From contig NZ_MVBD01000015.1 of NCBI RefSeq assembly GCF_002000055.1, positions 1 through 64,000 on the forward strand: a DNA stretch of 64,000 nucleotides, written 5' to 3'. This document shows positions 1 through 64,000 of the stretch, in pieces. A program made the translations under genes and the position numbers. Every line of letters begins with the position of its first letter. Position 1 is the stretch's first letter. The notes under the pieces are model-generated. The model was not told where the DNA came from. It searched no databases and saw nothing but the letters and a program-made list of their open reading frames with translations. The stretch is from Marinicella sediminis. Its GTDB lineage: Bacteria > Pseudomonadota > Gammaproteobacteria > Xanthomonadales > Marinicellaceae.

Positions 1-2
1 AA

Positions 3-569
3 GCGGATGTTTACCGCAAGCGATTGCGTTCTATCAGTTGGTTCATGAAGTGCTTGAATGAGTATATCGCTCGCAGGGCAAATATAGAAGACAACTGTAC
101 CGGCCATTTTTGGGAAAGCCGGTTTAAAAGCCAAGCATTATTGGACGAGCGGGCCTTACTCACATGCATGGCTTACGTAGATCTCAACCCTATTCGTGCC
201 GCTATGTGCAAAACTCCCGAGCAATCTGACTACACCTCAATCCAAGAGAGAATCAAAGACAAAAAAACCAGACTGATCGGCTTTGGCTATGACAAAAATG
301 ATCTGCCATTTTCACTCTCAGGATACCTGGACTTGGTGGATTATTCCGGCAGAGTAATCCTAGAAAACAAACGCGGATACATTCCAGAAAACCTACCTCC
401 AATCCTCGACAGGCTGGGCCTCGATCCAGACACCTGGCTCGATGAGCTAAAAGGCTTTAAATCAGTCGGATTCTCAGCGGTCGGCACAGTGGAACGAATC
501 AAAAACTTCTGTCAGAAAGTCGGCAAAAAATTCGCCGTGGGTCACCGATTAAAACCGGCCCTGGAATAG
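3..569 (+). CDS. REP-associated (RAYT/IS200-like Y1) transposase, C-terminal part, 5' end outside window
   Basis: The reading frame is open to the first base of the window, so the gene begins upstream. An in-frame TTG at 24 is only an internal codon. The visible part carries the conserved C-terminal signature of single-strand tyrosine (HUH/Y1) transposases of the RAYT type: a GHFWESRFKSQALLDE block (about residues 36-51 of the visible part), then MAYVDLNPIRA and TPEQSDYTSIQERI. A tail segment with PPILDRLGLDPDTWLDEL is usual for the approximately 300-330 aa members. The catalytic HUH motif and tyrosine would lie upstream and cannot be checked. Known family members cut and join single-stranded DNA at REP-like hairpins. 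The element probably ends near 768, where it abuts a truncated ankyrin gene on the opposite strand. Confidence 0.88.
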   Translation, partial: ADVYRKRLRSISWFMKCLNEYIARRANIEDNCTGHFWESRFKSQALLDERALLTCMAYVDLNPIRAAMCKTPEQSDYTSIQERIKDKKTRLIGFGYDKNDLPFSLSGYLDLVDYSGRVILENKRGYIPENLPPILDRLGLDPDTWLDELKGFKSVGFSAVGTVERIKNFCQKVGKKFAVGHRLKPALE

Positions 570-720
570 CCAATCACCCATCAAAACCACCCTGCAGATT
601 CTGTCTGCCACCGTCCCACTCACTTCCAATCAGGCCTTTAAGGTGCCATTTATAGCATTTGATCTTTTAAGCCTGAACAACATCTCTAAACCACGTCAAT
701 TTTCTCATCTTTCACAAAAA

Positions 721-768
721 AACCAACTGAATCTCTCAAGCTGGTTTATTTGGAAAGCACCTGTCCCC
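721..768. repeat. Putative REP-like right end of the transposase element
   Basis: An imperfect hairpin (AACCAACT at 721-728 with AGCTGGTT at 739-746, one mismatch) is followed at 752-768 by GGAAAGCACCTGTCCCC. A sequence of this kind often lies beside such transposases in gammaproteobacteria (from memory). A second small hairpin lies at 594-608 (GCAGA/TCTGC). The rest of 570-735 has no gene. The other end of the element is outside the window, so its boundary is inferred. Confidence 0.45.
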
Positions 769-1161
769 TAGTTTCCCACCATGAGAATCTTGATAATTAA
801 TGTCTGCACCATACTTTGCAAGTATCAAAAATGATTGCGTCTTCAGTTCAGAAGCTGCATGTAACAATGCTGTTCGTAAACCATGATAATTTACAACATC
901 AGGGTCTACTTTTCCCTCTTTCAGTAATTTTTCAAGAATGGTGTTTTGATCATTATCAATTAGTTTCACCAAGTCATAATTAACAATAGGCTTATCCTTA
1001 GAGATTGATTTTTCATCATCAACAGCAATATTTCTAAGAGACGTACTTTTCATCATTGAATTAAAGTCAGTATTTATGCTGTCAGTCAAAAGACTATTAC
1101 CTAGAAAATAAATAACAGTCAACAGTGTTACTCCACTCAAAACTAATTTAAACCTCCTCAC
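736..1161 (-). pseudogene. Truncated ankyrin-repeat membrane-anchored protein, probable immunity protein remnant
   Basis: This 141-aa frame starts with a signal anchor (MRRFKLVLSGVTLLTVIYFL). It continues with a linker and about two ankyrin units (TALLHAASELKTQSFLILAKYGADINYQDSHGG). The homologous neighbour at 2934-3860 is 308 aa, so some 170 residues are missing. After the second repeat the protein runs into about 12 unrelated residues encoded by the putative transposase-element end, then stops. Its ATG overlaps the stop of the orphan RHS tip by 4 bp (ATGA), the same coupling seen for the intact pair. I read it as the immunity partner of the orphan RHS tip, cut by the mobile element. Residual function is possible, because many immunity proteins are short. 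The sequence is AT-rich compared with the RHS core. Confidence 0.6.
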
Positions 1162-2852
1162 TGACTCACCTCTTCTATACCAGGGTTGCTTTTGCTCTCA
1201 ATCACTTGATCTGCCTGTTGTTGTTTAACATTTTGATAAATGTATTTTTTGGATTTGGTTTGGTATTGATCAAACCTATAACTGATATATGTGATGAGCC
1301 TTTCTTTATCATATTCATTTATTCTATGAACTGCATTTGGGTTCATGACCTTAGCTATTTCTTGTAATTGATTTTTACTAAAACCATTCAATAATTCAAA
1401 TATATTGTGAGATGCCTCAAAAATCTGGGTACTGGGAATATTGTCATAACCTCTTTCCTTCATAATTTCTTGCATATAATAAAACTCATGATTGGGGTTA
1501 ACCGCATCAAAATCTGCCTTGTTATGTGGAAATGTAGACCCATGCAAACCATACTCCATATGAGTACTCATTAACTCTCTGTTTTTTTGATTCAGAAGAT
1601 TAGTAGCTTCACTTAATCTTAAACCAAATTCCTCTGGAGATAGTGTAGTTAAACCATTCCTTACCGAATACTTATACAATTCAATCGCCCTCTGCTCAAA
1701 TGCGACAATTCGTTTATTCCGATGGTATCTAAATGCCTTGTCTGTTGATGTTCCTTCAAACAAATGCCCAAGATCTGGTTTGTGTGATTTCTGACCGACT
1801 TTGTTGCGAAGGGTTTTTTTATCAATATGGTAAAAACTATCTGTAAAAGCATGATCAGCGGTACCATATTGGGCAATATTTTCTGCCTCATTTTGAGCAT
1901 AATCTACAAAAGCATTTCTAACTAGTATAGGGTCATCACCACATAAAGCATGTGCTCCACAATTATTAATTTCTAATTTTTCTCTTGATTCTCTTATTCT
2001 CTGAACATCTTGCTTTGTTATAAAACCATATGATGCTGATACAGAATAGTTAATCATTCCCATGCCATAAGATATAGAATTATTGATAGCGTCATGTTGC
2101 TTAAACTCATCACCTATTTGTGCACCCAAAGCAAATGCCAAATTGTGACCAATACTTAGCTGAACAACATCACCAAGTAATAAAGATTCATAAAAATGTG
2201 GTGTATCATTTCCTTTCCCTGTTGGATCAATCCAAGCAGTGGGGTTTGATGCAGCATACATGTATCTGTGTAGACTTGGAGGCTCATTGGTATTGCCAAA
2301 TAAAGGATCTTCCCGTAAAAACCTTCCCGTAAACGAATCATAATATCTGGCGTTGGCGTAGTAGAGGTCGGTGTCTTCGTCTTTGAGGTAGCCGGTGAAG
2401 CCGAAGGGGCTGTCGCTGGTAGATGTTTCTTGGTTGAGGTTGCCCCACACGTCGTAGTCCATGCGGTTTTGGATGGAGCCGTCCTGGTTGGTAATGGCCA
2501 CGTTGGTGCCGAGGGCGTCGGCCAGGTAGTAGGCGCGCTGGCCGTTTCTGGTTTCGGCCAGTTGGCGTCTGGCTCCATAGTGGTAGGTGGCCAGGGTGTT
2601 GCCGATGGCGTTGGTTTCGGCGATCAGGGTAAGCCCATCGTACAGGTAGCGTTTTTCGTTGCCTGATGCGGAGGTGGCTTTGACCCTTTGGCCGGCGTAA
2701 TCATATTCGTACTGATGCGGTTGAGCGGTACCAACGGTGATGCTGGTCAATTGATCCCGGTCGTTGTAAACATAGATACGGGCGTTAATAGCACCGGCTG
2801 TATCAATGATTTCCTGGCACCTGTTGCCCACTTTTTCCATTGTGTATGTCAA
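1158..2852 (-). CDS. Orphan RHS tip: RHS core end plus variant C-terminal toxin domain
   Basis: This frame (564 aa from TTG 2852) lacks signal peptide, TGase-like and DUF6531 parts and begins in the last YD repeats. The in-frame stop upstream is at 2904-2906. No ATG with a good ribosome site is visible; an ATG at 2840 is possible. Its first part matches the end of the full RHS protein (147 residues identical), with a 41-residue internal deletion between QLTS and ITVGTAQ. After the ADP-type junction DPTGKG it carries a C-terminal domain of about 350 aa that is related to, but clearly different from, the domain on the main protein. Shared motifs are HFYESL, GDEF.QHDA, NNCG.HALC, TADH...DSFYH and GTSTDKA.R. 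This is the classic layout of a displaced Rhs cassette that can be swapped onto the parent by recombination. Whether it is translated is uncertain. Confidence 0.8.
   Translation of the reverse strand: MTYTMEKVGNRCQEIIDTAGAINARIYVYNDRDQLTSITVGTAQPHQYEYDYAGQRVKATSASGNEKRYLYDGLTLIAETNAIGNTLATYHYGARRQLAETRNGQRAYYLADALGTNVAITNQDGSIQNRMDYDVWGNLNQETSTSDSPFGFTGYLKDEDTDLYYANARYYDSFTGRFLREDPLFGNTNEPPSLHRYMYAASNPTAWIDPTGKGNDTPHFYESLLLGDVVQLSIGHNLAFALGAQIGDEFKQHDAINNSISYGMGMINYSVSASYGFITKQDVQRIRESREKLEINNCGAHALCGDDPILVRNAFVDYAQNEAENIAQYGTADHAFTDSFYHIDKKTLRNKVGQKSHKPDLGHLFEGTSTDKAFRYHRNKRIVAFEQRAIELYKYSVRNGLTTLSPEEFGLRLSEATNLLNQKNRELMSTHMEYGLHGSTFPHNKADFDAVNPNHEFYYMQEIMKERGYDNIPSTQIFEASHNIFELLNGFSKNQLQEIAKVMNPNAVHRINEYDKERLITYISYRFDQYQTKSKKYIYQNVKQQQADQVIESKSNPGIEEVSQ
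2301..2741 (-). repeat. Duplicated RHS core segment (partner 4961-5401)
   Basis: These 441 bp encode the same 147 amino acids as 4961-5401 in the main RHS gene. I count 26 nucleotide differences by eye, all silent. It is the recombination arm that would let the downstream tip replace the parent tip. Confidence 0.9.
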
Positions 2853-2933
2853 TACTCGGTTACCGAAGTCACCTTCTGGGTCTAAACCAAGAGATCTGTG
2901 AGATCAAGTCGGGACTACTACAGCTGTATCATT

Positions 2934-3860
2934 TCAGTTATCACATTTAGACATGTACTCTTTCAACAGATATTGATAAAGCTCTGTTTTTTTGTTTTCT
3001 ATTTTTTTCTTATTAAAAAACTCAACATTATCTTTTTTTAGATTATTATTTATACCTTTCAGTTCAGCATAATCAACAACTGATCTGTTCTCATTATCTA
3101 CATGACAGATATCCACGCCTAGCATTATTACTTGCTCAATTGAGTCTATACTTAATAATGAACTAGATATTAAGCTTTGAAGTAAGTTTACACCTCCTTG
3201 AGTATTACTATTAATACTTAAACCTTTCTGGACCAATAGCCGGATACAATCTATCGACTTGCAGTAAAACAGGTAATTTGCCGAATCAACATCTAAGCGA
3301 AATAAATCTCCTCCATTTTCAATCAAATAACTTATTATTTCCAATTTATCAAAAATAATCGCCGCCTCTAGTGCTGTTTTATTTTCCGAAGATTCTATGT
3401 TGATATTCGCACCTGATTCCACTAGTAATTTTGTAATTTCAAAACTAGCATGAATATCCTCATTACTAGAAGCTTCATTAATGGAGTATAAAGTTCTAAT
3501 AAGTGGTGTTTCCCCTAAGTAATTTGTAAAATTTGCATCAAATCCGAAGCTCAGCAACATTTTGACTATATCTTTTCTTAATAACTCTGAAGCGTAAATC
3601 AGAGGTGATGATGTGAGACTTTGGTTATTGCTAATTGGCGAAAAATTATTGTTTTTCAGTAATTTTTCTAAGGTGCCGATATCATTAGACTCTATCAATG
3701 TGTAAATCTGGTCAAGAGTAATTGAATTTGTAAATTTAGTAGTTTCTTGCCCAATGAACTTATTTTGATCATTTGTGGAGGTTTTAACATTTAATTGAAT
3801 CAATTTATTAGAAACCAACAGAATCAAAAACAGAATTATAACTGTATACAGATGTTTCAT
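2934..3860 (-). CDS. Membrane-anchored ankyrin-repeat protein, probable immunity protein of the RHS toxin
   Basis: The 308-aa product starts with a hydrophobic signal anchor (MKHLYTVIILFLILLVSNKL), then a short polar linker and several ankyrin repeats. Recognisable units are SSPLIYASELLRKDIVKMLL, GETPLIRTL, LLVESGANINIESSENKTAL and LLQSLISSSLLS. The start ATG overlaps the RHS stop by 4 bp (ATGA), so translation is coupled. A gene coupled immediately after a polymorphic toxin tip is usually its immunity gene, and ankyrin proteins are known immunity types in such systems. The N-terminal anchor suggests action at the outer face of the inner membrane, hence a periplasmic or membrane target for the toxin. 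The gene is AT-rich like the toxin tip and unlike the RHS core, consistent with the two moving as a cassette. The immunity role is an inference from position. Confidence 0.75.
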   Translation of the reverse strand: MKHLYTVIILFLILLVSNKLIQLNVKTSTNDQNKFIGQETTKFTNSITLDQIYTLIESNDIGTLEKLLKNNNFSPISNNQSLTSSPLIYASELLRKDIVKMLLSFGFDANFTNYLGETPLIRTLYSINEASSNEDIHASFEITKLLVESGANINIESSENKTALEAAIIFDKLEIISYLIENGGDLFRLDVDSANYLFYCKSIDCIRLLVQKGLSINSNTQGGVNLLQSLISSSLLSIDSIEQVIMLGVDICHVDNENRSVVDYAELKGINNNLKKDNVEFFNKKKIENKKTELYQYLLKEYMSKCDN

Positions 3861-6800
3861 TTGGAAACCTCCTCTACACCTGGTAATTCATTAGACTCTT
3901 TGATCCACTCCTCTTCCCTCTTAATTCTCATAGTTTCAGTATACATAATATCTCTTGATTCGGTTTGAAACTGATTAAACTTGTAATTTAAATAGTTAAC
4001 TAACCTCTTCTTACTTAAAGAATCAATCTTTTCCGAAGCTACAGGGTTAATAATTTTTGCCAATCCACGAAGTCTAGCAATTCCAAAATTCTCTAAAATC
4101 TTTTCGATGCTTAGGCTTGTGGGGAAATCTTCCACTCTCAATATATCTACAAACCCTCTTTTATTCAAAATGTTCCTCATCATTTCATATTCATCATTAC
4201 TATCAATTTTTGAATGGTACTTGTGAGTATAAGGAAAAGGGCTATTTGCATCTAAAATCTCATTATTTTGCTCTATCAATTCCGCAATCGCTAAACTTAA
4301 TCTTTGTTCAAAATTCGACTTACTGATATTAGTTTTACCTGTTCTCTTTGAAAACTCGAATAACGCCCATGCTCTCGATCTAAATGCATTAATTCTTTTA
4401 GTGTCCATAAATCTATAAGCTTTATCTGTGCTTGTACCATCCAAACCATGACCAATCACTTCACCGGGACTTTCTTCCTCTAAGCTACCAAGAGTTTCTA
4501 AAGTTATATGATAGAAACTATCTGCATAAGTATGGTCAGCAGTTGCGTATTGTGCGATATTTTCAGCGTGATGTTCAGCAAAATACTTAAAGGCTCTTTT
4601 TACATAAATTGATTTCGTGTTACACAGAGCGTGATTTCCACAATTATTAATAACAGTATCATCATATAATTCAAAATAATCCCTAGTTAAAAATGGTGAT
4701 TGCAATTGACCTAAAACTGTTAGAGCAAATCCAATAGAGTTTTTCATAGCATCATGTTGTTCAAACTCATCACCGATCTGGGAACCAATGGCAAAAGCAT
4801 ATGATTCGTCCTTAGAAAGACCAACCACATCTGCAATCATCAATGATTCATAAAAATGTACAGTTGCATCACCTTTGCCAGTAGGGTCATAAAATTTTAC
4901 CGGGTTGTTAGCTGTGTAATTATATCTATGCATACTAGTAGGTCTCAATTGATAACCCTGCAATGGATCCTCCCTCAAAAACCTCCCAGTAAACGAATCA
5001 TAGTACCTGGCGTTGGCGTAGTAAAGGTCGGTGTCTTCATCTTTGAGGTAGCCGGTGAAGCCGAAGGGGCTGTCGCTGGTAGATGTTTCTTGATTGAGAT
5101 TGCCCCATACGTCATAGTCCATGCGGTTTTGGATGGAGCCGTCCTGGTTGGTGATGGCCACGTTGGTGCCCAGGGCGTCGGCCAGGTAGTAGGCGCGCTG
5201 GCCGTTTCTGGTTTCGGCCAGTTGGCGTCTGGCACCGTAGTGGTAGGTGGCCAGGGTGTTGCCGATGGCGTTGGTTTCGGCGATCAGGGTAAGCCCATCG
5301 TACAGGTAGCGTTTTTCGTTACCAGATGCGGAAGTGGCTTTAACCCTTTGGCCGGCGTAATCGTATTCGTATTGATGCGGTTGAGCGGTGCCAACGGTGA
5401 TGCTTTTCACCCGTTGTCTGGGTGTGTAATCGAACACACTGGTGGTGCCGTTTTCGGTTTTCTCGGTCTGGTTACCAAAGGCATCGTAAGCGTAACTGAT
5501 GTCCAGGCTGGCACCATCAGTGACTGATGTTAGTTGGTCCCGGTCATTGTAAACATAGGTGCGGGTGTTGATGTTACCGGCTGTATCGATTATTTCTTCT
5601 TTTCGATTACCTACTTTATCCAGGGTATATTCCACGCGTTTGGTGGGGTATTCAACAACATCCAGCCTGTCCGCACCGTCGTAATAATATGACGTAATGG
5701 CTGATGCATCGATGTTACTCTCGATCAGTTGGGTACGGTTGCCATTGGGGTCGTAGTCATATTCGTGACTGGTGACGGTGACGCCAGATTGCTTGTTGTC
5801 AATCAGACTGATGCGGTTGGCGTTGTCGTATTGGTAATTGGCTTCTGAACCATTGGGGTAAGCGATTTGTGCGGGCAGCCCGGCTGTGTTGTATGTCCAG
5901 GTGAAGGTACCCAGGCCTGTCTGGGTCAGGGTTTTCAGGCGATTGGCGTCATCATAGCTGTAATCAGTGACCTGGTTGTCGTGGTCACGGAACACCGTGC
6001 GGTTACCGTTGGCGTCATAATCGTAGAAGAAGGTGTTGCCATATCGATCGGTTTTGCTGGTCAGGCGGTCCAGGTTGTCATAGGTCATGCTGTAACCATG
6101 ACTGAGGCCATCAACCACTTCAGCCACGCCTTCCACGTTGCCATTGCCATCCAGGGTCAGGGTGACGCTGGCCGAGCCGTAGGTGCCAATGTATTCCTGG
6201 TTGTACTGACGGTTCAAGTCGTCGTAGTTGTATGTGACATTGACACCATTGGGGTGCTGGATACCAGTCAGGTTACCGTTGAGGTCATAGTCATAGCCCA
6301 CCACATCGGTGTTACCTGGGTAGGTTTTGGTCTTTTTGCGGTTCCGATTGTCATAGGTAAAGCGGGTGACCCGGCCTTTGGCATCGGTGATGGTCTCAAG
6401 GTTATCGGCTGTGTCATAACCATAGATGGTCTCGATCACTTCAGGTACGTTTCGTACATGGGTCAATCGATTGGCTGCATCGAAATCATACTCCCAACGC
6501 TGTCCGCCCGGTTTGATGACTGCGGTGCGGTTGTTATTGAGGTCATATTCAAAAGTTGTGGTCTCACCTGCGCCATTGGTCTCAGTGAGTAACCGACGGC
6601 GTAAGTCATAAGTTCGCGTGGTGTCATTGGGTCCCGGGTTGTTCTGCAACAGCACATCACCAAAAGCATCGGGTGTGAATGTGACCACCAGGCCTTCGGG
6701 CATGCTGCTGCGGGTTTTGTGGTACTGGGTGTTGTATTCATGGGTGGTGGTTTTACCGCGGGCGTCTTTTTCGGCGATCACCAGGCCAGCGTTGTTGTAA

Positions 6801-9800
6801 GTGGTTTCACTTTGCAGCAACCCTGCCCTGGTGAATGTAGTCTGACGGTTTTCCAGGTCATAGGTGTATTCACTGGTGATGCCACGGTAATCGGTTTGAG
6901 TGAGCAGGTTACCCAAGGTGTCATGATTCATGGTCATGGTGAATGCACCGGTGTCTTGTTGATGGGTCTGGTTCAGGTCATTGACCAGGTATGTGGTGGT
7001 GATTAATCTGGAATCAGTCTGACTGGTTAAATTGCCATTGAGGTCATAGCCAAAGGCCATGTCATAGCCATCAGGTCCGCTGCTGCTGCCTCTGCGCCCA
7101 AGGGTGTCCACTGTGTGGGTGATGGTTCCATTGGGGCCGGTGTCGGTGAGCAATTCACCGAACACCGTGTAGGTGTAGGTATGGCCACGGCCCAAAGGCA
7201 ATATTTCTGCCACGCGCTGATGTAAATCGTTGTAGTTATAGGTACTGAGCTCGCCGTTTCCATCAGTCATGGTTTTGATGTTGGAGTCAGCATCATAAGT
7301 TTGTGCTTTGACCAATCCGACCAAGTCCGTTTGTGACAGTTCACGGTTGAGTTCATCGTACACATAGGTCACGATGTTGCCGTTGGGCCAGGTTTCGGTT
7401 TTCAGGTTTCCGGCCTGATCGTAAGACAAGCGCCAGGTTTGCTGGTTGATGGTTTTCAGGGTTGGCAGGTTCAGGTCATTGTAACCATAGGTGGCAAAGT
7501 AACCGTTTGGTTTGGTCTCGGAACTGATGTTGCCATTGCCATCGTATTCATACACCATCGCCCCACCTTCAGGCAGGTTCACCTGTTTCAGGCGGTTGGC
7601 CTTGTCGTAGGTGTTGGTGGTGATTTGATTGCCAGAGCTGTTGTGGATTTCCTCTGAAGTGAGGTTACCGTTGCCGTCATAGGTCATGGTTTTACCTGAG
7701 CCCAATGGTCCACTCATGGTCAGCATGCGGTCAAAGGCATCATAGGTATAAATGGTGGTGTTTTGGTTGGGATCGGTTTCAGTCAGCACATTGCCGTGTC
7801 CATCCACGGTGCGGCTGATCAACACGTCACCCTGTGGCCCATTGCGTTTCACACTGTCCTGGAAATAGCGATCCGGATCATAGGTGTAGGTTGTGACCCG
7901 GTCACCGGTGGTTTCGGTGAGGACATTGCCGACATTGTCATAGGTGTAGGTGGTGACCTTACCCAATGGCTCAACTTTGGTCCTCAGGCGATTGGCCGCG
8001 TCATAACTGAACCCTGTGGTGTGTCCACCAAAATCTGTTTCGGACTCTTTATTACCATTCAGGTCATAGACATAGGTAAACGTGTCCAATGCCGCATTGG
8101 TGATCTCCAACAACCGACCTTGCGTGTCGTATTCATACCGCGTGGTGTTGTCGTTGGGGTCTGTTTCGGTGCGTATCAGACCACCGTTTTCATAGTCATA
8201 GGTCCAGATTCTGCTGTTCAGGGTTTTACTGAGCATGCGGTCTGAATTGTCGTATGAGTAAGTGGTGAGGTTGCCATTGCCGTCTGTTTCACTGAGTTTT
8301 TGTCCCCTGGCGTTCCATACCGCTGTGGTCTCATTGCCTTCAGGGTTCCTCATGGAGGACTGATAGCCCAGATCATCATAGGTGATCAAAGATACATTGC
8401 CCCTGCCATCGGTGATGGTGATCACCTGGCCACGCGCGTTGTGATCATAGCCGGTACTGATGCCTGACAGTTCCTCAGAGACTTTATTGCCATGGATGTC
8501 ATAGCTGTATTCAGTGAGGTCACCCCGCCAATTGGTGTGGGTTTTCACCCGTTCCTTGATGAAAGGTGGCTGAAACTGATCCGGCGCATAATAACTGTAC
8601 TGGCTGATCAATGAGCCCAAACGCTCTTCAATCACATTGCCGTATTGGTCGTATTGGAATGAGCGCAGGCGATTGTTTTCATCGGTTTCACTCATCAACA
8701 ACACATCGGTGTCGGTGTTCCAGTTAAAAGTCCGGGTCCCGGCAGGGGAAGTGATTTCCGTGGCCGCGCCATAATCATTCAGGGTGTATTGACTGAGCTG
8801 ACCGTTCTGCGTCACGTTGGCATTGTCGTTGTAGCCGATGCCCGGGGTGTAGTTGAAGCTGGTCACACCGGCATCAGACTCTTCAATCGAAGCCACTTCA
8901 ATGCTGAAAATATCAGGCAAGTCTCCCATATCAGTGGGCAGTGAAACGCTTTTATTGCGGTAACTCCAGGTGCGGTTGGCACTGGTGGACTGATCATCCA
9001 CTGTCAACAGCAATGAGCGATTCGGTCCTGAGACATCACCGGCATACCCCAACACTTCGTTGGTGGTGTCACCTTCCCGCTGTGCACTGATGAGGTTACC
9101 GATGTCATCGAATTCAAAGGTCAACAAAATACCAGCAGGGCCTGACACTGACACCAGCATTTCATTGCGATATATGCCAAAGTCATGCAGCTCATAGTTG
9201 AACAACAAACGACGGCCAACTGAATCGGTGACTGAGCGAATCACCGGTGCTTTGTTTCTGGATTCGACCTGTACTGTCAGTCGGTTGCCGTTGGGATCCT
9301 CGACATAATCCATCCACCAGACATTGTCCTGTCTGCGGGTGTAGTGATAGCGATTGCCACCTTTGGGATAAAAATCGAAACTGTTGTCATCGTTGAGCAC
9401 CAATGATGAGTGGTATCCTTTCAAAGGAATGAATTCATCACCCTGGATTCTGAAACGGGCCGAGCCGCCATCAGCACCGGTCACCACCACCTGTCCGCAG
9501 CTGCCGATGATGACCCTGGAGAGGTAATTAAAACTCCAGCCATAGCCCAATGGACCCAACTCTTGCCTGCCTTGTGAACTGTAGGTTCTGGTGAATTCCA
9601 GGTCAACCCCGGGTGAAACCAGATGAATGTCCTGTTTGGAATACACCATTGAACCATCGGCCAGATCCACACCCTTAACAATGGCATGTCCCACGGGCAG
9701 TGAATTGCTGACGTCGTATCTGGACACCAGGCCACCATAGACCACCTGTTCATCACCATTGTCCTCTGCCACGGCTGTGATTCTTAAGGTGTACTGATGA

Positions 9801-12800
9801 TTGCCCAGTGAATCAGCCCGTGCCACAACTTCATTGATACCAGCGTTCATCAACTCGTTGTCAGCCAGTAAAGTGATGTTTGAGCCGTCTTGCCCCAAAG
9901 GGTTGTGCTGGATGGCCTCAATGGTTACCCGGGCATCAGCAAGCAAATTGAGGTCAAAACCTTCCTGACGACACACATTGGCATTGGCCAGATCCACATC
10001 AGAACTCAATCTAACTGCATTTTCAAAGGTATTATTGATCACCGGGCCACCACAGGCGCCAAACAAGGATGCATCGGCACAGCTGACTTGGTTGATCAGC
10101 CTCCTGTTGATGCCCTCCAGGGGTTGTTTGTCGTAGATGACTTCATAGGCCGAGCCTTCATTGAGCACCAATTCAATTTCATAAGTTCTGTCCGGGTTGA
10201 TTGGTACCCCTGTGGGTAACACCGCCTCAACCAGGGCATCAGTTGGATAACTCACTGTGTGGCGATAAAACTCTGTGCCATTTTCATAAAACACCGCTGA
10301 CACTTTTTGTGGTTGGTATTCTTCAGGAGAGATGTTGATCAGAAAACGGGTGGCTTGCCGGGTGGTTTGGTCGTCTGCCAGATCAAAGAATACTGGCACC
10401 CGACTGACCACATCTGCAGTGACCGTCATGGAAGGTGCGATGAAATCCATTTGTTGCTGCGTCACACCACCATGCGGACTGACGGCGGCAAAGCGCGCAT
10501 CCTGGGTACTGATGAGGTTGGTGTTAAGTGAGCTTTCTGCACCCATCTGATAGTTCACCTGCCATTCATCAACTGGCCCAGTGACCGTAACATCAGCATT
10601 TCCTGTCAGTTGCTCTGTGGTTTGTTCACCAGTATCGCTTAGGGCGTACTGCACAAAATCACAGCCCCCAGAAGCTCCATAATCAACATATTTAAGGTAC
10701 AGTGGCTGTAATGTTTTGCTGATTAATTCGTCTGGTTTATCACCAAAATAGCTGCCATTGGGCCCATTGGTGTCTTCACCGGTGTAGAACAAGCCGGCTG
10801 CGAAAAAGTTCTGAAAATCCTCGGTAAAACCGTTGTAGCGGTTGATGTATTGGCTGTCCAGGCCGGCCACGCTGAGCTTAACCGGGAAGCGGGTGGCTGG
10901 CAGGCCTCTGCCATTGTAAACCGTGAACGGTTTCCAGCCATTATCAGAATTCATCACCACCTGTTGCTCAGCACAAGCGGGTAGATTGATCTGGTCGGTG
11001 TTGAAGCACACATTGGCAGCGATTTTTGCTGGTGTGTACTCATCACAACTGCCTGTGATGGATGACTTGGTCAGTGCTCCTGACTGTTCCATCTGTTCGA
11101 TCACACCATCAGTCAAAGGTACACTGCTGAACAGATGCCCCGCTGGTGCAGGCTGCAGTGGCTGGTTTTTATGCCCTGAGCCTGATTGTGCGGCTTTACC
11201 ACCCACTGGTGGCACCGGGGCTTCGGCTTCAATGCTGATCGGTACATTGGGTACCGGGTTATTGAACTGGTCAACCACCACCACGTAAATGTTACCGGCA
11301 CGCATCTCCTGTTGCCCAACCGCTTGGTGGCAAGTGTCTAATGACCAATTACATTCATTGATCAGTATCGCTGCCGGCTCATCCGGAAGCGCATAATGCC
11401 TGAACAACTCATCAGCTGGAATCCAACCCAAGTTGGACAGCACCTCAACCGACATCTCAATTTGACCTAATTGGGTCAGGTGCTCATCCTGGGGATCCAC
11501 TTGAACGAAGGGTCCATTGCCGATTCGTTCAGCCACCTTGATATCGACCTCAGCACGGCCCTGTTGGTTGGTCATAACCACATAAGTTGAGGCAAAACCG
11601 CCCTCGGTTGCAATCTCTGCCTGTGCATTGCCCATGGTGAAGCGCACAGTGGCATTGATCACCGGACGGTTGCTGGCATCTGTGATCAATACCTCACTGG
11701 GTTTGGCCAATAGTTGATTGACCACACCATATTGGTTGTTGGTGCTGTCCATCAAACGGATGTACCTGGCCGACAAGGCATCTTCATTGGCACCCTCAGC
11801 ATAGGGGTCGAACAGCATCCTGGCCAAGTCATTCAACGCCCAGGATTCAGGCGGTTCTGTGGTTTGGCCACCGGCATAGCCACCAGCAATGAAGTAACCC
11901 GAATGACCTGTATCCGGATGCACAATGTACCAGGCAGATCCGCTCCAGGCATCGACCTGGGTTGGATTTTGTGCGATGGTAACCTGATGACCGGATGACA
12001 CCCACCCAGTGATGTGCTGTTTCACGGGTTCCGGGTGATTCAGGCCTGCAATGATGCCCGCTGCATTGCCAGCATCAATGACATGAATTTGCTCAGCGGC
12101 CTGTGCCATGAGTCTGATTCCCTGATCTGCTGACACGGCATTGACGGCCCATTGATCAGCAAATACCTGAGATTCCAGCCAGGAGCCATGCCAGGCAGCT
12201 AAGCGCGACCAGTCGGCTTCCGCAGTTAAACCCCGACTGATGACATCGGTGATGCGACTGATGGCATCCAGGCTGACACCCGTGAAGCTCATTTCCACCG
12301 GTAAATCGGCGACGTATTCCAGATGATATTCTGGTGAGATGATTGAGAGCAGAGGAAACGGTCTGATGATGGCTTGATTAAGGGTCATGGCCAATTCATT
12401 TTCAGCCGCCCGCCAGGCATTCTGATAATGCACACCCAGGTTGTGCATGAGCCTCACTGGCAGGGTTTCATCCGTCACCAGGCCAGCATCTTCTGCCTGC
12501 ATGGTCAGCTCGTCTGTTTGGGTGCTGAACACCAGACTCAGGTAACTGCCAGCAAGCACGGTCCGGTTTAAATCAACACTGCCGTTGGGGGCGATCAACT
12601 CAATGTCCAACTCATGGAAAGTCCCCATGGGTATGTCACCGGCTTCCATGTTCACAGCCTGACCATTGATTTTAAACACCGGACGGAGGTTGATCAAAGC
12701 CGGTGGCACCTGAGACATGCCGCCCGCCAGATTGATCAGATTAAGGTCTTCAATCGTGGCAGGTAAATAGGACAGCGAAAGCCGTCTGCCAGCCAATGAG

Positions 12801-14344
12801 GTCATCGATAATTCGACATCAGTGATCACTGCCCCATTGGTCAGTTGTAACCGCACCCGGTGAATCTGTTCTGCCGGCAAATCGGCTGCTTCGTAAGTCG
12901 CTGCAATCACTTTAACCGGCATTGCTGCGGGGATGATGGTGTAGGCATCTGACGTGTTGTGTACCACGGTCTGCAAATCACTCAGATCTCCGGCAAATGC
13001 GGCATTGACCTGTTGCTGCCAAACAGCAAGCGGCGGCTCTGTGGTACCCAGTCCCATCAGGTGGTCTATGATCATTTGACCGGCATCAATGGCCAAACCG
13101 GCATAATCACTGCTGGCTGGCTCAACTATTGTGCGCTTGATGGCCGGTGCCAGCGCCAACCAAACCGGTTCGGTTAAATCATTGGCCGAGCCCCGATAGT
13201 GCGCATAGGGTATGTATGCACTGACCCAGGTGTGCTGTCGCTGAATGAATCTGATCTGTCCACCCTGAATCACTGCCTGATGAGGTATCCCTGCCCGTTC
13301 CAGCGCTTCCTGAACCAAAGTCGGATCGCTCAGGCCCAGACCATTGGCGACTTCATCAACCGGCTGTTGTATCACCCCTTGAACGAAGCGTGCCGGGATG
13401 TTCGAGGCCCTGAGCAGTGCAATCAACAAGGCTGACTGATCAACATCATTACCCGCATACGACAACAAGGTACCCTGCGAGCCTTTCATGCTGCCTGCAT
13501 AGTACTGGATGTTGATTTGTTGTCTGACAAAGTTAACAATTTTGATGTAGTCGTTATCCAGGTCATGTGCCAACTGGTAAATTTCTGGTGTCAGCTGGAC
13601 CACTTGCCCGCTGACCAGATCATCAGATTGCGAAGGCGCCGGAAATTCACTGGCATAGCTCGGCACAATCGCCGGAGTCGTCACCAGTGGCCCTGCAGTT
13701 CCCAGGTGACCGCTGTTGGGCAGTTGATCATTGCGCAGAATGATCAGCTCCTGCTGAGTTGATGCCGATGATTTGGTCTGAGAGAGTTGAGACAACAGGT
13801 TTTTATGCCAGGGTTGCCACTGACTCACTGGCACACTTTTAAATTGTTCAATGGCTTGCCAGCGTCGCGTCAGTTGTTGTTCTATGCTGACCAGCCTGGC
13901 CATTTTGCTGGGGTGCCATGCGTTGCCCAATGGGTTGTTCTTTAATCGCTCAAACTGAGCATTCAGGCGTTCATAGGCCTGTGCCAACGATTGGTTTTGT
14001 GATTGCCAGTAGCGTTGCTGACGATCATCCAGCGGTTGTTTCATGCCTGCCAGCTTATGCACGCTGTTGAGCCACAGCTGTTCGGCATCCATGTAGTCAC
14101 GAAACAAAGATGGACGCTTACCGGCATCACGGTGAATGGTGCTGAGTTGTTGCTTATAGGACTGGCTGTTTGCTGCCAGGTCTTTGCCGGAAATCAAGCC
14201 ATTCAACCAATCCTGTTCAATGGTCTGCTGGTCCAACGCAATCGATTCATAGTTGTCGCTGGCAGAAGCGCCGACACACAAGCCCATGCCAAAAACAATT
14301 GTCAGGCATAAACCTGTCATCCAGTGTGTTTTTAAATCAAACAT
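3857..14344 (-). CDS. Secreted RHS/YD-repeat polymorphic toxin with TGase-like N-terminus
   Basis: I place the start at ATG 14344 (3495 aa), not at the longer frame to 14401. It gives a clean signal peptide (MFDLKTHWMTGLCLTIVFGM, then a GASAS cleavage region) and shares TGATG with the stop of the upstream giant gene. Order: helical region; transglutaminase-like domain (about 280-410, LLIALLRASNIPARFVQG then HTWVSAYIPY) whose usual catalytic Cys position is occupied by DQSA, so probably inactive; Ig/invasin-like region (about 870-1000); DUF6531 (about 1550-1640, SPGVDLEFTRTYSS); dozens of YD repeats (about 1730-3015); RHS core (about 3030-3140, ANARYYDSFTGRF); junction YDPTGKG; and a 340-aa C-terminal domain. 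The shell would enclose the toxin. The C-terminal domain has His/Asp motifs (GDEFEQHDA, TADHTYADSFYH) like zinc-dependent phospholipase C-type or DUF6765-like helical proteins; this function is inferred. Confidence 0.88.
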   Translation of the reverse strand: MFDLKTHWMTGLCLTIVFGMGLCVGASASDNYESIALDQQTIEQDWLNGLISGKDLAANSQSYKQQLSTIHRDAGKRPSLFRDYMDAEQLWLNSVHKLAGMKQPLDDRQQRYWQSQNQSLAQAYERLNAQFERLKNNPLGNAWHPSKMARLVSIEQQLTRRWQAIEQFKSVPVSQWQPWHKNLLSQLSQTKSSASTQQELIILRNDQLPNSGHLGTAGPLVTTPAIVPSYASEFPAPSQSDDLVSGQVVQLTPEIYQLAHDLDNDYIKIVNFVRQQINIQYYAGSMKGSQGTLLSYAGNDVDQSALLIALLRASNIPARFVQGVIQQPVDEVANGLGLSDPTLVQEALERAGIPHQAVIQGGQIRFIQRQHTWVSAYIPYAHYRGSANDLTEPVWLALAPAIKRTIVEPASSDYAGLAIDAGQMIIDHLMGLGTTEPPLAVWQQQVNAAFAGDLSDLQTVVHNTSDAYTIIPAAMPVKVIAATYEAADLPAEQIHRVRLQLTNGAVITDVELSMTSLAGRRLSLSYLPATIEDLNLINLAGGMSQVPPALINLRPVFKINGQAVNMEAGDIPMGTFHELDIELIAPNGSVDLNRTVLAGSYLSLVFSTQTDELTMQAEDAGLVTDETLPVRLMHNLGVHYQNAWRAAENELAMTLNQAIIRPFPLLSIISPEYHLEYVADLPVEMSFTGVSLDAISRITDVISRGLTAEADWSRLAAWHGSWLESQVFADQWAVNAVSADQGIRLMAQAAEQIHVIDAGNAAGIIAGLNHPEPVKQHITGWVSSGHQVTIAQNPTQVDAWSGSAWYIVHPDTGHSGYFIAGGYAGGQTTEPPESWALNDLARMLFDPYAEGANEDALSARYIRLMDSTNNQYGVVNQLLAKPSEVLITDASNRPVINATVRFTMGNAQAEIATEGGFASTYVVMTNQQGRAEVDIKVAERIGNGPFVQVDPQDEHLTQLGQIEMSVEVLSNLGWIPADELFRHYALPDEPAAILINECNWSLDTCHQAVGQQEMRAGNIYVVVVDQFNNPVPNVPISIEAEAPVPPVGGKAAQSGSGHKNQPLQPAPAGHLFSSVPLTDGVIEQMEQSGALTKSSITGSCDEYTPAKIAANVCFNTDQINLPACAEQQVVMNSDNGWKPFTVYNGRGLPATRFPVKLSVAGLDSQYINRYNGFTEDFQNFFAAGLFYTGEDTNGPNGSYFGDKPDELISKTLQPLYLKYVDYGASGGCDFVQYALSDTGEQTTEQLTGNADVTVTGPVDEWQVNYQMGAESSLNTNLISTQDARFAAVSPHGGVTQQQMDFIAPSMTVTADVVSRVPVFFDLADDQTTRQATRFLINISPEEYQPQKVSAVFYENGTEFYRHTVSYPTDALVEAVLPTGVPINPDRTYEIELVLNEGSAYEVIYDKQPLEGINRRLINQVSCADASLFGACGGPVINNTFENAVRLSSDVDLANANVCRQEGFDLNLLADARVTIEAIQHNPLGQDGSNITLLADNELMNAGINEVVARADSLGNHQYTLRITAVAEDNGDEQVVYGGLVSRYDVSNSLPVGHAIVKGVDLADGSMVYSKQDIHLVSPGVDLEFTRTYSSQGRQELGPLGYGWSFNYLSRVIIGSCGQVVVTGADGGSARFRIQGDEFIPLKGYHSSLVLNDDNSFDFYPKGGNRYHYTRRQDNVWWMDYVEDPNGNRLTVQVESRNKAPVIRSVTDSVGRRLLFNYELHDFGIYRNEMLVSVSGPAGILLTFEFDDIGNLISAQREGDTTNEVLGYAGDVSGPNRSLLLTVDDQSTSANRTWSYRNKSVSLPTDMGDLPDIFSIEVASIEESDAGVTSFNYTPGIGYNDNANVTQNGQLSQYTLNDYGAATEITSPAGTRTFNWNTDTDVLLMSETDENNRLRSFQYDQYGNVIEERLGSLISQYSYYAPDQFQPPFIKERVKTHTNWRGDLTEYSYDIHGNKVSEELSGISTGYDHNARGQVITITDGRGNVSLITYDDLGYQSSMRNPEGNETTAVWNARGQKLSETDGNGNLTTYSYDNSDRMLSKTLNSRIWTYDYENGGLIRTETDPNDNTTRYEYDTQGRLLEITNAALDTFTYVYDLNGNKESETDFGGHTTGFSYDAANRLRTKVEPLGKVTTYTYDNVGNVLTETTGDRVTTYTYDPDRYFQDSVKRNGPQGDVLISRTVDGHGNVLTETDPNQNTTIYTYDAFDRMLTMSGPLGSGKTMTYDGNGNLTSEEIHNSSGNQITTNTYDKANRLKQVNLPEGGAMVYEYDGNGNISSETKPNGYFATYGYNDLNLPTLKTINQQTWRLSYDQAGNLKTETWPNGNIVTYVYDELNRELSQTDLVGLVKAQTYDADSNIKTMTDGNGELSTYNYNDLHQRVAEILPLGRGHTYTYTVFGELLTDTGPNGTITHTVDTLGRRGSSSGPDGYDMAFGYDLNGNLTSQTDSRLITTTYLVNDLNQTHQQDTGAFTMTMNHDTLGNLLTQTDYRGITSEYTYDLENRQTTFTRAGLLQSETTYNNAGLVIAEKDARGKTTTHEYNTQYHKTRSSMPEGLVVTFTPDAFGDVLLQNNPGPNDTTRTYDLRRRLLTETNGAGETTTFEYDLNNNRTAVIKPGGQRWEYDFDAANRLTHVRNVPEVIETIYGYDTADNLETITDAKGRVTRFTYDNRNRKKTKTYPGNTDVVGYDYDLNGNLTGIQHPNGVNVTYNYDDLNRQYNQEYIGTYGSASVTLTLDGNGNVEGVAEVVDGLSHGYSMTYDNLDRLTSKTDRYGNTFFYDYDANGNRTVFRDHDNQVTDYSYDDANRLKTLTQTGLGTFTWTYNTAGLPAQIAYPNGSEANYQYDNANRISLIDNKQSGVTVTSHEYDYDPNGNRTQLIESNIDASAITSYYYDGADRLDVVEYPTKRVEYTLDKVGNRKEEIIDTAGNINTRTYVYNDRDQLTSVTDGASLDISYAYDAFGNQTEKTENGTTSVFDYTPRQRVKSITVGTAQPHQYEYDYAGQRVKATSASGNEKRYLYDGLTLIAETNAIGNTLATYHYGARRQLAETRNGQRAYYLADALGTNVAITNQDGSIQNRMDYDVWGNLNQETSTSDSPFGFTGYLKDEDTDLYYANARYYDSFTGRFLREDPLQGYQLRPTSMHRYNYTANNPVKFYDPTGKGDATVHFYESLMIADVVGLSKDESYAFAIGSQIGDEFEQHDAMKNSIGFALTVLGQLQSPFLTRDYFELYDDTVINNCGNHALCNTKSIYVKRAFKYFAEHHAENIAQYATADHTYADSFYHITLETLGSLEEESPGEVIGHGLDGTSTDKAYRFMDTKRINAFRSRAWALFEFSKRTGKTNISKSNFEQRLSLAIAELIEQNNEILDANSPFPYTHKYHSKIDSNDEYEMMRNILNKRGFVDILRVEDFPTSLSIEKILENFGIARLRGLAKIINPVASEKIDSLSKKRLVNYLNYKFNQFQTESRDIMYTETMRIKREEEWIKESNELPGVEEVSK
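4961..5401 (-). repeat. RHS core segment duplicated in the orphan tip (partner 2301-2741)
   Basis: This is the parent copy of the 441-bp segment described at 2301-2741. It ends at the codon for L in REDPL. Beyond that point the two proteins diverge, first in the linker and then in the toxin domain. Confidence 0.9.
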
Positions 14345-17300
14345 CAAAGTATCTCCCTGATCATTGCATTGACCTGTTGACCGTTGGTGGGTGCCACGCA
14401 CTCAAAACCATCATTAAACAAAAACGGCAGGATTTCATCCCAATCAGAGGCGGTGTTGTTCTCAGGTGTCACATCACCCCACTCCGCTGGCATGCTGATG
14501 ACAGCTGAGGCTTGTGCGCTCTGACCGGTGGCATCATTGACCACGCCTGATAACTGATAGGTCACGGTTGAACCCACCGGCAGATCAATCAGTTCACCGG
14601 CCAGATCGCCGGTACCTGAAGCGGATGCGCAATGGGCGCCATCAAGTGACTCACAAGTCCAGGTCAGGGCAGACACGTTGTTGAACCCAGTGATGGCCGA
14701 GGCCTGTGAAATATCCACGTTTCCGGTGTTTTGAATGGTTAACTGATAGCTCATGTCTGCGCCAGGTTTGACCAAACCCTGACAGTTGGAGATCTCCGCT
14801 GTCAGGTCTGGTTTTTGACCAGCAATCAATGTCATGCTCTGGCTGTCAACAATGTCCGGGAGACCTTGGGCATAAACCTCAAAGGTCACATCAACCGGAG
14901 AGTCGCTGACTTGCAACCAGAATTCAAAGTCAAGCCGTGCCTGCTCTGTCAACTGGTAATTGAATGAGAAACCATCGGTTTCCTGGGTGGTTGGGACCGT
15001 AGCATGCATCAGTTGTACAGATGGCGGCAAAGTCACCCGCACATGCCCATCCACGGCCCTTCCCTGGTTAAACAGACTGTATCTGACCCTGCGTGTACCA
15101 CCCAGCTCGGTGGACAGCCCCCAAGGTTGGACAAAGCGGACCACCTGATTGATCAACGCGGCAAAATGGTTGGCATCCGGTTCAACGGTTGCCTGTAATA
15201 ACCAGTCAAATGCAGCAAACACAGCCAGGCCATTAACCGCCTGGGTCCAGGTGACCGCCTGATCTTCACCATTCACGATTTCACTGCCAAGCAAGATGGC
15301 TGCAGATGCTGCACCCATGCTGGTCACCCTCAGGGCACTGTCCTGCGGATCCAATTCAGTTGTTGTGGCAGCAGCCAATTCAGAGTTCAGCAATTGCAGG
15401 CCTTCAACATTGACATAGAGGCCATTGACGCTGATACCGAGCTCACTGTACAAGCCAGGAATCAGGTTATCAACACCACTTGAAACAATGAGTCCTGAGC
15501 CCGCTCTGAGTTCATTGATCAATTGATTCTGAATGGAATTGCCAAGTGGCACCTGCTCCGCCATCAGCCAATAAGTATTGAACATACCCGTCAGCATGGC
15601 AGCATCAAAGTCCGCTTCACTGTATACCAGCTCGTAAGACCAGCCAGCTTGATCCAGCAGACCGCGCAATTGGGTGTACTGTGCCAACAGGACAGGTGAT
15701 GTCACATCACCTGGCTCATCACTGCTGATGGCCGGATAGAGATCAACATTGGCCACTTTCAGCTCGCCCATGTCCTGCCCAATGACATTGAACAGAGCAC
15801 AGTTTGTAATTAAAACATTGCTGGACCATTGGTGCAATCCTGAGCTTGTCTGTAGCTTCATGAGCAACTGATAATCATCGTTCAACAGATCATTGGCCTG
15901 CTCGTCATCACCCACCACAGTGGCACTGATTTGCCCTGAGTTCATGGGATGCAGGATCAGATTAACTAAACTGACCGCTGGTTGAGCGTCTATCGCCAGC
16001 TGACCATTGGCCAAAAAGTCTGCATAGCTGCCTGACTCGGTTTGAATGAGGTTGGACTGGGCATCGTACAACTCAACGATGAGTTGATCTCCAGGCTGCC
16101 AGAGGTGGTTGGTATGGCGCATCATTTTGAAGCTGGTCACACCCTGACACTGACCATCTAACTGAGCCATGGGCTCATCTGCCAGAATCAAAATCCGACC
16201 ATCCTGGTCATGGGCTGTCAGGGCAGTGTCAATGACCGGAGCCTGCTGATAATAACCAAATTCTATGGATTCAGTTTGACCGGCAGTGACTGTGATGGCT
16301 GAGGGAGAGTTCATGGTGCTGCTGATCCAGTCGGTGTTCAACTCGCTGTCAGTGACTGCTATGGTGTAAGTACCCGGCTGGACATCTGCATAACTGAACA
16401 GTCCGGATGCATTGGTATAAACCACCTGACTGGCTTGCTGGGAATCGGTCAGGGTCACTTCGGCCAATTCAATACCAGATTCACCGGCATCAAACAAACC
16501 ATTTTGATTCAGGTCATGCCAGATGCTGCCATCAACCTGACCAACAGGCACATATTCCACAACCAGCACCACCAACTGACTCAGGTTGCCGGCTTCATCC
16601 TCTGCCTGCACTGTTATGTTGTTCAGGCCTGGCTGCAAGGTATGATTGGCGGAAACGAACTGCCCTGCCGCATCGGTATTCACGGACCCGGTCTGACCAT
16701 TGACCACGGTATTGATCTGGTTCCTTGGTTCAGCTGAACCTGTGATGTCAATCAGCGGATCAAAGACCTGCTGGTTGTTGACTGGGGAATCCACAAGCAG
16801 GTCCGGAGGTGTCAGGTCAATCCTGAACTGCACCACATGTTCAGCCTGATTACCCACGTCATCTGTACCACGAACAGTCAACACATGATCACCCTCATCA
16901 GAAACCACCGCTCCTGAAGTCACTGGCAATCCATTGAGTACGGATTGATCCGTGACCCCAAGATCATCCACCATCACATAATCGATGCTGACATCCTGAT
17001 TGGTGATCAGCCCATCTGCAGGACTGTTGACCGTTATCAGGGGGGGCTGATCATCAATGGTGACATTGATCACAGCACTGAAGGTTTGGTTGGCAAAACT
17101 GTCTTCTGCCCTGAACTGGATCGCATGCTGGCCATGAGGCAAGCTGATGTCCGCTGTGTATTCAATGCCCAGCAAATTCATGCTCACCCAGCCACCAACG
17201 CCATCCAGTTGATAACTCACATCAAGCACTTCACTGCTGTGATCTGAAGCAGTTGCCGATAACAATAACTCAGCAGCAGAAACGGCTCCATCTTGTGGTG

Positions 17301-20300
17301 TCAGGACCTGCAGCAATGGACCGGTCACATCTTCCAGTTGTATGGCTGAGTTTCCGATCAGCTCTTCGGTCTGGTCCACAGTGACCCGTAAATGTGCCTG
17401 ATAGGCACCAGGCAACAGATCATCGGTCTGGATGTTGTCCACATCATTGAACACACCATTGGCGGGCAAATCAATGAGTTGACTGCGGGTATAACTGACC
17501 ACATCATCACTGACTCTGACCAACCTGAGTTCGACCGCCAATTGATCAATGGCAAACCCATATGGATTATTGACTTGCCAATCAATGGTCAGTATCTGAC
17601 CAATCGGATGACTGTCCGCATTGGTCAATGAACCTGTCACACTCACCGCATCAATGTAGTTGACAGTTCGACTGGCCTCAGCACTGTTGTTCCCTGCCTG
17701 ATCTGTGGCTTGCAGGGTCAACACATTGGCACCTTCAACCAACGGCACATCGGTAAACACATAACTGCCATCTGCGGCGGCCTGTACCAGTTGCTGATGG
17801 GTACCAGCTTGTAATTGAACCATGACATCGGCCTCTGTTTGGCCAGTGACTGATGTGCTGGCCAGGTTGGTGTCACTGCCTTCAGCAGGGAAACTGATGT
17901 TCAATAATGGTGGGGTGAGATCCAGGTTAAATGACAGGCGTTGCTGAATCTGGTTGCCGGTCAAATCTGTCGCGCTGACCATCAGCAAATATGAACCTTC
18001 GGCAGACAATGATTGGCCGGACTGGTAAGGCAACCCATTCATCATCAGCGTGGTTGAGGCCAGATTTGCATCAGTGATGGTGATGATTGGGGTCACACTG
18101 TGGTTATACAGGCCCCCATCCTGCACCCCATCAATCTGAATCAAAGGTGGTGTGCTGTCCACTGTGAAATCGATGCTTGTTGAGGACGCATTGCCATATT
18201 CATCCTGAGCCCGGACCTCAAGCAGATGCACCCCTTCAGACAACCCGCTCAAGGGTGTTTGGTAAACCTGACTCAGGGTATTTCCTGGCAAGTCAGCGAA
18301 TAGCTGGCCATCCAACAGAACCGACACCGAATTAACGTCAGCGTGTTGATCTGTTACTGTGGTGATTAAAGCGGTATCAGCAGGATATAGCCCTCCGTGC
18401 AGTGGATTTTGAATGGTGATGATTGGTCCACTTGCATCCTGTGTTTCAATCAACAGCGTATCCAGTGTTGACTGCGTGGACTCCCCAAAACCACTCAAAT
18501 CCACACTCAGAACCAGAATATAGTGATCCAATGTTAATGAATCAGATGACCAGTTGAATTGGACCTGACTGGTCTGGCCTGTTGGCAGAGAAACACTCAT
18601 TTGATCAGTGAGCAACACAGCTGACAAATCCTGAGTCATCAACCTGGCCTCAATATTCAATTGATTAAGATCCACTTGCCCGGTGTTTTCCAGTACAGCA
18701 GTGGTGGTGAAATCCTGTCCCAGTGTCACCGGGGTTGGCTGAGCCGACCATTGCCCTTGAATTCTGGCCTGGCTTACTGGGTTCAATACCTCAAGAGGCA
18801 GTTGCACTGATTCAAAAGACAGCAGGTTGTCCCAAGTTAACACCGCAGTGTATGAACCGGGATCAGCAGCCAGCCAAATTTGATTGAGCTGAATATTTAA
18901 CCCTGGAGCCAGTCCATCAATCTGCTCACTGTGTTGCCAAATCACCTGGTCTTGATCATCCATTACCTGCCAGAGTAATGTACCATCCTGGATGCTGTTG
19001 CCCCAGAAGTACTCAAGCCCGGCATTCAGAATGATCCGGTCTCCGGGCAAGGCCTGATTGAGTGAGGCTTCCAAGGAGAGTAAAAAGTCAGCCGCTTCAC
19101 GCACCACCAGATCAATCAACTCAGCATCCACCACACTGTTTCCTTCACGCAGGGTCACATGCAGCTGATATTGATCAGCAAACACATCAGCGGGCCAATC
19201 AAACGTCACATTCCAATGAGCCCCTGATGACAGCGCAATCAAATCATGGGTTTCATAATACCCGGTTGGGAAGCCTGCCTGATCAGTGATTTCCAGCTCC
19301 AAAATACCTGTGAATTCAGCCCCTGGGTTGTACACTGTGATCAAGCCATAGAGCTGATCTCCGGGAAACAGTTCATGGCTGTTAACCACCACGGTGACAT
19401 CCGGCTTCAGGTCATCAATGACCTGAAGCAGACGGTACGTGCTGTTGTTGTTCTCATTGCTTTCCAGCACCGCACCATTGGAATCGATGGTGGATTTGAT
19501 CACATATTCACCGACTTCACTCAAGTCAGCAATGGTGAAATCAGTCACAAATGATTCACCGGCCATCAGACCGATGTTCAAAGGCGCTGGTGACACCATG
19601 GTTGTGTTGAGCTGAGGGTCGGTGATCTCGATCAACAATCGGGCATCATCCACATCAACTGAGCTGATGTTTTTCACCAATAAACTGCCACTGACTGGCT
19701 GTCCGGAGAGCACCTCATCAGGTAGCACCTGCAGGTAACTGTCTTTGATCACCAGATCCGGCAATGACAGCGTATCCAGGGTGACCTGAATCTCATCAGA
19801 TGCCGTTTCCAGACCATTGGGCTTTCTGGCCACCACAAAAAATTCATTCAGCCCGGGTGTCAACTCAACCTGTTCAAAAACAAATGATCCGGGACCATTG
19901 ATCAGAAAGCCCGTCTCATTTTCAACAAACAGGATTCTGCCATCATTGAGCCATTCACTGGGTGCCTGATAGCCAATATTGGGCCAGCTGAACAGTACCT
20001 CAGAGCTTTGCAGATCAAGCATTACTTTGTCACAACAACCGAGGTTGGCAAAGACCAGATTGGCATCATCTGACACAGTCGGCATCATCAGTTCATCATT
20101 GGTCAATCCCATGGTCACCACAGACAGGTCACTGCGGTTGAGCCGCTTGATCGCAACATAGCCATCGACATCAACTTCATAATACAAGTGACTGCCATCT
20201 CTGAGAGCAGTCAAGGTGCCGTATGGTGCCGTTGAAGAATCCAGCTGCGTTAGCTGACCTGTGCTCAGTTCATAGGTCCATAAATTACCGTAATCATAGG

Positions 20301-23300
20301 AACCATTTGGATAATTGATGAAGGCCACCAAATCATCAGATAACCACTCTATAGCTTCACTGTTCAGCTCAGTTGAGGTGTTGACTTCAACTTTTTCGTG
20401 GGTTTGATTGTCAGTGTCATAAAGCCAAACACCAAATTCAACCTGACTGTTGTCAGGATTCAGACCATCACCCCAATAAAGCAGGTGCCTGTTATCAGGA
20501 GAGATTGCCAACTCATCAATGGAGTAACCACTGAATAGGGTCGAAAGCATGTTGCCAGATTGATCGAATGCTTGAATTGCGGTGTCACTTCCATAACCAA
20601 CCACAAAGTACAGGGTTTCACCATCATGACTCCAGAAATACCTGCTCACGTCAAACAACTCTATATCAGTGCGTGCCCCGGTTTCGGCATTCAAAATAGC
20701 AGGATAACCGATGTTGTAATCCATAATGGCAAACAACGTGTTGGCAGAATTCAACTGTGGCTGTTCAAGGTAAATTCCCAGGTCTGTTTGTGACAAGACA
20801 TATTGGTCTGATGCGTATACCGTCTCTACAAAATCCTGATTGTGAAACAGGTCTATGGCCAGCCCCGGTTCACCCTCTCCTTGAATTTGGGTGATTGATT
20901 GCTGTACATGGATCGGTATCCCGGCCACCGTGGGTTCCTTGATCACCGGTTGGGCTGGTGGCACCAAATCGACTGGCGTACCAAAAACAGTCACTGAAGG
21001 ATGACTTTCATTTCCTCGCGGGTCAATCACAACCAGGTAATAATGATAGGTGGTGCCGTTGTCCAATCCAACATCGGTGAAGTTCAACTGGGTGGTTTCA
21101 GTGACCAATGCATAGCCTGTTTGTGCCTGTGTGGAGCGATACAAGCGGAAAGCCACAAACTCCGGGTGAACATAGGCATCCCAGCTGAGTGCCAGGGCTC
21201 CGCCAGTATTGACCCTTTGCAGCATCAGGCCGCCTGGAGCAGGTAATAACTGTTGATCAACCACGACTTGTTCTGTGTTTGAACTCAGTGACTGATTGCC
21301 CACCTGATCAACCGCTATGACATGATAATCATAAGTTCCATTGGGCAATGCCGGATCCACATAACTGAGGGTGTTGGCATCCGAGGTGCTCAAGATCAAC
21401 GCACCATTTCTGAACACCCGGTAATTGGCCACATCAAGCGATGAACTGGCAGTCCAGCTGAGATCTGCATCCACACCCTGGCCGAGCTGAGCAGTGAGCT
21501 GTACCGGTTCCGGACGGGTGGTGTCTCCCAGGCTGATTTGTTCAAGTGCCGTGAATTCACTGGCAAATCCCAGCGAGTTGATGGCTGCCACCTGCCATTC
21601 GTAGACACCATCTGACAGGTTATCCACGTAGGTGTTGGTGCTGACCAGGGGTTGATGCTGAATGTCCCATTCACGCAACCTGATCTCATCAAAGTTATTG
21701 GCCGCCAAAGGCATCCACAGACGCACCCCGTAAGCCAGATAAGGCACATCACCAACATATGTGACCACCGCATTGTTATTGCCCGTAAAGTCCTGTTGGG
21801 TGATCCAGCCGATGGCCGACAAATACTGCAGCTGGTAGGTGGAAGGCATGGAAACATCACCTTCAAACAAATAGTCCTCATCCCAGTGGAAGGCACTGCT
21901 GAGAATCCATTGTGGCTGGTCAAAAGTAAACTCCAAATAGCTGGGATTGCCATCATTGACATCGTCAAAGTAAGGCGACCAAACACTGGTATCATCCTCA
22001 TCAAACACATAATCAGCACTGAATTCATCGGAACTGGCTGCAGCGGTGCTGTAACTGATGACCCGTTCTGCAGGAGTGACCGGTTGGTTATTCAGATGTA
22101 GCAAATAACCGAATGTGTCCGGAGTCGGAGCGTCCCAGTTCAGAGTGAGTTCCAGTCCATTCACTGATGACAGTGGATTATCCGGTATCTGTGGCACTTC
22201 ACTGACTTCAATGGCAGCTTGTGCCACCAGGCTGATGTGACCATCTGCATCCACCAGTTCTGCTGACAGGTTATTTAACCCTGCTTGCCACAGGTTGGTC
22301 GACACATTGAACTGGCCTGACAGGTCAACACTCACATCTGTTAAAGGTAAATCACCACTGGCATTGGACAGCTCTGATTGAATCACCCCGCTGTATTCAG
22401 ACTGACCTGTGAACACAAGCTCAACAGGCGTCAGTACAGGTGAATATGGTTGATGCAAAGAGATGGCCATCACCGGTGCTTCATTTGAATATCCCGGTTC
22501 AGAGGCATTGTCATAATCATCCACCGCCAATACCTGATACTGATACAGACCGACCTCAAGGCCCTGGTCAAGGTAATCAGTGGTGGTTAACAGATCAACA
22601 TGAAGTAGAACGAAATCAGTTTCTTCCACAGGTAGTAATTGTCTTCTGAAGACCTGATAGCCCAGTAAATCAGCAGCGTTACTGGCCTGCCAACTGAGGT
22701 TGACTGTGCTTCCTGCAGATTGGGCCATGATGTTATCGAGCGGCTCAGGCGAAGTGACATCTGTGTACTCTACGTTGATTTGTGCCGGTGTTTGATCAGC
22801 CTGGGCGGCCGTGTCTTCTGCGGTGGCCCGGATGGCAATGGTGCCATATCCCAGACCAAAATCATTCGGACTGAAGACCACTTCATATGGGGCCACTGTA
22901 TCCAGGCTGATGGTGAACCAATCTGTGTGATTAATGGAATATTCAATCCATATATGGGCCAGGTCCTGGTCGGGGGAAGTGGCCTGAATGCGCACAACAT
23001 CACCAAAGCGATGACCATCAGACGGTGCGGATATGCCGGTATCAGGAGCCCTTCTGCTGATGACCACCTCCACTTGTTGACTCATCGCACTGATGTTTCC
23101 TGCCAGATCAATGGCCGCCACCTGATAGATGTAGGTACCATCTGCCACCGCCGGATCCAGATAGAACACGTCAGTGACCTGACCGGATTCAGGCGTCCCA
23201 TTGCCAGAAACGATGACACCATTTCTGAATACCAGATAGCCTGATAAGTCGGCTTCCTGATTGGCCTGCCAATCCAGGCGGACATCTGCCTGATTTTGAA

Positions 23301-26300
23301 TCGTATAGACCAGATTTATCGGGGCTGTTGGGGGCACATTATCAACGGTAACCGTGTGTTCAGTGATGTGGATATTGTTCAGTAAATCGGTGGACCGCAA
23401 AAGAATCACATAGGACTCATCCTGGATTAGGGATGAGGTGTCCAACTGGCTCATCAGTTGTGCCGTGACTGGAATGGTTGAGGTGTAAAGTAACTGGCCA
23501 GGAGCGGGTTCACTGACTGACCGGATAAACAACTCCAGACTGGCCAGATCATCGGTCTCTTCCACTGAACCAATGATGTCCACCGAGCCGTTAACAAGTG
23601 ACTGATCAGCAGGGGTTTGTATCGAAGTCAGCGGTGCTGTTCGATCAACAATAATGGTTTGTACATTGCTGGGCACACTGTGGTTGCCGATGTCATCAAC
23701 AGCGACCACCCAGTAACTGTATTGCCCTTCAGGTAAGTCACTGTCAGTCAGTTGGGGGTTTAATAGCAGTTGTTCATTCAGCAGTGTGTTGTTCCGGAAG
23801 ACCTGATAACCGGCCAGGTCAACAGCATCAACAGGTTGCCAGTTCAACTGAGCATCCCTGTTCATCAACAACTCCACAACCAGGTTTTGCGGCGCACCGG
23901 GAGGGGTTGCATCGACACTGAACGATTGAATGATTTCTGTGCTTAATCCGGCTGCATCGTTGGCCAGAATCCTGAATTCGTGATCCCCGGAACTCAATTG
24001 ATGATCCCAAATGAAAATCTCATCGTTGATGATGGGTTCAAATCCTGACCGAATTGCCGTCCATTCCGTTGAGCCCAGGGTTCGATGACTGATTTGGTAA
24101 TGCACCAAACTCATGTCATCAACGGTGCCCGCAAAAACCAGCTGTTCACCCACTTGTAGCTGATCGGCCGGGCTGGTTAATGCAACAACAGGTGGCGCCC
24201 GATCCAGGGTAAAGGCATTGATTTGTTCGGCTTGCCAACCAGCTTCGTCGGTGACAATGACTTTTAATAAATAACTGCCGTCAGCACGGTTAAAAATCCA
24301 GGGCCAGCTGAACGCCCCATCATCCAACTGGCTGTCTGTTGCCAACTCCTGCCAAACAGGTGGCTCCACATCTTCACTGATGAGGATTTGATACTGGGCA
24401 AAATGCAGTTCGTTAACCGTGCCTGAAATCAGAAATTCTGAATGTAAACCACCAATCACAGCATCCTGTCCTGGCTCAGTTAAGACCAACAGGGGCGGCG
24501 TGTTGTCAATCGTCAAATTGTGTAAATGTTCGATGATGTTACCCGCCAAATCACCGGCCAATGTTCGAACTTCATAGGCTTGTTCCGCCAAATCTGACAA
24601 TGCCAATTGATGGTGAATCCCAGGATCCGTGGCTGATGGTATGGGTTGAGGTAACTCACCCGAGTCAGGAACATGCAGCTGACTGCTGTGTTCAGCCAGG
24701 TGTTCATCATCGATGACAATGGTCAGCTGTCCCTCACCCTTGATGACTGGTTCAATGGGGTTGATGCTGATGACAGGGGCCGTGGCATCAACCTTGAGCA
24801 AACTTTCGACCGTTGTGCTGTTGCTGTTGTTACCAGATTCAGTGATGGTGACATTCAGCTGATATTGGCCGTCCTGAACGGTTGTGGAAAGTTGATCCTT
24901 ACCATCCCATGTCCACTCATGTAAACCATCCTGAAGCACACCGGAAAAGACTTCTGTGACCTGGGCCTGGTTTTCATCCACCATCAACACTTCAACCTGA
25001 GCATTGAGGTTCAATCCCAGACTGATCTGTGTGGTGTCTTTGATGCCGTCGCCATTGGGCGATATCAGCCGTTCAGACACATCAAATTCCCACAGCAGGT
25101 TTTGTGCTTCATTGAGAACAAGTGTAATCTGCAACTCAGATTCATTGCCAAACTGATCACGGGCAAAAATCCTCACCGGATAAGCTCCAATGGGCAAGCC
25201 ACTTAAATCCCAATTGGTCAGAAACTCCTGATAACCAAGTCCATTATTAAACACCTCACCCATTTCAAACTGGGTCCAAAAATCCAGATATTGATATGAG
25301 ACTTCAAAAACATCAACATTCAATTCATCCAGGTAAACCAACACATCCTGCAAGACTTGAATACTTTGTCCATCAGCCAGGTTAAGAAAACCCACAGCTG
25401 GCGGTGTGGTGTCGACCGTAAAGTTGATGCGATCTAATTTGTAATTTCCGCAAGCGTCTTCGGAACGCACCACGATTGCGTATTCACCGTCTTCTACAAT
25501 CTGACCTGCGACAATGCCATCCCAGGACACAATGGCTTGTTGTCCCTGTGATAAGCTGTATTGGTCCATGACCTTGATCAATGACTGGCTGTCGGATAAC
25601 ATTATTTCGATGTCCGCATCTTCATAAGCTTCTATTTCAGCAAAAACCACTGACCCGCTGACAGCTGGTGAATAGTCATTGATTCCCTGATCAGCGACTG
25701 CCACATTGACCAATGTATCGATGTTGATTTGCACTGACTCACAGACACTCACACCTGAGGAGTTGATCGCTTCAATCTCGATGGTGGCTGGCCCTTCAAT
25801 CGATGTGAGGTTTAATTCGATGTGCTGCTGATGCTGTGGTGGATCAAAACCAAATGTTCCTCCAAAAGGAGACAACTTGATGTCATTGCTGTCATTGTAC
25901 AAAAGTGTCATTCTTTGGCTGTTGATTTGACCATATTCGGGTGGCCCATCAAACAGACCTGAGTCCATCATTTCCTGGTCCAGGTCAACGCCATTGATGA
26001 AACGTCTGAGGTTCAAAGCAAAAATCCCGGTCTGCCCTGGGTTATTGATAACAAGTCCCAAATCAAGATGAACATCAGTCATCGTTGATCCTGAATTTAA
26101 TTCTCGGGTGGAACCACAATAGTTAACATCAGATTGAGGACTGATGATGTCAAAGTCAACACCCTGGAAGCTGACATCAAAGGGTACAGAAAATGAATAA
26201 GTCCGATCAAAAAGATAATCCACTTCGGCAAAAACTTGATTTATTCCGGCATCAAACAATTGCTTACTGATGTGAATATCAGAATCATAGTACCTGAGAC

Positions 26301-29300
26301 CATATTCATTGACTTTGAAGTTGATGCTCATATTCGGTTCTTCATAGATCAGAACTGGCTCAGTATTGTTATTGTATTGATACAACTTCAATGAAACGGG
26401 ATCCTGGGTAGGATCATTCGAAAGCGCCACCCTCAGATTGACCCAAACGGCGTCACTGTTCGCCTGATTGCGATCACACATGGCACCCAAGTCAAATCTT
26501 TGTTGACTGACAAAAATACAGTTGTTTTCCAAACGAGTCTCAAGTTCATTGACCGATGAATCTGCGGCCCTCCAAATCGCAGTAACCTTTTCATTACATT
26601 CAAGATCAAGCTCATAGATATGAGATATGTGCTCACCGGAATCATCACGGAAGGGTGATAAGCTGTGCAAAAATTCATCACCCGGATATGAATACACATC
26701 GACCCTGGAGCCATTGGTCAATAGTCGCTGCGGAATATGTAATAAGGTATAAATTCTGCCATTATTTAAGTCCAAATGCTCAATGACTTCCCTGTAATAC
26801 TCCCGCGCACTCTCTGGCCAGGTCTCTTGGGCTAAAATGGGAACCGGCAATCTGGTAAAAATCGGTATTGGTGGGCTCTCAATAAATGAAATACTGAATG
26901 ACTCACTGGCAGAGTTTTCCGTGCCAGCAAATTCAACTTCAAGCCCCACACTGATCCCACCAACAAAGCCTTCAAACCAGGACTTATCCATTTCCACCAA
27001 ATACAACACCAATTCCTGACCCAATGAAGGACGACCAAATGAACCTATCGGAAAGTTATCCGGTGAAATCAGATCATCTGTGAAATAAGTTTGGGCTGTA
27101 GCTAGGTCAGCCAGTTCAATGATACGCTCTGATGAGATGGCATCTCCATTGAGGTCGGAGCCATCTATGATCAACTTCACTGAAGTGACAGTCTCATCAC
27201 TGAATGATTGCCAGACCAAAGATAATTTGTCACCAAACGACCAATCGGTGATGGGCTTATCATCTTCCTTGTCCAAAGATTTTTTTTCAGCCTTTCTCTC
27301 TTCCAGAACCCAATAATGCAATGGTGCATAAACCACCTCAGGTTCTGCATGGCGGAGGTCAACTTTCCTTAACTCTGAGAAAAAAATCTTCTTGAGCTCT
27401 GTTACCTCGTTGGAAAATCCGGTGTTACCGGCTGAGTCTGTTAATTGCCATCGGTAAACTCCTCTGGAATCAAAATAATCATCAAAAGATATGTTGAACC
27501 TATATGACCCCATAGCCCGCCACTCAGCTAAACTTTGCTTTTGTGGTTCAAATAATGCCAATGGCGAGCCATCATTGAATCCATCAAAATCAAGCGGCAA
27601 CCCTCTCAATTCATCAATGTATGAGAGCAAACCTTCAGATCCAACAAGGGTTGAGTTTTCTGAAAGATGGTATACCGGCGATCTGACCAGTTGAGTAGAG
27701 CCGACTGGTGGCCTGGTATCAATCATGACCGAATAGCGATAGCCATTGACTGATACCAGGTATTCCCCATCTGGCAAAACCTGGGCATTGTCATCGGTGC
27801 CTGTCCAAACCAGTTGTTCAACTTGACCAGATTGTGCATATTCTCTGATCCATGAACGGACCACTGCACCCGCAGAATTCGTCACTTCAATCAGTACTTC
27901 TCCGGCCAGTAAACTCTGGTATTCAATCACAGTGTGTTCTTTGATCCCATCACCATTCGGTGAAATATAAATGGGGTCCACAGTTGGTACTGAGATGATT
28001 GATTGCGTACGTGATACAGCCGTTTGCTTGATCACAGAGGTGCGATTGCCAGCCTTATCGGTGGCAACCAGTTTCACCCGATAGGTCCCTGAAACCGGAG
28101 GATTCCAGTTCATCAGTAATTGGTTGAACCGTTCTTCTGAACCTCCCCCCAACAACAGCCAGTTTTCAGGATCGATAGATTCCGCATAATAGAGTTGAAA
28201 ATGATCCAGATTGGCATCAAACACAGTACCATTAATGGCCAAACCCAATTGCGTGTGTTCAATGATCAGTTGAGTAAATAAATTGTCTTTAGGAAAATAC
28301 GTACTCAAAACCATATTGTCATTCAGATCGCGACATTCAGCCCGGTAGTTTTCATTTTCAGTGGCTAACAACAAACTGCTGACTTTACCCGGATATAAGT
28401 TTCTGGGATAAGCCTGGATGAGTTCGAAATCACTGAACAATTGATTGTTGGATTCTACAGCATCATATGCCTGATCTTTAAGCAACAATTCTTGCTCACT
28501 GTAATAGTAATGACTGTCCAATTCATTGAGGTCAATTGAGGAATAATTTGTTTCATAAAAGCCAACATCACTGATGTCTGTATGATTAATTTTTCTTCTG
28601 TATTGCCAACTCCCTTCAAACTCAAACTCCTCAAACATACCCCCAACCAAAGAAGGGTCAATGGATGCGCTGTATGAGACATCAAAAGACAACAGCAGTT
28701 CTGTTTTGCTGAGCCAATTGGCATTGAAACGACTGAATTGAGGCTTTATGTTCTCTAAATCATTGTAAGAGACTGTAAACTCACCGATTTCAGTAAACAC
28801 CACAATGTCATCCAATGATCCATATGTCTCTATGACCCACGACTGCAAAAAATCAAGGCCATACGGATTGGCAATGTCAAACAGTTTTATACCATTCGAA
28901 TCGAACATGGATAACTGATCGTTGTGCACACTTATAAATTGATTAAAAGGTGAAAAGTATCCAGCCATGTTGTCGCCAGGATTGACTGATTCAAAGATGT
29001 CATTCACTTCTGTAACTTGGCCACCTGCGAACTGAAACAAGACCATGGAACCGTCACTGAACATCAAAGCCCTGGATGAATCGTTGGAACGGGCAATCAA
29101 TCGCTCTCCCAGTCGAACCGGGCTGTTTTGTAATTGGCCATCCTGAAACCAGAATTCATCAAATTCATCCCGATCCAACCACCCGCTTTTGACCTGAGTC
29201 AGCGAGGAACCGAAAGGGTTGATGCTTGAAAAGCTGACACCCGGGCTCAGATCATGAAAAATCTTGAGAAACTGATTGCCACTTGTGGTGATCACACTGT

Positions 29301-32300
29301 ACTCATTGGTGATGATGGGAATGTTGAACGAAAACTCACCTTGGGTGTCAAGCTGGTAGAACACTTTTGAATCAGGATCTAAAAACCACAATTCATTGAG
29401 ATTGGAGATATTGACCCGCGCATCAATGATGATGTGGCCATTGTCCAGCACATGGTAATCAACCACGCGTCGGTCATCATTGAATGTAGGAGGTGTGAGC
29501 AGTTGAGCACTTTGTCCATCAGCCCCCACCTCGTACAATTTACCTTTCCGGTCACCATAATCTTTATCTTTAAGATAGATGGATTGACCATCAGCACTGT
29601 ACTGTAAATTAAAGAACACCTGTCCCTCGATGCCCACAGACTGAAGTGCACATTCCAAGTCAATCACAAAACCGTCATTCTTAATCAGCGACTCATGCAA
29701 CGTGGTTCTGTTGGTGTCCAGCCAAACGCTGGTTTGGTGGCTTGTTCCTGAGTTCTGGCCTGTAATGGTTACCAGGTATTGTCCATCCAGTGCCAGGCGA
29801 TTGAGGTCATTTCTGCCATCCCAAATCAGATCACCGAATTGAGTGGCTGACTGAAGTGGAAATGTTCTGATGGTTTCATTGAATTGGTCAATGATGCTGA
29901 TTTGATAATCATCTGTTTCATCCAGATTAAACACGATGGAGGTGTTGTCTTTGACGCCATCTCCGTTGGGTGAAAAATAGGTTTCAGTGACATAAAAAAC
30001 TTTGCTTTGATTTTCGATTTGCAGCACAGCTTCATTGTTCAACTCACTGATTTCAATGATCTGATCGTCGCCATCAGTGGTTACTTTTAATGCCGTCAGG
30101 TCAGGATCATTGGGAAATACAAAACTGAATTGTGCAACCTGACTCTGACCTGCTTCGATCAAAGGTATGGTGAGTTCAGCCACTTCTGTCTCAACTCCAT
30201 TTGAAATGGTGTACAAGGTGGCTGACACATCATCCAGCGGCTGCTCGCCCAGATTGACCACCGAAACATCGACACTCAGCTGTTCACCAATCACCGGAAT
30301 GGTCGGTTGCAAGGCAAACCCACCGGATGAGACCATGGCATCAGGAAGATTAAGTATTCTGAAGGTGTTGAAACCGATGTTGTCATTTTCATTGAATTCT
30401 GCGATCAGATTGGCCGGATCAGCCTGAACAATGAAGGTCACATCTCCAAGCCCTGTATAACCAGGCAAATCCAAGTTGACCACCTCATCTGATCCGGCAG
30501 CCAGCGAAGGCACATCCACCACCGCCAATGATGTGGTGTTGTCCTCAATTTGTTGCAGAAATTCCAGTTGATAGGGGCCGCTGTCCTGATCTGAGGGGTT
30601 GCTGACCCGAGCGGAAACAGTGAGCAACTGACCAACCAAGCCTGGATCCGGGCTGATGGACACATCTTCATCAGATATGCTCAGGTTGGAATAGGTGTTG
30701 GCAACCACCGTAAATGGTAGACTCACTGAGTTGTTGGTTTCATCCACCTCAGCCACCTGGTCACTGTCATCGAGGCTGATGATAAGCTCAAAATTGCCCG
30801 GCTGATCTGGTATCCAATTGAATTGTCTGGTGAAGGTTTGTCCCCCTGCCATCTCAAGAATCTGATGGTCATACAAAACAACGGTACTCTGCCCATCAGT
30901 CAATTCAGCCTTAAGCGAAAACCCGGAGCTCAATACACTGCCCAGGTTTCGAAAGTCAAAGCTGATTTCGACCTGATCTCCAACCACAAACTGCATTGGC
31001 ATGACCACATCGGCAGGTTCAAGATTCAGGTCAACAGTGGGTACCTGAGGCAAAATGACCTGCCATTGGTTGTTCGACTCATTCACTTCCTGAATCTGGT
31101 TTTGCGGGTCAATCACCCATTTAAGCACCAAATCAGTATTGTTTGGGGCGTCTGTAATTTGAGTAGAAAAGTTAAATGCAAAGGTGCTGCTTTGGTTGAT
31201 GTCCGCAGAGATGCTGTCCAGTTCAGTGAAGCTGCCATCTGCTTGTTGTTGATACAACCCAAGCACAACATCAGTCACAGCAGATGATGAGTGATTACCT
31301 ATCATAACTTCAGCCTCAAAGGTAATCGGCAAACGATCCACAAAGTCTGGTCGATACGAGCTTTGGCTGATAAGAAATGCCAATTCCGGCACTTGGGTCT
31401 GTGCATTGACTTGTACACTCAGTGAACTGTTGTTGTCTGCCTCATTGGATTCAACGATCAGATCACCTGGATCGGCGACCACATTGAGGATGACATCACC
31501 TGTCAAAGTCACTGTATCAACCATGAGTTGTGCGGTAACAGATTCACCTGCTGCCAAAGCGTCCAGCGCTACAGTTGAATGAGTCGCCTGATCTATCCAT
31601 ACCTCGAGGCTGAACCCTTGAGCCATATCGGCTCCGGCATTGGCCAGAGACACTTCCAGTACAAGTTCTTCACCAGCGACAACTGTTGACGCAGTTGTAC
31701 TGAGCTCGACCAAACTGATGTTGGGGCGTTGATCTTCAAACAACATGAGAACAGCAAGTGCGGTTGAGTAAACACTGCCTTCAAACGAGCCATCGGTGCT
31801 CTGCATGCCTGACAATTTCAACCTGGCATTATCAATGACAATTGAATGCGATTGGTCGTTGGCTGCCTCTAATGCAGCAAGCGCCTGAGCTGTGTGGTGG
31901 ACCGAGGCCACTCCATGACCAAAACCACCATCAGGCAACTGCTGGTTGATCAGCTGGTTAATGATCTCTGACTCCGTGATTGCATCACCGGTCAGCGCAT
32001 AATACATTTCCAGCAACAAGGCTGAGGCGATGAGTGTGCTTTCACCACCAACCGCATAGCCGGTGGCTGAGTCAGTGTTGATCTGTTGAGCAATGAAAGC
32101 CAATGTCTCTGAACCAGGTTCATAGGCAGCACCCAAAGCACCCTTGAGGGCCTTCAGAACCAATAAGGTGTCAACAACCGATGATTCTGTACCAGCCTTG
32201 ATGCCCCAGCCCCCATCTTCATTGATGTTGGACAACAGTTGATCCACAACTGACTGTTGTTTGCCAGCTGACAACACATCACTCATCAATTGCCAGGCCA

Positions 32301-33600
32301 ATTCATCATTACTGACTGGAGTGTGTTGTTCCAACCAATTTGTGCCATTGGCGATCAAACCAATTTCACCCAGGTTATTCAACGCCCTGACAGCCAATGC
32401 GGTGTCTCTGGTTCTGGTGGCCGGCTTGTCTGCCCAGCCATTCAACTCAGCATTCGAGGCCAGAAAAGCGATCGCCAGCGGTAAATCAATTTGATCTTCC
32501 GTGGTCAGTTCATAATTCAGTGATTCCGGATGTGCCGGGCCAGGATGTGTCGTTAATTGTGGATATAAAATGGCCCCTTTACCTCCAGTTTCAGCTGCAA
32601 AGCGCTTTTGAAATTCTCTTTGCAACACCAATAACTGACCAGTTAGTTCAGCATTCAGCTGCTCAAGGGGTCTTTTCAACAACACAAATTTAAAATTAAA
32701 TTGATGGGGTGACTGATCACTGGAGGGAATCCTGATGCCCTCAGCAGCAATGATGTCCTGAATAGATACGTTGATGCGATTGCCTGTTACTTCAGTGCCC
32801 ACAATCGAGGGAATATCATTCACATCGCCGGGAGCACCCGAATCAATGTAGAAAAAATCAGGCACTGCTGATGATTGCACCATCCCCATGAGGTATAAAT
32901 CCAATGGACTCAAAGACCTCATTCGATCTGCTGTCTCAAACAAATTGCTGTTCAGTTGATCCCACGCTGCACCGTACATGACTGATGCATTTGAGTGCAT
33001 GAAATAATTCCAATGCACACCATCCCTGCCCAATAAATCAGTGCTTGTTTGACCCTGGGCATTCATGAAGCGAACATTGATCCCCCATTGGTGCATCATT
33101 TCATGAACCAGGGTATCCAAAGTACTGTCAAAACGAGGTAAGGCTGGGTTCATTTCCCAACGATGGACATCGGCCATATCAATGGTGGTCAGCAATTGAT
33201 CACTGCCCATTGCCGCGCTGTTATTGAATATAGGCTTACCGATGCCTTCAACTGTATTTTGATAACTGATGGCAAAAGCAGTTGAATCTGCTGTGTCCAC
33301 TGCAAAAGTTGTAAAGAACACCAGGAAATGATGATCAGGCTCAATGTTTTGATACAACTCTGTGGCCACCACCTGCCGCGCGTCAACATTGAGTTGACCA
33401 GAGATGTACTTGTCGAAGTCACCACTGAAATCGATGACAGAAACACCAGAGTCTTCACCCACATAGCTGGCATGAAATGATCCTGTCCCCTCCACAGAAT
33501 AAGGGGTGTTTAACACATGAAAATCCTTGGTATGAACATCGGCTGCAAATATCAAGCAGCTAATGGCAAACAACAGGATGGCATATTGATTTTTAAGCAT
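14344..33600 (-). CDS. Giant secreted multidomain protein: zincin, prenyltransferase-like barrel, CARDB/FlgD-like/FN3 array
   Basis: I choose ATG 33600 (6418 aa) because it opens a signal peptide (MLKNQYAILLFAISCLIFAA); the frame extends to 33723 without one. Rough order: metallopeptidase-like domain with HEMMHQWG (H166, E167, H170) and a downstream HWNYFMHSNASVMYG block (1-390); squalene-cyclase/prenyltransferase-type repeats such as NEDGGWGIKAG and QLPDGGFGHG (390-620); about five CARDB domains (620-1200); FlgD-like Ig with SPNGDGVKDNT (about 1203), SPNGDGIKEHT (about 1870) and SPNGDGIKDTT (about 2834); beta-propeller-like segments (about 1310-1620, 4270-4570); Ig-like and FN3 domains (2900-4200) with a discoidin-like insert (about 3850-3970); more CARDB and Ig-like repeats (4610-5680); SdrD B-like domain (about 5690); and a DUF11-like domain with tail FLFNDGFECV. 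It is probably a cell-surface or released protein. Its stop overlaps the RHS start, so both belong to one system. Substrate unknown. Confidence 0.85.
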   Translation of the reverse strand: MLKNQYAILLFAISCLIFAADVHTKDFHVLNTPYSVEGTGSFHASYVGEDSGVSVIDFSGDFDKYISGQLNVDARQVVATELYQNIEPDHHFLVFFTTFAVDTADSTAFAISYQNTVEGIGKPIFNNSAAMGSDQLLTTIDMADVHRWEMNPALPRFDSTLDTLVHEMMHQWGINVRFMNAQGQTSTDLLGRDGVHWNYFMHSNASVMYGAAWDQLNSNLFETADRMRSLSPLDLYLMGMVQSSAVPDFFYIDSGAPGDVNDIPSIVGTEVTGNRINVSIQDIIAAEGIRIPSSDQSPHQFNFKFVLLKRPLEQLNAELTGQLLVLQREFQKRFAAETGGKGAILYPQLTTHPGPAHPESLNYELTTEDQIDLPLAIAFLASNAELNGWADKPATRTRDTALAVRALNNLGEIGLIANGTNWLEQHTPVSNDELAWQLMSDVLSAGKQQSVVDQLLSNINEDGGWGIKAGTESSVVDTLLVLKALKGALGAAYEPGSETLAFIAQQINTDSATGYAVGGESTLIASALLLEMYYALTGDAITESEIINQLINQQLPDGGFGHGVASVHHTAQALAALEAANDQSHSIVIDNARLKLSGMQSTDGSFEGSVYSTALAVLMLFEDQRPNISLVELSTTASTVVAGEELVLEVSLANAGADMAQGFSLEVWIDQATHSTVALDALAAGESVTAQLMVDTVTLTGDVILNVVADPGDLIVESNEADNNSSLSVQVNAQTQVPELAFLISQSSYRPDFVDRLPITFEAEVMIGNHSSSAVTDVVLGLYQQQADGSFTELDSISADINQSSTFAFNFSTQITDAPNNTDLVLKWVIDPQNQIQEVNESNNQWQVILPQVPTVDLNLEPADVVMPMQFVVGDQVEISFDFRNLGSVLSSGFSLKAELTDGQSTVVLYDHQILEMAGGQTFTRQFNWIPDQPGNFELIISLDDSDQVAEVDETNNSVSLPFTVVANTYSNLSISDEDVSISPDPGLVGQLLTVSARVSNPSDQDSGPYQLEFLQQIEDNTTSLAVVDVPSLAAGSDEVVNLDLPGYTGLGDVTFIVQADPANLIAEFNENDNIGFNTFRILNLPDAMVSSGGFALQPTIPVIGEQLSVDVSVVNLGEQPLDDVSATLYTISNGVETEVAELTIPLIEAGQSQVAQFSFVFPNDPDLTALKVTTDGDDQIIEISELNNEAVLQIENQSKVFYVTETYFSPNGDGVKDNTSIVFNLDETDDYQISIIDQFNETIRTFPLQSATQFGDLIWDGRNDLNRLALDGQYLVTITGQNSGTSHQTSVWLDTNRTTLHESLIKNDGFVIDLECALQSVGIEGQVFFNLQYSADGQSIYLKDKDYGDRKGKLYEVGADGQSAQLLTPPTFNDDRRVVDYHVLDNGHIIIDARVNISNLNELWFLDPDSKVFYQLDTQGEFSFNIPIITNEYSVITTSGNQFLKIFHDLSPGVSFSSINPFGSSLTQVKSGWLDRDEFDEFWFQDGQLQNSPVRLGERLIARSNDSSRALMFSDGSMVLFQFAGGQVTEVNDIFESVNPGDNMAGYFSPFNQFISVHNDQLSMFDSNGIKLFDIANPYGLDFLQSWVIETYGSLDDIVVFTEIGEFTVSYNDLENIKPQFSRFNANWLSKTELLLSFDVSYSASIDPSLVGGMFEEFEFEGSWQYRRKINHTDISDVGFYETNYSSIDLNELDSHYYYSEQELLLKDQAYDAVESNNQLFSDFELIQAYPRNLYPGKVSSLLLATENENYRAECRDLNDNMVLSTYFPKDNLFTQLIIEHTQLGLAINGTVFDANLDHFQLYYAESIDPENWLLLGGGSEERFNQLLMNWNPPVSGTYRVKLVATDKAGNRTSVIKQTAVSRTQSIISVPTVDPIYISPNGDGIKEHTVIEYQSLLAGEVLIEVTNSAGAVVRSWIREYAQSGQVEQLVWTGTDDNAQVLPDGEYLVSVNGYRYSVMIDTRPPVGSTQLVRSPVYHLSENSTLVGSEGLLSYIDELRGLPLDFDGFNDGSPLALFEPQKQSLAEWRAMGSYRFNISFDDYFDSRGVYRWQLTDSAGNTGFSNEVTELKKIFFSELRKVDLRHAEPEVVYAPLHYWVLEERKAEKKSLDKEDDKPITDWSFGDKLSLVWQSFSDETVTSVKLIIDGSDLNGDAISSERIIELADLATAQTYFTDDLISPDNFPIGSFGRPSLGQELVLYLVEMDKSWFEGFVGGISVGLEVEFAGTENSASESFSISFIESPPIPIFTRLPVPILAQETWPESAREYYREVIEHLDLNNGRIYTLLHIPQRLLTNGSRVDVYSYPGDEFLHSLSPFRDDSGEHISHIYELDLECNEKVTAIWRAADSSVNELETRLENNCIFVSQQRFDLGAMCDRNQANSDAVWVNLRVALSNDPTQDPVSLKLYQYNNNTEPVLIYEEPNMSINFKVNEYGLRYYDSDIHISKQLFDAGINQVFAEVDYLFDRTYSFSVPFDVSFQGVDFDIISPQSDVNYCGSTRELNSGSTMTDVHLDLGLVINNPGQTGIFALNLRRFINGVDLDQEMMDSGLFDGPPEYGQINSQRMTLLYNDSNDIKLSPFGGTFGFDPPQHQQHIELNLTSIEGPATIEIEAINSSGVSVCESVQINIDTLVNVAVADQGINDYSPAVSGSVVFAEIEAYEDADIEIMLSDSQSLIKVMDQYSLSQGQQAIVSWDGIVAGQIVEDGEYAIVVRSEDACGNYKLDRINFTVDTTPPAVGFLNLADGQSIQVLQDVLVYLDELNVDVFEVSYQYLDFWTQFEMGEVFNNGLGYQEFLTNWDLSGLPIGAYPVRIFARDQFGNESELQITLVLNEAQNLLWEFDVSERLISPNGDGIKDTTQISLGLNLNAQVEVLMVDENQAQVTEVFSGVLQDGLHEWTWDGKDQLSTTVQDGQYQLNVTITESGNNSNSTTVESLLKVDATAPVISINPIEPVIKGEGQLTIVIDDEHLAEHSSQLHVPDSGELPQPIPSATDPGIHHQLALSDLAEQAYEVRTLAGDLAGNIIEHLHNLTIDNTPPLLVLTEPGQDAVIGGLHSEFLISGTVNELHFAQYQILISEDVEPPVWQELATDSQLDDGAFSWPWIFNRADGSYLLKVIVTDEAGWQAEQINAFTLDRAPPVVALTSPADQLQVGEQLVFAGTVDDMSLVHYQISHRTLGSTEWTAIRSGFEPIINDEIFIWDHQLSSGDHEFRILANDAAGLSTEIIQSFSVDATPPGAPQNLVVELLMNRDAQLNWQPVDAVDLAGYQVFRNNTLLNEQLLLNPQLTDSDLPEGQYSYWVVAVDDIGNHSVPSNVQTIIVDRTAPLTSIQTPADQSLVNGSVDIIGSVEETDDLASLELFIRSVSEPAPGQLLYTSTIPVTAQLMSQLDTSSLIQDESYVILLRSTDLLNNIHITEHTVTVDNVPPTAPINLVYTIQNQADVRLDWQANQEADLSGYLVFRNGVIVSGNGTPESGQVTDVFYLDPAVADGTYIYQVAAIDLAGNISAMSQQVEVVISRRAPDTGISAPSDGHRFGDVVRIQATSPDQDLAHIWIEYSINHTDWFTISLDTVAPYEVVFSPNDFGLGYGTIAIRATAEDTAAQADQTPAQINVEYTDVTSPEPLDNIMAQSAGSTVNLSWQASNAADLLGYQVFRRQLLPVEETDFVLLHVDLLTTTDYLDQGLEVGLYQYQVLAVDDYDNASEPGYSNEAPVMAISLHQPYSPVLTPVELVFTGQSEYSGVIQSELSNASGDLPLTDVSVDLSGQFNVSTNLWQAGLNNLSAELVDADGHISLVAQAAIEVSEVPQIPDNPLSSVNGLELTLNWDAPTPDTFGYLLHLNNQPVTPAERVISYSTAAASSDEFSADYVFDEDDTSVWSPYFDDVNDGNPSYLEFTFDQPQWILSSAFHWDEDYLFEGDVSMPSTYQLQYLSAIGWITQQDFTGNNNAVVTYVGDVPYLAYGVRLWMPLAANNFDEIRLREWDIQHQPLVSTNTYVDNLSDGVYEWQVAAINSLGFASEFTALEQISLGDTTRPEPVQLTAQLGQGVDADLSWTASSSLDVANYRVFRNGALILSTSDANTLSYVDPALPNGTYDYHVIAVDQVGNQSLSSNTEQVVVDQQLLPAPGGLMLQRVNTGGALALSWDAYVHPEFVAFRLYRSTQAQTGYALVTETTQLNFTDVGLDNGTTYHYYLVVIDPRGNESHPSVTVFGTPVDLVPPAQPVIKEPTVAGIPIHVQQSITQIQGEGEPGLAIDLFHNQDFVETVYASDQYVLSQTDLGIYLEQPQLNSANTLFAIMDYNIGYPAILNAETGARTDIELFDVSRYFWSHDGETLYFVVGYGSDTAIQAFDQSGNMLSTLFSGYSIDELAISPDNRHLLYWGDGLNPDNSQVEFGVWLYDTDNQTHEKVEVNTSTELNSEAIEWLSDDLVAFINYPNGSYDYGNLWTYELSTGQLTQLDSSTAPYGTLTALRDGSHLYYEVDVDGYVAIKRLNRSDLSVVTMGLTNDELMMPTVSDDANLVFANLGCCDKVMLDLQSSEVLFSWPNIGYQAPSEWLNDGRILFVENETGFLINGPGSFVFEQVELTPGLNEFFVVARKPNGLETASDEIQVTLDTLSLPDLVIKDSYLQVLPDEVLSGQPVSGSLLVKNISSVDVDDARLLIEITDPQLNTTMVSPAPLNIGLMAGESFVTDFTIADLSEVGEYVIKSTIDSNGAVLESNENNNSTYRLLQVIDDLKPDVTVVVNSHELFPGDQLYGLITVYNPGAEFTGILELEITDQAGFPTGYYETHDLIALSSGAHWNVTFDWPADVFADQYQLHVTLREGNSVVDAELIDLVVREAADFLLSLEASLNQALPGDRIILNAGLEYFWGNSIQDGTLLWQVMDDQDQVIWQHSEQIDGLAPGLNIQLNQIWLAADPGSYTAVLTWDNLLSFESVQLPLEVLNPVSQARIQGQWSAQPTPVTLGQDFTTTAVLENTGQVDLNQLNIEARLMTQDLSAVLLTDQMSVSLPTGQTSQVQFNWSSDSLTLDHYILVLSVDLSGFGESTQSTLDTLLIETQDASGPIITIQNPLHGGLYPADTALITTVTDQHADVNSVSVLLDGQLFADLPGNTLSQVYQTPLSGLSEGVHLLEVRAQDEYGNASSTSIDFTVDSTPPLIQIDGVQDGGLYNHSVTPIITITDANLASTTLMMNGLPYQSGQSLSAEGSYLLMVSATDLTGNQIQQRLSFNLDLTPPLLNISFPAEGSDTNLASTSVTGQTEADVMVQLQAGTHQQLVQAAADGSYVFTDVPLVEGANVLTLQATDQAGNNSAEASRTVNYIDAVSVTGSLTNADSHPIGQILTIDWQVNNPYGFAIDQLAVELRLVRVSDDVVSYTRSQLIDLPANGVFNDVDNIQTDDLLPGAYQAHLRVTVDQTEELIGNSAIQLEDVTGPLLQVLTPQDGAVSAAELLLSATASDHSSEVLDVSYQLDGVGGWVSMNLLGIEYTADISLPHGQHAIQFRAEDSFANQTFSAVINVTIDDQPPLITVNSPADGLITNQDVSIDYVMVDDLGVTDQSVLNGLPVTSGAVVSDEGDHVLTVRGTDDVGNQAEHVVQFRIDLTPPDLLVDSPVNNQQVFDPLIDITGSAEPRNQINTVVNGQTGSVNTDAAGQFVSANHTLQPGLNNITVQAEDEAGNLSQLVVLVVEYVPVGQVDGSIWHDLNQNGLFDAGESGIELAEVTLTDSQQASQVVYTNASGLFSYADVQPGTYTIAVTDSELNTDWISSTMNSPSAITVTAGQTESIEFGYYQQAPVIDTALTAHDQDGRILILADEPMAQLDGQCQGVTSFKMMRHTNHLWQPGDQLIVELYDAQSNLIQTESGSYADFLANGQLAIDAQPAVSLVNLILHPMNSGQISATVVGDDEQANDLLNDDYQLLMKLQTSSGLHQWSSNVLITNCALFNVIGQDMGELKVANVDLYPAISSDEPGDVTSPVLLAQYTQLRGLLDQAGWSYELVYSEADFDAAMLTGMFNTYWLMAEQVPLGNSIQNQLINELRAGSGLIVSSGVDNLIPGLYSELGISVNGLYVNVEGLQLLNSELAAATTTELDPQDSALRVTSMGAASAAILLGSEIVNGEDQAVTWTQAVNGLAVFAAFDWLLQATVEPDANHFAALINQVVRFVQPWGLSTELGGTRRVRYSLFNQGRAVDGHVRVTLPPSVQLMHATVPTTQETDGFSFNYQLTEQARLDFEFWLQVSDSPVDVTFEVYAQGLPDIVDSQSMTLIAGQKPDLTAEISNCQGLVKPGADMSYQLTIQNTGNVDISQASAITGFNNVSALTWTCESLDGAHCASASGTGDLAGELIDLPVGSTVTYQLSGVVNDATGQSAQASAVISMPAEWGDVTPENNTASDWDEILPFLFNDGFECVAPTNGQQVNAMIREIL

Positions 33601-33955
33601 TGGAAAAATCCATTTTTGTGGTGTGTTCAAGTTGTGACCGCCGTTGAGCACGATGTCCATGAGGCGAATCGCCATTGTACTTAATTCCAAAAACAGCGCA
33701 TTTATTTTTTCACATTTTTTCACATTTCATGACTTTTGGCCCGTGATCAGCTTGAACTGGCATGTTATTTGGCTTTATTTGACATTTTGCGGAAATCTTT
33801 GCAGGTTAAACACCCATTTTTGCTGACTCAGTTGTCAATAAATGATGACAATATCAAACCACTGCGCTCATGGACCATCCACATTATTCACCAAAACCCT
33901 TGCCCCACCCCACTTCATCGCTAAAATACTGACCTGGAATCTTTTTTAACTTGAG
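33601..33955. other. Gene-free region between the giant-protein operon and trhO
   Basis: No convincing gene is seen on either strand. A TACAAT-like -10 for the giant gene is possible on the minus strand at 33674-33679, without a good -35. An inverted repeat TTGTCA/TGACAA lies at 33832-33851, and a TTGACA hexamer at 33779-33784 lacks a good -10. Confidence 0.4.
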
Positions 33956-34080
33956 GAGCTGATAATCAGCTCGACCCGCTGACCCGGTTGGTTCAACACA
34001 GTTGAATCAGAGGGTCATGCACTTGATTTAATGTCATGATCGCTGTGGCCACTTTCACTTTTGTAGGGAACAAAAGTGAA
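33956..34080 (+). promoter_or_regulatory. Structured leader upstream of trhO: three successive inverted repeats
   Basis: Three stem-loops can be drawn in 125 bp. (1) GAGCTGAT-A-ATCAGCTC at 33956-33972 is a perfect palindrome. (2) TGACCC (33980-33985) pairs with GGGTCA (34012-34017), enclosing TTCAAC/GTTGAA (33992-33997/34001-34006). (3) TTCACTTTTGT (34054-34064) pairs perfectly with ACAAAAGTGAA (34070-34080) around AGGGA. None is followed by a T-run on the plus strand, so they are not classical terminators. They end 62 bp before the trhO start. They could be an mRNA leader, a small RNA or protein-binding sites. Confidence 0.45.
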
Positions 34081-34142
34081 TGAAGGCCCAAGATCATTCC
34101 ATAACGCGCCTGATTTGCGTTCAGGTCAGCAGGAGAAGTCTT

Positions 34143-35132
34143 ATGTCACAACCCATCGTGGTCACGGCGCTGTATCATTTTGTGCGTCTGGATTATTTCG
34201 AAACTTTGCGCGAGCCTTTGTTGGATGTCATGAAAGCTCATGAGGTCAAAGGCACTTTATTACTCGCCCGTGAGGGCATCAATGGCACCATCGCCGGGAC
34301 CCGTGAAGGCATCGATGCGGTGTTGGATCACATCCGCACCGATGAGCGGCTGGCTGGGGTGGATTCGAAGGAATCGTTTACGGATGAGATGCCGTTTTAT
34401 CGCTCTAAGGTGAAACTCAAGAAAGAGATCGTCACCATGGGTGTGGAGGGCATTGATCCCCAGCGTGTGGTCGGTACTTATGTGGCGCCTGAGGATTGGA
34501 ATGCGCTGATCTCTGATCCGGATGTGGTGCTGGTCGATACCCGCAATGATTATGAGTACAACATCGGTACTTTTAAGAACGCCATCAACCCCAATACCGA
34601 GACCTTCCGTGAATTCCCTGAGTATGTGAAACAGAACCTGGATCCTGAGAAGCACAAGAAGGTAGCGATGTTCTGTACCGGTGGCATTCGCTGTGAAAAA
34701 TCCACGGCTTACCTGAAAGAACAGGGTTTTGATGAGGTGTATCACCTGAAGGGTGGCATTCTGAAATACCTGGAGGAAGTGCCGAAGGATGACACACTGT
34801 GGGAAGGTGAGTGTTTTGTGTTCGATAACCGGGTGGCGGTGAATCATGACCTGGAAAAAGGTCAGTATGATCAGTGTTATGCCTGCCGGTATCCAATCAC
34901 CGAAGCGGACAAACAATCCGATCATTATAAACAGGGCGTGAGTTGTCCACATTGTTATGACAAGACCACTGCGGAACAGCGGGCACATTTTGCAGAGCGT
35001 GAGCGTCAGATGCAACTGGCCAAACAACGTGGTGAGGACCACATCGGGATGTCTGCCGCTGAGGCGATCGAACAGCGGCGCCAGGAAAAACTGGCGGCGA
35101 AAAATGCCATGCGTGAACAAGCCAAAGGATGA
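34143..35132 (+). CDS. trhO: tRNA uridine(34) hydroxylase, rhodanese family
   Basis: The 329-aa product matches the TrhO (YceA) family over its length: N-terminal ferredoxin-like domain ([18 protein letters not shown], about 37-54), central rhodanese domain with catalytic Cys178 in the [11 protein letters not shown] loop, and a C-terminal Cys-rich part ([15 protein letters not shown]). Known members install 5-hydroxyuridine at position 34 of certain tRNAs in an O2-dependent, prephenate-independent way. ATG 34143 follows an AGGAG at a good distance; the frame extends to 34080 without a ribosome site. The stop overlaps the next start by 4 bp (ATGA), so it is co-translated with the lysoplasmalogenase gene. 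Confidence 0.95.
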
Positions 35133-35809
35133 GTAATTCGCTGATTTTGTTTTTACCCCTGGTGTGTCTGATTGGCTGTGGCTTGACTTTATGGTTCGAA
35201 GCCCGCAGTGGCCAGGAAGGTGTTGATGCCAATGCCATGCAAAAACTCAAGATCAAAACCAAACTGCTGGCATCCCTGGCTTTTGTCGGTTTTGCCTGGG
35301 ATCAGGGTGCGGCCGATAGCACCTATGGGCAGGTTTTGCTGGTCGGGCTGGTGTTGTCATTGGCCGGTGATGTGTTACTGGCAATGACCGGTGACAAGAA
35401 GTGGTTTGTGATGGGTATCGGGGCGTTTTTACTGGCGCATGTGGCCTATGCGGTGGCCTTTGGGTTGCTGAGCCCGGTGACGGCCAAGCTGCCATTGGTG
35501 GCGCCGGTGGTGGTGCTGGTCATGGCAGGTATCGGCTTGTGGCTGCGGAGGTATTTAACCGGGGTGTTTGTGGTGGCAGTTCCGGCCTATCTGCTGGCCA
35601 TTGGGGTGATGCTGGTGATGGCCTGGCTGGTGCCGGTCAGTCTTGTGCAGTTCTGGGTGACCACCGGGGCGACCTTGTTCGCTTTGTCGGATGTTTTTGT
35701 TGCGCGCAACCGATTTGTTAAGCCGGCCTTTGAGAACCGCCTGATCGGATTGCCGCTGTATTACGTGGCCCAGCTGATGCTGGCTTATTCGGTGGTATGG
35801 GTGATGTGA
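35129..35809 (+). CDS. YhhN/TMEM86-family lysoplasmalogenase, inner membrane
   Basis: The 226-aa polytopic protein has about eight hydrophobic segments and the family blocks [11 protein letters not shown] and [17 protein letters not shown] (about 72-110). The C-terminal [19 protein letters not shown] is also typical. Known YhhN/TMEM86 proteins hydrolyse the vinyl ether bond of lysoplasmalogens; many bacterial members are annotated by similarity only, so the substrate here is unproven. It overlaps trhO by ATGA. No functional link between the two products is known to me, so they may simply share a transcript. Confidence 0.85.
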
Positions 35810-35855
35810 ATACGGCTAAAACCACCTGAGTATCGCATTCGCACCAAGAGCTCAT

Positions 35856-36371
35856 TCAGGAAGCCAAAAAACCCACTGATTTGAGATAAACATAACAATA
35901 GGGCAGTACCAGAACGACGCCAACCAAGATCACTCCAATGTAGCCATACAATGCGGTTTTTTCAGCCCACTCAAAATCATACGACTCATCAATGTCATCC
36001 AGGTCAGGTAAATTTTTTATGCCTTTAATGGCCGCTGACTGATGATCCTTTTTTAATTTTTCAACCCATTCTACATGAGTCTTGCGGGCCCATTGGTGAT
36101 GCTCTGCTTTGAATTTTTGATAATCCAGGTATTGCCGGTGCGCATGAAAACTCCACACCCAGGTATACAAAAAACACAGTGAACTGATGACTGGTGCATG
36201 GAGCAAATCAATCACCTGGTAAGCGATCAGGAACACTGCAATGCCACACAAAGCACTCATGACTTCGCCAGCAGGTTGATATGACCGTTTTAACCGGTGC
36301 TTATCGATCAGGTTAAAACCGGTGCCAAAAATGATTAATCCACAATATATATAAGCCCACAAAGGCATCAT
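35856..36371 (-). CDS. Hypothetical membrane protein with a charged cytoplasmic middle
   Basis: I do not recognise this 171-aa protein. It has N-terminal hydrophobic segments (PLWAYIYCGLIIFGTGF; ALCGIAVFLIAYQVI; VISSLCFLYTWVWSF). A highly charged, probably helical stretch of about 60 residues follows (QKFKAEHHQWARKTHVEWVE, then an acidic LPDLDDIDES). The last segment is ALYGYIGVILVGVVLVLPYC. ATG 36371 is preferred because GGGAG lies just upstream; ATG 36368 is an alternative, and the TTG 36386 extension has no ribosome site. It converges on the lysoplasmalogenase gene and is separated from the sigma factor gene by a long gene-free region. Confidence 0.65.
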   Translation of the reverse strand: MMPLWAYIYCGLIIFGTGFNLIDKHRLKRSYQPAGEVMSALCGIAVFLIAYQVIDLLHAPVISSLCFLYTWVWSFHAHRQYLDYQKFKAEHHQWARKTHVEWVEKLKKDHQSAAIKGIKNLPDLDDIDESYDFEWAEKTALYGYIGVILVGVVLVLPYCYVYLKSVGFLAS

Positions 36372-36540
36372 TTTTCTCCCTGTCAATTAAAGCAAACGTC
36401 ATTGTAACCTTGGTGCTTGTGACATGACTTACCATCATATACCATCAATCCTGAAAACAGCGATGTATGGAATCAGTGAGGTGCTGTTCCTGGTTGGGTA
36501 CCGGTGATCCATCGCAGTGTAGCAGTTGATGACACGTTAG

Positions 36541-36580
36541 CAGGTATTGTTCAGTTGACCGTGTTTAGTGACAATACCTG
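36541..36580. repeat. Perfect 10-bp inverted repeat in the sigma factor upstream region
   Basis: CAGGTATTGT (36541-36550) and ACAATACCTG (36571-36580) are perfect inverted copies with a 20-bp spacer. They lie in the roughly 400-bp gene-free stretch 36372-36776, in which I see no gene. They could be a dimeric regulator site or a long stem-loop. No T-run follows on either side. Confidence 0.5.
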
Positions 36581-36725
36581 AACCAATTCAAGTAAAGCAG
36601 CAACTTTTCAGACAAGCATATGAGCTGAATTACGTTTGAATCTTTAGGAACCTCAAACAATCATGGGGTTTGATCATTGTTTTTGATGAACCAAGCCCCG
36701 CAGTTGTACTTGAGATGACATCCAA

Positions 36726-36755
36726 TTGGTGTTTATACCACATATTGGGTATTAT
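36726..36755 (+). promoter_or_regulatory. Possible sigma70-type promoter of the ECF sigma gene
   Basis: TTGGTG (36726-36731) and TATTAT (36750-36755) are 18 bp apart. The expected start of transcription would lie about 15 bp before ATG 36777. Confidence 0.4.
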
Positions 36756-36776
36756 GTAATTTCTGAGCTACTGTAT

Positions 36777-37313
36777 ATGAATGACATGAAACAGGCCAAA
36801 CAAGAATTTGATCAACTGGTGGAAGCAACCCTGGATATGCTCAAGCGCATCGCCAGAAAACATAAGAAGAGCCATCAGCATAACACCCTGCAAACCACAG
36901 AAATCGTTCATGAAACGTATTTGCGGGTGATCCAGAAGCAGCTGAATCACTGGCCTGATCAGAAGGAATTTCTGATTCACATGGCGATGAACATCAAACA
37001 ATTTCTGCTGGATCAGTACCGCCGCAAAGTAGCAGCCAAGCGCAACCATGGCCAGCGGGCAGAATCATTCGATGATGCTTTGTATCTGGCGGTTCCGGAT
37101 GGCCACGCCAACTGGGAAGAGCTGGAAGAAAACCTGGAGAAACTCAATGGCATCGATCCACAGGCCGTGGAGTTGGTGATGTTGCGGTATTTCATTGGAT
37201 ACAATCTGGATGAAGCCAGCAATGCTTTGCAGATCAGCACCAGCACGGCTTCGCGTAAATGGGCTTTTGCCCGCAGCTGGCTACATGCACAAATGAGCGA
37301 ACAACCTCTCTAA
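36777..37313 (+). CDS. ECF sigma factor (sigma70_ECF family paired with Ser/Thr kinases)
   Basis: The 178-aa product shows the pattern of ECF sigma factors that sit beside protein kinases. Region 2 includes TTEIVHETYLRVIQ and LIHMAMNIKQFLLDQYRRK. An acidic linker follows, then region 4 with LVMLRYFIGYNLDEASNALQ and the helix-turn-helix ISTSTASRKWAFARSWLHA. ATG 36777 is the first ATG with region-1/2 sequence after it; ATG 36786 is also possible, and neither has a strong ribosome site. No anti-sigma factor is adjacent. The kinase gene starts 8 bp downstream, so phosphorylation is the likely means of control, as known for other sigma/kinase pairs. Target promoters cannot be told from the window. 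Confidence 0.88.
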   Translation: MNDMKQAKQEFDQLVEATLDMLKRIARKHKKSHQHNTLQTTEIVHETYLRVIQKQLNHWPDQKEFLIHMAMNIKQFLLDQYRRKVAAKRNHGQRAESFDDALYLAVPDGHANWEELEENLEKLNGIDPQAVELVMLRYFIGYNLDEASNALQISTSTASRKWAFARSWLHAQMSEQPL

Positions 37314-37321
37314 CTTCGCTC

Positions 37322-39859
37322 ATGGGCTACAAACTACAGGACATTTTCGAAAAAGCCATCACCCTCAGTGGTGAAGAACGTGACCGCTTTATCCGCCAGG
37401 CATGCGGTGATGACGATGTGCTGAGATTCAAAGCCGAGCGACTGCTGGATACCCATGAATCACTGGAAACCTATGATGATGGGGCCACCGAAGAAGCCAT
37501 GCTCACCGGCCTGGCCAAACCCGAACCACAACAACCGGTAGAGATCGCCGGTTACCAAATCACCAGACCCATCGGCTCAGGCGGTATGGGCGATGTGTAT
37601 CTGGCAACACGTCAGTTGCAGGACGTCACGCAGCAGGTGGCCATCAAGGTGATGAAGACCAGCAATCCACGGCCTACTGAGAAAAGGCGTTTTTTACAGG
37701 AACAACAATTCCTGGCACAGCTTGAACACCCCAACATCGCACGCTTCATCGATGGTGGCTACACCACCGGCCAACACCCATTCGTGGTGATGGAATACGT
37801 CAGCGGACAACACATCCTTTCTCCGGCGTTCCATGACTTACCGGTGCGCAAGAAGCTGGGACTGTTTGTGCAGGTGTGTGAAGCCATACAATATATTCAC
37901 CAACACCTGATCATCCACAAGGACCTCAAGCCCAACAACATCCTGATCAATGATGCCTGGCAGCCGAAAATCCTTGATTTTGGCATCGCCCGCAGCCTGG
38001 AGGAAGATCATACCCAGACCATGACGCTGGCCCTGACTCCACGTTATGCCAGCCCGGAAATGATTAACCAGGAACCGCTGAGCATGGCCACCGATGTGTA
38101 TTCATTGGGTGTGGTTTTGTATGAATTCCTCACCGGCTGTCATCCCAAGGACAGCATGCCCAACTTTTTGGCCACTCCAGACTTACCCAGTGTGGCGGTA
38201 CTCCAGACTTCTCAGGAGGGCAGGCGCTCCCCGGCCCGGCTGAGCCGGCATTTCAAAGGCGACCTGGATGCCATCATCATGACCGCGCTGAAGGCTGATC
38301 CTGATGAACGGTATCAATCGGTCGAAGCATTTCAGAGGGACATTGAGAACTTTCTTAAATTCAAACCCATCAGCATCAAACAACCCACGCTGCTGGATCA
38401 ATCCATTAAGTTTTATCAGCGACATAAAGTGGCCACCATCCTGACCACCGCATTAAGTGCTTCCATCATCACCCTGATGGTCTTTGTTGGCTTGCAATTT
38501 AAGGACATCAAACAACAACGCACCGAATTACTCAACCGGCAACAGGTTATCCTCGCCGAAAAGGAGAAGGTGTATTCCTTGTCCAATGCCTTTGAACTGG
38601 CATTTGCCAATGCCGACCCAACCCGCTCGGGTAACGCTGAGGTATCGGCCAATGACATTCTGGATGAGCTGAACCAGCTGATCACCAATGATGTATGGAA
38701 CAGTGCAGATTCCCAATTATACCTGGCCATGGGTCTGGGCCAAATCTACCTGAACACCGGTCAACATGAAAAAACCGTCGACCTCCTGGAACCGTTTTTG
38801 AATGGCCTGGATGATTTGCCCGAGGATAACCAAAAAGCCTTACTCATCCTGGTGCTCAATGGTGACATGGCATCCTTAAGCAGATCTGACTTCGAAGACC
38901 AATACAAACAGCTGGTGAACCGCTGGCCTGAAGATGCCGGGGTCCTTCAGGTCAAAGGCCACTGGCTGAAAAACCAGGGTGATTACCAGGCGGCAGAAGA
39001 AGCGTTCGCAGCAGCTTTTGAACAATTCAACCCTGAACAGCATGGCTACCTGAACAACTGTTATCTGTTGGCTGGCATTCGCAGCAAAATGTCAATGTTC
39101 AATGAATCCAGTGAATTGATGCGTCACTGTCTGTCCGTCGCATCCGCACCAGCCAATGACAAGTCACTGGCCTGGCAACGCACTGAAGCGCTGAACTTGA
39201 TGGCCAATAACCTGGGATATTTAAACCAACCCGAGGCATCCTCCGCACTGACCCGCCAGGTGATAGAAGAGCGGACAGCCATTGTGGGCGCTGATCATCT
39301 GTATGTCACGGATTTGTATGCCAACCTGGGCTCGAGTTATTCACAGCTGGGCGAATATGACGAAGCTCACAAAATGCATCAACGTACCCTGGCCAAACGA
39401 ATTGAGCTGTATGGTGAAAACGATGAACGGGTGTTCATGACACTGTACAACATGGCCAATAACCAAATCAGGAATCAACAACATCAGAAAGCCATCGATC
39501 TGTTGATGCGAATCATTGAAAACATAGACATTTATGATTCCAAATATACTGTCAATCTGTCCTTCATTTTCCAGTCCTTGTCTCATGCCCACATGCAACT
39601 TGAACAATACGACAAAGCTGAATATTTCACTCAGGAAGCCTTGCGGGTGCTTTTACCGTTAGACGGGTTCACCGGTAACAAGAACTGGTCAAGGCTGGTG
39701 CTGGCTGAACTGGCCATCCTGCAGGGTAACCTGGCCCATGGTGAGGCGCTGATCAGGCAAATCGAACAGGGACTGGGCGAACAATCGGATCCGGCTTTTA
39801 TGAAAGACGTACAGCGTGTCAGAGCCATGCACAAATCTGCCTCTGCTACAATCGACTGA
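37322..39859 (+). CDS. Transmembrane Ser/Thr protein kinase with C-terminal TPR domain
   Basis: The 845-aa product has a PknB-type kinase domain: glycine loop IGSGGMGDVYLA (about 84-95), Lys109, catalytic loop HKDLKPNN with Asp201, DFG 219-221, and APE-like SPEMI with the TDVYSLGVVLYEFLTG helix. All catalytic residues are present; the HRD Arg is Lys. A transmembrane segment (about 369-392) is followed by TPR repeats to the end (for example LGSSYSQLGEYDEAHKMHQR), which would be outside the cytoplasm. The N-terminal 70 residues resemble the short helical lead found in kinases paired with ECF sigma factors. ATG 37322 is used; the frame back to 37259 lies inside the sigma gene. The stimulus is unknown. 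Confidence 0.92.
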   Translation: MGYKLQDIFEKAITLSGEERDRFIRQACGDDDVLRFKAERLLDTHESLETYDDGATEEAMLTGLAKPEPQQPVEIAGYQITRPIGSGGMGDVYLATRQLQDVTQQVAIKVMKTSNPRPTEKRRFLQEQQFLAQLEHPNIARFIDGGYTTGQHPFVVMEYVSGQHILSPAFHDLPVRKKLGLFVQVCEAIQYIHQHLIIHKDLKPNNILINDAWQPKILDFGIARSLEEDHTQTMTLALTPRYASPEMINQEPLSMATDVYSLGVVLYEFLTGCHPKDSMPNFLATPDLPSVAVLQTSQEGRRSPARLSRHFKGDLDAIIMTALKADPDERYQSVEAFQRDIENFLKFKPISIKQPTLLDQSIKFYQRHKVATILTTALSASIITLMVFVGLQFKDIKQQRTELLNRQQVILAEKEKVYSLSNAFELAFANADPTRSGNAEVSANDILDELNQLITNDVWNSADSQLYLAMGLGQIYLNTGQHEKTVDLLEPFLNGLDDLPEDNQKALLILVLNGDMASLSRSDFEDQYKQLVNRWPEDAGVLQVKGHWLKNQGDYQAAEEAFAAAFEQFNPEQHGYLNNCYLLAGIRSKMSMFNESSELMRHCLSVASAPANDKSLAWQRTEALNLMANNLGYLNQPEASSALTRQVIEERTAIVGADHLYVTDLYANLGSSYSQLGEYDEAHKMHQRTLAKRIELYGENDERVFMTLYNMANNQIRNQQHQKAIDLLMRIIENIDIYDSKYTVNLSFIFQSLSHAHMQLEQYDKAEYFTQEALRVLLPLDGFTGNKNWSRLVLAELAILQGNLAHGEALIRQIEQGLGEQSDPAFMKDVQRVRAMHKSASATID

Positions 39860-39910
39860 ACTTGCCCTCATGGTCCATCAGGTCATCCCAGATGAATTGA
39901 TGGGAGTCTG

Positions 39911-40402
39911 TCAGACATATTCAATTTCAGCCACCGGCTGTTCTGCCAGCAATTCAAGCATACGCCCAACCATGGTCCACATGGATTCAAACATCAAGTC
40001 AAAGTCATCACGATCGCCCCGGAAAGGATCAGGGACAAATTGGTAGTTTGGGTTGGGGTGAAAATCGGCCATCGGTAAAATCTTGTGCCATTGTGATTGT
40101 GGGCCTATTTCCCTGAGACATTCGATGTTGTGCTGATCCATGGCCACCAGCCAATCATAGTCATGAAAATCCTGGGCACAGACCTGGCTTGCCCGCAGGT
40201 CAGTCAGGTTAATGCCCATTCGGGCAGCGGCTTTGACTGAGCGCACATCAGGGTGTTTACCCACATGAAAGTCATGGGTGCCTGCTGAATCAGCCGCAGC
40301 CAGAATGAGTTGGTCGCTGTTGGCAACCAGGTGATTAAAAATGCCTTCTGCGGCAGGTGACCGGCAAATGTTGCCATAACAAACAAAAAGTATTTTTTTC
40401 AT
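39911..40402 (-). CDS. Low-molecular-weight protein tyrosine phosphatase
   Basis: The 163-aa product has the family P-loop at the N-terminus, C8-YGNIC-R14-S, and the general acid Asp125 in VPDPF. The length is typical. It removes phosphate from protein tyrosines by a Cys-phosphate intermediate. It is the last gene of the minus-strand polysaccharide operon, 18 bp after the TPR/barrel gene, with GGAG before the ATG. Wzb-type phosphatases in such operons control polysaccharide export through tyrosine autokinases, but no Wzc-like kinase is in the window, so the substrate is open. It converges on the kinase gene at 39859 with only about 50 bp between and no clear terminator. Confidence 0.92.
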   Translation of the reverse strand: MKKILFVCYGNICRSPAAEGIFNHLVANSDQLILAAADSAGTHDFHVGKHPDVRSVKAAARMGINLTDLRASQVCAQDFHDYDWLVAMDQHNIECLREIGPQSQWHKILPMADFHPNPNYQFVPDPFRGDRDDFDLMFESMWTMVGRMLELLAEQPVAEIEYV

Positions 40403-40420
40403 GTCATTGCTCCTGAATGA

Positions 40421-41713
40421 TTAAAAGTGAAAAGTCACAGCACCGGTCACAGAACGGTCACTGTTGGTGAAATTATTGACCACACCCAAACCCAGTCGCC
40501 ATTGATCGCCAAAGGGGACTTCGGCCTTCAAAAACCCGGTCCAGCTGGGTTGGTTGATGGCCCGGCTGTGACTGAGCCCACCATGTAACATCAACCGGTC
40601 CGGCCAGGAATGAATGGCCGACAGACTCAATGCCTGACTGTCACCGAAAGCTGAATCATGACTGAGGAATAGTTGAGACAGTAGGCTGGTGTGTTTGGTT
40701 GATTGGTACACCCAGCTGGCCTGGAACAAATACGCTTCTCCCGCTTCACTGACATCGATGTATTCCAGGCCCCACAGCCACTGATGCTTTTCTTTGAATC
40801 GATGGGCGTGATTGATGCTGAAACGTTGCTGATAGCCGTTCTGCAAATCCTGCCGGGCATAACCCAGGGACCAGGCATCACCAGATGGACGGTTGAATTT
40901 AAGGAATCCAGAAAGGTTGTTCCGGACGGCCCGAAACACCGGTATGCCATTGTCTTGTGGTGGACTGAGCGGTAATTCTGCCTGGCTGTAAATCAGTCCC
41001 CATTGATAGGCTTTGCGGGGCTGGACAAACAGCTCTATACCGCTGCTGTGGTTATCCCCAGTGGCGGTCTGATCAATGCCATGGGTGATTTTCAACCGAT
41101 GATTGTACTGACTTTCAGCCATCTCCATTCCCTGACGGGCACCCTGATGATCTGGCTGCTGTTGCAATACACTCCGAAATTGCTCTTTAGCCGCTTGTTT
41201 TTGATGATCACCCAATAAAGCATGACCCAAACCGATGCGGGCTCCGGTGTCAGCTGGCTGGTCTGTCAACATGACACGATACAAGGCAACAGCTTTTGAG
41301 ACATGGCCCATCCAATGCATCATCCTGGCCTCGCCCAAACGGGCACCCGGATGGTTTTCCACACCCAGCACTTGCTGGTATATATCAAGGGCCTGTTGGT
41401 GGCTTCCGGTGCGTTCAGTAGACACCGCCAGTTCCAGTGCATAGAAAATCTGATCCGGACGCATTTCCCTGGCTTGAGTCAGGTGATGAACTGATACCTC
41501 CAGGTCGCCTTGTTGACGGGCCACAATGCCCAGATAAAAATGAGACTCTGCACGCAACAAGGTTTCGTCTGATGCCGACCGCTCAAGACACCCGGCGAAC
41601 CGATCGCTGGCAGCTTGCAGGCGTTGTGCCTGAAAATCTTCGATGGCCAGCTCAAATTCACACGCCATCAACCCAGCATTCATACAACACAGTCCAATCA
41701 TTAACCATTTCAT
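40421..41713 (-). CDS. TPR plus outer-membrane beta-barrel protein (YaiO-like), polysaccharide export
   Basis: The 430-aa product begins with a signal peptide (MKWLMIGLCCMNAGLMA); LMAC just before the cleavage site leaves a lipoprotein reading possible. About 200 residues of TPR-like helices follow (for example HALLGDHQKQAAKEQFRSVL). The rest is a barrel with alternating polar/aromatic strands ending in TGAVTFHF, the terminal Phe typical of outer-membrane proteins. The same TPR-then-barrel order is known for PgaA- and YaiO-like proteins that let polysaccharide cross the outer membrane. Start 41713 overlaps the stop of the 46-aa gene by ATGA. Together with the GT2 it would form the export route of the operon. 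Confidence 0.78.
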   Translation of the reverse strand: MKWLMIGLCCMNAGLMACEFELAIEDFQAQRLQAASDRFAGCLERSASDETLLRAESHFYLGIVARQQGDLEVSVHHLTQAREMRPDQIFYALELAVSTERTGSHQQALDIYQQVLGVENHPGARLGEARMMHWMGHVSKAVALYRVMLTDQPADTGARIGLGHALLGDHQKQAAKEQFRSVLQQQPDHQGARQGMEMAESQYNHRLKITHGIDQTATGDNHSSGIELFVQPRKAYQWGLIYSQAELPLSPPQDNGIPVFRAVRNNLSGFLKFNRPSGDAWSLGYARQDLQNGYQQRFSINHAHRFKEKHQWLWGLEYIDVSEAGEAYLFQASWVYQSTKHTSLLSQLFLSHDSAFGDSQALSLSAIHSWPDRLMLHGGLSHSRAINQPSWTGFLKAEVPFGDQWRLGLGVVNNFTNSDRSVTGAVTFHF

Positions 41714-41850
41714 TTCAGCCACACCTCCCTGATGAAACCGAGGATCAACAGCACCAGCACACTGATCAGTTCTTTCCACAGTAACTGGCGTTCAATCCGG
41801 CAGTCTTTCCTCAATTCATCCACATGAATTCGTTGGTCTTCGGTTTTCAT
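41710..41850 (-). CDS. 46-aa single-pass membrane peptide in the polysaccharide operon
   Basis: This small gene has a GGAG ribosome site 5 bp before its ATG at 41850. Both ends are coupled: its ATG overlaps the GT2 stop and its TGA overlaps the start of the TPR/barrel gene (ATGA each time). The first half is charged (MKTEDQRIHVDELRKDCRIE, possibly helical). The second half is a hydrophobic segment (ISVLVLLILGFI) ending in basic/aromatic REVWLK. Position and topology suggest a partner of the synthase, comparable in role to PgaD, though PgaD is longer with two membrane segments. No family is recognised; function inferred. Confidence 0.72.
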   Translation of the reverse strand: MKTEDQRIHVDELRKDCRIERQLLWKELISVLVLLILGFIREVWLK

Positions 41851-43331
41851 TGAATCTCCACTTTTCCTGATTTTTCGGTTTTATCCCATTTCATTTCTTT
41901 GCCTCGTAACTCTGCCACGTAGGAATTAAAGGTGATGGCACACAACAGCGGACCATATCCGGACAACAACAACAGCGGCATGGCCAGTTTCTTCAAAGGG
42001 GTTTTCTCTACACATTTGGCCAGCAAGGCGGCCACCATACTCAGGGCCAGCCAGCTGTAAATAAACAGCACCGCCACCCGGGTACCGATGCCCATCTCTC
42101 GCCAATCCTGATATTCCTGGCCCCTTAAAAGCACTGCTTCCAATGCCCCTGGAAAATAAGAAAGGACGATCACTGTCAGCGAGATCAGACCAGGGAACAA
42201 CACCCCGGCAGACCAGGATTGCCGGGCACTTTTCGGGTCTATCAATAAAGAAAACAAGGTGACAAAAACATACACAATGACATTGAGTATCCAGAACATC
42301 CGAAACAGCATCCAAGACCAGGCAAAATCACTGAAAAACAACACCACCAGACCAGTGGCGGCCAATATCATGTACACCGGCATCAGCAAAATGGCGAACC
42401 AAATCATGCCAAACGCAAAACCACCCAATCTTGCATGGGCTGTTTTGTTGAACCACAAGTGCCAGTATTGTTTGGTGATTTGCCAGTTACCACGTGCCCA
42501 TCGCAGTCGTTGTTTCCAGAGACCGTCAATGTTGTCAGGTTCTTCAGCCCAGACGATGGCATTGCCATCAAAGATGGCCTGATGGCCAGCCAACTGAGTC
42601 TTGAATGTGGTAAAGGTATCTTCTGCCAATGATGAGGTGTCAATGGCGCCTCCAATGGCCTCAAGGTTTTTGCGGGTATGCAATTGGGCCCCACCAGCCA
42701 GACAGGCCATGAAGGACATGACGTTCTGCGCCCTTCTGGAAGCTGCCTGCGCAGTGATGTATTCAAAATCAATGAAACGGGTCATCAGGTTGCCGGGACG
42801 GCTGCCTTCTTTGATGTATGCGGTCACCGCACCCACCTGAGGGTCGCTGAGGTGACGGGTCATTTTACGCAACGCATTTTGTTCAAACAACACATCAGCA
42901 TCCATGATCAGGAACGCCTCAGACCAATCCTCTTCAAGGACCAGGCGAATGCCATGGTTGAGTGTGTGGGCCTTGCCCTGACCACCATTTTCACGGCGTA
43001 AATGGAACACATTGTTCGGAAATTGGCGGGTCTTTTCGGCCATCAATTGCGGGGTTTCATCGGTACTGGCATCATCAATGACATAGATGCGCAATTTATC
43101 TTTGGGATAGCTCATGTTCATCAATATTTTGATGGTCGAAGTGAGCACGCTGGCCTCATTCCAGGCAGGCACCAGAATGCTGACCCTGGGATAGCACGCG
43201 GCCGTTCGGGCATAGTGGTTTCGCCTGGAGTGGATGCCGATGATCAGAAACTGGTACATCGATACCCACAAGGGCAGGCTTCCCAAAATAACCAGAATTG
43301 TACAAGTGACCGTGAGCCAGTTCATTGACAT
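41847..43331 (-). CDS. Processive family 2 glycosyltransferase (PgaC/HasA-like polysaccharide synthase)
   Basis: The 494-aa membrane enzyme has an N-terminal membrane segment, the GT-A core with VIDDAST (85-90), DAD (144-146), AED (236-238) and QRLRW (274-278), and three or four C-terminal membrane segments. These are the residues for UDP-sugar binding, catalysis and processivity in known GT2 synthases such as PgaC, BcsA and HasA. The polymer cannot be told from sequence, but the nearby PIG-L deacetylase fits an N-acetylated sugar such as poly-GlcNAc. The start abuts the ATP-grasp stop (TAAATG); ATG 43325 is an alternative. The stop overlaps the 46-aa gene. Confidence 0.9.
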   Translation of the reverse strand: MSMNWLTVTCTILVILGSLPLWVSMYQFLIIGIHSRRNHYARTAACYPRVSILVPAWNEASVLTSTIKILMNMSYPKDKLRIYVIDDASTDETPQLMAEKTRQFPNNVFHLRRENGGQGKAHTLNHGIRLVLEEDWSEAFLIMDADVLFEQNALRKMTRHLSDPQVGAVTAYIKEGSRPGNLMTRFIDFEYITAQAASRRAQNVMSFMACLAGGAQLHTRKNLEAIGGAIDTSSLAEDTFTTFKTQLAGHQAIFDGNAIVWAEEPDNIDGLWKQRLRWARGNWQITKQYWHLWFNKTAHARLGGFAFGMIWFAILLMPVYMILAATGLVVLFFSDFAWSWMLFRMFWILNVIVYVFVTLFSLLIDPKSARQSWSAGVLFPGLISLTVIVLSYFPGALEAVLLRGQEYQDWREMGIGTRVAVLFIYSWLALSMVAALLAKCVEKTPLKKLAMPLLLLSGYGPLLCAITFNSYVAELRGKEMKWDKTEKSGKVEIQ

Positions 43332-44315
43332 TTAATCCAGCATCACAGCTTGCATGGACCCGGCAGGCAGGTACTGTTCACTCCAGGAGCGCAGCATCGC
43401 CAGGTCATCATAAGGATAATGTTCGGCCAGATGGGAACCGGACACCTCATCGATACATAATTGGGGCATGTTCACCCCGGCAGCAGCGGTCAGTGACATG
43501 GTGCCCGGAAAACGTGGATTGATTTCCAGCAAGCCAGGCTGGTTAGTGGGGTCCATTTTGAATTGTACATTCACTGCAAAGCTCAGTTTCAGGTATTCAG
43601 CCATGTCTGCTGCCAGGGAGGCAATGTGTTCATTGTGGATGGTCTGACCGACCACCGACACGCCGGAATCTACACGCATTCGTTGTCTGACCACACTGGC
43701 CCGGGCCTGGTGTTGACGATCCAGATACACATCAACCGAAAATTCATCACCTGGCAAGTATTGTTGAATCAGATAGCTGTCATCATTGGGCAACTGTCGC
43801 AGATCCGTCAATTCATGAATCAGACGGATGCCCCGACTGCCACTGTCTCTGCGGGGCTTAGCCAGCATGGGAAAATCAAAAGGACAGGGATTGAAACGGG
43901 TGTTGTATTTTTCATACATTGGCATGGAAAAAGATTCAGACAAATGGCCCATCAAGCGGTATTTATCCAGGCAAATACTCAGCGCTTCATAATCAGATAA
44001 CACCACCTGAATGCCATGCTGAGCAAACAGGTCATGATGAGCGGCAATGGGCAGCAGTTCCCAGTCAACGGTGGGTACCAGCACATCAATGCCTCTGGCC
44101 AGACAACTTTTGAACAGCTGAGGGATGTAATCATCCGTTTCACCGGCCGGCAGCAACAAGCGATTGGGCTCATTCACCAGGTACAACCCGGCTGCATATG
44201 GACTCATGTCGGCCATGTGGATATTCAGACCGGTCTGATCAAGGCATTTGTAAAAGGCCACAGCTGCGGCGCCACCGGCTCCTGTGATGAGGATGTTTTT
44301 GAGGGGTTGGGTCAT
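43332..44315 (-). CDS. ATP-grasp ligase (carbamoyl-phosphate synthase L-like)
   Basis: The 327-aa product starts with a Rossmann-like segment (ILITGAGGAAAVAFYK). It continues with the ATP-grasp fold: LAKPRRDSGSRGIRLIHE (about 125-145), QQYLPGDEFSVDVYLD and the metal-binding LEINPRFPGTMSL near residue 270. Such enzymes activate a carboxylate with ATP and join it to an amine or other nucleophile. ATG 44315 has a GGAG site and lies just after the REC-PIG-L stop; the frame back to 44396 does not. In this operon it may add an amino acid or acyl group to a deacetylated sugar, as a suggestion only. It resembles PylC/CarB-like ligases, and the true substrate is unknown. Confidence 0.8.
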   Translation of the reverse strand: MTQPLKNILITGAGGAAAVAFYKCLDQTGLNIHMADMSPYAAGLYLVNEPNRLLLPAGETDDYIPQLFKSCLARGIDVLVPTVDWELLPIAAHHDLFAQHGIQVVLSDYEALSICLDKYRLMGHLSESFSMPMYEKYNTRFNPCPFDFPMLAKPRRDSGSRGIRLIHELTDLRQLPNDDSYLIQQYLPGDEFSVDVYLDRQHQARASVVRQRMRVDSGVSVVGQTIHNEHIASLAADMAEYLKLSFAVNVQFKMDPTNQPGLLEINPRFPGTMSLTAAAGVNMPQLCIDEVSGSHLAEHYPYDDLAMLRSWSEQYLPAGSMQAVMLD

Positions 44316-44316
44316 G

Positions 44317-45282
44317 TTACACACTCCTGATGACTTCGAAAGGTTCAATGAATCCATAGCCACTGAAGCGCCCCCAGTATTCTGCGGTGGCAGCAATCAG
44401 TGATGGTTTGAGATAACGGCATTTGCTGGTTTGCGAATCAAAGCACTGCACCAGCTGTTGTTTGAGTTCCAGATAATCTGAGATGTCAGCAAATCGTGAT
44501 GGCCGGAAATGAATGTTGGTTGAAGGGCTTTGATAACAGGCCAGTCCCGGCACACCACGGGCCGCAATTAAGGTGGCTTGGTATACGTTGCGATGGTCCT
44601 GATGGGCATCATTGGGTGAATGGGTATAAATCACGTCGGGTCTGAACTTATTGATCGCTCGGCTGATCACCTGTATGGTTTCCGGCCCTTCACTGATGCG
44701 GGTATCTTCCAGATCACCAAGCATCAATGACGCGTTCATGAACAAAGCAGCACGTCGGGATTCCTGGTTCCGCTGTGCTGTGTCACCTCCCTGACCACCT
44801 TGAGATAAAGTCAATACATGTACCTGATCGCCTTCCTGATCATGCCTGAGTAAGGTGCCGCCACAGCCAATTTCAACATCGTCAGGGTGAGCGCCGATGG
44901 CCAGCACATTCAGGCCTTTCCTGGTTTTGTACAGATCACCAACCACTGCCAGAAAATGGTCTTTCTTCAGCGGTTTTTGTAAAAAACCATCGACTTTGTG
45001 GTTCAGTGCATCCAATGAAAATTGTGTGGTGACTTGTCCACTGATCATCAGCACCCGGCAATTTTTTTGATAATCGCGGATGTGTTTGACCAGCTCCAGA
45101 CCATTGCCGTCAGCCAAATGAACATCGACGATGACCACATCCCAGTGTTCGGTTTCCACGGCCAGTCTGGCATTGCTGAATTCATGCTCAACATGTACCA
45201 CCGCTCCCAAGCCCTGATGCAGCCAGCGCTGCAGGATTTCGAGGATCATTGGATCGTCATCAATCAGCAGAATTTTTCTCAT
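44317..45282 (-). CDS. Response-regulator receiver fused to PIG-L/LmbE-type deacetylase
   Basis: The 321-aa product has an N-terminal receiver domain (1-118): acidic pair IDDDP 8-11, phospho-acceptor Asp53 in IVDVHLADGNG, and KP at 103-104. A PIG-L/LmbE domain follows (about 124-321) with metal motif AHPDD (131-135), GCGGTL, and the second metal motif HSPNDAHQDH (221-230). PIG-L enzymes remove the acetyl group from N-acetylglucosamine-type substrates using zinc. Fusion to an intact receiver suggests that phosphorylation switches the deacetylase. It is the first gene of the polysaccharide operon and lies back to back with the H-NOX/histidine kinase genes, so that kinase is a natural phosphodonor candidate. 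ATG 45282 was chosen; GTG 45288 is possible. Confidence 0.88.
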   Translation of the reverse strand: MRKILLIDDDPMILEILQRWLHQGLGAVVHVEHEFSNARLAVETEHWDVVIVDVHLADGNGLELVKHIRDYQKNCRVLMISGQVTTQFSLDALNHKVDGFLQKPLKKDHFLAVVGDLYKTRKGLNVLAIGAHPDDVEIGCGGTLLRHDQEGDQVHVLTLSQGGQGGDTAQRNQESRRAALFMNASLMLGDLEDTRISEGPETIQVISRAINKFRPDVIYTHSPNDAHQDHRNVYQATLIAARGVPGLACYQSPSTNIHFRPSRFADISDYLELKQQLVQCFDSQTSKCRYLKPSLIAATAEYWGRFSGYGFIEPFEVIRSV

Positions 45283-45423
45283 ACACACTCACATTCGTTT
45301 AACTGCCTCCCAGTTTAGAAAAATCCTGTCAGCATGCCATTGGGCAAGCGGCCAGATCGGCCCTGCCCGCTGGAACAGTGGTGCATCCGAAAGTTGGTTT
45401 GAACTGTCTTTTGAAGCGTCATG

Positions 45424-45443
45424 ACCTGACCAAAAGGTCAGGT
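45424..45443. promoter_or_regulatory. Perfect inverted repeat between the divergent H-NOX and polysaccharide operons
   Basis: ACCTGACC-AAAA-GGTCAGGT has 8-bp perfect arms. It lies in the 237-bp divergent region, about 38 bp before a TACAAT-like -10 (45486-45491) for the H-NOX gene. It is a candidate operator, perhaps for the LuxR-type regulator encoded at 47775, or a hairpin. A GC-rich, partly palindromic patch is also present at about 45342-45371. Confidence 0.45.
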
Positions 45444-45519
45444 TGATGTGTTCCTGGTGACACTAACAATTGCCACCGATTCGGGTACAATAAATAGTAA
45501 ATCAAAACGGAACATGTTC

Positions 45520-46059
45520 ATGAAAGGCGTAGTTTTCAGAAGTTTTCTGGACTTTACCGAGACCCATTACGGTTTAAGTTTCACCGATCAGATGCTTGAA
45601 GATACCGAACCAGATTCTGGCGGTGCATATACCAACATCGGCACTTATGACCATGAGGAATTGCTGGCTTTTGTTGCTTATATTGCAGCACAACAGAATT
45701 TAGATGCCAACGAACTGGTGCGGGCATTCGGAGATTATCTGTTTGGTGTGCTACAAAGTAAGCACTCAGAGATGGTTAACTGCTATCAGGACAGTTTTGA
45801 GTGCATCATCCACCTGGATGAAACCATACACCGCAATGTGAGGAAAATACATCCCCAGGCAGAAACCCCGCAGATGAAAGTGTCTTTGTCCAATGACAAC
45901 CAGGTCCTGCACATGCATTATCTGTCAAAGCGTCCATTTTTTGAATTGTCCCATGGCCTGCTGACTGGTTGTGTGAAACATTTTGGCGATCAGATCACCA
46001 TTGAACCAATCAAAAATTCCGATTTCGAAGGCACTTTCGTGCTCACCAAACATGACTGA
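45520..46059 (+). CDS. H-NOX heme nitric oxide/oxygen sensor
   Basis: The 179-aa product has the H-NOX length and motifs: MKGVVFRSFLDF at the start, proximal heme ligand His104 in LDETIH, and YLSKR (134-138), matching the YxSxR heme-propionate motif. Known H-NOX proteins bind NO through heme and modify a cognate kinase or cyclase. The gene overlaps the next one, a hybrid histidine kinase, by 8 bp, the usual H-NOX/kinase operon layout. ATG 45520 fits the family N-terminus; ATG 45514 adds two residues, and the frame to 45448 has no family similarity. The distal pocket has no clear Tyr for O2 binding that I can assign, so NO is the likely ligand. Confidence 0.9.
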   Translation: MKGVVFRSFLDFTETHYGLSFTDQMLEDTEPDSGGAYTNIGTYDHEELLAFVAYIAAQQNLDANELVRAFGDYLFGVLQSKHSEMVNCYQDSFECIIHLDETIHRNVRKIHPQAETPQMKVSLSNDNQVLHMHYLSKRPFFELSHGLLTGCVKHFGDQITIEPIKNSDFEGTFVLTKHD

Positions 46060-47710
46060 AGACCTGACCTCACTGAGCAAAAAACTGGCCAGAGAAATCA
46101 AAGCCCGTGAGGTCGCAGAACAACTGCTGGAAGATCGCTCTGATGAGCTATACAACAGCTTACTGGACATCCAGGATAATGAAGACCTGCTGAAAAAAGC
46201 CCTCAACAGCATGCAGGAAGGCCTGTTGATGATCAACGGCTCATATGAAGTGGTGCTGTTCAATGAAAAACTCCGGACCATATATCCAGAATGGAGTCAC
46301 TGTTTCCATCAGGGAGTCCGCATTGAACAATTGTTCAGCCTGTTTACGCAGCATCCGGCACTGGATACGCTGGATGAAAGCGAAGACAACACCACTTCTT
46401 TTGAAATCAACCTCACCGATGGCAGAACCATCGCTGTCAGTGTGACCCGCAGCCAGGATGGCACTTTATCAAGCACCCATAAAGATGTCACTACCATCAA
46501 AGCTTCATTTCAGGAACAGCAACGGCTGTTAATAAAATTGATGCAGGCCCAGCGCATGGATTCAATCGGCAAAATGGCCGGTGGCATCGCTCATGACTTC
46601 AACAACATCATTGCTGCCATCAAAGGCTATGCCGGGTTTTTGGAGGAGGACATCCCAGATGACCCCAAACTCAAAAACTCTGTGCTCAAAATCAATCAGG
46701 CAGCCAGTAAAGCGGAAGAACTGGTACAGCACATCCTGGATTATGGCCAACCTGACAAAATCAAATTCACGGCCGTTGAAGTTCATCCCCTGATCAATGA
46801 TTCAATCAACCTGGTCAAAGCAACCCTTCCTGACCGCATCCGTTTGCAATACCAAAACAACCTGTATCCGGGCTACTTCAGTGGCAGCGCTTCACAATTG
46901 GGCCAAATCGTGGTCAATCTGCTGACCAATGCCGTCCAGGCCATGGGCAATCAAAGCGGAAAAATCAGCATCAAGTGGGACAGGCACAATAAATGTGATC
47001 TCACTCAACCCAATTATTCTGCCACCGGTTTCTTTGCCAAGGATGCAGGCGTGATTGTTGCGGGGCTACATATTTTCAGTTCTCCATGCATTCGCATCAG
47101 TATCCGTGATGATGGCTGTGGAATGAGTAAACACACGCTGGAACACATGTTTGATCTGTTTTTCAGCACCAAGGATCAACGCGAGGGACATGGGCTTGGT
47201 ATGTACAGTGTTATGCGATTAATTACTGAGCATGCCGGTGGTATCCGCATCCATTCCAAACCAGGTATCGGCACCTTGTGTGAAGTGGTGATTCCTGCCG
47301 AATTGCCCCAACACACGGAGCAGGAAGAACCACTTGAACTGGACATTCAGTCAGGTGCATCGGTGTTGCTGGTGGATGATGAGCATGATGCCGGACACGT
47401 GCTGAGTCACGCTTTGCACAGGGCGGGCATACCAACCCAGCATTTTGATCGCGCGCCTCAGGCGCTGCAAGCGTTCATGGAACAACCCGAACACTGGAAA
47501 GTCATTATTTCAGACCAAATGATGCCTGATATGAGGGGCACTCAGTTATTAAAGAAATTACGTGATCAGGGCTATCAGACCCCATTTATCATCTATTCGG
47601 GCCACATCATGGATGACGACCATGCTGAACACACTTCCCTGGCCAATCATGTATTAAAAAAACCCATGGACATCAAAACCCTGATCAACACGGTGAAACA
47701 ATATTTATGA
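46052..47710 (+). CDS. Hybrid histidine kinase with C-terminal receiver, H-NOX partner
   Basis: The 552-aa protein has no membrane segments. It has an N-terminal coiled coil (about 5-50), a PAS-like domain (about 50-150), HisKA with H181 in GGIAHDFNN, and HATPase_c with NLLTNAVQAM, DDGCGM and GHGLGMYSV. A C-terminal receiver has LLVDDEHDAG, Asp488 (ISDQMMPDM) and KKP. It overlaps the H-NOX gene by 8 bp, so it is presumably the kinase controlled by NO-bound H-NOX, as known for HnoK-type kinases. The HDFNN form of the H-box belongs to the HisKA group common in hybrid kinases. Targets may be the LuxR regulator downstream and the receiver-deacetylase encoded divergently. Confidence 0.92.
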   Translation: MTEDLTSLSKKLAREIKAREVAEQLLEDRSDELYNSLLDIQDNEDLLKKALNSMQEGLLMINGSYEVVLFNEKLRTIYPEWSHCFHQGVRIEQLFSLFTQHPALDTLDESEDNTTSFEINLTDGRTIAVSVTRSQDGTLSSTHKDVTTIKASFQEQQRLLIKLMQAQRMDSIGKMAGGIAHDFNNIIAAIKGYAGFLEEDIPDDPKLKNSVLKINQAASKAEELVQHILDYGQPDKIKFTAVEVHPLINDSINLVKATLPDRIRLQYQNNLYPGYFSGSASQLGQIVVNLLTNAVQAMGNQSGKISIKWDRHNKCDLTQPNYSATGFFAKDAGVIVAGLHIFSSPCIRISIRDDGCGMSKHTLEHMFDLFFSTKDQREGHGLGMYSVMRLITEHAGGIRIHSKPGIGTLCEVVIPAELPQHTEQEEPLELDIQSGASVLLVDDEHDAGHVLSHALHRAGIPTQHFDRAPQALQAFMEQPEHWKVIISDQMMPDMRGTQLLKKLRDQGYQTPFIIYSGHIMDDDHAEHTSLANHVLKKPMDIKTLINTVKQYL

Positions 47711-47774
47711 TTTGTCATCTTGACCCCATAAAAAAGGGCGTGCTATGGTTTGCTCAAATCAACGGGGATCAACC

Positions 47775-48386
47775 ATGAAAATCATCATTGCAGATGACCA
47801 CGACCTGGTCAGAGAAGCCCTGGCAACACTGATCGTCAGAGATGATGCACAGGCTGAAGTGATTCAGGCAGAAAGTCTGGCTCCAGTCATGCATCACATG
47901 GCTGAACATGATGACATTGACCTGTTGTTACTGGATGTCTTTATGCCAGGTATGGAAGACATTGCTGTGCTCAAATCGCTCAAAGCCCAATACCCAGACA
48001 CCCCGATTGTGATGATGTCCGGCAGCATTGATAAACCAATCATCAATGCCTGCTATGAACATGGTGCCAGTGGATTCATCCCAAAAACAATGAATGGTAA
48101 TGCCTTGGTTTCGGTGCTGAAAATGGTTTTAAATGGGGTGAAATATGTGCCAGATATGATGTTACAGGAAGAACAGCGCACAAGCAGTGAACTCAACAAT
48201 GAGCTGACCAGCCGGGAACACCAGGTGCTGGCCCTCTTACTGGAAGGTCAATCTAACAAAGCCATCGCCAATCAATTATTCATTGAACCAACCACAGTAA
48301 AAATGCATTTACGGTCTTTGTTCAAAAAATGTGATGTGAAAAACCGCACTGAGCTGGTGATCAAAACCATGAAAACCAAAGCCTGA
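47775..48386 (+). CDS. LuxR/FixJ-type response regulator (NarL family)
   Basis: The 203-aa product has a receiver domain (acidic residues ADDHD 6-10, Asp54 in LLDVFMPGM, KT near 103) and a C-terminal LuxR helix-turn-helix (LTSREHQVLALLLEGQSNKA and VKMHLRSLFKKCDVKNRTEL). A GGGG-type ribosome site precedes ATG 47775. It lies 64 bp after the hybrid kinase and is followed by a strong terminator, so it ends the H-NOX operon. It is the likely DNA-binding output of the NO signal. The inverted repeat at 45424-45443 is one candidate site. Confidence 0.92.
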   Translation: MKIIIADDHDLVREALATLIVRDDAQAEVIQAESLAPVMHHMAEHDDIDLLLLDVFMPGMEDIAVLKSLKAQYPDTPIVMMSGSIDKPIINACYEHGASGFIPKTMNGNALVSVLKMVLNGVKYVPDMMLQEEQRTSSELNNELTSREHQVLALLLEGQSNKAIANQLFIEPTTVKMHLRSLFKKCDVKNRTELVIKTMKTKA

Positions 48387-48393
48387 ACAGCAA

Positions 48394-48420
48394 AAAGCCC
48401 ATGCCAATTGCATGGGCTTT
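48394..48420. terminator. Intrinsic terminator, probably bidirectional
   Basis: AAAGCCCATGC (48394-48404) pairs perfectly with GCATGGGCTTT (48410-48420) around CAATT. It has T-rich sequence downstream on the plus strand and a run of A upstream that serves the minus strand. It lies between the convergent regulator and fungalysin genes. Confidence 0.9.
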
Positions 48421-48441
48421 CTTTCAATGTTGACGTGCAGA

Positions 48442-50706
48442 TCAATTCAACTGAAAACCGTGCTCAAAAATCAGGTCATCCAGTTCACACTCAACCGGCA
48501 CTGAAAAGTCTTCGGTTTCATCGCCGGTGCTAAAGACGCTGCCGGAACTGGCATTAACGCCCAAACCCCGCTTCGCAAAACCACGCCAGATTTCGCACTG
48601 GTTGGCCCCGGCGTTGTTGTTGATGTCGGCTTGCAGAATGGCATCACGGCCACTGACAAATCCAGGGTTGCAGGGTTGCAGCTTCAAACCATCGGTCACC
48701 AATTGAATGGCGATGTTGTTGCCACCCGTACCGGTGTACAAATCGGCATCAAAACCATGCTTATTGACCAGGTTCCAGTACACTTCCCACAACATTTGTG
48801 CCCAGATCGAACCGGTGTAGTGCGGACTGCCATTGGCATTTTCCAGGTCTACAAAGGTGTGGCTGTTGATTCCCAGATCAGTTGAATAAGGAAAGGTCCG
48901 GATGCCGCCGGGGTTTTGCGTGGCATATGAGCCCATGGGCCTGGCCTGGGTCGCCCCATCACCTGGATCAGCGGTCATCACCAGGGCATAATAATCACTC
49001 CAGCCTTCACCCATTTGTTCAGCGTTGCTTAAACAGCCGGATTGAGATGGTCCACCGGTGAGGCGATTGGAAATGCCATGACCGTATTCATGAATGATGA
49101 TGCCGTTGTCAAAATCACTGTCCCGGTCGGCATTGACTTTGACCATGTCTGCATCGACTGAATTGCTCAATTGTGCGCGGATGGCGTTACCATCAGACTG
49201 ACCCAGCATCAATGACGGAATACTGACCGAGCCGCCCTGGGCACCCGGGCCCATGGTGCTGACCCCATCACCCTGGTTGTTGACCACAATGGCACCAATG
49301 GCGCCTGCGTTTTCGGCATTCAACACCTTGACTCCAAACTCACATCCTCCCCGATCTAACAAAGCAATCCTGCCTGCCGTGAAGCCCACCAATGACTCAC
49401 AGGCATCGCTGCTGGTGTCTGTCTGGTCATCCACTTCTTCGATCAGACCATTGACTGCCAAGGTGGTTAAAGGCGCACCAAAACTTGCGGTTCCGGCGAC
49501 ATAAGTCCCGGCCACCGCAGGTGGGGTGTTGACCACCAGATTTGGTGCTCCGTTGAAATAGAACATTTGCATGCGCGGATTCTGACCATCTGGCGGGGTT
49601 CCGAAGTTGGCATTGTTGGTGCCGGAACCATCCTGGGCATCGGCATTCACCGCATCGCTACCCAGACCTCCATTACCATAGTTATTTTCCTGGAAATTAC
49701 CTGAAGCCTCATCGAAACCATATTGGTACATGAAATCATGAATGATGTTGTTCCAGTAAAACAGGTTAACAATGGCCGCTTCGAGGTTTTGTTCTTCATC
49801 CGGATCAACCGCCGGATTCCAGGGCACATCAAACACCAGTCCGGCACCGCCATCTGGTCGTGATCCACCCGAGTTATTGGCATCCAGGTCATCCTGGGCA
49901 AACACATTGTTACCCCGGGTGTCGGTGAATTCAGCACCGGCATTGCCATCGGTGTCATGCCAGCCAAATGGCGAGGCGGTCAGGTCATGGGGGTCCACCA
50001 CTGTTTCCAATTGGTAACCATTGTCAGCGGGTGACTCATTGGGGAATGGAATCACATCATAACTGGCATGAGCCACCCAGTTAACCTGATCAATGACCTG
50101 ACCTGAAATGGCATCCACCCTGAGGCTCCACCAGGCATCTGCGGTCTGGATCTGCATGTCCCATGCCAGACGTACCGCGCCGTTGTCCTGCTGGTACACC
50201 AGTTTTACCGGAATGTCAGCGGTTGAGACTTCTGTGGATTGATACACCGCTGATTGATCATCACCCTGGTGGTGACTGATGTTCAACGCAGGCAAACGGG
50301 TACTCAGTCCCAGGTGCTGTGCGGCATTGAGAATCGCCAGATCTGCCGGGATCACCGGAGAAGCAGATGGTGCATTGCTGGCCAGATCAGTCACGAATAA
50401 ATTGTGGGTATTGATCAGCTCACCTTTGTGATTCAGGTTGACTTGCAACAAGCCGTTGTAGACTTCAATGCCACTGAATTGTTGTTTAAAAACCAGGTGA
50501 GTGATGCCATTGTGCCGGCTCAGATAATGATCAGTCACAGCTGCATCCTGCAAATCCTGTTGACTGATGTTGAGTGTTGATCTTTGGCTGGCCAGTAAGT
50601 TTCTGGCCTCTTCAGCGCCAAAAAGCTGATATCCGGCGGCTTGAATGCCAGACACGGACAGACATAAGCCACATGCCGCTGCCAGCATGGAGATTGTATT
50701 TTTCAT
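48442..50706 (-). CDS. Secreted fungalysin-type (M36) metallopeptidase with PA insert
   Basis: The 754-aa product has a signal peptide (MKNTISMLAAACGLCLSVSG), an FTP/propeptide domain (about 40-120, HLVFKQQFSGIEVYNG), and an M36 catalytic domain. A PA domain is inserted before the active site (about 400-510, GCEFGVKVLNAENAGAIGAI). The zinc motif is HEYGH (H539, E540, H543), and a glutamate ligand lies in MGEGWSDY near 566. The protein ends in DDLIFEHGFQLN, a tail similar to that of the giant protein (FLFNDGFECV), possibly a sorting signal. It has AGAGGGT before the ATG and lies 210 bp downstream of the RiPP cluster on the same strand. It is most simply a nutritional or matrix protease; a role in peptide maturation is only a possibility. 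Confidence 0.93.
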   Translation of the reverse strand: MKNTISMLAAACGLCLSVSGIQAAGYQLFGAEEARNLLASQRSTLNISQQDLQDAAVTDHYLSRHNGITHLVFKQQFSGIEVYNGLLQVNLNHKGELINTHNLFVTDLASNAPSASPVIPADLAILNAAQHLGLSTRLPALNISHHQGDDQSAVYQSTEVSTADIPVKLVYQQDNGAVRLAWDMQIQTADAWWSLRVDAISGQVIDQVNWVAHASYDVIPFPNESPADNGYQLETVVDPHDLTASPFGWHDTDGNAGAEFTDTRGNNVFAQDDLDANNSGGSRPDGGAGLVFDVPWNPAVDPDEEQNLEAAIVNLFYWNNIIHDFMYQYGFDEASGNFQENNYGNGGLGSDAVNADAQDGSGTNNANFGTPPDGQNPRMQMFYFNGAPNLVVNTPPAVAGTYVAGTASFGAPLTTLAVNGLIEEVDDQTDTSSDACESLVGFTAGRIALLDRGGCEFGVKVLNAENAGAIGAIVVNNQGDGVSTMGPGAQGGSVSIPSLMLGQSDGNAIRAQLSNSVDADMVKVNADRDSDFDNGIIIHEYGHGISNRLTGGPSQSGCLSNAEQMGEGWSDYYALVMTADPGDGATQARPMGSYATQNPGGIRTFPYSTDLGINSHTFVDLENANGSPHYTGSIWAQMLWEVYWNLVNKHGFDADLYTGTGGNNIAIQLVTDGLKLQPCNPGFVSGRDAILQADINNNAGANQCEIWRGFAKRGLGVNASSGSVFSTGDETEDFSVPVECELDDLIFEHGFQLN

Positions 50707-50849
50707 GATTACCCTCTTGTTTATGTGGTGGTTAAGAAATGCGTTTTGGTTTTTTTATGGTGTTATTATTAAAACTCAAAATCGCCGATATCATAATGGC
50801 TGTTGGCTGTTATTACCAGCCTGCAGTTGTGAAAATGTGAACATCATCC

Positions 50850-50886
50850 GGTGATTCAATGGATTGACTACAATCCGATGATCACC
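50850..50886. repeat. Two-part hairpin downstream of the RiPP cluster
   Basis: GGTGAT (50850-50855) pairs with ATCACC (50881-50886) and encloses GGATTG/CAATCC (50861-50866/50871-50876). No T-run follows, so it is at best a weak terminator or an RNA-processing site between the radical SAM gene and the fungalysin gene. Confidence 0.35.
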
Positions 50887-50916
50887 ATGTTCGGTATCAA
50901 TGGTTGTTGACCAATG

Positions 50917-52806
50917 TCATGAACTGATTGTCCGCAAGGGGATGGTTTTTCGGGGCATCAATTGACCACCTGGATATCCTGGCTGTTGTGAGTCAGGTTG
51001 TGACTGTAAATCAGGCATGGTCACCAATGACACGCTCCGCCCCCCTAAAACCACCACTAAATTCCTTGCCAGCAAACGCTGATGAACCGCCAGCCAATCA
51101 ACAGTCTGATCATCCAACCTGGAAACCAGGGCAGCTATTTTGCTGGGCTTGCGTAATTCAACCAACAGCCGTGCTTCCTCAGGCGGCAATGCATACAACA
51201 CTTCTTTGGCGATGCGCCTGGTGTCTTTAATGACATGCACATCACCAGTTGACAGGAGTTTCAATTCAGGCAAGCTGGCTCCGGCATGGCTGGCGGCCCG
51301 CCATTTGCTGATGGCATCACGCAAAGGTTTGACATAATCGAATGCCGGTACATTCATGGGCACGGCAGTGAAAAAATAAGCCAGTTGGTCCAAGGCGGCC
51401 GCATCCAGGTCATAAACATGCTGATAAGCCTCGCATGGTTTGATGTGACGAAAACCCAACTGGTCGGCTTTTTCAAAATATGGGCTGAAGCGATCCAATC
51501 GCACCACTGAACATCCGCCGGGCGGGTCCAGGTGTTCCAAAGCTGGCAGTAAATTCGCCATGGCTGTGTACTGTTCTGCTGTGTCGTTGGGGATCCCACA
51601 AAGCACATTCCAAATGACTTTGATTCCCAGTTCAGCACAATCCCGCAACAAGCAAACATTTTGTGCTGCTGAGACCCCTTTTTCCAGTTCCTTGAGCACC
51701 GCGTCATCCAGGCTTTCAATGCCAGGCTGTACGTGTTTAACACCTGCCCTGGCTATGATTGCCAATTGTGAACGCTTCATGTTGGCCTTGATTTCAAAGA
51801 AATAACTTGCTTCGGGTAACACCTCAGGCAACTGCCTGAATACCGTGTTGACATGCTTTAAGTCCATGATGTTGTCAGCAGCCTGAAAGTCATTGATCGA
51901 CCATTGTTTGTTTAAACGGCTCAACTCTGTGATGACCTGCTGGTCAGTCTTGCTCCGGTAATTCATGTGATCGCCATTCAATCCACAAAAACGACAATGA
52001 TGTTTGGCTCCCCACCAGCAGCCCCGTGATGTTTCGAACAATATCGTCGGGCGAATGCGGTCTTTGAAGGTACTGTCAGCCAGGGCTGTAAAGTAATCAT
52101 CATAAACCGGGATTGGTAATCTTTCCATGTCGACCGGTTGGCTGGCATTGATTGATCTTTCAAGTGGGGCTGGCTGGTGGCTGATCATTGTTGCGGGTCT
52201 TTGCCGTCTGGCAAACACCCCATCCACAAAACTCAGAAAACTGTTTTCAGCTTCTCCGGAAAATACCTGGTCTACCTGCGCAAAGTGCTTCAACATGGCT
52301 TGCCCCATTGGCCCTTCACAATTCGCCCCACCAAAGCAAGTGATGATGTCTGGGTTTTTATTTTTGATCAACCTGGCCAGTTGTAAAGAAGCACAGTTTT
52401 GTTGAAAAGTGCTGGAAAATCCGACAATCCGTGGCTGTTTTTGTGTCACCTCATCGACCATCTTTTGCAAAAAAAGCGCCACCTTCTGAAAAGCCAGCAT
52501 GATGGCTTGTTGGTTGTTGTGGGAGATCCATTTATCCAGCTTTTGTAAATAAGACCTCAGGGCATCTGGTCCCAGCCGATGCATCCGGTCAGAAAAAACC
52601 GCTTCACCCACCAATAAGCTGGTGGGAATGTCCTCACAAATCATTTCATTTAAATCAATCCCAATCCAATCTGCATAAGCCAGATTCAGGTAACTGACCT
52701 GACAATCATACTGATTCTGTTGTAACACAGCGGCCAGGCTGCTGACCCCCAGAGATGGTCGCAAAACTGACAGAAACGGGGCGGTTATCAGCAACACATC
52801 AGTCAT
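50917..52806 (-). CDS. B12-binding radical SAM enzyme, RiPP maturation C-methyltransferase type
   Basis: The 629-aa product has an N-terminal cobalamin-binding-like domain (LLITAPFLSVLRPSLGVSSL; later FGGANCEGPMG) and a radical SAM domain with the unusual cluster spacing C263-x7-C271-x2-C274 in RGCWWGAKHHCRFCGLNG. The C-terminal part lacks a SPASM domain. The CWWG.K..C.FCGLNG block is that of the TIGR03975 family (RiPP maturation radical SAM protein 1), whose members include peptide C-methyltransferases. ATG 52806 overlaps the preceding radical SAM gene by 8 bp; the longer frame to 52878 lies inside it. The likely substrate is the 79-aa peptide encoded at 53925. The residues modified are unknown. 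Confidence 0.87.
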   Translation of the reverse strand: MTDVLLITAPFLSVLRPSLGVSSLAAVLQQNQYDCQVSYLNLAYADWIGIDLNEMICEDIPTSLLVGEAVFSDRMHRLGPDALRSYLQKLDKWISHNNQQAIMLAFQKVALFLQKMVDEVTQKQPRIVGFSSTFQQNCASLQLARLIKNKNPDIITCFGGANCEGPMGQAMLKHFAQVDQVFSGEAENSFLSFVDGVFARRQRPATMISHQPAPLERSINASQPVDMERLPIPVYDDYFTALADSTFKDRIRPTILFETSRGCWWGAKHHCRFCGLNGDHMNYRSKTDQQVITELSRLNKQWSINDFQAADNIMDLKHVNTVFRQLPEVLPEASYFFEIKANMKRSQLAIIARAGVKHVQPGIESLDDAVLKELEKGVSAAQNVCLLRDCAELGIKVIWNVLCGIPNDTAEQYTAMANLLPALEHLDPPGGCSVVRLDRFSPYFEKADQLGFRHIKPCEAYQHVYDLDAAALDQLAYFFTAVPMNVPAFDYVKPLRDAISKWRAASHAGASLPELKLLSTGDVHVIKDTRRIAKEVLYALPPEEARLLVELRKPSKIAALVSRLDDQTVDWLAVHQRLLARNLVVVLGGRSVSLVTMPDLQSQPDSQQPGYPGGQLMPRKTIPLRTISS

Positions 52807-53860
52807 GGTCAAACTGCTGTGTTGTTGGCTGCGGGGGTGGCTGGCTGCTGTTGAGCCCGATGATGCCGTAAATGGCATGTTGCAGCTTCAATGAAGTCAA
52901 CTTATCCGGCAGCGCTTTATCGAGCAATGTTTGATTGGAGGGATTGTTGAACAACTGGTCACAGGCATGACATATGCCATCAAAATCTTCATCCTCCATG
53001 GGCTGTTCAGTTCCTGCTGTGATCTGTTTCATGATCTCCACCGGTCCCTCATATGCCAGCCATTGCAAGACTGGATCTTCATGTGCCTGGCTGAGTACTT
53101 CACCCAATTCATGCGATCCCAGGTTACCCATTTCCAATGCCGCAGGTGGTTTGATGACGCCACAACAAGGCACCCATTGACCATTTGATTGGGCCGAAAT
53201 ATGGCGCAACACCGAGGTACATGGTCCACGGTATACCTGATCTGCCTGTGCCCTTTGCCGGCGGGTGGATTCTGATTCGTCCTGTTTTGCCCGGCCTGTG
53301 CTGTTCACTGCGGTTTCACTGATTTTCAGTAAGCTGTTATAACGCCCCCTGGGGTTAAGCAATTGTTCCATGTGGTTTTTATCAATCAGGTCATCGGGTT
53401 CCCTGACCACATTAATTTTGACCTCAACACCATTGTTTACCGCCGCCTGAAAAGCATTCACAATGTAATGCTCATCCAGGTAAGCGGCATGGGCATCGTC
53501 GTATGAAAGCATGATTTCACTCAGACCAGCATCAATGAAAGGCTGCAGGGTTTTGACAGCCCGGTTTTTGGTTTTGGCCCAGAAGGCACTGGTCACCACA
53601 GCGGTGTTCAACCCCAGTTGACTGGCTTGTTTGATGCCTGCCAAGAGGATCTCTTTGGCAACAAATGGGTCTCCGCCTGTGAATGAAACCTTGTTAATTG
53701 AGGGTATGTCCTGACAAGCCAGGATGCTGTTCAGGACCTTGGTTTTGTCCAGCGATTCGCTCTGATTGATGTCAGCCTCAACGCAACAGTGACTGCAATT
53801 CAATGGACATTTCAACGTCAAATGAATAACCAATTCCTGTGTTGTAAAGTTTTTTTTCAT
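52799..53860 (-). CDS. Radical SAM peptide-modifying enzyme with C-terminal Cys-rich (SPASM/twitch-like) part
   Basis: The 353-aa product has the canonical radical SAM motif C18-PLN-C22-SH-C25 at the start and FTGGDPF (the GGE-like motif). The auxiliary-cluster region has further cysteines: RGPCTSVLRH, WVPCCGV and DGICHACDQL. That places it with RiPP-modifying radical SAM enzymes carrying a SPASM or twitch domain, which make thioether, C-C, or epimerised products. The gene lies 64 bp after the precursor with a hairpin between, and it overlaps the B12 enzyme gene. The chemistry cannot be read from sequence. Confidence 0.85.
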   Translation of the reverse strand: MKKNFTTQELVIHLTLKCPLNCSHCCVEADINQSESLDKTKVLNSILACQDIPSINKVSFTGGDPFVAKEILLAGIKQASQLGLNTAVVTSAFWAKTKNRAVKTLQPFIDAGLSEIMLSYDDAHAAYLDEHYIVNAFQAAVNNGVEVKINVVREPDDLIDKNHMEQLLNPRGRYNSLLKISETAVNSTGRAKQDESESTRRQRAQADQVYRGPCTSVLRHISAQSNGQWVPCCGVIKPPAALEMGNLGSHELGEVLSQAHEDPVLQWLAYEGPVEIMKQITAGTEQPMEDEDFDGICHACDQLFNNPSNQTLLDKALPDKLTSLKLQHAIYGIIGLNSSQPPPQPTTQQFDHD

Positions 53861-53875
53861 CTGTTGTCATCACAC

Positions 53876-53910
53876 GCAGGTACCAACAAGTAGAGCTGGC
53901 TGGCACCTGC
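53876..53910 (-). promoter_or_regulatory. Stem-loop between precursor and first downstream maturase
   Basis: GCAGGTACCA (53876-53885) pairs with TGGCACCTGC (53901-53910) with one mismatch. There is no T-run. In RiPP operons such a hairpin often keeps precursor mRNA higher than that of the enzyme genes; here this is inferred from position. Confidence 0.45.
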
Positions 53911-53924
53911 TGACTATCTGTCAA

Positions 53925-54164
53925 TCAAAAGTCAATGTGCACCACAGCGGCAGCGACGGCTTCACCGGCGGCTTTGCTACTGGCATGATTGGCAATCGCT
54001 GCTGCGGTTGCTTCATCGACATGAATGCCCAGTGACTTCAGGAAACGCTGTGGATCATCACACAGGCTGTTGATGACATTTTCTTTGTCCAGACTTTCAC
54101 TGGCTGCTTTCAGCTTTTCTACATCGGTGTCAATGGAAAGCTTGATGGCTTGAATATTACTCAT
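53925..54164 (-). CDS. RiPP precursor peptide, NHLP-like leader, core ending VVHIDF
   Basis: The 79-aa peptide has a leader of about 60 residues, including the block SLCDDPQRFLKSLGIHVDEA (about 33-52) that resembles nitrile-hydratase-type (NHLP) leaders. A small-residue C-terminus follows (SSKAAGEAVAAAVVHIDF). No Cys is present in the last 40 residues, so thioether formation is unlikely. Val, His, Asp and Phe at the end are candidate modified residues. ATG 54164 follows a GAGG site. An in-frame upstream extension to 54224 would add a hydrophobic stretch but has only a TTG start. It sits between the methyltransferase and radical SAM genes, all on the minus strand. Precursor status is inferred from context and composition. 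A GG protease site is absent. Confidence 0.78.
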   Translation of the reverse strand: MSNIQAIKLSIDTDVEKLKAASESLDKENVINSLCDDPQRFLKSLGIHVDEATAAAIANHASSKAAGEAVAAAVVHIDF

Positions 54165-54305
54165 GGTAAGTACCTCTTTTTCAATCATTAAAATCATCGC
54201 AACGAGGGCTGCCAGCACCCACAACAGCAGGTATTGACGGTTCTCATTACACCATTCAGATCGAGGTAAAAAACCCCTGCACTGAATTCTTTGACGGCCA
54301 ACAAC

Positions 54306-55733
54306 TCACAGGTTGATTAATGCCAATCGTTCATTCACAAGCTGGCTGATGTTTAAGTCCACGGCCGAAGCCAGTCGTTCTACGCTTCCATACTCATCCA
54401 CCCAATCCTGATAACAATACACAGCAATCAGTTCACTGTTGTGCTTCAGGCCGCTCAATAATCGTTTTTTTTCTCCGGCTTTTGCCCCCAGCAATCTGCC
54501 AGGCATCAACAGCGTCAATGCCAGCTTATCCGGTTGATCTTCCAGCCACTCAATCAGCGCCTGGCTGAACATATTGATGTGTTGGAAGTGTTGCTGATGT
54601 TCGGGTAACAATAATCTGGCATGTTCAATGTGGGATTGCACATGATCGCAACCCATGGGAAACAGTGCTGACTGGTTGTCCAGCAGCTGCCTGAGCAAGT
54701 AGCCATTCCCACAACCCAGGTCCAACACCCCACCACTGCGGTCCGCCAAAAGTCCGTGTAACCCTTCAATCACCGAAGCTTGTTCCTGCAGCATGCCCGC
54801 TTCAGTTTGAAACCCGTTGTCAAGCCACAACCTTGACTGCAACTGATGGGCTGCTGATTGTTGGCCCTTAATGAACAGTTGCCTCTTGGTCAGTTTTGGC
54901 TTTGATTGCACCTGAAAGGGAAACCCACCACCAACAGCCGACTCTACGGGCTGATCGATACCTGATCGCTTGACGCTGTAGGTGATGGCGGTGGCATCAG
55001 TGTTGTGTGCGATCTTGGCAACCGGCAATCTGATTTCAGCAATCCCGTGCAGTGCCGAGAAATGCATTGGCCAACTGAGCAATTGGCAGATCCACTCTAA
55101 GGCCTGTTGATGGCCTGACTGAATCAACAGCTGCTTGTTGGTTTCTGCAACCTGTAGTGAATGTGCACACCGGTCACTGCAGGCCCAATGTGAAATCATT
55201 TGTACGCCAAGCGTCTTCAGCATAGGATTCAACCACTCATGTCCTGACAGTTCACAGGACACCTCACCGGGTTCTGCTGTTTGTGCAGCCAATGGCCACA
55301 GCAATGAAGTCATGTGCTGATGTTGTTGATAAAATGACACGCAACAAGCTGGGTAACCCAAATAGTGTCCCACTGTTTCATGGTCTTGCTTTTTCACCGC
55401 GTCCTGAATGATTCCTGCCAGGGAAAACTCACAAATCAGTACCGTGATGTGTGCAATATCCAACCGGCCATCCTGATCATTTTTATTGGCTTCCATGGCA
55501 ATGGGTACTGCCAACAGTGAGGTGCTCACTGTTCTGATCAGTACATCAGCAAAAGTCATGTTGTCGATCCTGACGATGGCGGCCTTGCGGGTCCCCTGGA
55601 ACACCGATTCAATCTCAATGGCAGTGAATGCCTGGTTGATGGTTTTGATGCGCTTGGTCCAGATTTCCGCAATTTGTTCAGTGGTCCAACTGATGCGTTT
55701 AAATGGTTTTAATTTGAAGTTCAAACGTTGCAT
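54306..55733 (-). CDS. Fusion of DUF483-like domain and class I SAM methyltransferase, RiPP cluster
   Basis: The 475-aa product has two parts. Residues about 90-220 carry GHYLGYPACCVSFYQQH (CC at 130-131) and HWACSDRCAHS (about 182-192), the pattern of DUF483-like proteins, possibly metal or cluster binding through the Cys residues. Residues about 310-475 are a Rossmann methyltransferase with motif I VLDLGCGNGYLL (336-347) and MGCDHVQSHIEHA. It overlaps the preceding radical SAM gene by 13 bp. It may methylate the precursor or act with the radical SAM enzymes. I know of no defined reaction for this fusion, so function is inferred only as far as SAM-dependent transfer. Confidence 0.75.
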   Translation of the reverse strand: MQRLNFKLKPFKRISWTTEQIAEIWTKRIKTINQAFTAIEIESVFQGTRKAAIVRIDNMTFADVLIRTVSTSLLAVPIAMEANKNDQDGRLDIAHITVLICEFSLAGIIQDAVKKQDHETVGHYLGYPACCVSFYQQHQHMTSLLWPLAAQTAEPGEVSCELSGHEWLNPMLKTLGVQMISHWACSDRCAHSLQVAETNKQLLIQSGHQQALEWICQLLSWPMHFSALHGIAEIRLPVAKIAHNTDATAITYSVKRSGIDQPVESAVGGGFPFQVQSKPKLTKRQLFIKGQQSAAHQLQSRLWLDNGFQTEAGMLQEQASVIEGLHGLLADRSGGVLDLGCGNGYLLRQLLDNQSALFPMGCDHVQSHIEHARLLLPEHQQHFQHINMFSQALIEWLEDQPDKLALTLLMPGRLLGAKAGEKKRLLSGLKHNSELIAVYCYQDWVDEYGSVERLASAVDLNISQLVNERLALINL

Positions 55734-56893
55734 GATTGCCCACCAGTGCGTTTCACTGCGGATGACACGCTTTCGGGGAAGCCTTGTTCCCAGGACGACA
55801 GCAAGGTTTGCTCAATCGCCAGTCGGTTGGCTGCCAGCGACAAAGGCTGCAATCCCTGATCAACCAGCTGACCTTCAAAGTGGGTGAACAGGGTTTTCCA
55901 GACTTCGCAATATTCTGAGCGGTTTCGCCAATCAGCCCCAACACCAGTGCCAGGACAATTGCCTTTGCACATCATGAAAAATCGACACCCCTGACAACCA
56001 TTGTGTTCCTGGGGAACATGATACAAAGCCAACTGTCGCTCATAGCCCGGGGTACCTGATTTGATGAAGTCAATGCCATCCTTGTTGGTTCTGCCACAAT
56101 TACTTTGCTGGCCAAAACCCTCAACGCCCTGCACGGCCATGGTGGTGTAGGGATCACAGGTGTTCCAGACACATCCTGTTTGCTGATCATCACCCATTAA
56201 CATCCTGCGCATGTCATCAAACACATCAAACCTGATGTGCTTCAAGCTGGGCTCCAGTTCATTGAAAAACAGGTATGCAGCCATGTTTTCTTGTTGTGTC
56301 ATGGCAAACAAACGACGATTTTCTTCGGAGTCAATTTCCAGTATATGCAACCTGACTTTTTCAATACCGAGGTCATCCAGGTAATGTACCCACTCAGCCA
56401 ACCTGGGTAACTTGTCAGCCGATCCGTTGGCTTTGTGTAAGGTGATGATCACCGAAGGATGCATGTCTGCCAGACAGAGCTTTTCAATGGCCTGATGGGT
56501 TTTTTCACTCAATTCTCTGGTCTTTTTCAACGATCCAGCCCACCGGGTGTCATTCATTTCACCCGGACCATCGGCTGAGATACCTACTTTTACCCGGTAT
56601 TTTTTGAACAACCTGATGTGTTCATCAGTGATCAGTGTGCCATTGGTTTGGCAGGCATTTTGACCAAACTTGTTCAGTCCAAATGCCAGAATCTCTTCCA
56701 GGTCATCGATTGGCATCAGCAATGGTTCACCACCAAACAACACAAATGGCTGATTGATTTGTTCAATCGCGGCTTTCATCAGTGACATGTCGTAATGATT
56801 GGCTACGTTGCCTGCATCACGCATTGGGTTTTGATAACAGTATTGGCACATGATGTTGCATTTGATGCCCAATGGGCGCAGTTCAACACCCAT
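55721..56893 (-). CDS. Radical SAM/SPASM enzyme, first gene of RiPP cluster
   Basis: The 390-aa product has C12-NIM-C16-QY-C19, the GGEPLL motif (about 54-59), ISADGPGEMND, and a C-terminal SPASM region with GCQGCRFFMMCKGNCPGTG plus earlier Cys at GCVWNTC and SNC. This is the architecture of anSME-like and RiPP-modifying SPASM enzymes. ATG 56893 has a GAGG site. It is the first gene after the promoter at 57019-57047, overlaps the methyltransferase gene, and with the enzyme at 52799 gives two SPASM-type enzymes in one cluster. Confidence 0.88.
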   Translation of the reverse strand: MGVELRPLGIKCNIMCQYCYQNPMRDAGNVANHYDMSLMKAAIEQINQPFVLFGGEPLLMPIDDLEEILAFGLNKFGQNACQTNGTLITDEHIRLFKKYRVKVGISADGPGEMNDTRWAGSLKKTRELSEKTHQAIEKLCLADMHPSVIITLHKANGSADKLPRLAEWVHYLDDLGIEKVRLHILEIDSEENRRLFAMTQQENMAAYLFFNELEPSLKHIRFDVFDDMRRMLMGDDQQTGCVWNTCDPYTTMAVQGVEGFGQQSNCGRTNKDGIDFIKSGTPGYERQLALYHVPQEHNGCQGCRFFMMCKGNCPGTGVGADWRNRSEYCEVWKTLFTHFEGQLVDQGLQPLSLAANRLAIEQTLLSSWEQGFPESVSSAVKRTGGQSCNV

Positions 56894-57018
56894 GAGTGAA
56901 CCTCTCTGATGGCAGGCATGGCCTCAATACAGACTTGAATGACATGTGCGTTCCCCCTTTTCCAATTACCAGGTCGAAGGCTTTCAACACTGGTGTACGT
57001 TTATTTTTGTTTTATTTT

Positions 57019-57047
57019 ATCGTACAAATTTGCATATATATAGTCAA
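57019..57047 (-). promoter_or_regulatory. Sigma70 promoter of the RiPP operon
   Basis: On the minus strand, TTGACT (57042-57047) and TACGAT (57019-57024) are separated by exactly 17 bp in a very AT-rich region. The predicted leader to ATG 56893 is about 120 nt. Nothing else is seen in 56894-57147; a 72-codon plus-strand frame there has no coding features. Confidence 0.65.
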
Positions 57048-57147
57048 CTTAATTAGCCATTATTTTTATGTCTCTGCATACATACATGATCAGGATGTTG
57101 AAAAAAGCGGGTAAGACCAGCATCCAATGTCAGTGGGGAAAGGGTTT

Positions 57148-57600
57148 TCAGAAAACCAGCAGCAATAGTGAAATCAACCCTACAATGCCGATCACCTGAG
57201 GCAGCAAACGGCCATGGTATCCGGGAATCAGCACGGACTGACCCGGTTTTTTGGGGTTGATCAATACGTCGACAACATCCCCTTTATGTAAACCATGAAC
57301 GTGCGCACAACTTTCGGCATAGTCTGTAGACCACAGGTCGCCGTATTGCAGTTTTTTGCGGGTAAAGGTCCTGCCTCTGAATATGTATTGGTATTTGATT
57401 TGAGGGGCGCTTTCTTCAACCCCATCATCTGAACGGGTTTTGATGTGTACTTCCAGCAATGTGGCTTTCACCGGATGCCAGCCATGCGCTGCTTCACCCA
57501 GGCGATGGTTACGGATGATCCAGAATAACAATGCCAATAAAAAGGCCACCATAAGCATGGTGGCCCAAACAGGTCCGCCTGTCGAAATACTGAAACTCAT
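57148..57600 (-). CDS. DUF3592-family membrane protein
   Basis: The 150-aa product has two membrane segments (about 10-30 and 132-150) flanking an approximately 95-residue soluble beta-rich part. That part has IKYQYIFRGRTFTRKKLQYG and GDVVDVLINPKKPGQSVLIPG. This is the DUF3592 pattern; function is unknown in the family. It is a single gene between the tyrosine-degradation genes and the RiPP promoter, transcribed in the same direction as both. Confidence 0.8.
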   Translation of the reverse strand: MSFSISTGGPVWATMLMVAFLLALLFWIIRNHRLGEAAHGWHPVKATLLEVHIKTRSDDGVEESAPQIKYQYIFRGRTFTRKKLQYGDLWSTDYAESCAHVHGLHKGDVVDVLINPKKPGQSVLIPGYHGRLLPQVIGIVGLISLLLLVF

Positions 57601-57637
57601 CGGCTTGTCAAGTCAGCTGTGACTCCAACCCGGATGA

Positions 57638-58618
57638 TCAATACTTGACCACTTTTTGATGAATGGTACCAAAAATGTTGTGATCATTTTCATCAGTGAT
57701 TTCAATCTTCACATCATCACCAAACTGCATGAATGGGGTTTTGGCTTTACCATCGGCAATCACTTCCAACACCCGTTTTTCAGCCAGACAGGTAGAGCCT
57801 TTGGCCATGTCGTGATTGGCAATGGTGCCTGAGCCGATGATGGCGCCGGCCGCCAGGGGCCTGGTTTTTGCGGCATGGGCCACCAATTCGGCAAAATCGA
57901 ACTGCATATCAACACCACAATCAGGCTCACCAAACCACTCACCATTCAGCCAGGTGCGCATGGGTAAATGTATTTTATGATCGCGCCAGGCCGAGCCCAG
58001 TTCATCAGGGGTGACAAAAAACGGTGACAAGGCTGTTCTGGGTTTGGACTGCAGAAAACCAAACCCTTTGGCTAACTCAGCCGGAATCAGGTTACGCAGT
58101 GAAACGTCATTGAGGATACATATCAACTGGATGCATTGACCCGCTTCAGCCACAGATGCATTCATGGGTACGTCAGTGGTGATCACTGCTGCTTCCGCTT
58201 CAAAATCAATACCATACTCTTCACTGACCACTTCTACGTCCTGATTGTGCGACAAAAAGCCATCACTGACCGCCTGATACATCAGGGGATCTACCTTAAA
58301 GCTTGGCGGCATGTCAGCTCCACGGGCTCTCCTCACCCGCTCCACATGGGCCAGGTAAGCACTGCCATCAAGGAATTGATACGCCCTGGGCAATGGTGCG
58401 ATGACCTGATCAAGGTCAAGATCAAAAGCATCATTCAAGCCACCCTGGTTCAGATGCTCATAGACGGTGTTCAATTGTGGAGCGACGTTTTCCCAATTAT
58501 CCAGCGCCTGTTGCATGGTCTGTGCAATGTGTGGCACTTTCACGGCCTGGGTACCAGCCCGGTTCACCACGATCAGTTGTCCATCGCGGGTTAGGTTGTT
58601 GAGGGTTGCTAGTTTCAT
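57638..58618 (-). CDS. fahA: Fumarylacetoacetase (FAH family)
   Basis: The 326-aa product belongs to the FAH family: YGIDFEAEAAVITTDVP (metal-binding E-x-E near 139-141), the conserved FGFLQSKPRTALSPFFVTPDEL, and GSGTIANHD. It splits fumarylacetoacetate into fumarate and acetoacetate, the last step of tyrosine degradation. It is the third gene of the hpd-hmgA-fahA operon, 57 bp after hmgA. Without its neighbours it could be another FAH-type hydrolase, but the context makes the assignment firm. Confidence 0.9.
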   Translation of the reverse strand: MKLATLNNLTRDGQLIVVNRAGTQAVKVPHIAQTMQQALDNWENVAPQLNTVYEHLNQGGLNDAFDLDLDQVIAPLPRAYQFLDGSAYLAHVERVRRARGADMPPSFKVDPLMYQAVSDGFLSHNQDVEVVSEEYGIDFEAEAAVITTDVPMNASVAEAGQCIQLICILNDVSLRNLIPAELAKGFGFLQSKPRTALSPFFVTPDELGSAWRDHKIHLPMRTWLNGEWFGEPDCGVDMQFDFAELVAHAAKTRPLAAGAIIGSGTIANHDMAKGSTCLAEKRVLEVIADGKAKTPFMQFGDDVKIEITDENDHNIFGTIHQKVVKY

Positions 58619-58675
58619 ATTAATCTTGTCTTTCGTTGTTGGTTAGTTGTTGATTTAATGTGTGCCGGCAAAAGA

Positions 58676-59800
58676 TCATTCCTTCCATGAATTGACATAA
58701 TCAGGCCATTCGACCTGTTCTGCAGCATCACATACTTCCAGTGGATCGCGGGTATCGATCATCACCGCCACTTCTTCTGTCATGGCATTTTTTTGCTCGA
58801 AAGCATGGCTCATCGCCTTGGGGTGCGGCCCATGGGTGAAACCGGTCGGATGCAGGGTGATCATACCCGGATGAATGTTATCCCGCGAGAAAAAATTCCC
58901 CGCATGATAGAACAGCACTTCATCATAATCATCATTGTTGTGATAAAAAGGTACTTTCAGTGCCTCAGGATCGGTTTCAAATAACCTGGGTACAAAAGTA
59001 CAGATCACAAATCGATTACCCAGGAATGTGGTGTGCGCTGATGGGGGCACATGGAATCGGTGACTCATCAAAGGCGATATGTCCCGCCAGTTCAATGCCA
59101 CTGGCATCAGATCTCCCTGCCAGCCCACCGCATCCAGTGGATTGAAAGGGTATTGAATGGTGGATATTTTTTGCAGCCGTTTGACCAGTACAGTCCAATT
59201 TTCTTCGCCGTATTGAGCACGGAATGGATCATTGATTTCAGGGACCCGGTAAACCGCAGCATCAACAATGGCATTGGGACCCAGTAAACCTTTATCAGGC
59301 AACTGGTAATGACCATTGGTTGATTCAACCATCAAAATTTCGCAAGGGTTCGCCACCTCAAGTCGCCACATGGTGCCTTTGGGGAGTAACAGGTAATCCC
59401 CTTCTTTGACCACCAGATGACCAAAGTCACAGTATAAATCAGCGGTGCCTTTATGAAAAAACAGTAAATCATCACCATCGGCGTTACGGACCAGTTGTTG
59501 CATGTTTGCATCCAGTCTGAGCATGCGGATTTTGACGCTGTTATTTTTCATCAGCACATGGGCATCCCAAGGGGTGCCATGTGCACCGCCGAACAGGTTG
59601 GTATCAAAAGCCCTGGGGCGGTTATCACCTTCAAAATGTGTCCAACCAGTGTGTTTGTGTTGGTGATAAAAGTGAGTCACCGGCCCAAAAAAGCCTTCTT
59701 TACCCATTTCACGTTCATAGGTGTTTTCAGGAAAGCCAAGGTGCGCTTGTTTGGCCACCTTGCCTTGTTTCTTGTGAAAATTAAACCATTTGCCGTTCAT
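58676..59800 (-). CDS. hmgA: Homogentisate 1,2-dioxygenase
   Basis: The 374-aa protein is the short bacterial form of homogentisate dioxygenase. The iron-binding area is visible in HNNDDYDEVLFYHAGNF and GMITLHPTGFTHGPHP. An N-terminal cupin-like domain has DLYCDFGHLVVKEGDYLLLP. It opens the homogentisate ring with O2 to give maleylacetoacetate. The start overlaps the hpd stop by ATGA. No maleylacetoacetate isomerase is in the window. Confidence 0.92.
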   Translation of the reverse strand: MNGKWFNFHKKQGKVAKQAHLGFPENTYEREMGKEGFFGPVTHFYHQHKHTGWTHFEGDNRPRAFDTNLFGGAHGTPWDAHVLMKNNSVKIRMLRLDANMQQLVRNADGDDLLFFHKGTADLYCDFGHLVVKEGDYLLLPKGTMWRLEVANPCEILMVESTNGHYQLPDKGLLGPNAIVDAAVYRVPEINDPFRAQYGEENWTVLVKRLQKISTIQYPFNPLDAVGWQGDLMPVALNWRDISPLMSHRFHVPPSAHTTFLGNRFVICTFVPRLFETDPEALKVPFYHNNDDYDEVLFYHAGNFFSRDNIHPGMITLHPTGFTHGPHPKAMSHAFEQKNAMTEEVAVMIDTRDPLEVCDAAEQVEWPDYVNSWKE

Positions 59801-60828
59801 TTCAGGTATCCGCGACGTTGCTGCTCCAGCTCAATGGAATCAAACAAAGCCTGAAAATTTCCTTCACCAAATCCTTGATTGCCTTTGCGCTGAATGATTT
59901 CAAAGAAGATCGGACCGATGTTGGTATTGGTAAAAATTTGTAACAGGATTTCTTTCTTGGTGGCTTCATCGGCATCAATCAAAATGTGATTGCGTTGCAT
60001 GCGCTCGATGTCTTCCTCATGCTCAGGAACCCGGCGGTCAATGATGCTGTAATAGGTTTCCGGGGTTTGCAAGAATGCCACACCCGCAGCACGCATCGAT
60101 TCAATGGTTTCATAGATGTTGTCAGTAAACAACGCGATGTGTTGGATGCCCTCCCCTTTGTATTCATCCAGGTATTCATTGATCTGTGACTTGGGATCTT
60201 CAGATTCATTCAATGGAATTTTCACTGAACCATTGGGACTGGTCATCGCTTTGGATACCAGGCCGGTCTTCTGGCCCTTGATGTCAAAATAACGGATTTC
60301 ACGAAAGTTGAACAGATCCTCGTAGTACTTGCTCCACTTTTCCATGTTACCGAAATAGACATTATGTGTCAGGTGATCGATGAAAGTCAGGCCAAAACCG
60401 GTGGGGTTCTGGTTCATCCCTGGAATGTCATCAAAGTCTGCTTCCAGCATGGCTGCATAACTGGCTTTGTCCAGAACATACAATGCGGCATCACCAATCC
60501 CCTTAATGGCAGGAAAATTCAATCCGTTTTCAACTTCCAGAGGCTCTGAGCCTCCTTTCAGGCTGTGTTCCAATGCGGCTTCTTTGTTGTCAAAAACAAT
60601 GGAAAAGCCACTGGCACATGGGCCATGTTGCTGCCTGAAATCGGCGGCGAAACCGGTGTCACATTCATTGATGTAAAAGTCAGTCTGACCCTGACGATAC
60701 AGGGTAATGGGTTTGGTTTTGTGTTTTTTAACCGCAGTAAAACCCAATTGACGAAACAGTTTATGTAAGGGTGTGGCGTCATCGGCTGAATACTCAATGA
60801 AGCCAAATCCGTTGATGGTTGCTGACAT
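59797..60828 (-). CDS. hpd: 4-hydroxyphenylpyruvate dioxygenase
   Basis: The 343-aa product has two VOC-fold halves. The iron ligands are recognisable: His in FIDHLTHNVYF, His in EGIQHIALFTDNI, and Glu in GPIFFEIIQRKG near the C-terminus. It converts 4-hydroxyphenylpyruvate to homogentisate. A GGGGA ribosome site precedes ATG 60828. The upstream region has a TAGAAT -10 (minus strand, 60861-60866) directly beside the double inverted repeat at 60873-60916, so the operon is probably repressed by the divergent MarR protein. Confidence 0.95.
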   Translation of the reverse strand: MSATINGFGFIEYSADDATPLHKLFRQLGFTAVKKHKTKPITLYRQGQTDFYINECDTGFAADFRQQHGPCASGFSIVFDNKEAALEHSLKGGSEPLEVENGLNFPAIKGIGDAALYVLDKASYAAMLEADFDDIPGMNQNPTGFGLTFIDHLTHNVYFGNMEKWSKYYEDLFNFREIRYFDIKGQKTGLVSKAMTSPNGSVKIPLNESEDPKSQINEYLDEYKGEGIQHIALFTDNIYETIESMRAAGVAFLQTPETYYSIIDRRVPEHEEDIERMQRNHILIDADEATKKEILLQIFTNTNIGPIFFEIIQRKGNQGFGEGNFQALFDSIELEQQRRGYLK

Positions 60829-60872
60829 AGGCTGGTCCCCTGTTGATCTATTAAATGAGTATTCTAGCGCTG

Positions 60873-60916
60873 TTTAGTTTCATTTGAAACTATTTTTTGT
60901 TTCAAATGAAACTAAA
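60873..60916. promoter_or_regulatory. Double MarR operator between hpd and marR
   Basis: Two copies of GTTTCA-ww-TGAAAC lie at 60877-60890 (centre TT) and 60899-60912 (centre AA), 22 bp apart, about two helical turns. Together they form perfect 18-bp inverted arms (60873-60890 and 60899-60916) around TATTTTTT. The location between divergent start codons and next to the hpd -10 suits a repressor that controls both genes. Confidence 0.75.
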
Positions 60917-60935
60917 TATTGGTTAAACTACCATC

Positions 60936-61358
60936 ATGGACCTGAATCAATTTTTGCCCTACCAATTATCCATCCTCAGTCTGAAGATTTCCAATGGCAT
61001 CGCGGAACACTATCAGGATCAGTTCGGGATCAATATCTCTGAGTGGCGGGTACTGGTGATTTTATACAAGAACCCGGATGTCACCGCCAAGAGAATCGCC
61101 CAACTCACCCAAATGGATAAAGTACGCATCAGCCGGACTTTGAAAACCCTGGTGCAAAAAGGTTACGTTGCACAACGCCCACACCCGTTGGATGCCCGGG
61201 CCAAAAACTATGAATTGAATGATCGTGGGCAGTACCTGATGCGCGCTGTGATTCCGGACGCCTTGCGGTATGAAGAAGAGTTGCTCAGTCAGCTCACTTC
61301 AGATGAACGGGACCAACTCAGTCACCTGATTGGCAAGTTCAACCGCATATTGAAATGA
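60936..61358 (+). CDS. MarR-family transcriptional regulator of tyrosine degradation
   Basis: The 140-aa product has the winged-helix MarR fold: VTAKRIAQLTQMDKVRISRT (recognition helix about 60-75) and the wing RPHPLDARAKNYELNDRG. It is divergent from hpd-hmgA-fahA with only 107 bp between start codons, which contain the double operator. MarR proteins usually repress and leave DNA on binding a small phenolic ligand; homogentisate or hydroxyphenylpyruvate would be natural inducers. The ligand is inferred. Confidence 0.88.
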   Translation: MDLNQFLPYQLSILSLKISNGIAEHYQDQFGINISEWRVLVILYKNPDVTAKRIAQLTQMDKVRISRTLKTLVQKGYVAQRPHPLDARAKNYELNDRGQYLMRAVIPDALRYEEELLSQLTSDERDQLSHLIGKFNRILK

Positions 61359-61449
61359 TCAACACCTGCTTGCCGATCACATCATGTCCAGATCGATACC
61401 TGTTTCAATGAAAGGCCATCATTACATTCCACAGCGTCATGCCAGCCAT

Positions 61450-61929
61450 TTAATCGCCTTCATTAGTCAATTTAGCAGCAGCCTTTCGATCCAGTAAAAC
61501 CGCTCCCGAATGACCCAAACCCAATTCATCGTCCGGGTTATACAAAGGACAGGCTTTGAGTGATAAACAACCACAGCCAATACAGTTGGTGAGGTTGTCC
61601 CGCAGTGCCACCAGTTGGTTGATGCGGTGGGTCAATTCATGATCCCATTGGCTGGACAGGCGTTGCCAGTCACGTTTATTGGGTGCCCTGTTGGTTGGCA
61701 GAAAGGCCATCGCCTGTTTGATGTTTTCCAAAGAGATGCCCACTCTCTGCGCGGCTTTGATGACCCCGATCCGGCGCAGCACATCTGTGTTATAACGGCG
61801 TTGATTACCCGCTGTTCTGACCGCGTGAATCAATCCTTTCTCTTCATAAAAATGCAAAGTTGAAATACTCACACCACTGCGGCGGGCAACATCACCGACG
61901 GACAAATTAGCAGGTTTAATTTTTTTCAT
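61450..61929 (-). CDS. soxR: SoxR redox-sensing MerR-family activator
   Basis: The 159-aa product has the MerR DNA-binding domain (LSVGDVARRSGVSISTLHFY) and the SoxR [2Fe-2S] motif CIGCGCLSLKAC (CX2CXCX5C). These define SoxR, which activates genes when the cluster is oxidised by redox-active compounds or NO. ATG 61929 matches the family N-terminus; the longer frame to 61992 runs through the sox box. The sox box lies 12 bp upstream and the target seems to be the divergent VOC genes rather than soxS, as in most non-enteric bacteria. Confidence 0.93.
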   Translation of the reverse strand: MKKIKPANLSVGDVARRSGVSISTLHFYEEKGLIHAVRTAGNQRRYNTDVLRRIGVIKAAQRVGISLENIKQAMAFLPTNRAPNKRDWQRLSSQWDHELTHRINQLVALRDNLTNCIGCGCLSLKACPLYNPDDELGLGHSGAVLLDRKAAAKLTNEGD

Positions 61930-61937
61930 CACAACGC

Positions 61938-61968
61938 TTGACCTCAAGTTTACCTGAGGTTTTATTAT
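61938..61968 (+). promoter_or_regulatory. SoxR-controlled promoter with sox box
   Basis: On the plus strand TTGACC (61938-61943) and TATTAT (61963-61968) have a 19-bp spacer, the long spacer typical of MerR-family promoters. The spacer holds CCTCAAGTTTACCTGAGG (61942-61959), differing at two positions from the E. coli sox box as I recall it. Confidence 0.78.
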
Positions 61969-62009
61969 GGGCTCCATCTTCATTTTTTTCAATCAATAAG
62001 GAGCTTGAA

Positions 62010-62423
62010 ATGATCCGTTTAGAACATGTGAATATGGTCGGCAAGGACCTCAACCGAAGCCTGCGCTTTTACCGAGCCGCTTTCCCGCATTGGCACATCC
62101 GTGCCGAAGGCACTGGTGAATGGTATGGAAAACCGCGTCGATGGCTGCATTTTGGCGATGATTTCCAATACCTGGCGCTCAGTGATTTTGGCGAAGGGGA
62201 GAACCGTGACCTCACAGGACACAGCGTCGGTCTGGCACACATTGCTTTTGCGGTGAGTAACTTAGACGCCCTGATAAAACGGTTGCAAGATGCCGGTTTT
62301 CCAATACACAAAGACGGCGCAGATTCGGCGCATCGTAAAAATATTTACTTCCTTGATCCGGATGGCTTTGAAGTCGAATTCACTGAATACCTGTCTGATC
62401 TGCCCAATGAACGCAATGCTTAG
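62010..62423 (+). CDS. VOC-superfamily (glyoxalase/dioxygenase-like) protein, SoxR target
   Basis: The 137-aa product is a single VOC domain unit pair (MIRLEHVNMVGKDLNRSLRF; GLAHIAFAVSNLDALIKRL; FLDPDGFEVEF). His6 and the terminal Glu region could bind metal. AAGGAG precedes ATG 62010. It is the first gene after the SoxR promoter, so it probably handles or binds a redox-active or electrophilic compound. The specific reaction is not evident. Confidence 0.8.
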   Translation: MIRLEHVNMVGKDLNRSLRFYRAAFPHWHIRAEGTGEWYGKPRRWLHFGDDFQYLALSDFGEGENRDLTGHSVGLAHIAFAVSNLDALIKRLQDAGFPIHKDGADSAHRKNIYFLDPDGFEVEFTEYLSDLPNERNA

Positions 62424-62430
62424 GAGACCC

Positions 62431-62859
62431 ATGATGAACCTCAATCAAATCACCATATGTTCAACCGATGTCAACCGCGCTGTGGGATTTTACCAAACAC
62501 TGGGTCTGCAACTGATCGTGGATGCCAGCCCCCGATACGTGCGTTTTGAATGCCCAACAGGTGACAGCACTTTTTCCATCAGCCACACCGCACAGTCGTT
62601 TATAGATACCACCACCCTGTACTTTGAAGTAGCCGATGTGGATCAAACCTGTCGGCGCCTGAAACAACAGGGCATCAGTTGTGACACAGCGCCCAAGAAC
62701 CAACGTTGGCTGTGGCGGGAATCCAGCCTCACCGATCCCGATGGTCACCACCTGAAAATCTATTCCGCAGGATCAAACCGAAAAAACCCTCCCTGGCGGA
62801 TCAGGCCAGCCAGGTGGTTTGATGCACTCCTGGAAAGTCCGGTGAATCTACTCAAGTGA
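62431..62859 (+). CDS. VOC-superfamily protein, second gene of SoxR-controlled pair
   Basis: The 142-aa product is another VOC protein (ITICSTDVNRAVGFYQTLGL; TTLYFEVADVDQTCRRL; LTDPDGHHLKIY). AGGAG precedes ATG 62431; ATG 62434 is possible. It follows the first VOC gene after 7 bp. The C-terminal tail (WRIRPARWFDALLESPVNLL) is longer than in simple glyoxalases. Substrate unknown. Confidence 0.8.
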   Translation: MMNLNQITICSTDVNRAVGFYQTLGLQLIVDASPRYVRFECPTGDSTFSISHTAQSFIDTTTLYFEVADVDQTCRRLKQQGISCDTAPKNQRWLWRESSLTDPDGHHLKIYSAGSNRKNPPWRIRPARWFDALLESPVNLLK

Positions 62860-62888
62860 GGAGACAGAACACCTTGATAAATACACAG

Positions 62889-62911
62889 CACCAGGTCGCT
62901 GTGACCTGGTG
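62889..62911. terminator. Hairpin between convergent VOC and uup genes
   Basis: CACCAGGTC (62889-62897) pairs perfectly with GACCTGGTG (62903-62911), followed by TTTGTG. An alternative stem, CACAGC/GCTGTG (62884-62889/62898-62903), excludes it. The T-run is weak. Confidence 0.6.
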
Positions 62912-62961
62912 TTTGTGAATCAGCCCGATCTGTCTGAACTCAGCAAACACTGAATTTCTGG

Positions 62962-64000
62962 TCAGGTTTTGGCTTCCAGTTCATCCCAACGATCATAGGC
63001 TTTTTGCAGATCCTGCTCCAACCTGGAGATATCCCGGGTGATTTGTTTGATGATGGCCTCATCCTGGCTATAAAAATCAGGCGCACACATTTGTTCATTG
63101 AATTCAGCAATGGCGGTTTCCAGGGCATCAATTTGTTCCGGCAACTGCTCCAGTTCATGCTTGTCTTTAAAAGTCAGCTTATTGGTTTTGTTCCTGGGCT
63201 TAGGCTGTTTAGCCGCTGGCTCATTGTGATCGGCTTTATCTGCAACTTGAACCGGCACAGGCTTTCTACGTTGTCTGAGGTAATCTTCATAGCCTCCCAC
63301 GTATTCATTCACTTCATAAACACCATCTGTGGGGTTCTCAAAAACGATGGTTTGGGTGCACACATTGTCAATGAAGTCCCGGTCATGACTGATGAGGATC
63401 AGGGTGCCCTGAAAATCAAATAACAAGTCCTGAATCAAATCGAGGGTTTCCATGTCCAGGTCATTGGTCGGTTCATCCATGACAATCAGGTTGGCCGGAC
63501 GGGCAAATAACCGGGCCAGCATCAAGCGGGAACGTTCCCCTCCAGAAAGGACGCTTGCTGGTCCACGGATTTTTTCCGCATTGAACAAAAAGTCCTGTAA
63601 GTAAGAAATCACGTGCTTGGGTTTGCCATTGATGGTAACGAAATCGGTGCCCAATTGCAGGTTATTCTGCACCGTATCATCTTCATTGATGTGTTGTTTG
63701 AGCTGATCAAAATAAGCCACTTCGATACCGGTGCCGAGTTTCACTGATCCCTGCTGCGGTTCGATTTCACCAAGCAGTAATTGCACCAGCGTGGTTTTAC
63801 CCACCCCGTTGGGACCGATGATACCAACTTTATCTCCACGCATGATCTTGCTGCTGAAGCCTTCAAGGATCACTTGATCATCATAGGCAAACCCGACATT
63901 GTGAGCGACTATGACCTTTTTACCACTGGCCTCAGCAACATTAATGGTGGCTTTTGAGGTGCCTGATTGAGTGCGTCGGCTTTTGCGTTGTTCACGTAAG
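62962..64000 (-). CDS. uup: ABC-F ATPase Uup, C-terminal part, 5' end outside window
   Basis: The frame is open to the window end, so the gene starts beyond 64000. What remains is the second ATPase domain: Walker A GPNGVGKTTL, signature LSGGERSRLMLARL, Walker B LIVMDEPTNDLD and the switch His in ISHDRDF. A basic linker and a C-terminal coiled coil of about 75 residues follow (LEQLPEQIDALETAIAEFNE). The extra coiled-coil domain separates Uup from other ABC-F proteins; it binds branched DNA or ribosomes in known cases. The first ATPase domain is outside the window. Confidence 0.9.
   Translation of the reverse strand, partial: LREQRKSRRTQSGTSKATINVAEASGKKVIVAHNVGFAYDDQVILEGFSSKIMRGDKVGIIGPNGVGKTTLVQLLLGEIEPQQGSVKLGTGIEVAYFDQLKQHINEDDTVQNNLQLGTDFVTINGKPKHVISYLQDFLFNAEKIRGPASVLSGGERSRLMLARLFARPANLIVMDEPTNDLDMETLDLIQDLLFDFQGTLILISHDRDFIDNVCTQTIVFENPTDGVYEVNEYVGGYEDYLRQRRKPVPVQVADKADHNEPAAKQPKPRNKTNKLTFKDKHELEQLPEQIDALETAIAEFNEQMCAPDFYSQDEAIIKQITRDISRLEQDLQKAYDRWDELEAKT

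Follow-up and report, generated by a model that had tools for sequence, protein, structure and literature searches.

A probable radical SAM RiPP locus of Marinicella sediminis and a virus-carried enzyme pair associated with H-x-D arrays

Within the 64,000-nucleotide stretch of Marinicella sediminis DNA analyzed here (the window; contig NZ_MVBD01000015.1), five minus-strand genes form a compact radical SAM (rSAM) locus at positions 50917-56893. The two leading genes encode an rSAM/SPASM enzyme and a fusion of a DUF483-like part with a methyltransferase, a pair whose relatives are common on viral contigs and are associated there with arrays of H-x-D triplets. It is this tie of a virus-carried module to H-x-D arrays that predicts the substrate motif of the window enzymes. 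We consider it likely that the locus is of the RiPP type, that H-x-D is modified by its two leading enzymes, with a three-residue His-Asp cyclophane and methylation as the probable reactions, and that the other rSAM enzymes epimerise and C-methylate.

The five-gene locus and its precursor peptide

The five ORFs lie at the positions first claimed for them, and a compact rSAM RiPP locus with the gene set named in the original prediction is supported. Two pairs of neighbouring genes overlap, by 13 and 8 nt, and both overlaps recur in G030, a genome of another genus of the same family, which carries the identical five genes in the same order. These five are the only genes common to the surroundings of both loci as judged by eye, and the five-gene synteny together with both overlaps is more than chance. 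The small ORF is kept beside the enzymes in G030, the sole relative found with the locus. The claim of one good promoter found no support: a 9-of-12 site is present at 57047-57019, but eight such sites were observed in 49500-58500 versus 10.1 in shuffles.

Among the 151 relatives searched, the first two enzymes occur only in the window genome and in G030, and the known RiPP-type loci number just two. A scan of genome contigs used just two short patterns and recovered the G030 contig alone, and therefore tells little about other genomes. TIGR03975 scores over its cut-off in 2/121 relatives and in 7/369 genomes of the class (window genome included); tblastn of the TIGR03975 stretches of the six other class genomes revealed no relatives of the other four proteins. 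The fusion protein gave no match on plasmids, and the plasmid neighbourhoods of YydG-like genes showed no common gene set by annotation. By eye, the window and G030 share no linked gene for an exporter or a peptidase, and the earlier idea of a cofactor-like peptide found no support here.

The precursor gene (53925..54164, minus strand) encodes 79 aa ending in VVHIDF, with 75% identity to the G030 peptide. Over its 79 codons, the ORF differs from that of G030 at 20 first, 9 second and 45 third codon positions, and because of this pattern it is taken to evolve as coding DNA. Both of its H-x-D motifs, H48-V-D50 and H76-I-D78, are kept in G030; at least two such motifs arise in 1.9% of precursor shuffles, in a test picked after the arrays had been seen. 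The tail half is hardly better conserved in G030 (30/39) than the front half (29/40). The middle region appears weakly NHLP-like, with NF038399 scoring 15.7 bits against a cut-off of 40 (E 0.011) and no other model at E<=1. The interval between the precursor and the fourth gene holds a stem-loop (53861..53924, minus strand; -26.3 kcal/mol, z -3.1). In G030, a stem-loop of unrelated sequence occupies the same place (-24.2, z -8.4), and we infer a role in processing, attenuation or mRNA protection.

The fourth gene (52799..53860, minus strand, 353 aa) had been read as a second rSAM/SPASM-like enzyme; it does encode an rSAM enzyme, which is YydG-like, but its SPASM match is weak. Its C232-C233 align with the CC pair of YydG, the epipeptide enzyme, and it matches the YydG structure at E=2e-11, yet with 102.7 bits it stays below the cut-off of TIGR04078 (YydG peptide epimerase, 300 bits). 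C233 aligns with residue 248 of 8ai6_A, which equals the H-donor Cys223 given in the accessible part of PMC5682303 only if a 25-residue tag is assumed. Nine of its ten cysteines, including C232 and C233, are kept in G030. The protein is predicted to be a peptide epimerase.

The B12-binding rSAM enzyme (50917..52806, minus strand) belongs to the TIGR03975 RiPP C-methyltransferase family, with 600.3 bits against a cut-off of 281.85 (scored on the ORF from 52878), and its CX7CX2C motif is kept in G030. The gene is present as predicted, but its start is most likely ATG 52806 rather than 52878; in G030 the corresponding ATG opens the homologue, with an identical 8-nt overlap. From 52806 the protein has 629 aa, and its gene overlaps the preceding one by these 8 nt.

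A viral module associated with H-x-D arrays

The rSAM/SPASM enzyme (55721..56893, minus strand, 390 aa) matches Pfam Radical_SAM. Its best NCBIfam scores come from sulfatase maturase, AmcB, DynA and YhhB, all below cut-off; the models of cyclophane enzymes give 81.7 against a cut-off of 425 (AmcB), 62.8 against 445 (YhhB), 54 against 310 (GrrM/OscB) and 47.4 against 450 (XyeB). That sulfatase maturases and cyclophane-forming enzymes score best was counted for the cyclophane reading. C12, C16 and C19 and eight C-terminal Cys are present in 63/63 aligned rows. Viral relatives reach up to 51% identity (E 7.5e-143), and Cumys_12 of a Thermus phage is 49% identical over 387 aa. The rSAM tree places the window pair amid phage sequences, within a fork of 59 rows (SH-aLRT 96); the outgroup has long branches, with one row inside the phage rows, and gives no direction between phage and bacterium. 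The enzyme is phage-type, and we predict that it acts on H-x-D motifs.

The fusion protein (54306..55733, minus strand) comprises a DUF483-like part (approximately residues 1-280) and a class I SAM methyltransferase part (approximately 301-475), and its AlphaFold model has a pLDDT of 93.7. Fold searches gave matches confined to the methyltransferase half: among the 50 matches listed, residues 301-475 align with solved class I methyltransferases at Z 12.9-14.7 over 145-171 residues, and the many class I enzymes include protein N-terminal methyltransferases. The sequence contains DLGCGNG, and Pfam methyltransferase models stay below their cut-offs. In the model, the C-terminal domain adopts the class I SAM methyltransferase fold. 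With PF04467 (DUF483), the protein scores 17.0 bits, below the gathering score of 25; it is 26% identical over 310 columns (E 1e-31) to Cumys_11, annotated as DUF483, and a phage relative, L132, passes the gathering score with 28.7 bits. P128, C130, C131 and C189 are kept in 66/66 rows. In the DUF483-like part, the conserved Cys/His resemble a site for a metal or a cluster. Of ten DUF483-like phage proteins shorter than 400 aa, seven (279-344 aa) lack a methyltransferase match and three (368-398 aa) have one; judging by these matches, the methyltransferase is optional in such phage proteins. The phage protein phiLo_141 is annotated as a methyltransferase, but Pfam gives only a sub-threshold DUF483 match.

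Viral contigs queried with the single fusion protein yielded no confirmed relative; alignments including haloarchaeal rows reached the viral relatives. The pair is common on viral contigs, with 102 IMG/VR loci (rSAM at E<=1e-20, some on one contig) that reduce to 58 after dereplication at 90%. A DUF483-like gene is present in 51 of the 58 loci, and among the seven without one, L109, L142 and L145 stop inside the rSAM gene or shortly past it. By a six-frame count, 55 of the 58 contain an ORF with an array of H-x-D/N triplets, in all 55 on the rSAM strand, with a median of 31 triplets and a median of 5.0 times the shuffles. The other three are one locus with mainly F-x-N/D (L087) and two cut by the contig end.

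Among all residue pairs at distances 1-4, H-x-D takes first place in the immediately upstream gene of 53 loci, with 1368 seen versus 216 expected. Because repeats enter this statistic as if independent, its significance is overstated, and the counts per locus are safer: at least eight H-x-D occur in 45 of these 53 adjacent genes versus 19 of 486 other genes of the same loci. Where the rSAM relatives are only distant, in five loci (two near-identical by look), no gene has more than four triplets. The reverse search, starting from an H-x-D DNA pattern, gave 61 stretches with an array, of which 33 contain rSAM or DUF483 relatives (L253 left out as an array-to-array match), and 59 stretches without an array, none of which does. 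The 27 array stretches without the module in the part examined comprise, by eye, about 20 simple tandem repeats and 7 true-looking arrays. On haloarchaeal plasmids, an array lies beside the module in one of two cases; Halorussus (L054) has the pair and no array within the 15 kb examined. On viral contigs, the module is associated with H-x-D arrays. It is carried by tailed viruses, and in several loci it adjoins tail or baseplate genes.

Three isolated Thermus phages, Cumys, phiMa and phiLo, carry the module, with arrays of 54, 53 and 75 H-x-D triplets, respectively; in phiLo the array gene lies approximately 4.4 kb off on the opposite strand. In Cumys and phiMa, the homologues of the window rSAM (49%) and DUF483 protein (26%) stand in a row with a protein of then unassigned function, which the present analysis identifies as the H-x-D array, Cumys_13 in the case of Cumys. 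Unlike the window fusion, Cumys_11 has no methyltransferase part, and, again unlike the window, the Thermus phage stretches examined have no annotated gene for a YydG-like enzyme, a B12 rSAM or a short precursor. In its accessible text, PMC11437467 (2024) noticed the phage module and proposed a possible DNA modification, which is favoured by cyanobacterial relatives beside DNA-deazapurine genes; the term 'HxD' is absent from that text. The original prediction, for its part, had not recognised the pair as a virus-carried module tied to H-x-D arrays.

Proposed chemistry and alternative readings

According to the accessible part of PMC11002830, three-residue cyclophane enzymes link residues i and i+2, in pairs including Tyr-Asp, Trp-Asn/Asp and His-Ala/Arg. 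The neighbouring substrate candidates studied here contain an aromatic-x-residue motif: H-x-D/N arrays in 55/58 viral loci, and the triplets HVD and HID in the precursor of the window. The rSAM/SPASM enzyme and the DUF483-like/methyltransferase protein would act together on H-x-D, most likely bonding the His ring to the beta carbon of an Asp at position i+2 in a three-residue cyclophane, and the fused methyltransferase domain would methylate. The YydG-like enzyme would then invert hydrophobic residues close to the tail (Val/Ile), and the B12 enzyme would add methyls to unactivated carbons. The bacterial locus couples the viral-type module to two more rSAM enzymes and a short peptide.

A different reaction on H-x-D, such as methylation of His or a change to Asp (oxidation, decarboxylation or methylation of the beta carbon), might instead produce a metal-binding or adhesive array, for which the alignment of the fused domain with class I enzymes, protein N-terminal methyltransferases among them, and the apparent metal or cluster site of the DUF483-like part could be cited. 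We regard this as unlikely, since the methyltransferase appears optional (7/10 short DUF483-like phage proteins without a match) and both the i to i+2 spacing and the aromatic first residue, mainly Phe for His in the L087 array, fit three-residue cyclophanes. It is quite improbable that the locus is an ordinary proteusin- or epipeptide-like one, with the modifications made by the epimerase and the B12 methyltransferase and with H-x-D in the peptide by chance: TIGR03975 is indeed over its cut-off and occurs beside an NHLP-clan peptide in Ruegeria, but the rSAM/SPASM and DUF483-methyltransferase genes come first in the operon, and both genomes retain them together with both H-x-D of the precursor. 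That the pair modifies DNA or a nucleotide, with the arrays as unrelated tail proteins, is very improbable, for although phages often modify DNA and the cyanobacterial relatives lie beside deazapurine DNA-modification genes, arrays accompany the module in 55/58 viral loci and 1/2 haloarchaeal plasmids, the rSAM has the full SPASM-type Cys set and finds its scores among families that modify peptides and proteins, and the window module sits in a peptide locus sharing no DNA-modification gene with G030 by eye.

Comparison with known systems and biological meaning

Literature searches, mostly without subscription papers, found no described RiPP class with the five-gene set, in agreement with the original prediction. 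Triceptide or three-residue cyclophane enzymes (XncB, OscB, YxdB, HaaB, YhhB) are rSAM/SPASM enzymes on aromatic-x-residue motifs, like the chemistry predicted for the window; the window enzyme reaches no NCBIfam cut-off, and the accessible part of PMC11002830 mentions neither a DUF483-like partner nor an H-x-D motif. The B12 rSAM family is common to the window and the TIGR03975 loci of Streptomyces clavuligerus (with DUF5825) and Ruegeria (with an Os1348-family NHLP peptide), and in Ruegeria a short peptide lies beside the B12 rSAM as in the window; unlike the window, neither neighbourhood contains an rSAM/SPASM plus DUF483 pair by annotation. Proteusins of the polytheonamide type combine an epimerase, a B12 C-methyltransferase and a further methyltransferase on an NHLP-like precursor, to which the window locus is similar. 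However, the window precursor is below the NHLP-clan cut-off and the epimerase candidate is YydG-like.

More tentatively, it is possible that tailed viruses of bacteria and archaea crosslink dozens of H-x-D in a tail- or baseplate-associated protein, yielding a stapled, stiff or metal-binding fibre, and that a bacterial lineage acquired these two enzymes and, by adding an epimerase and a B12 methyltransferase, converted them into a RiPP pathway for a single C-terminal H-I-D. If true, these enzymes would have a new use, in which radical chemistry of the RiPP type acts on a virion protein. The arrays would offer a ready substrate, with dozens of like sites in one gene and with phages that can be propagated in the laboratory on Thermus thermophilus HB8. 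DUF483-like proteins would gain a testable function, the published guess of DNA modification would face a concrete protein target, and the RiPP locus of M. sediminis would have a predicted site of action.

Layout and conservation of the five-gene locus

All five minus-strand open reading frames that the original prediction assigned to 50917–56893 were found at their positions. In transcription order, they encode a radical SAM (rSAM)/SPASM enzyme (56893–55721), a DUF483-like/methyltransferase fusion (55733–54306), a 79-aa peptide (54164–53925), a YydG-like rSAM (53860–52799), and a B12 rSAM (52806–50917), with intergenic gaps of −13, 141, 64, and −8 nt. The proposed conservation of the small ORF beside the enzymes was borne out by G030, a relative from another genus of the same family, which carries all five genes in the same order with gaps of −13, 170, 63, and −8 nt. 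Identities amount to 74, 41, 75, 65, and 58%, respectively, and by eye the flanks have nothing in common beyond the five genes. Differences at codon positions 1/2/3 of the peptide ORF (20/9/45) reveal that it is coding.

The distribution of the locus is narrow. Among 151 relatives, the window genome counted, the fusion protein and the rSAM/SPASM enzyme (E ≤ 1e-35) each occur in two, namely the window genome and G030. Besides the window genome, a phylum sample of 398 genomes contained no such rSAM at E ≤ 1e-35, and a wider sample of 349 genomes no DUF483-like domain. In the class sample, the fusion query matched in 10 of 321 genomes: the window genome, one partial DUF483-like sequence (G181), and eight weak matches falling within the methyltransferase part. 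The RiPP locus is real, conserved, and rare. In G181 (L058, 42–1838), the partial match lies at a contig end; downstream of it come a 106-aa ORF and, judged by eye, an HPr-kinase-like gene, possibly a further RiPP context for DUF483-like proteins.

The promoter claimed ahead of the five genes did not hold up, its signal being no higher than in shuffles. A strong stem-loop lies 3' of the peptide gene in both the window (z −3.1) and G030 (z −8.4); as it recurs with unrelated sequence, it suggests that peptide dose is under RNA-level control. By eye, the genes on either side of the cluster (48442–50706 and 57638–59800) encode an M36-like protease as well as FAH-family and homogentisate dioxygenase-like proteins. 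On a Tropicibacter plasmid (L052), hmgA and fahA are likewise found close to a YydG-like rSAM, a likeness that is probably due to chance.

A virus-borne enzyme pair and its H-x-D arrays

A plasmid search with the rSAM/SPASM enzyme yielded two haloarchaeal relatives (33 and 32% identical), each followed by a DUF483-like gene. With these rows added to the query alignments, IMG/VR was scanned and revealed 109 rSAM relatives, the best 80 of which were retained, and 29 DUF483-like relatives, often on the same contigs. The rSAM reached E ≤ 1e-20 in 102 of these loci, and dereplication at 90% left 58. Six neighbour genes from four loci matched PHROGs families of helicase, baseplate hub, tail tube, tape measure, endolysin, and baseplate wedge. 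The pair is also present in three isolated Thermus phages, Cumys, phiMa, and phiLo: Cumys_12 is 49% identical to the window rSAM over 387 residues, and Cumys_11 is 26% identical to the DUF483-like part of the fusion over 310 columns (E 1e-31). No relative of the YydG-like enzyme, the B12 rSAM, or the precursor was detected in loci L072–L180 (tblastn, E ≤ 1e-3). The first two enzymes of the locus are of a type encountered chiefly on viral contigs.

Proteins neighbouring the viral module are dense in H-x-D/N triplets. In a six-frame recount, an array was defined as an open frame with at least eight triplets whose own count was reached in 0 of 200 shuffles. Arrays occur in 55 of the 58 dereplicated loci, always on the strand of the rSAM, with a median of 31 triplets (range 9–97) and a median of 5.0 times the shuffle mean. 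Of the remaining three, L087 has an F-x-N/D array instead (47 aromatic-x-D/N versus 12.7 expected), and L080 and L085 start at a contig end immediately ahead of the DUF483-methyltransferase gene. In 53 loci, the gene immediately upstream of the module was examined for residue pairs at distances 1–4: H-x-D ranks first of all, with 1368 observed versus 216 expected and a z of 78, compared with 25 for the next pair. At least eight triplets were counted in 45 of 53 adjacent genes versus 19 of 486 other genes of the same loci; H-x-D is the top pair there as well (537 versus 184 expected), because some loci hold further arrays. Five loci with distant rSAM relatives have at most four triplets. In Halomicrococcus, the gene immediately before the rSAM contains 16 H-x-D/N and a baseplate gene is nearby; no array was found in the Halorussus stretch with the pair, and the array gene of phiLo lies about 4.4 kb off on the opposite strand.

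The association was also examined in reverse. The query, a DNA pattern in which four H-x-D recur with a period of five, matched at least 120 stretches, and among the 120 listed, 61 have an open frame of at least eight triplets. Among these matches, rSAM or DUF483 relatives were present in 33 of the 61 array stretches versus 0 of the 59 others, and in 11 of the 14 arrays flanked on each side by over 2.5 kb of sequence. By eye, about 20 of the 27 listed array stretches lacking a module consist of simple tandem repeats and seven resemble true arrays (L184, L203, L232, L254, L260, L264, L278); L260 shares a contig with L091, where the module lies elsewhere. L253 is not counted among the 33, as its match is between an array and an H-x-D tail of the query. 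The firmest new fact is that module and H-x-D arrays are associated. The His-Xaa-Ser system (HxsB) represents an analogous repeat-plus-rSAM idea.

Several side observations concern these contigs. The phage rSAM of L133 (6001–7377) has a C-terminal tail rich in H-x-D, which may serve self-modification or docking on arrays. Two features belong to T4-like phage contigs: the arrays are preceded by collagen-like repeat proteins (L083, 1765–5037; L091, 775–3944), and between the rSAM and the DUF483-methyltransferase lies the gene of a 118–122-aa protein with HADHVD-like motifs, possibly acting as carrier or secondary substrate (L083, 7322–7690; L091, 7335–7691).

PMC11437467 notes the module of rSAM, DUF483, and unknown protein in Cumys and phiMa, prophages, and cyanobacteria, mentions DUF483 fused to methyltransferase or rSAM domains, and suggests DNA modification as its function. 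The term 'HxD' is absent from the text of that paper, and no report of H-x-D arrays with rSAM enzymes was found by title or abstract in the open-licence PMC literature.

Family assignment of the enzymes

The best-scoring families for the rSAM/SPASM enzyme are sulfatase maturases and cyclophane-forming enzymes, every one under its cut-off. Its three rSAM and eight C-terminal cysteines are conserved in 63 of 63 alignment rows. The fusion was modelled with a pLDDT of 93.7 (alignment of 58 rows), and residues 301–475 adopt a class I methyltransferase fold (Z 12.9–14.7 among the matches listed; likewise by Foldseek). In the DUF483-like half, P128, C130, C131, and C189 occur in 66 of 66 rows, H182 and C185 in 63 of 66; Cumys_11 has no equivalent of C185. 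Judged from this conservation, the Cys/His residues look like a metal or Fe-S site. The methyltransferase domain is an optional part of these proteins: after dereplication, 40 of 65 DUF483-like proteins are at least 400 aa long, and among ten shorter ones checked, a methyltransferase match was absent in seven and present in three.

The B12 rSAM belongs to TIGR03975 (600.3 bits, cut-off 281.85). Plasmid-borne relatives adjoin an Os1348-family NHLP peptide (Ruegeria), a peptide with Cys at every fifth position (Methylomagnum), and DUF5825 (S. clavuligerus); a preprint (PMC12026744) attributes the C-methylation of clavusporins to a homologous pair of B12 rSAM and DUF5825. The YydG-like enzyme stays under the cut-off of TIGR04078 (102.7 of 300 bits) and aligns with the YydG structure (E = 2e-11), C232–C233 falling on the YydG CC pair.

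Further genomic contexts were observed for both families. On a Paracoccus denitrificans plasmid (L047, 5571–10251, unannotated), a Cys-rich 130-aa peptide is followed by a TIGR03975-like B12 rSAM and, by eye, ThiF-type-like and YcaO-type-like ORFs. In G178 (L067, 1185–3466), a TIGR03975 B12 rSAM adjoins a 52-aa ORF that contains the stretch ASVASVAS, the two possibly forming a minimal RiPP pair. In a type III CRISPR locus on an Allochromatium vinosum plasmid (L056, 3423–7002), a YydG-like rSAM, a second rSAM, and a 61-aa ORF separate cmr6 from csm6.

Likely substrate and proposed chemistry

The window peptide contains HVD at 48–50 and HID at 76–78, both retained in G030, and both forms occur among the 1886 array triplets (82 HVD, 44 HID). 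Shuffled peptides have at least two H-x-D in 1.9% of cases, and in 0.3% the penultimate residue is the D of an H-x-D, both tests being chosen post hoc. H-x-D is likely the substrate of the first two enzymes of the window locus, a case that rests on the phage arrays and not on the peptide by itself.

As outlined in PMC11002830, three-residue cyclophane enzymes crosslink a Trp, Phe, Tyr, or His at position i with the beta carbon of the residue at i+2, the partners named being Asn, Asp, Arg, Ser, and Ala. Aromatic-x-D/N motifs follow this grammar; the pairs given there do not include His-Asp. We propose that a His-Asp cyclophane would be formed at H-x-D and methylated where the DUF483 protein bears the extra domain. 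At the window locus, as their families suggest, the YydG-like enzyme would in addition introduce D-residues and the B12 enzyme C-methyls.
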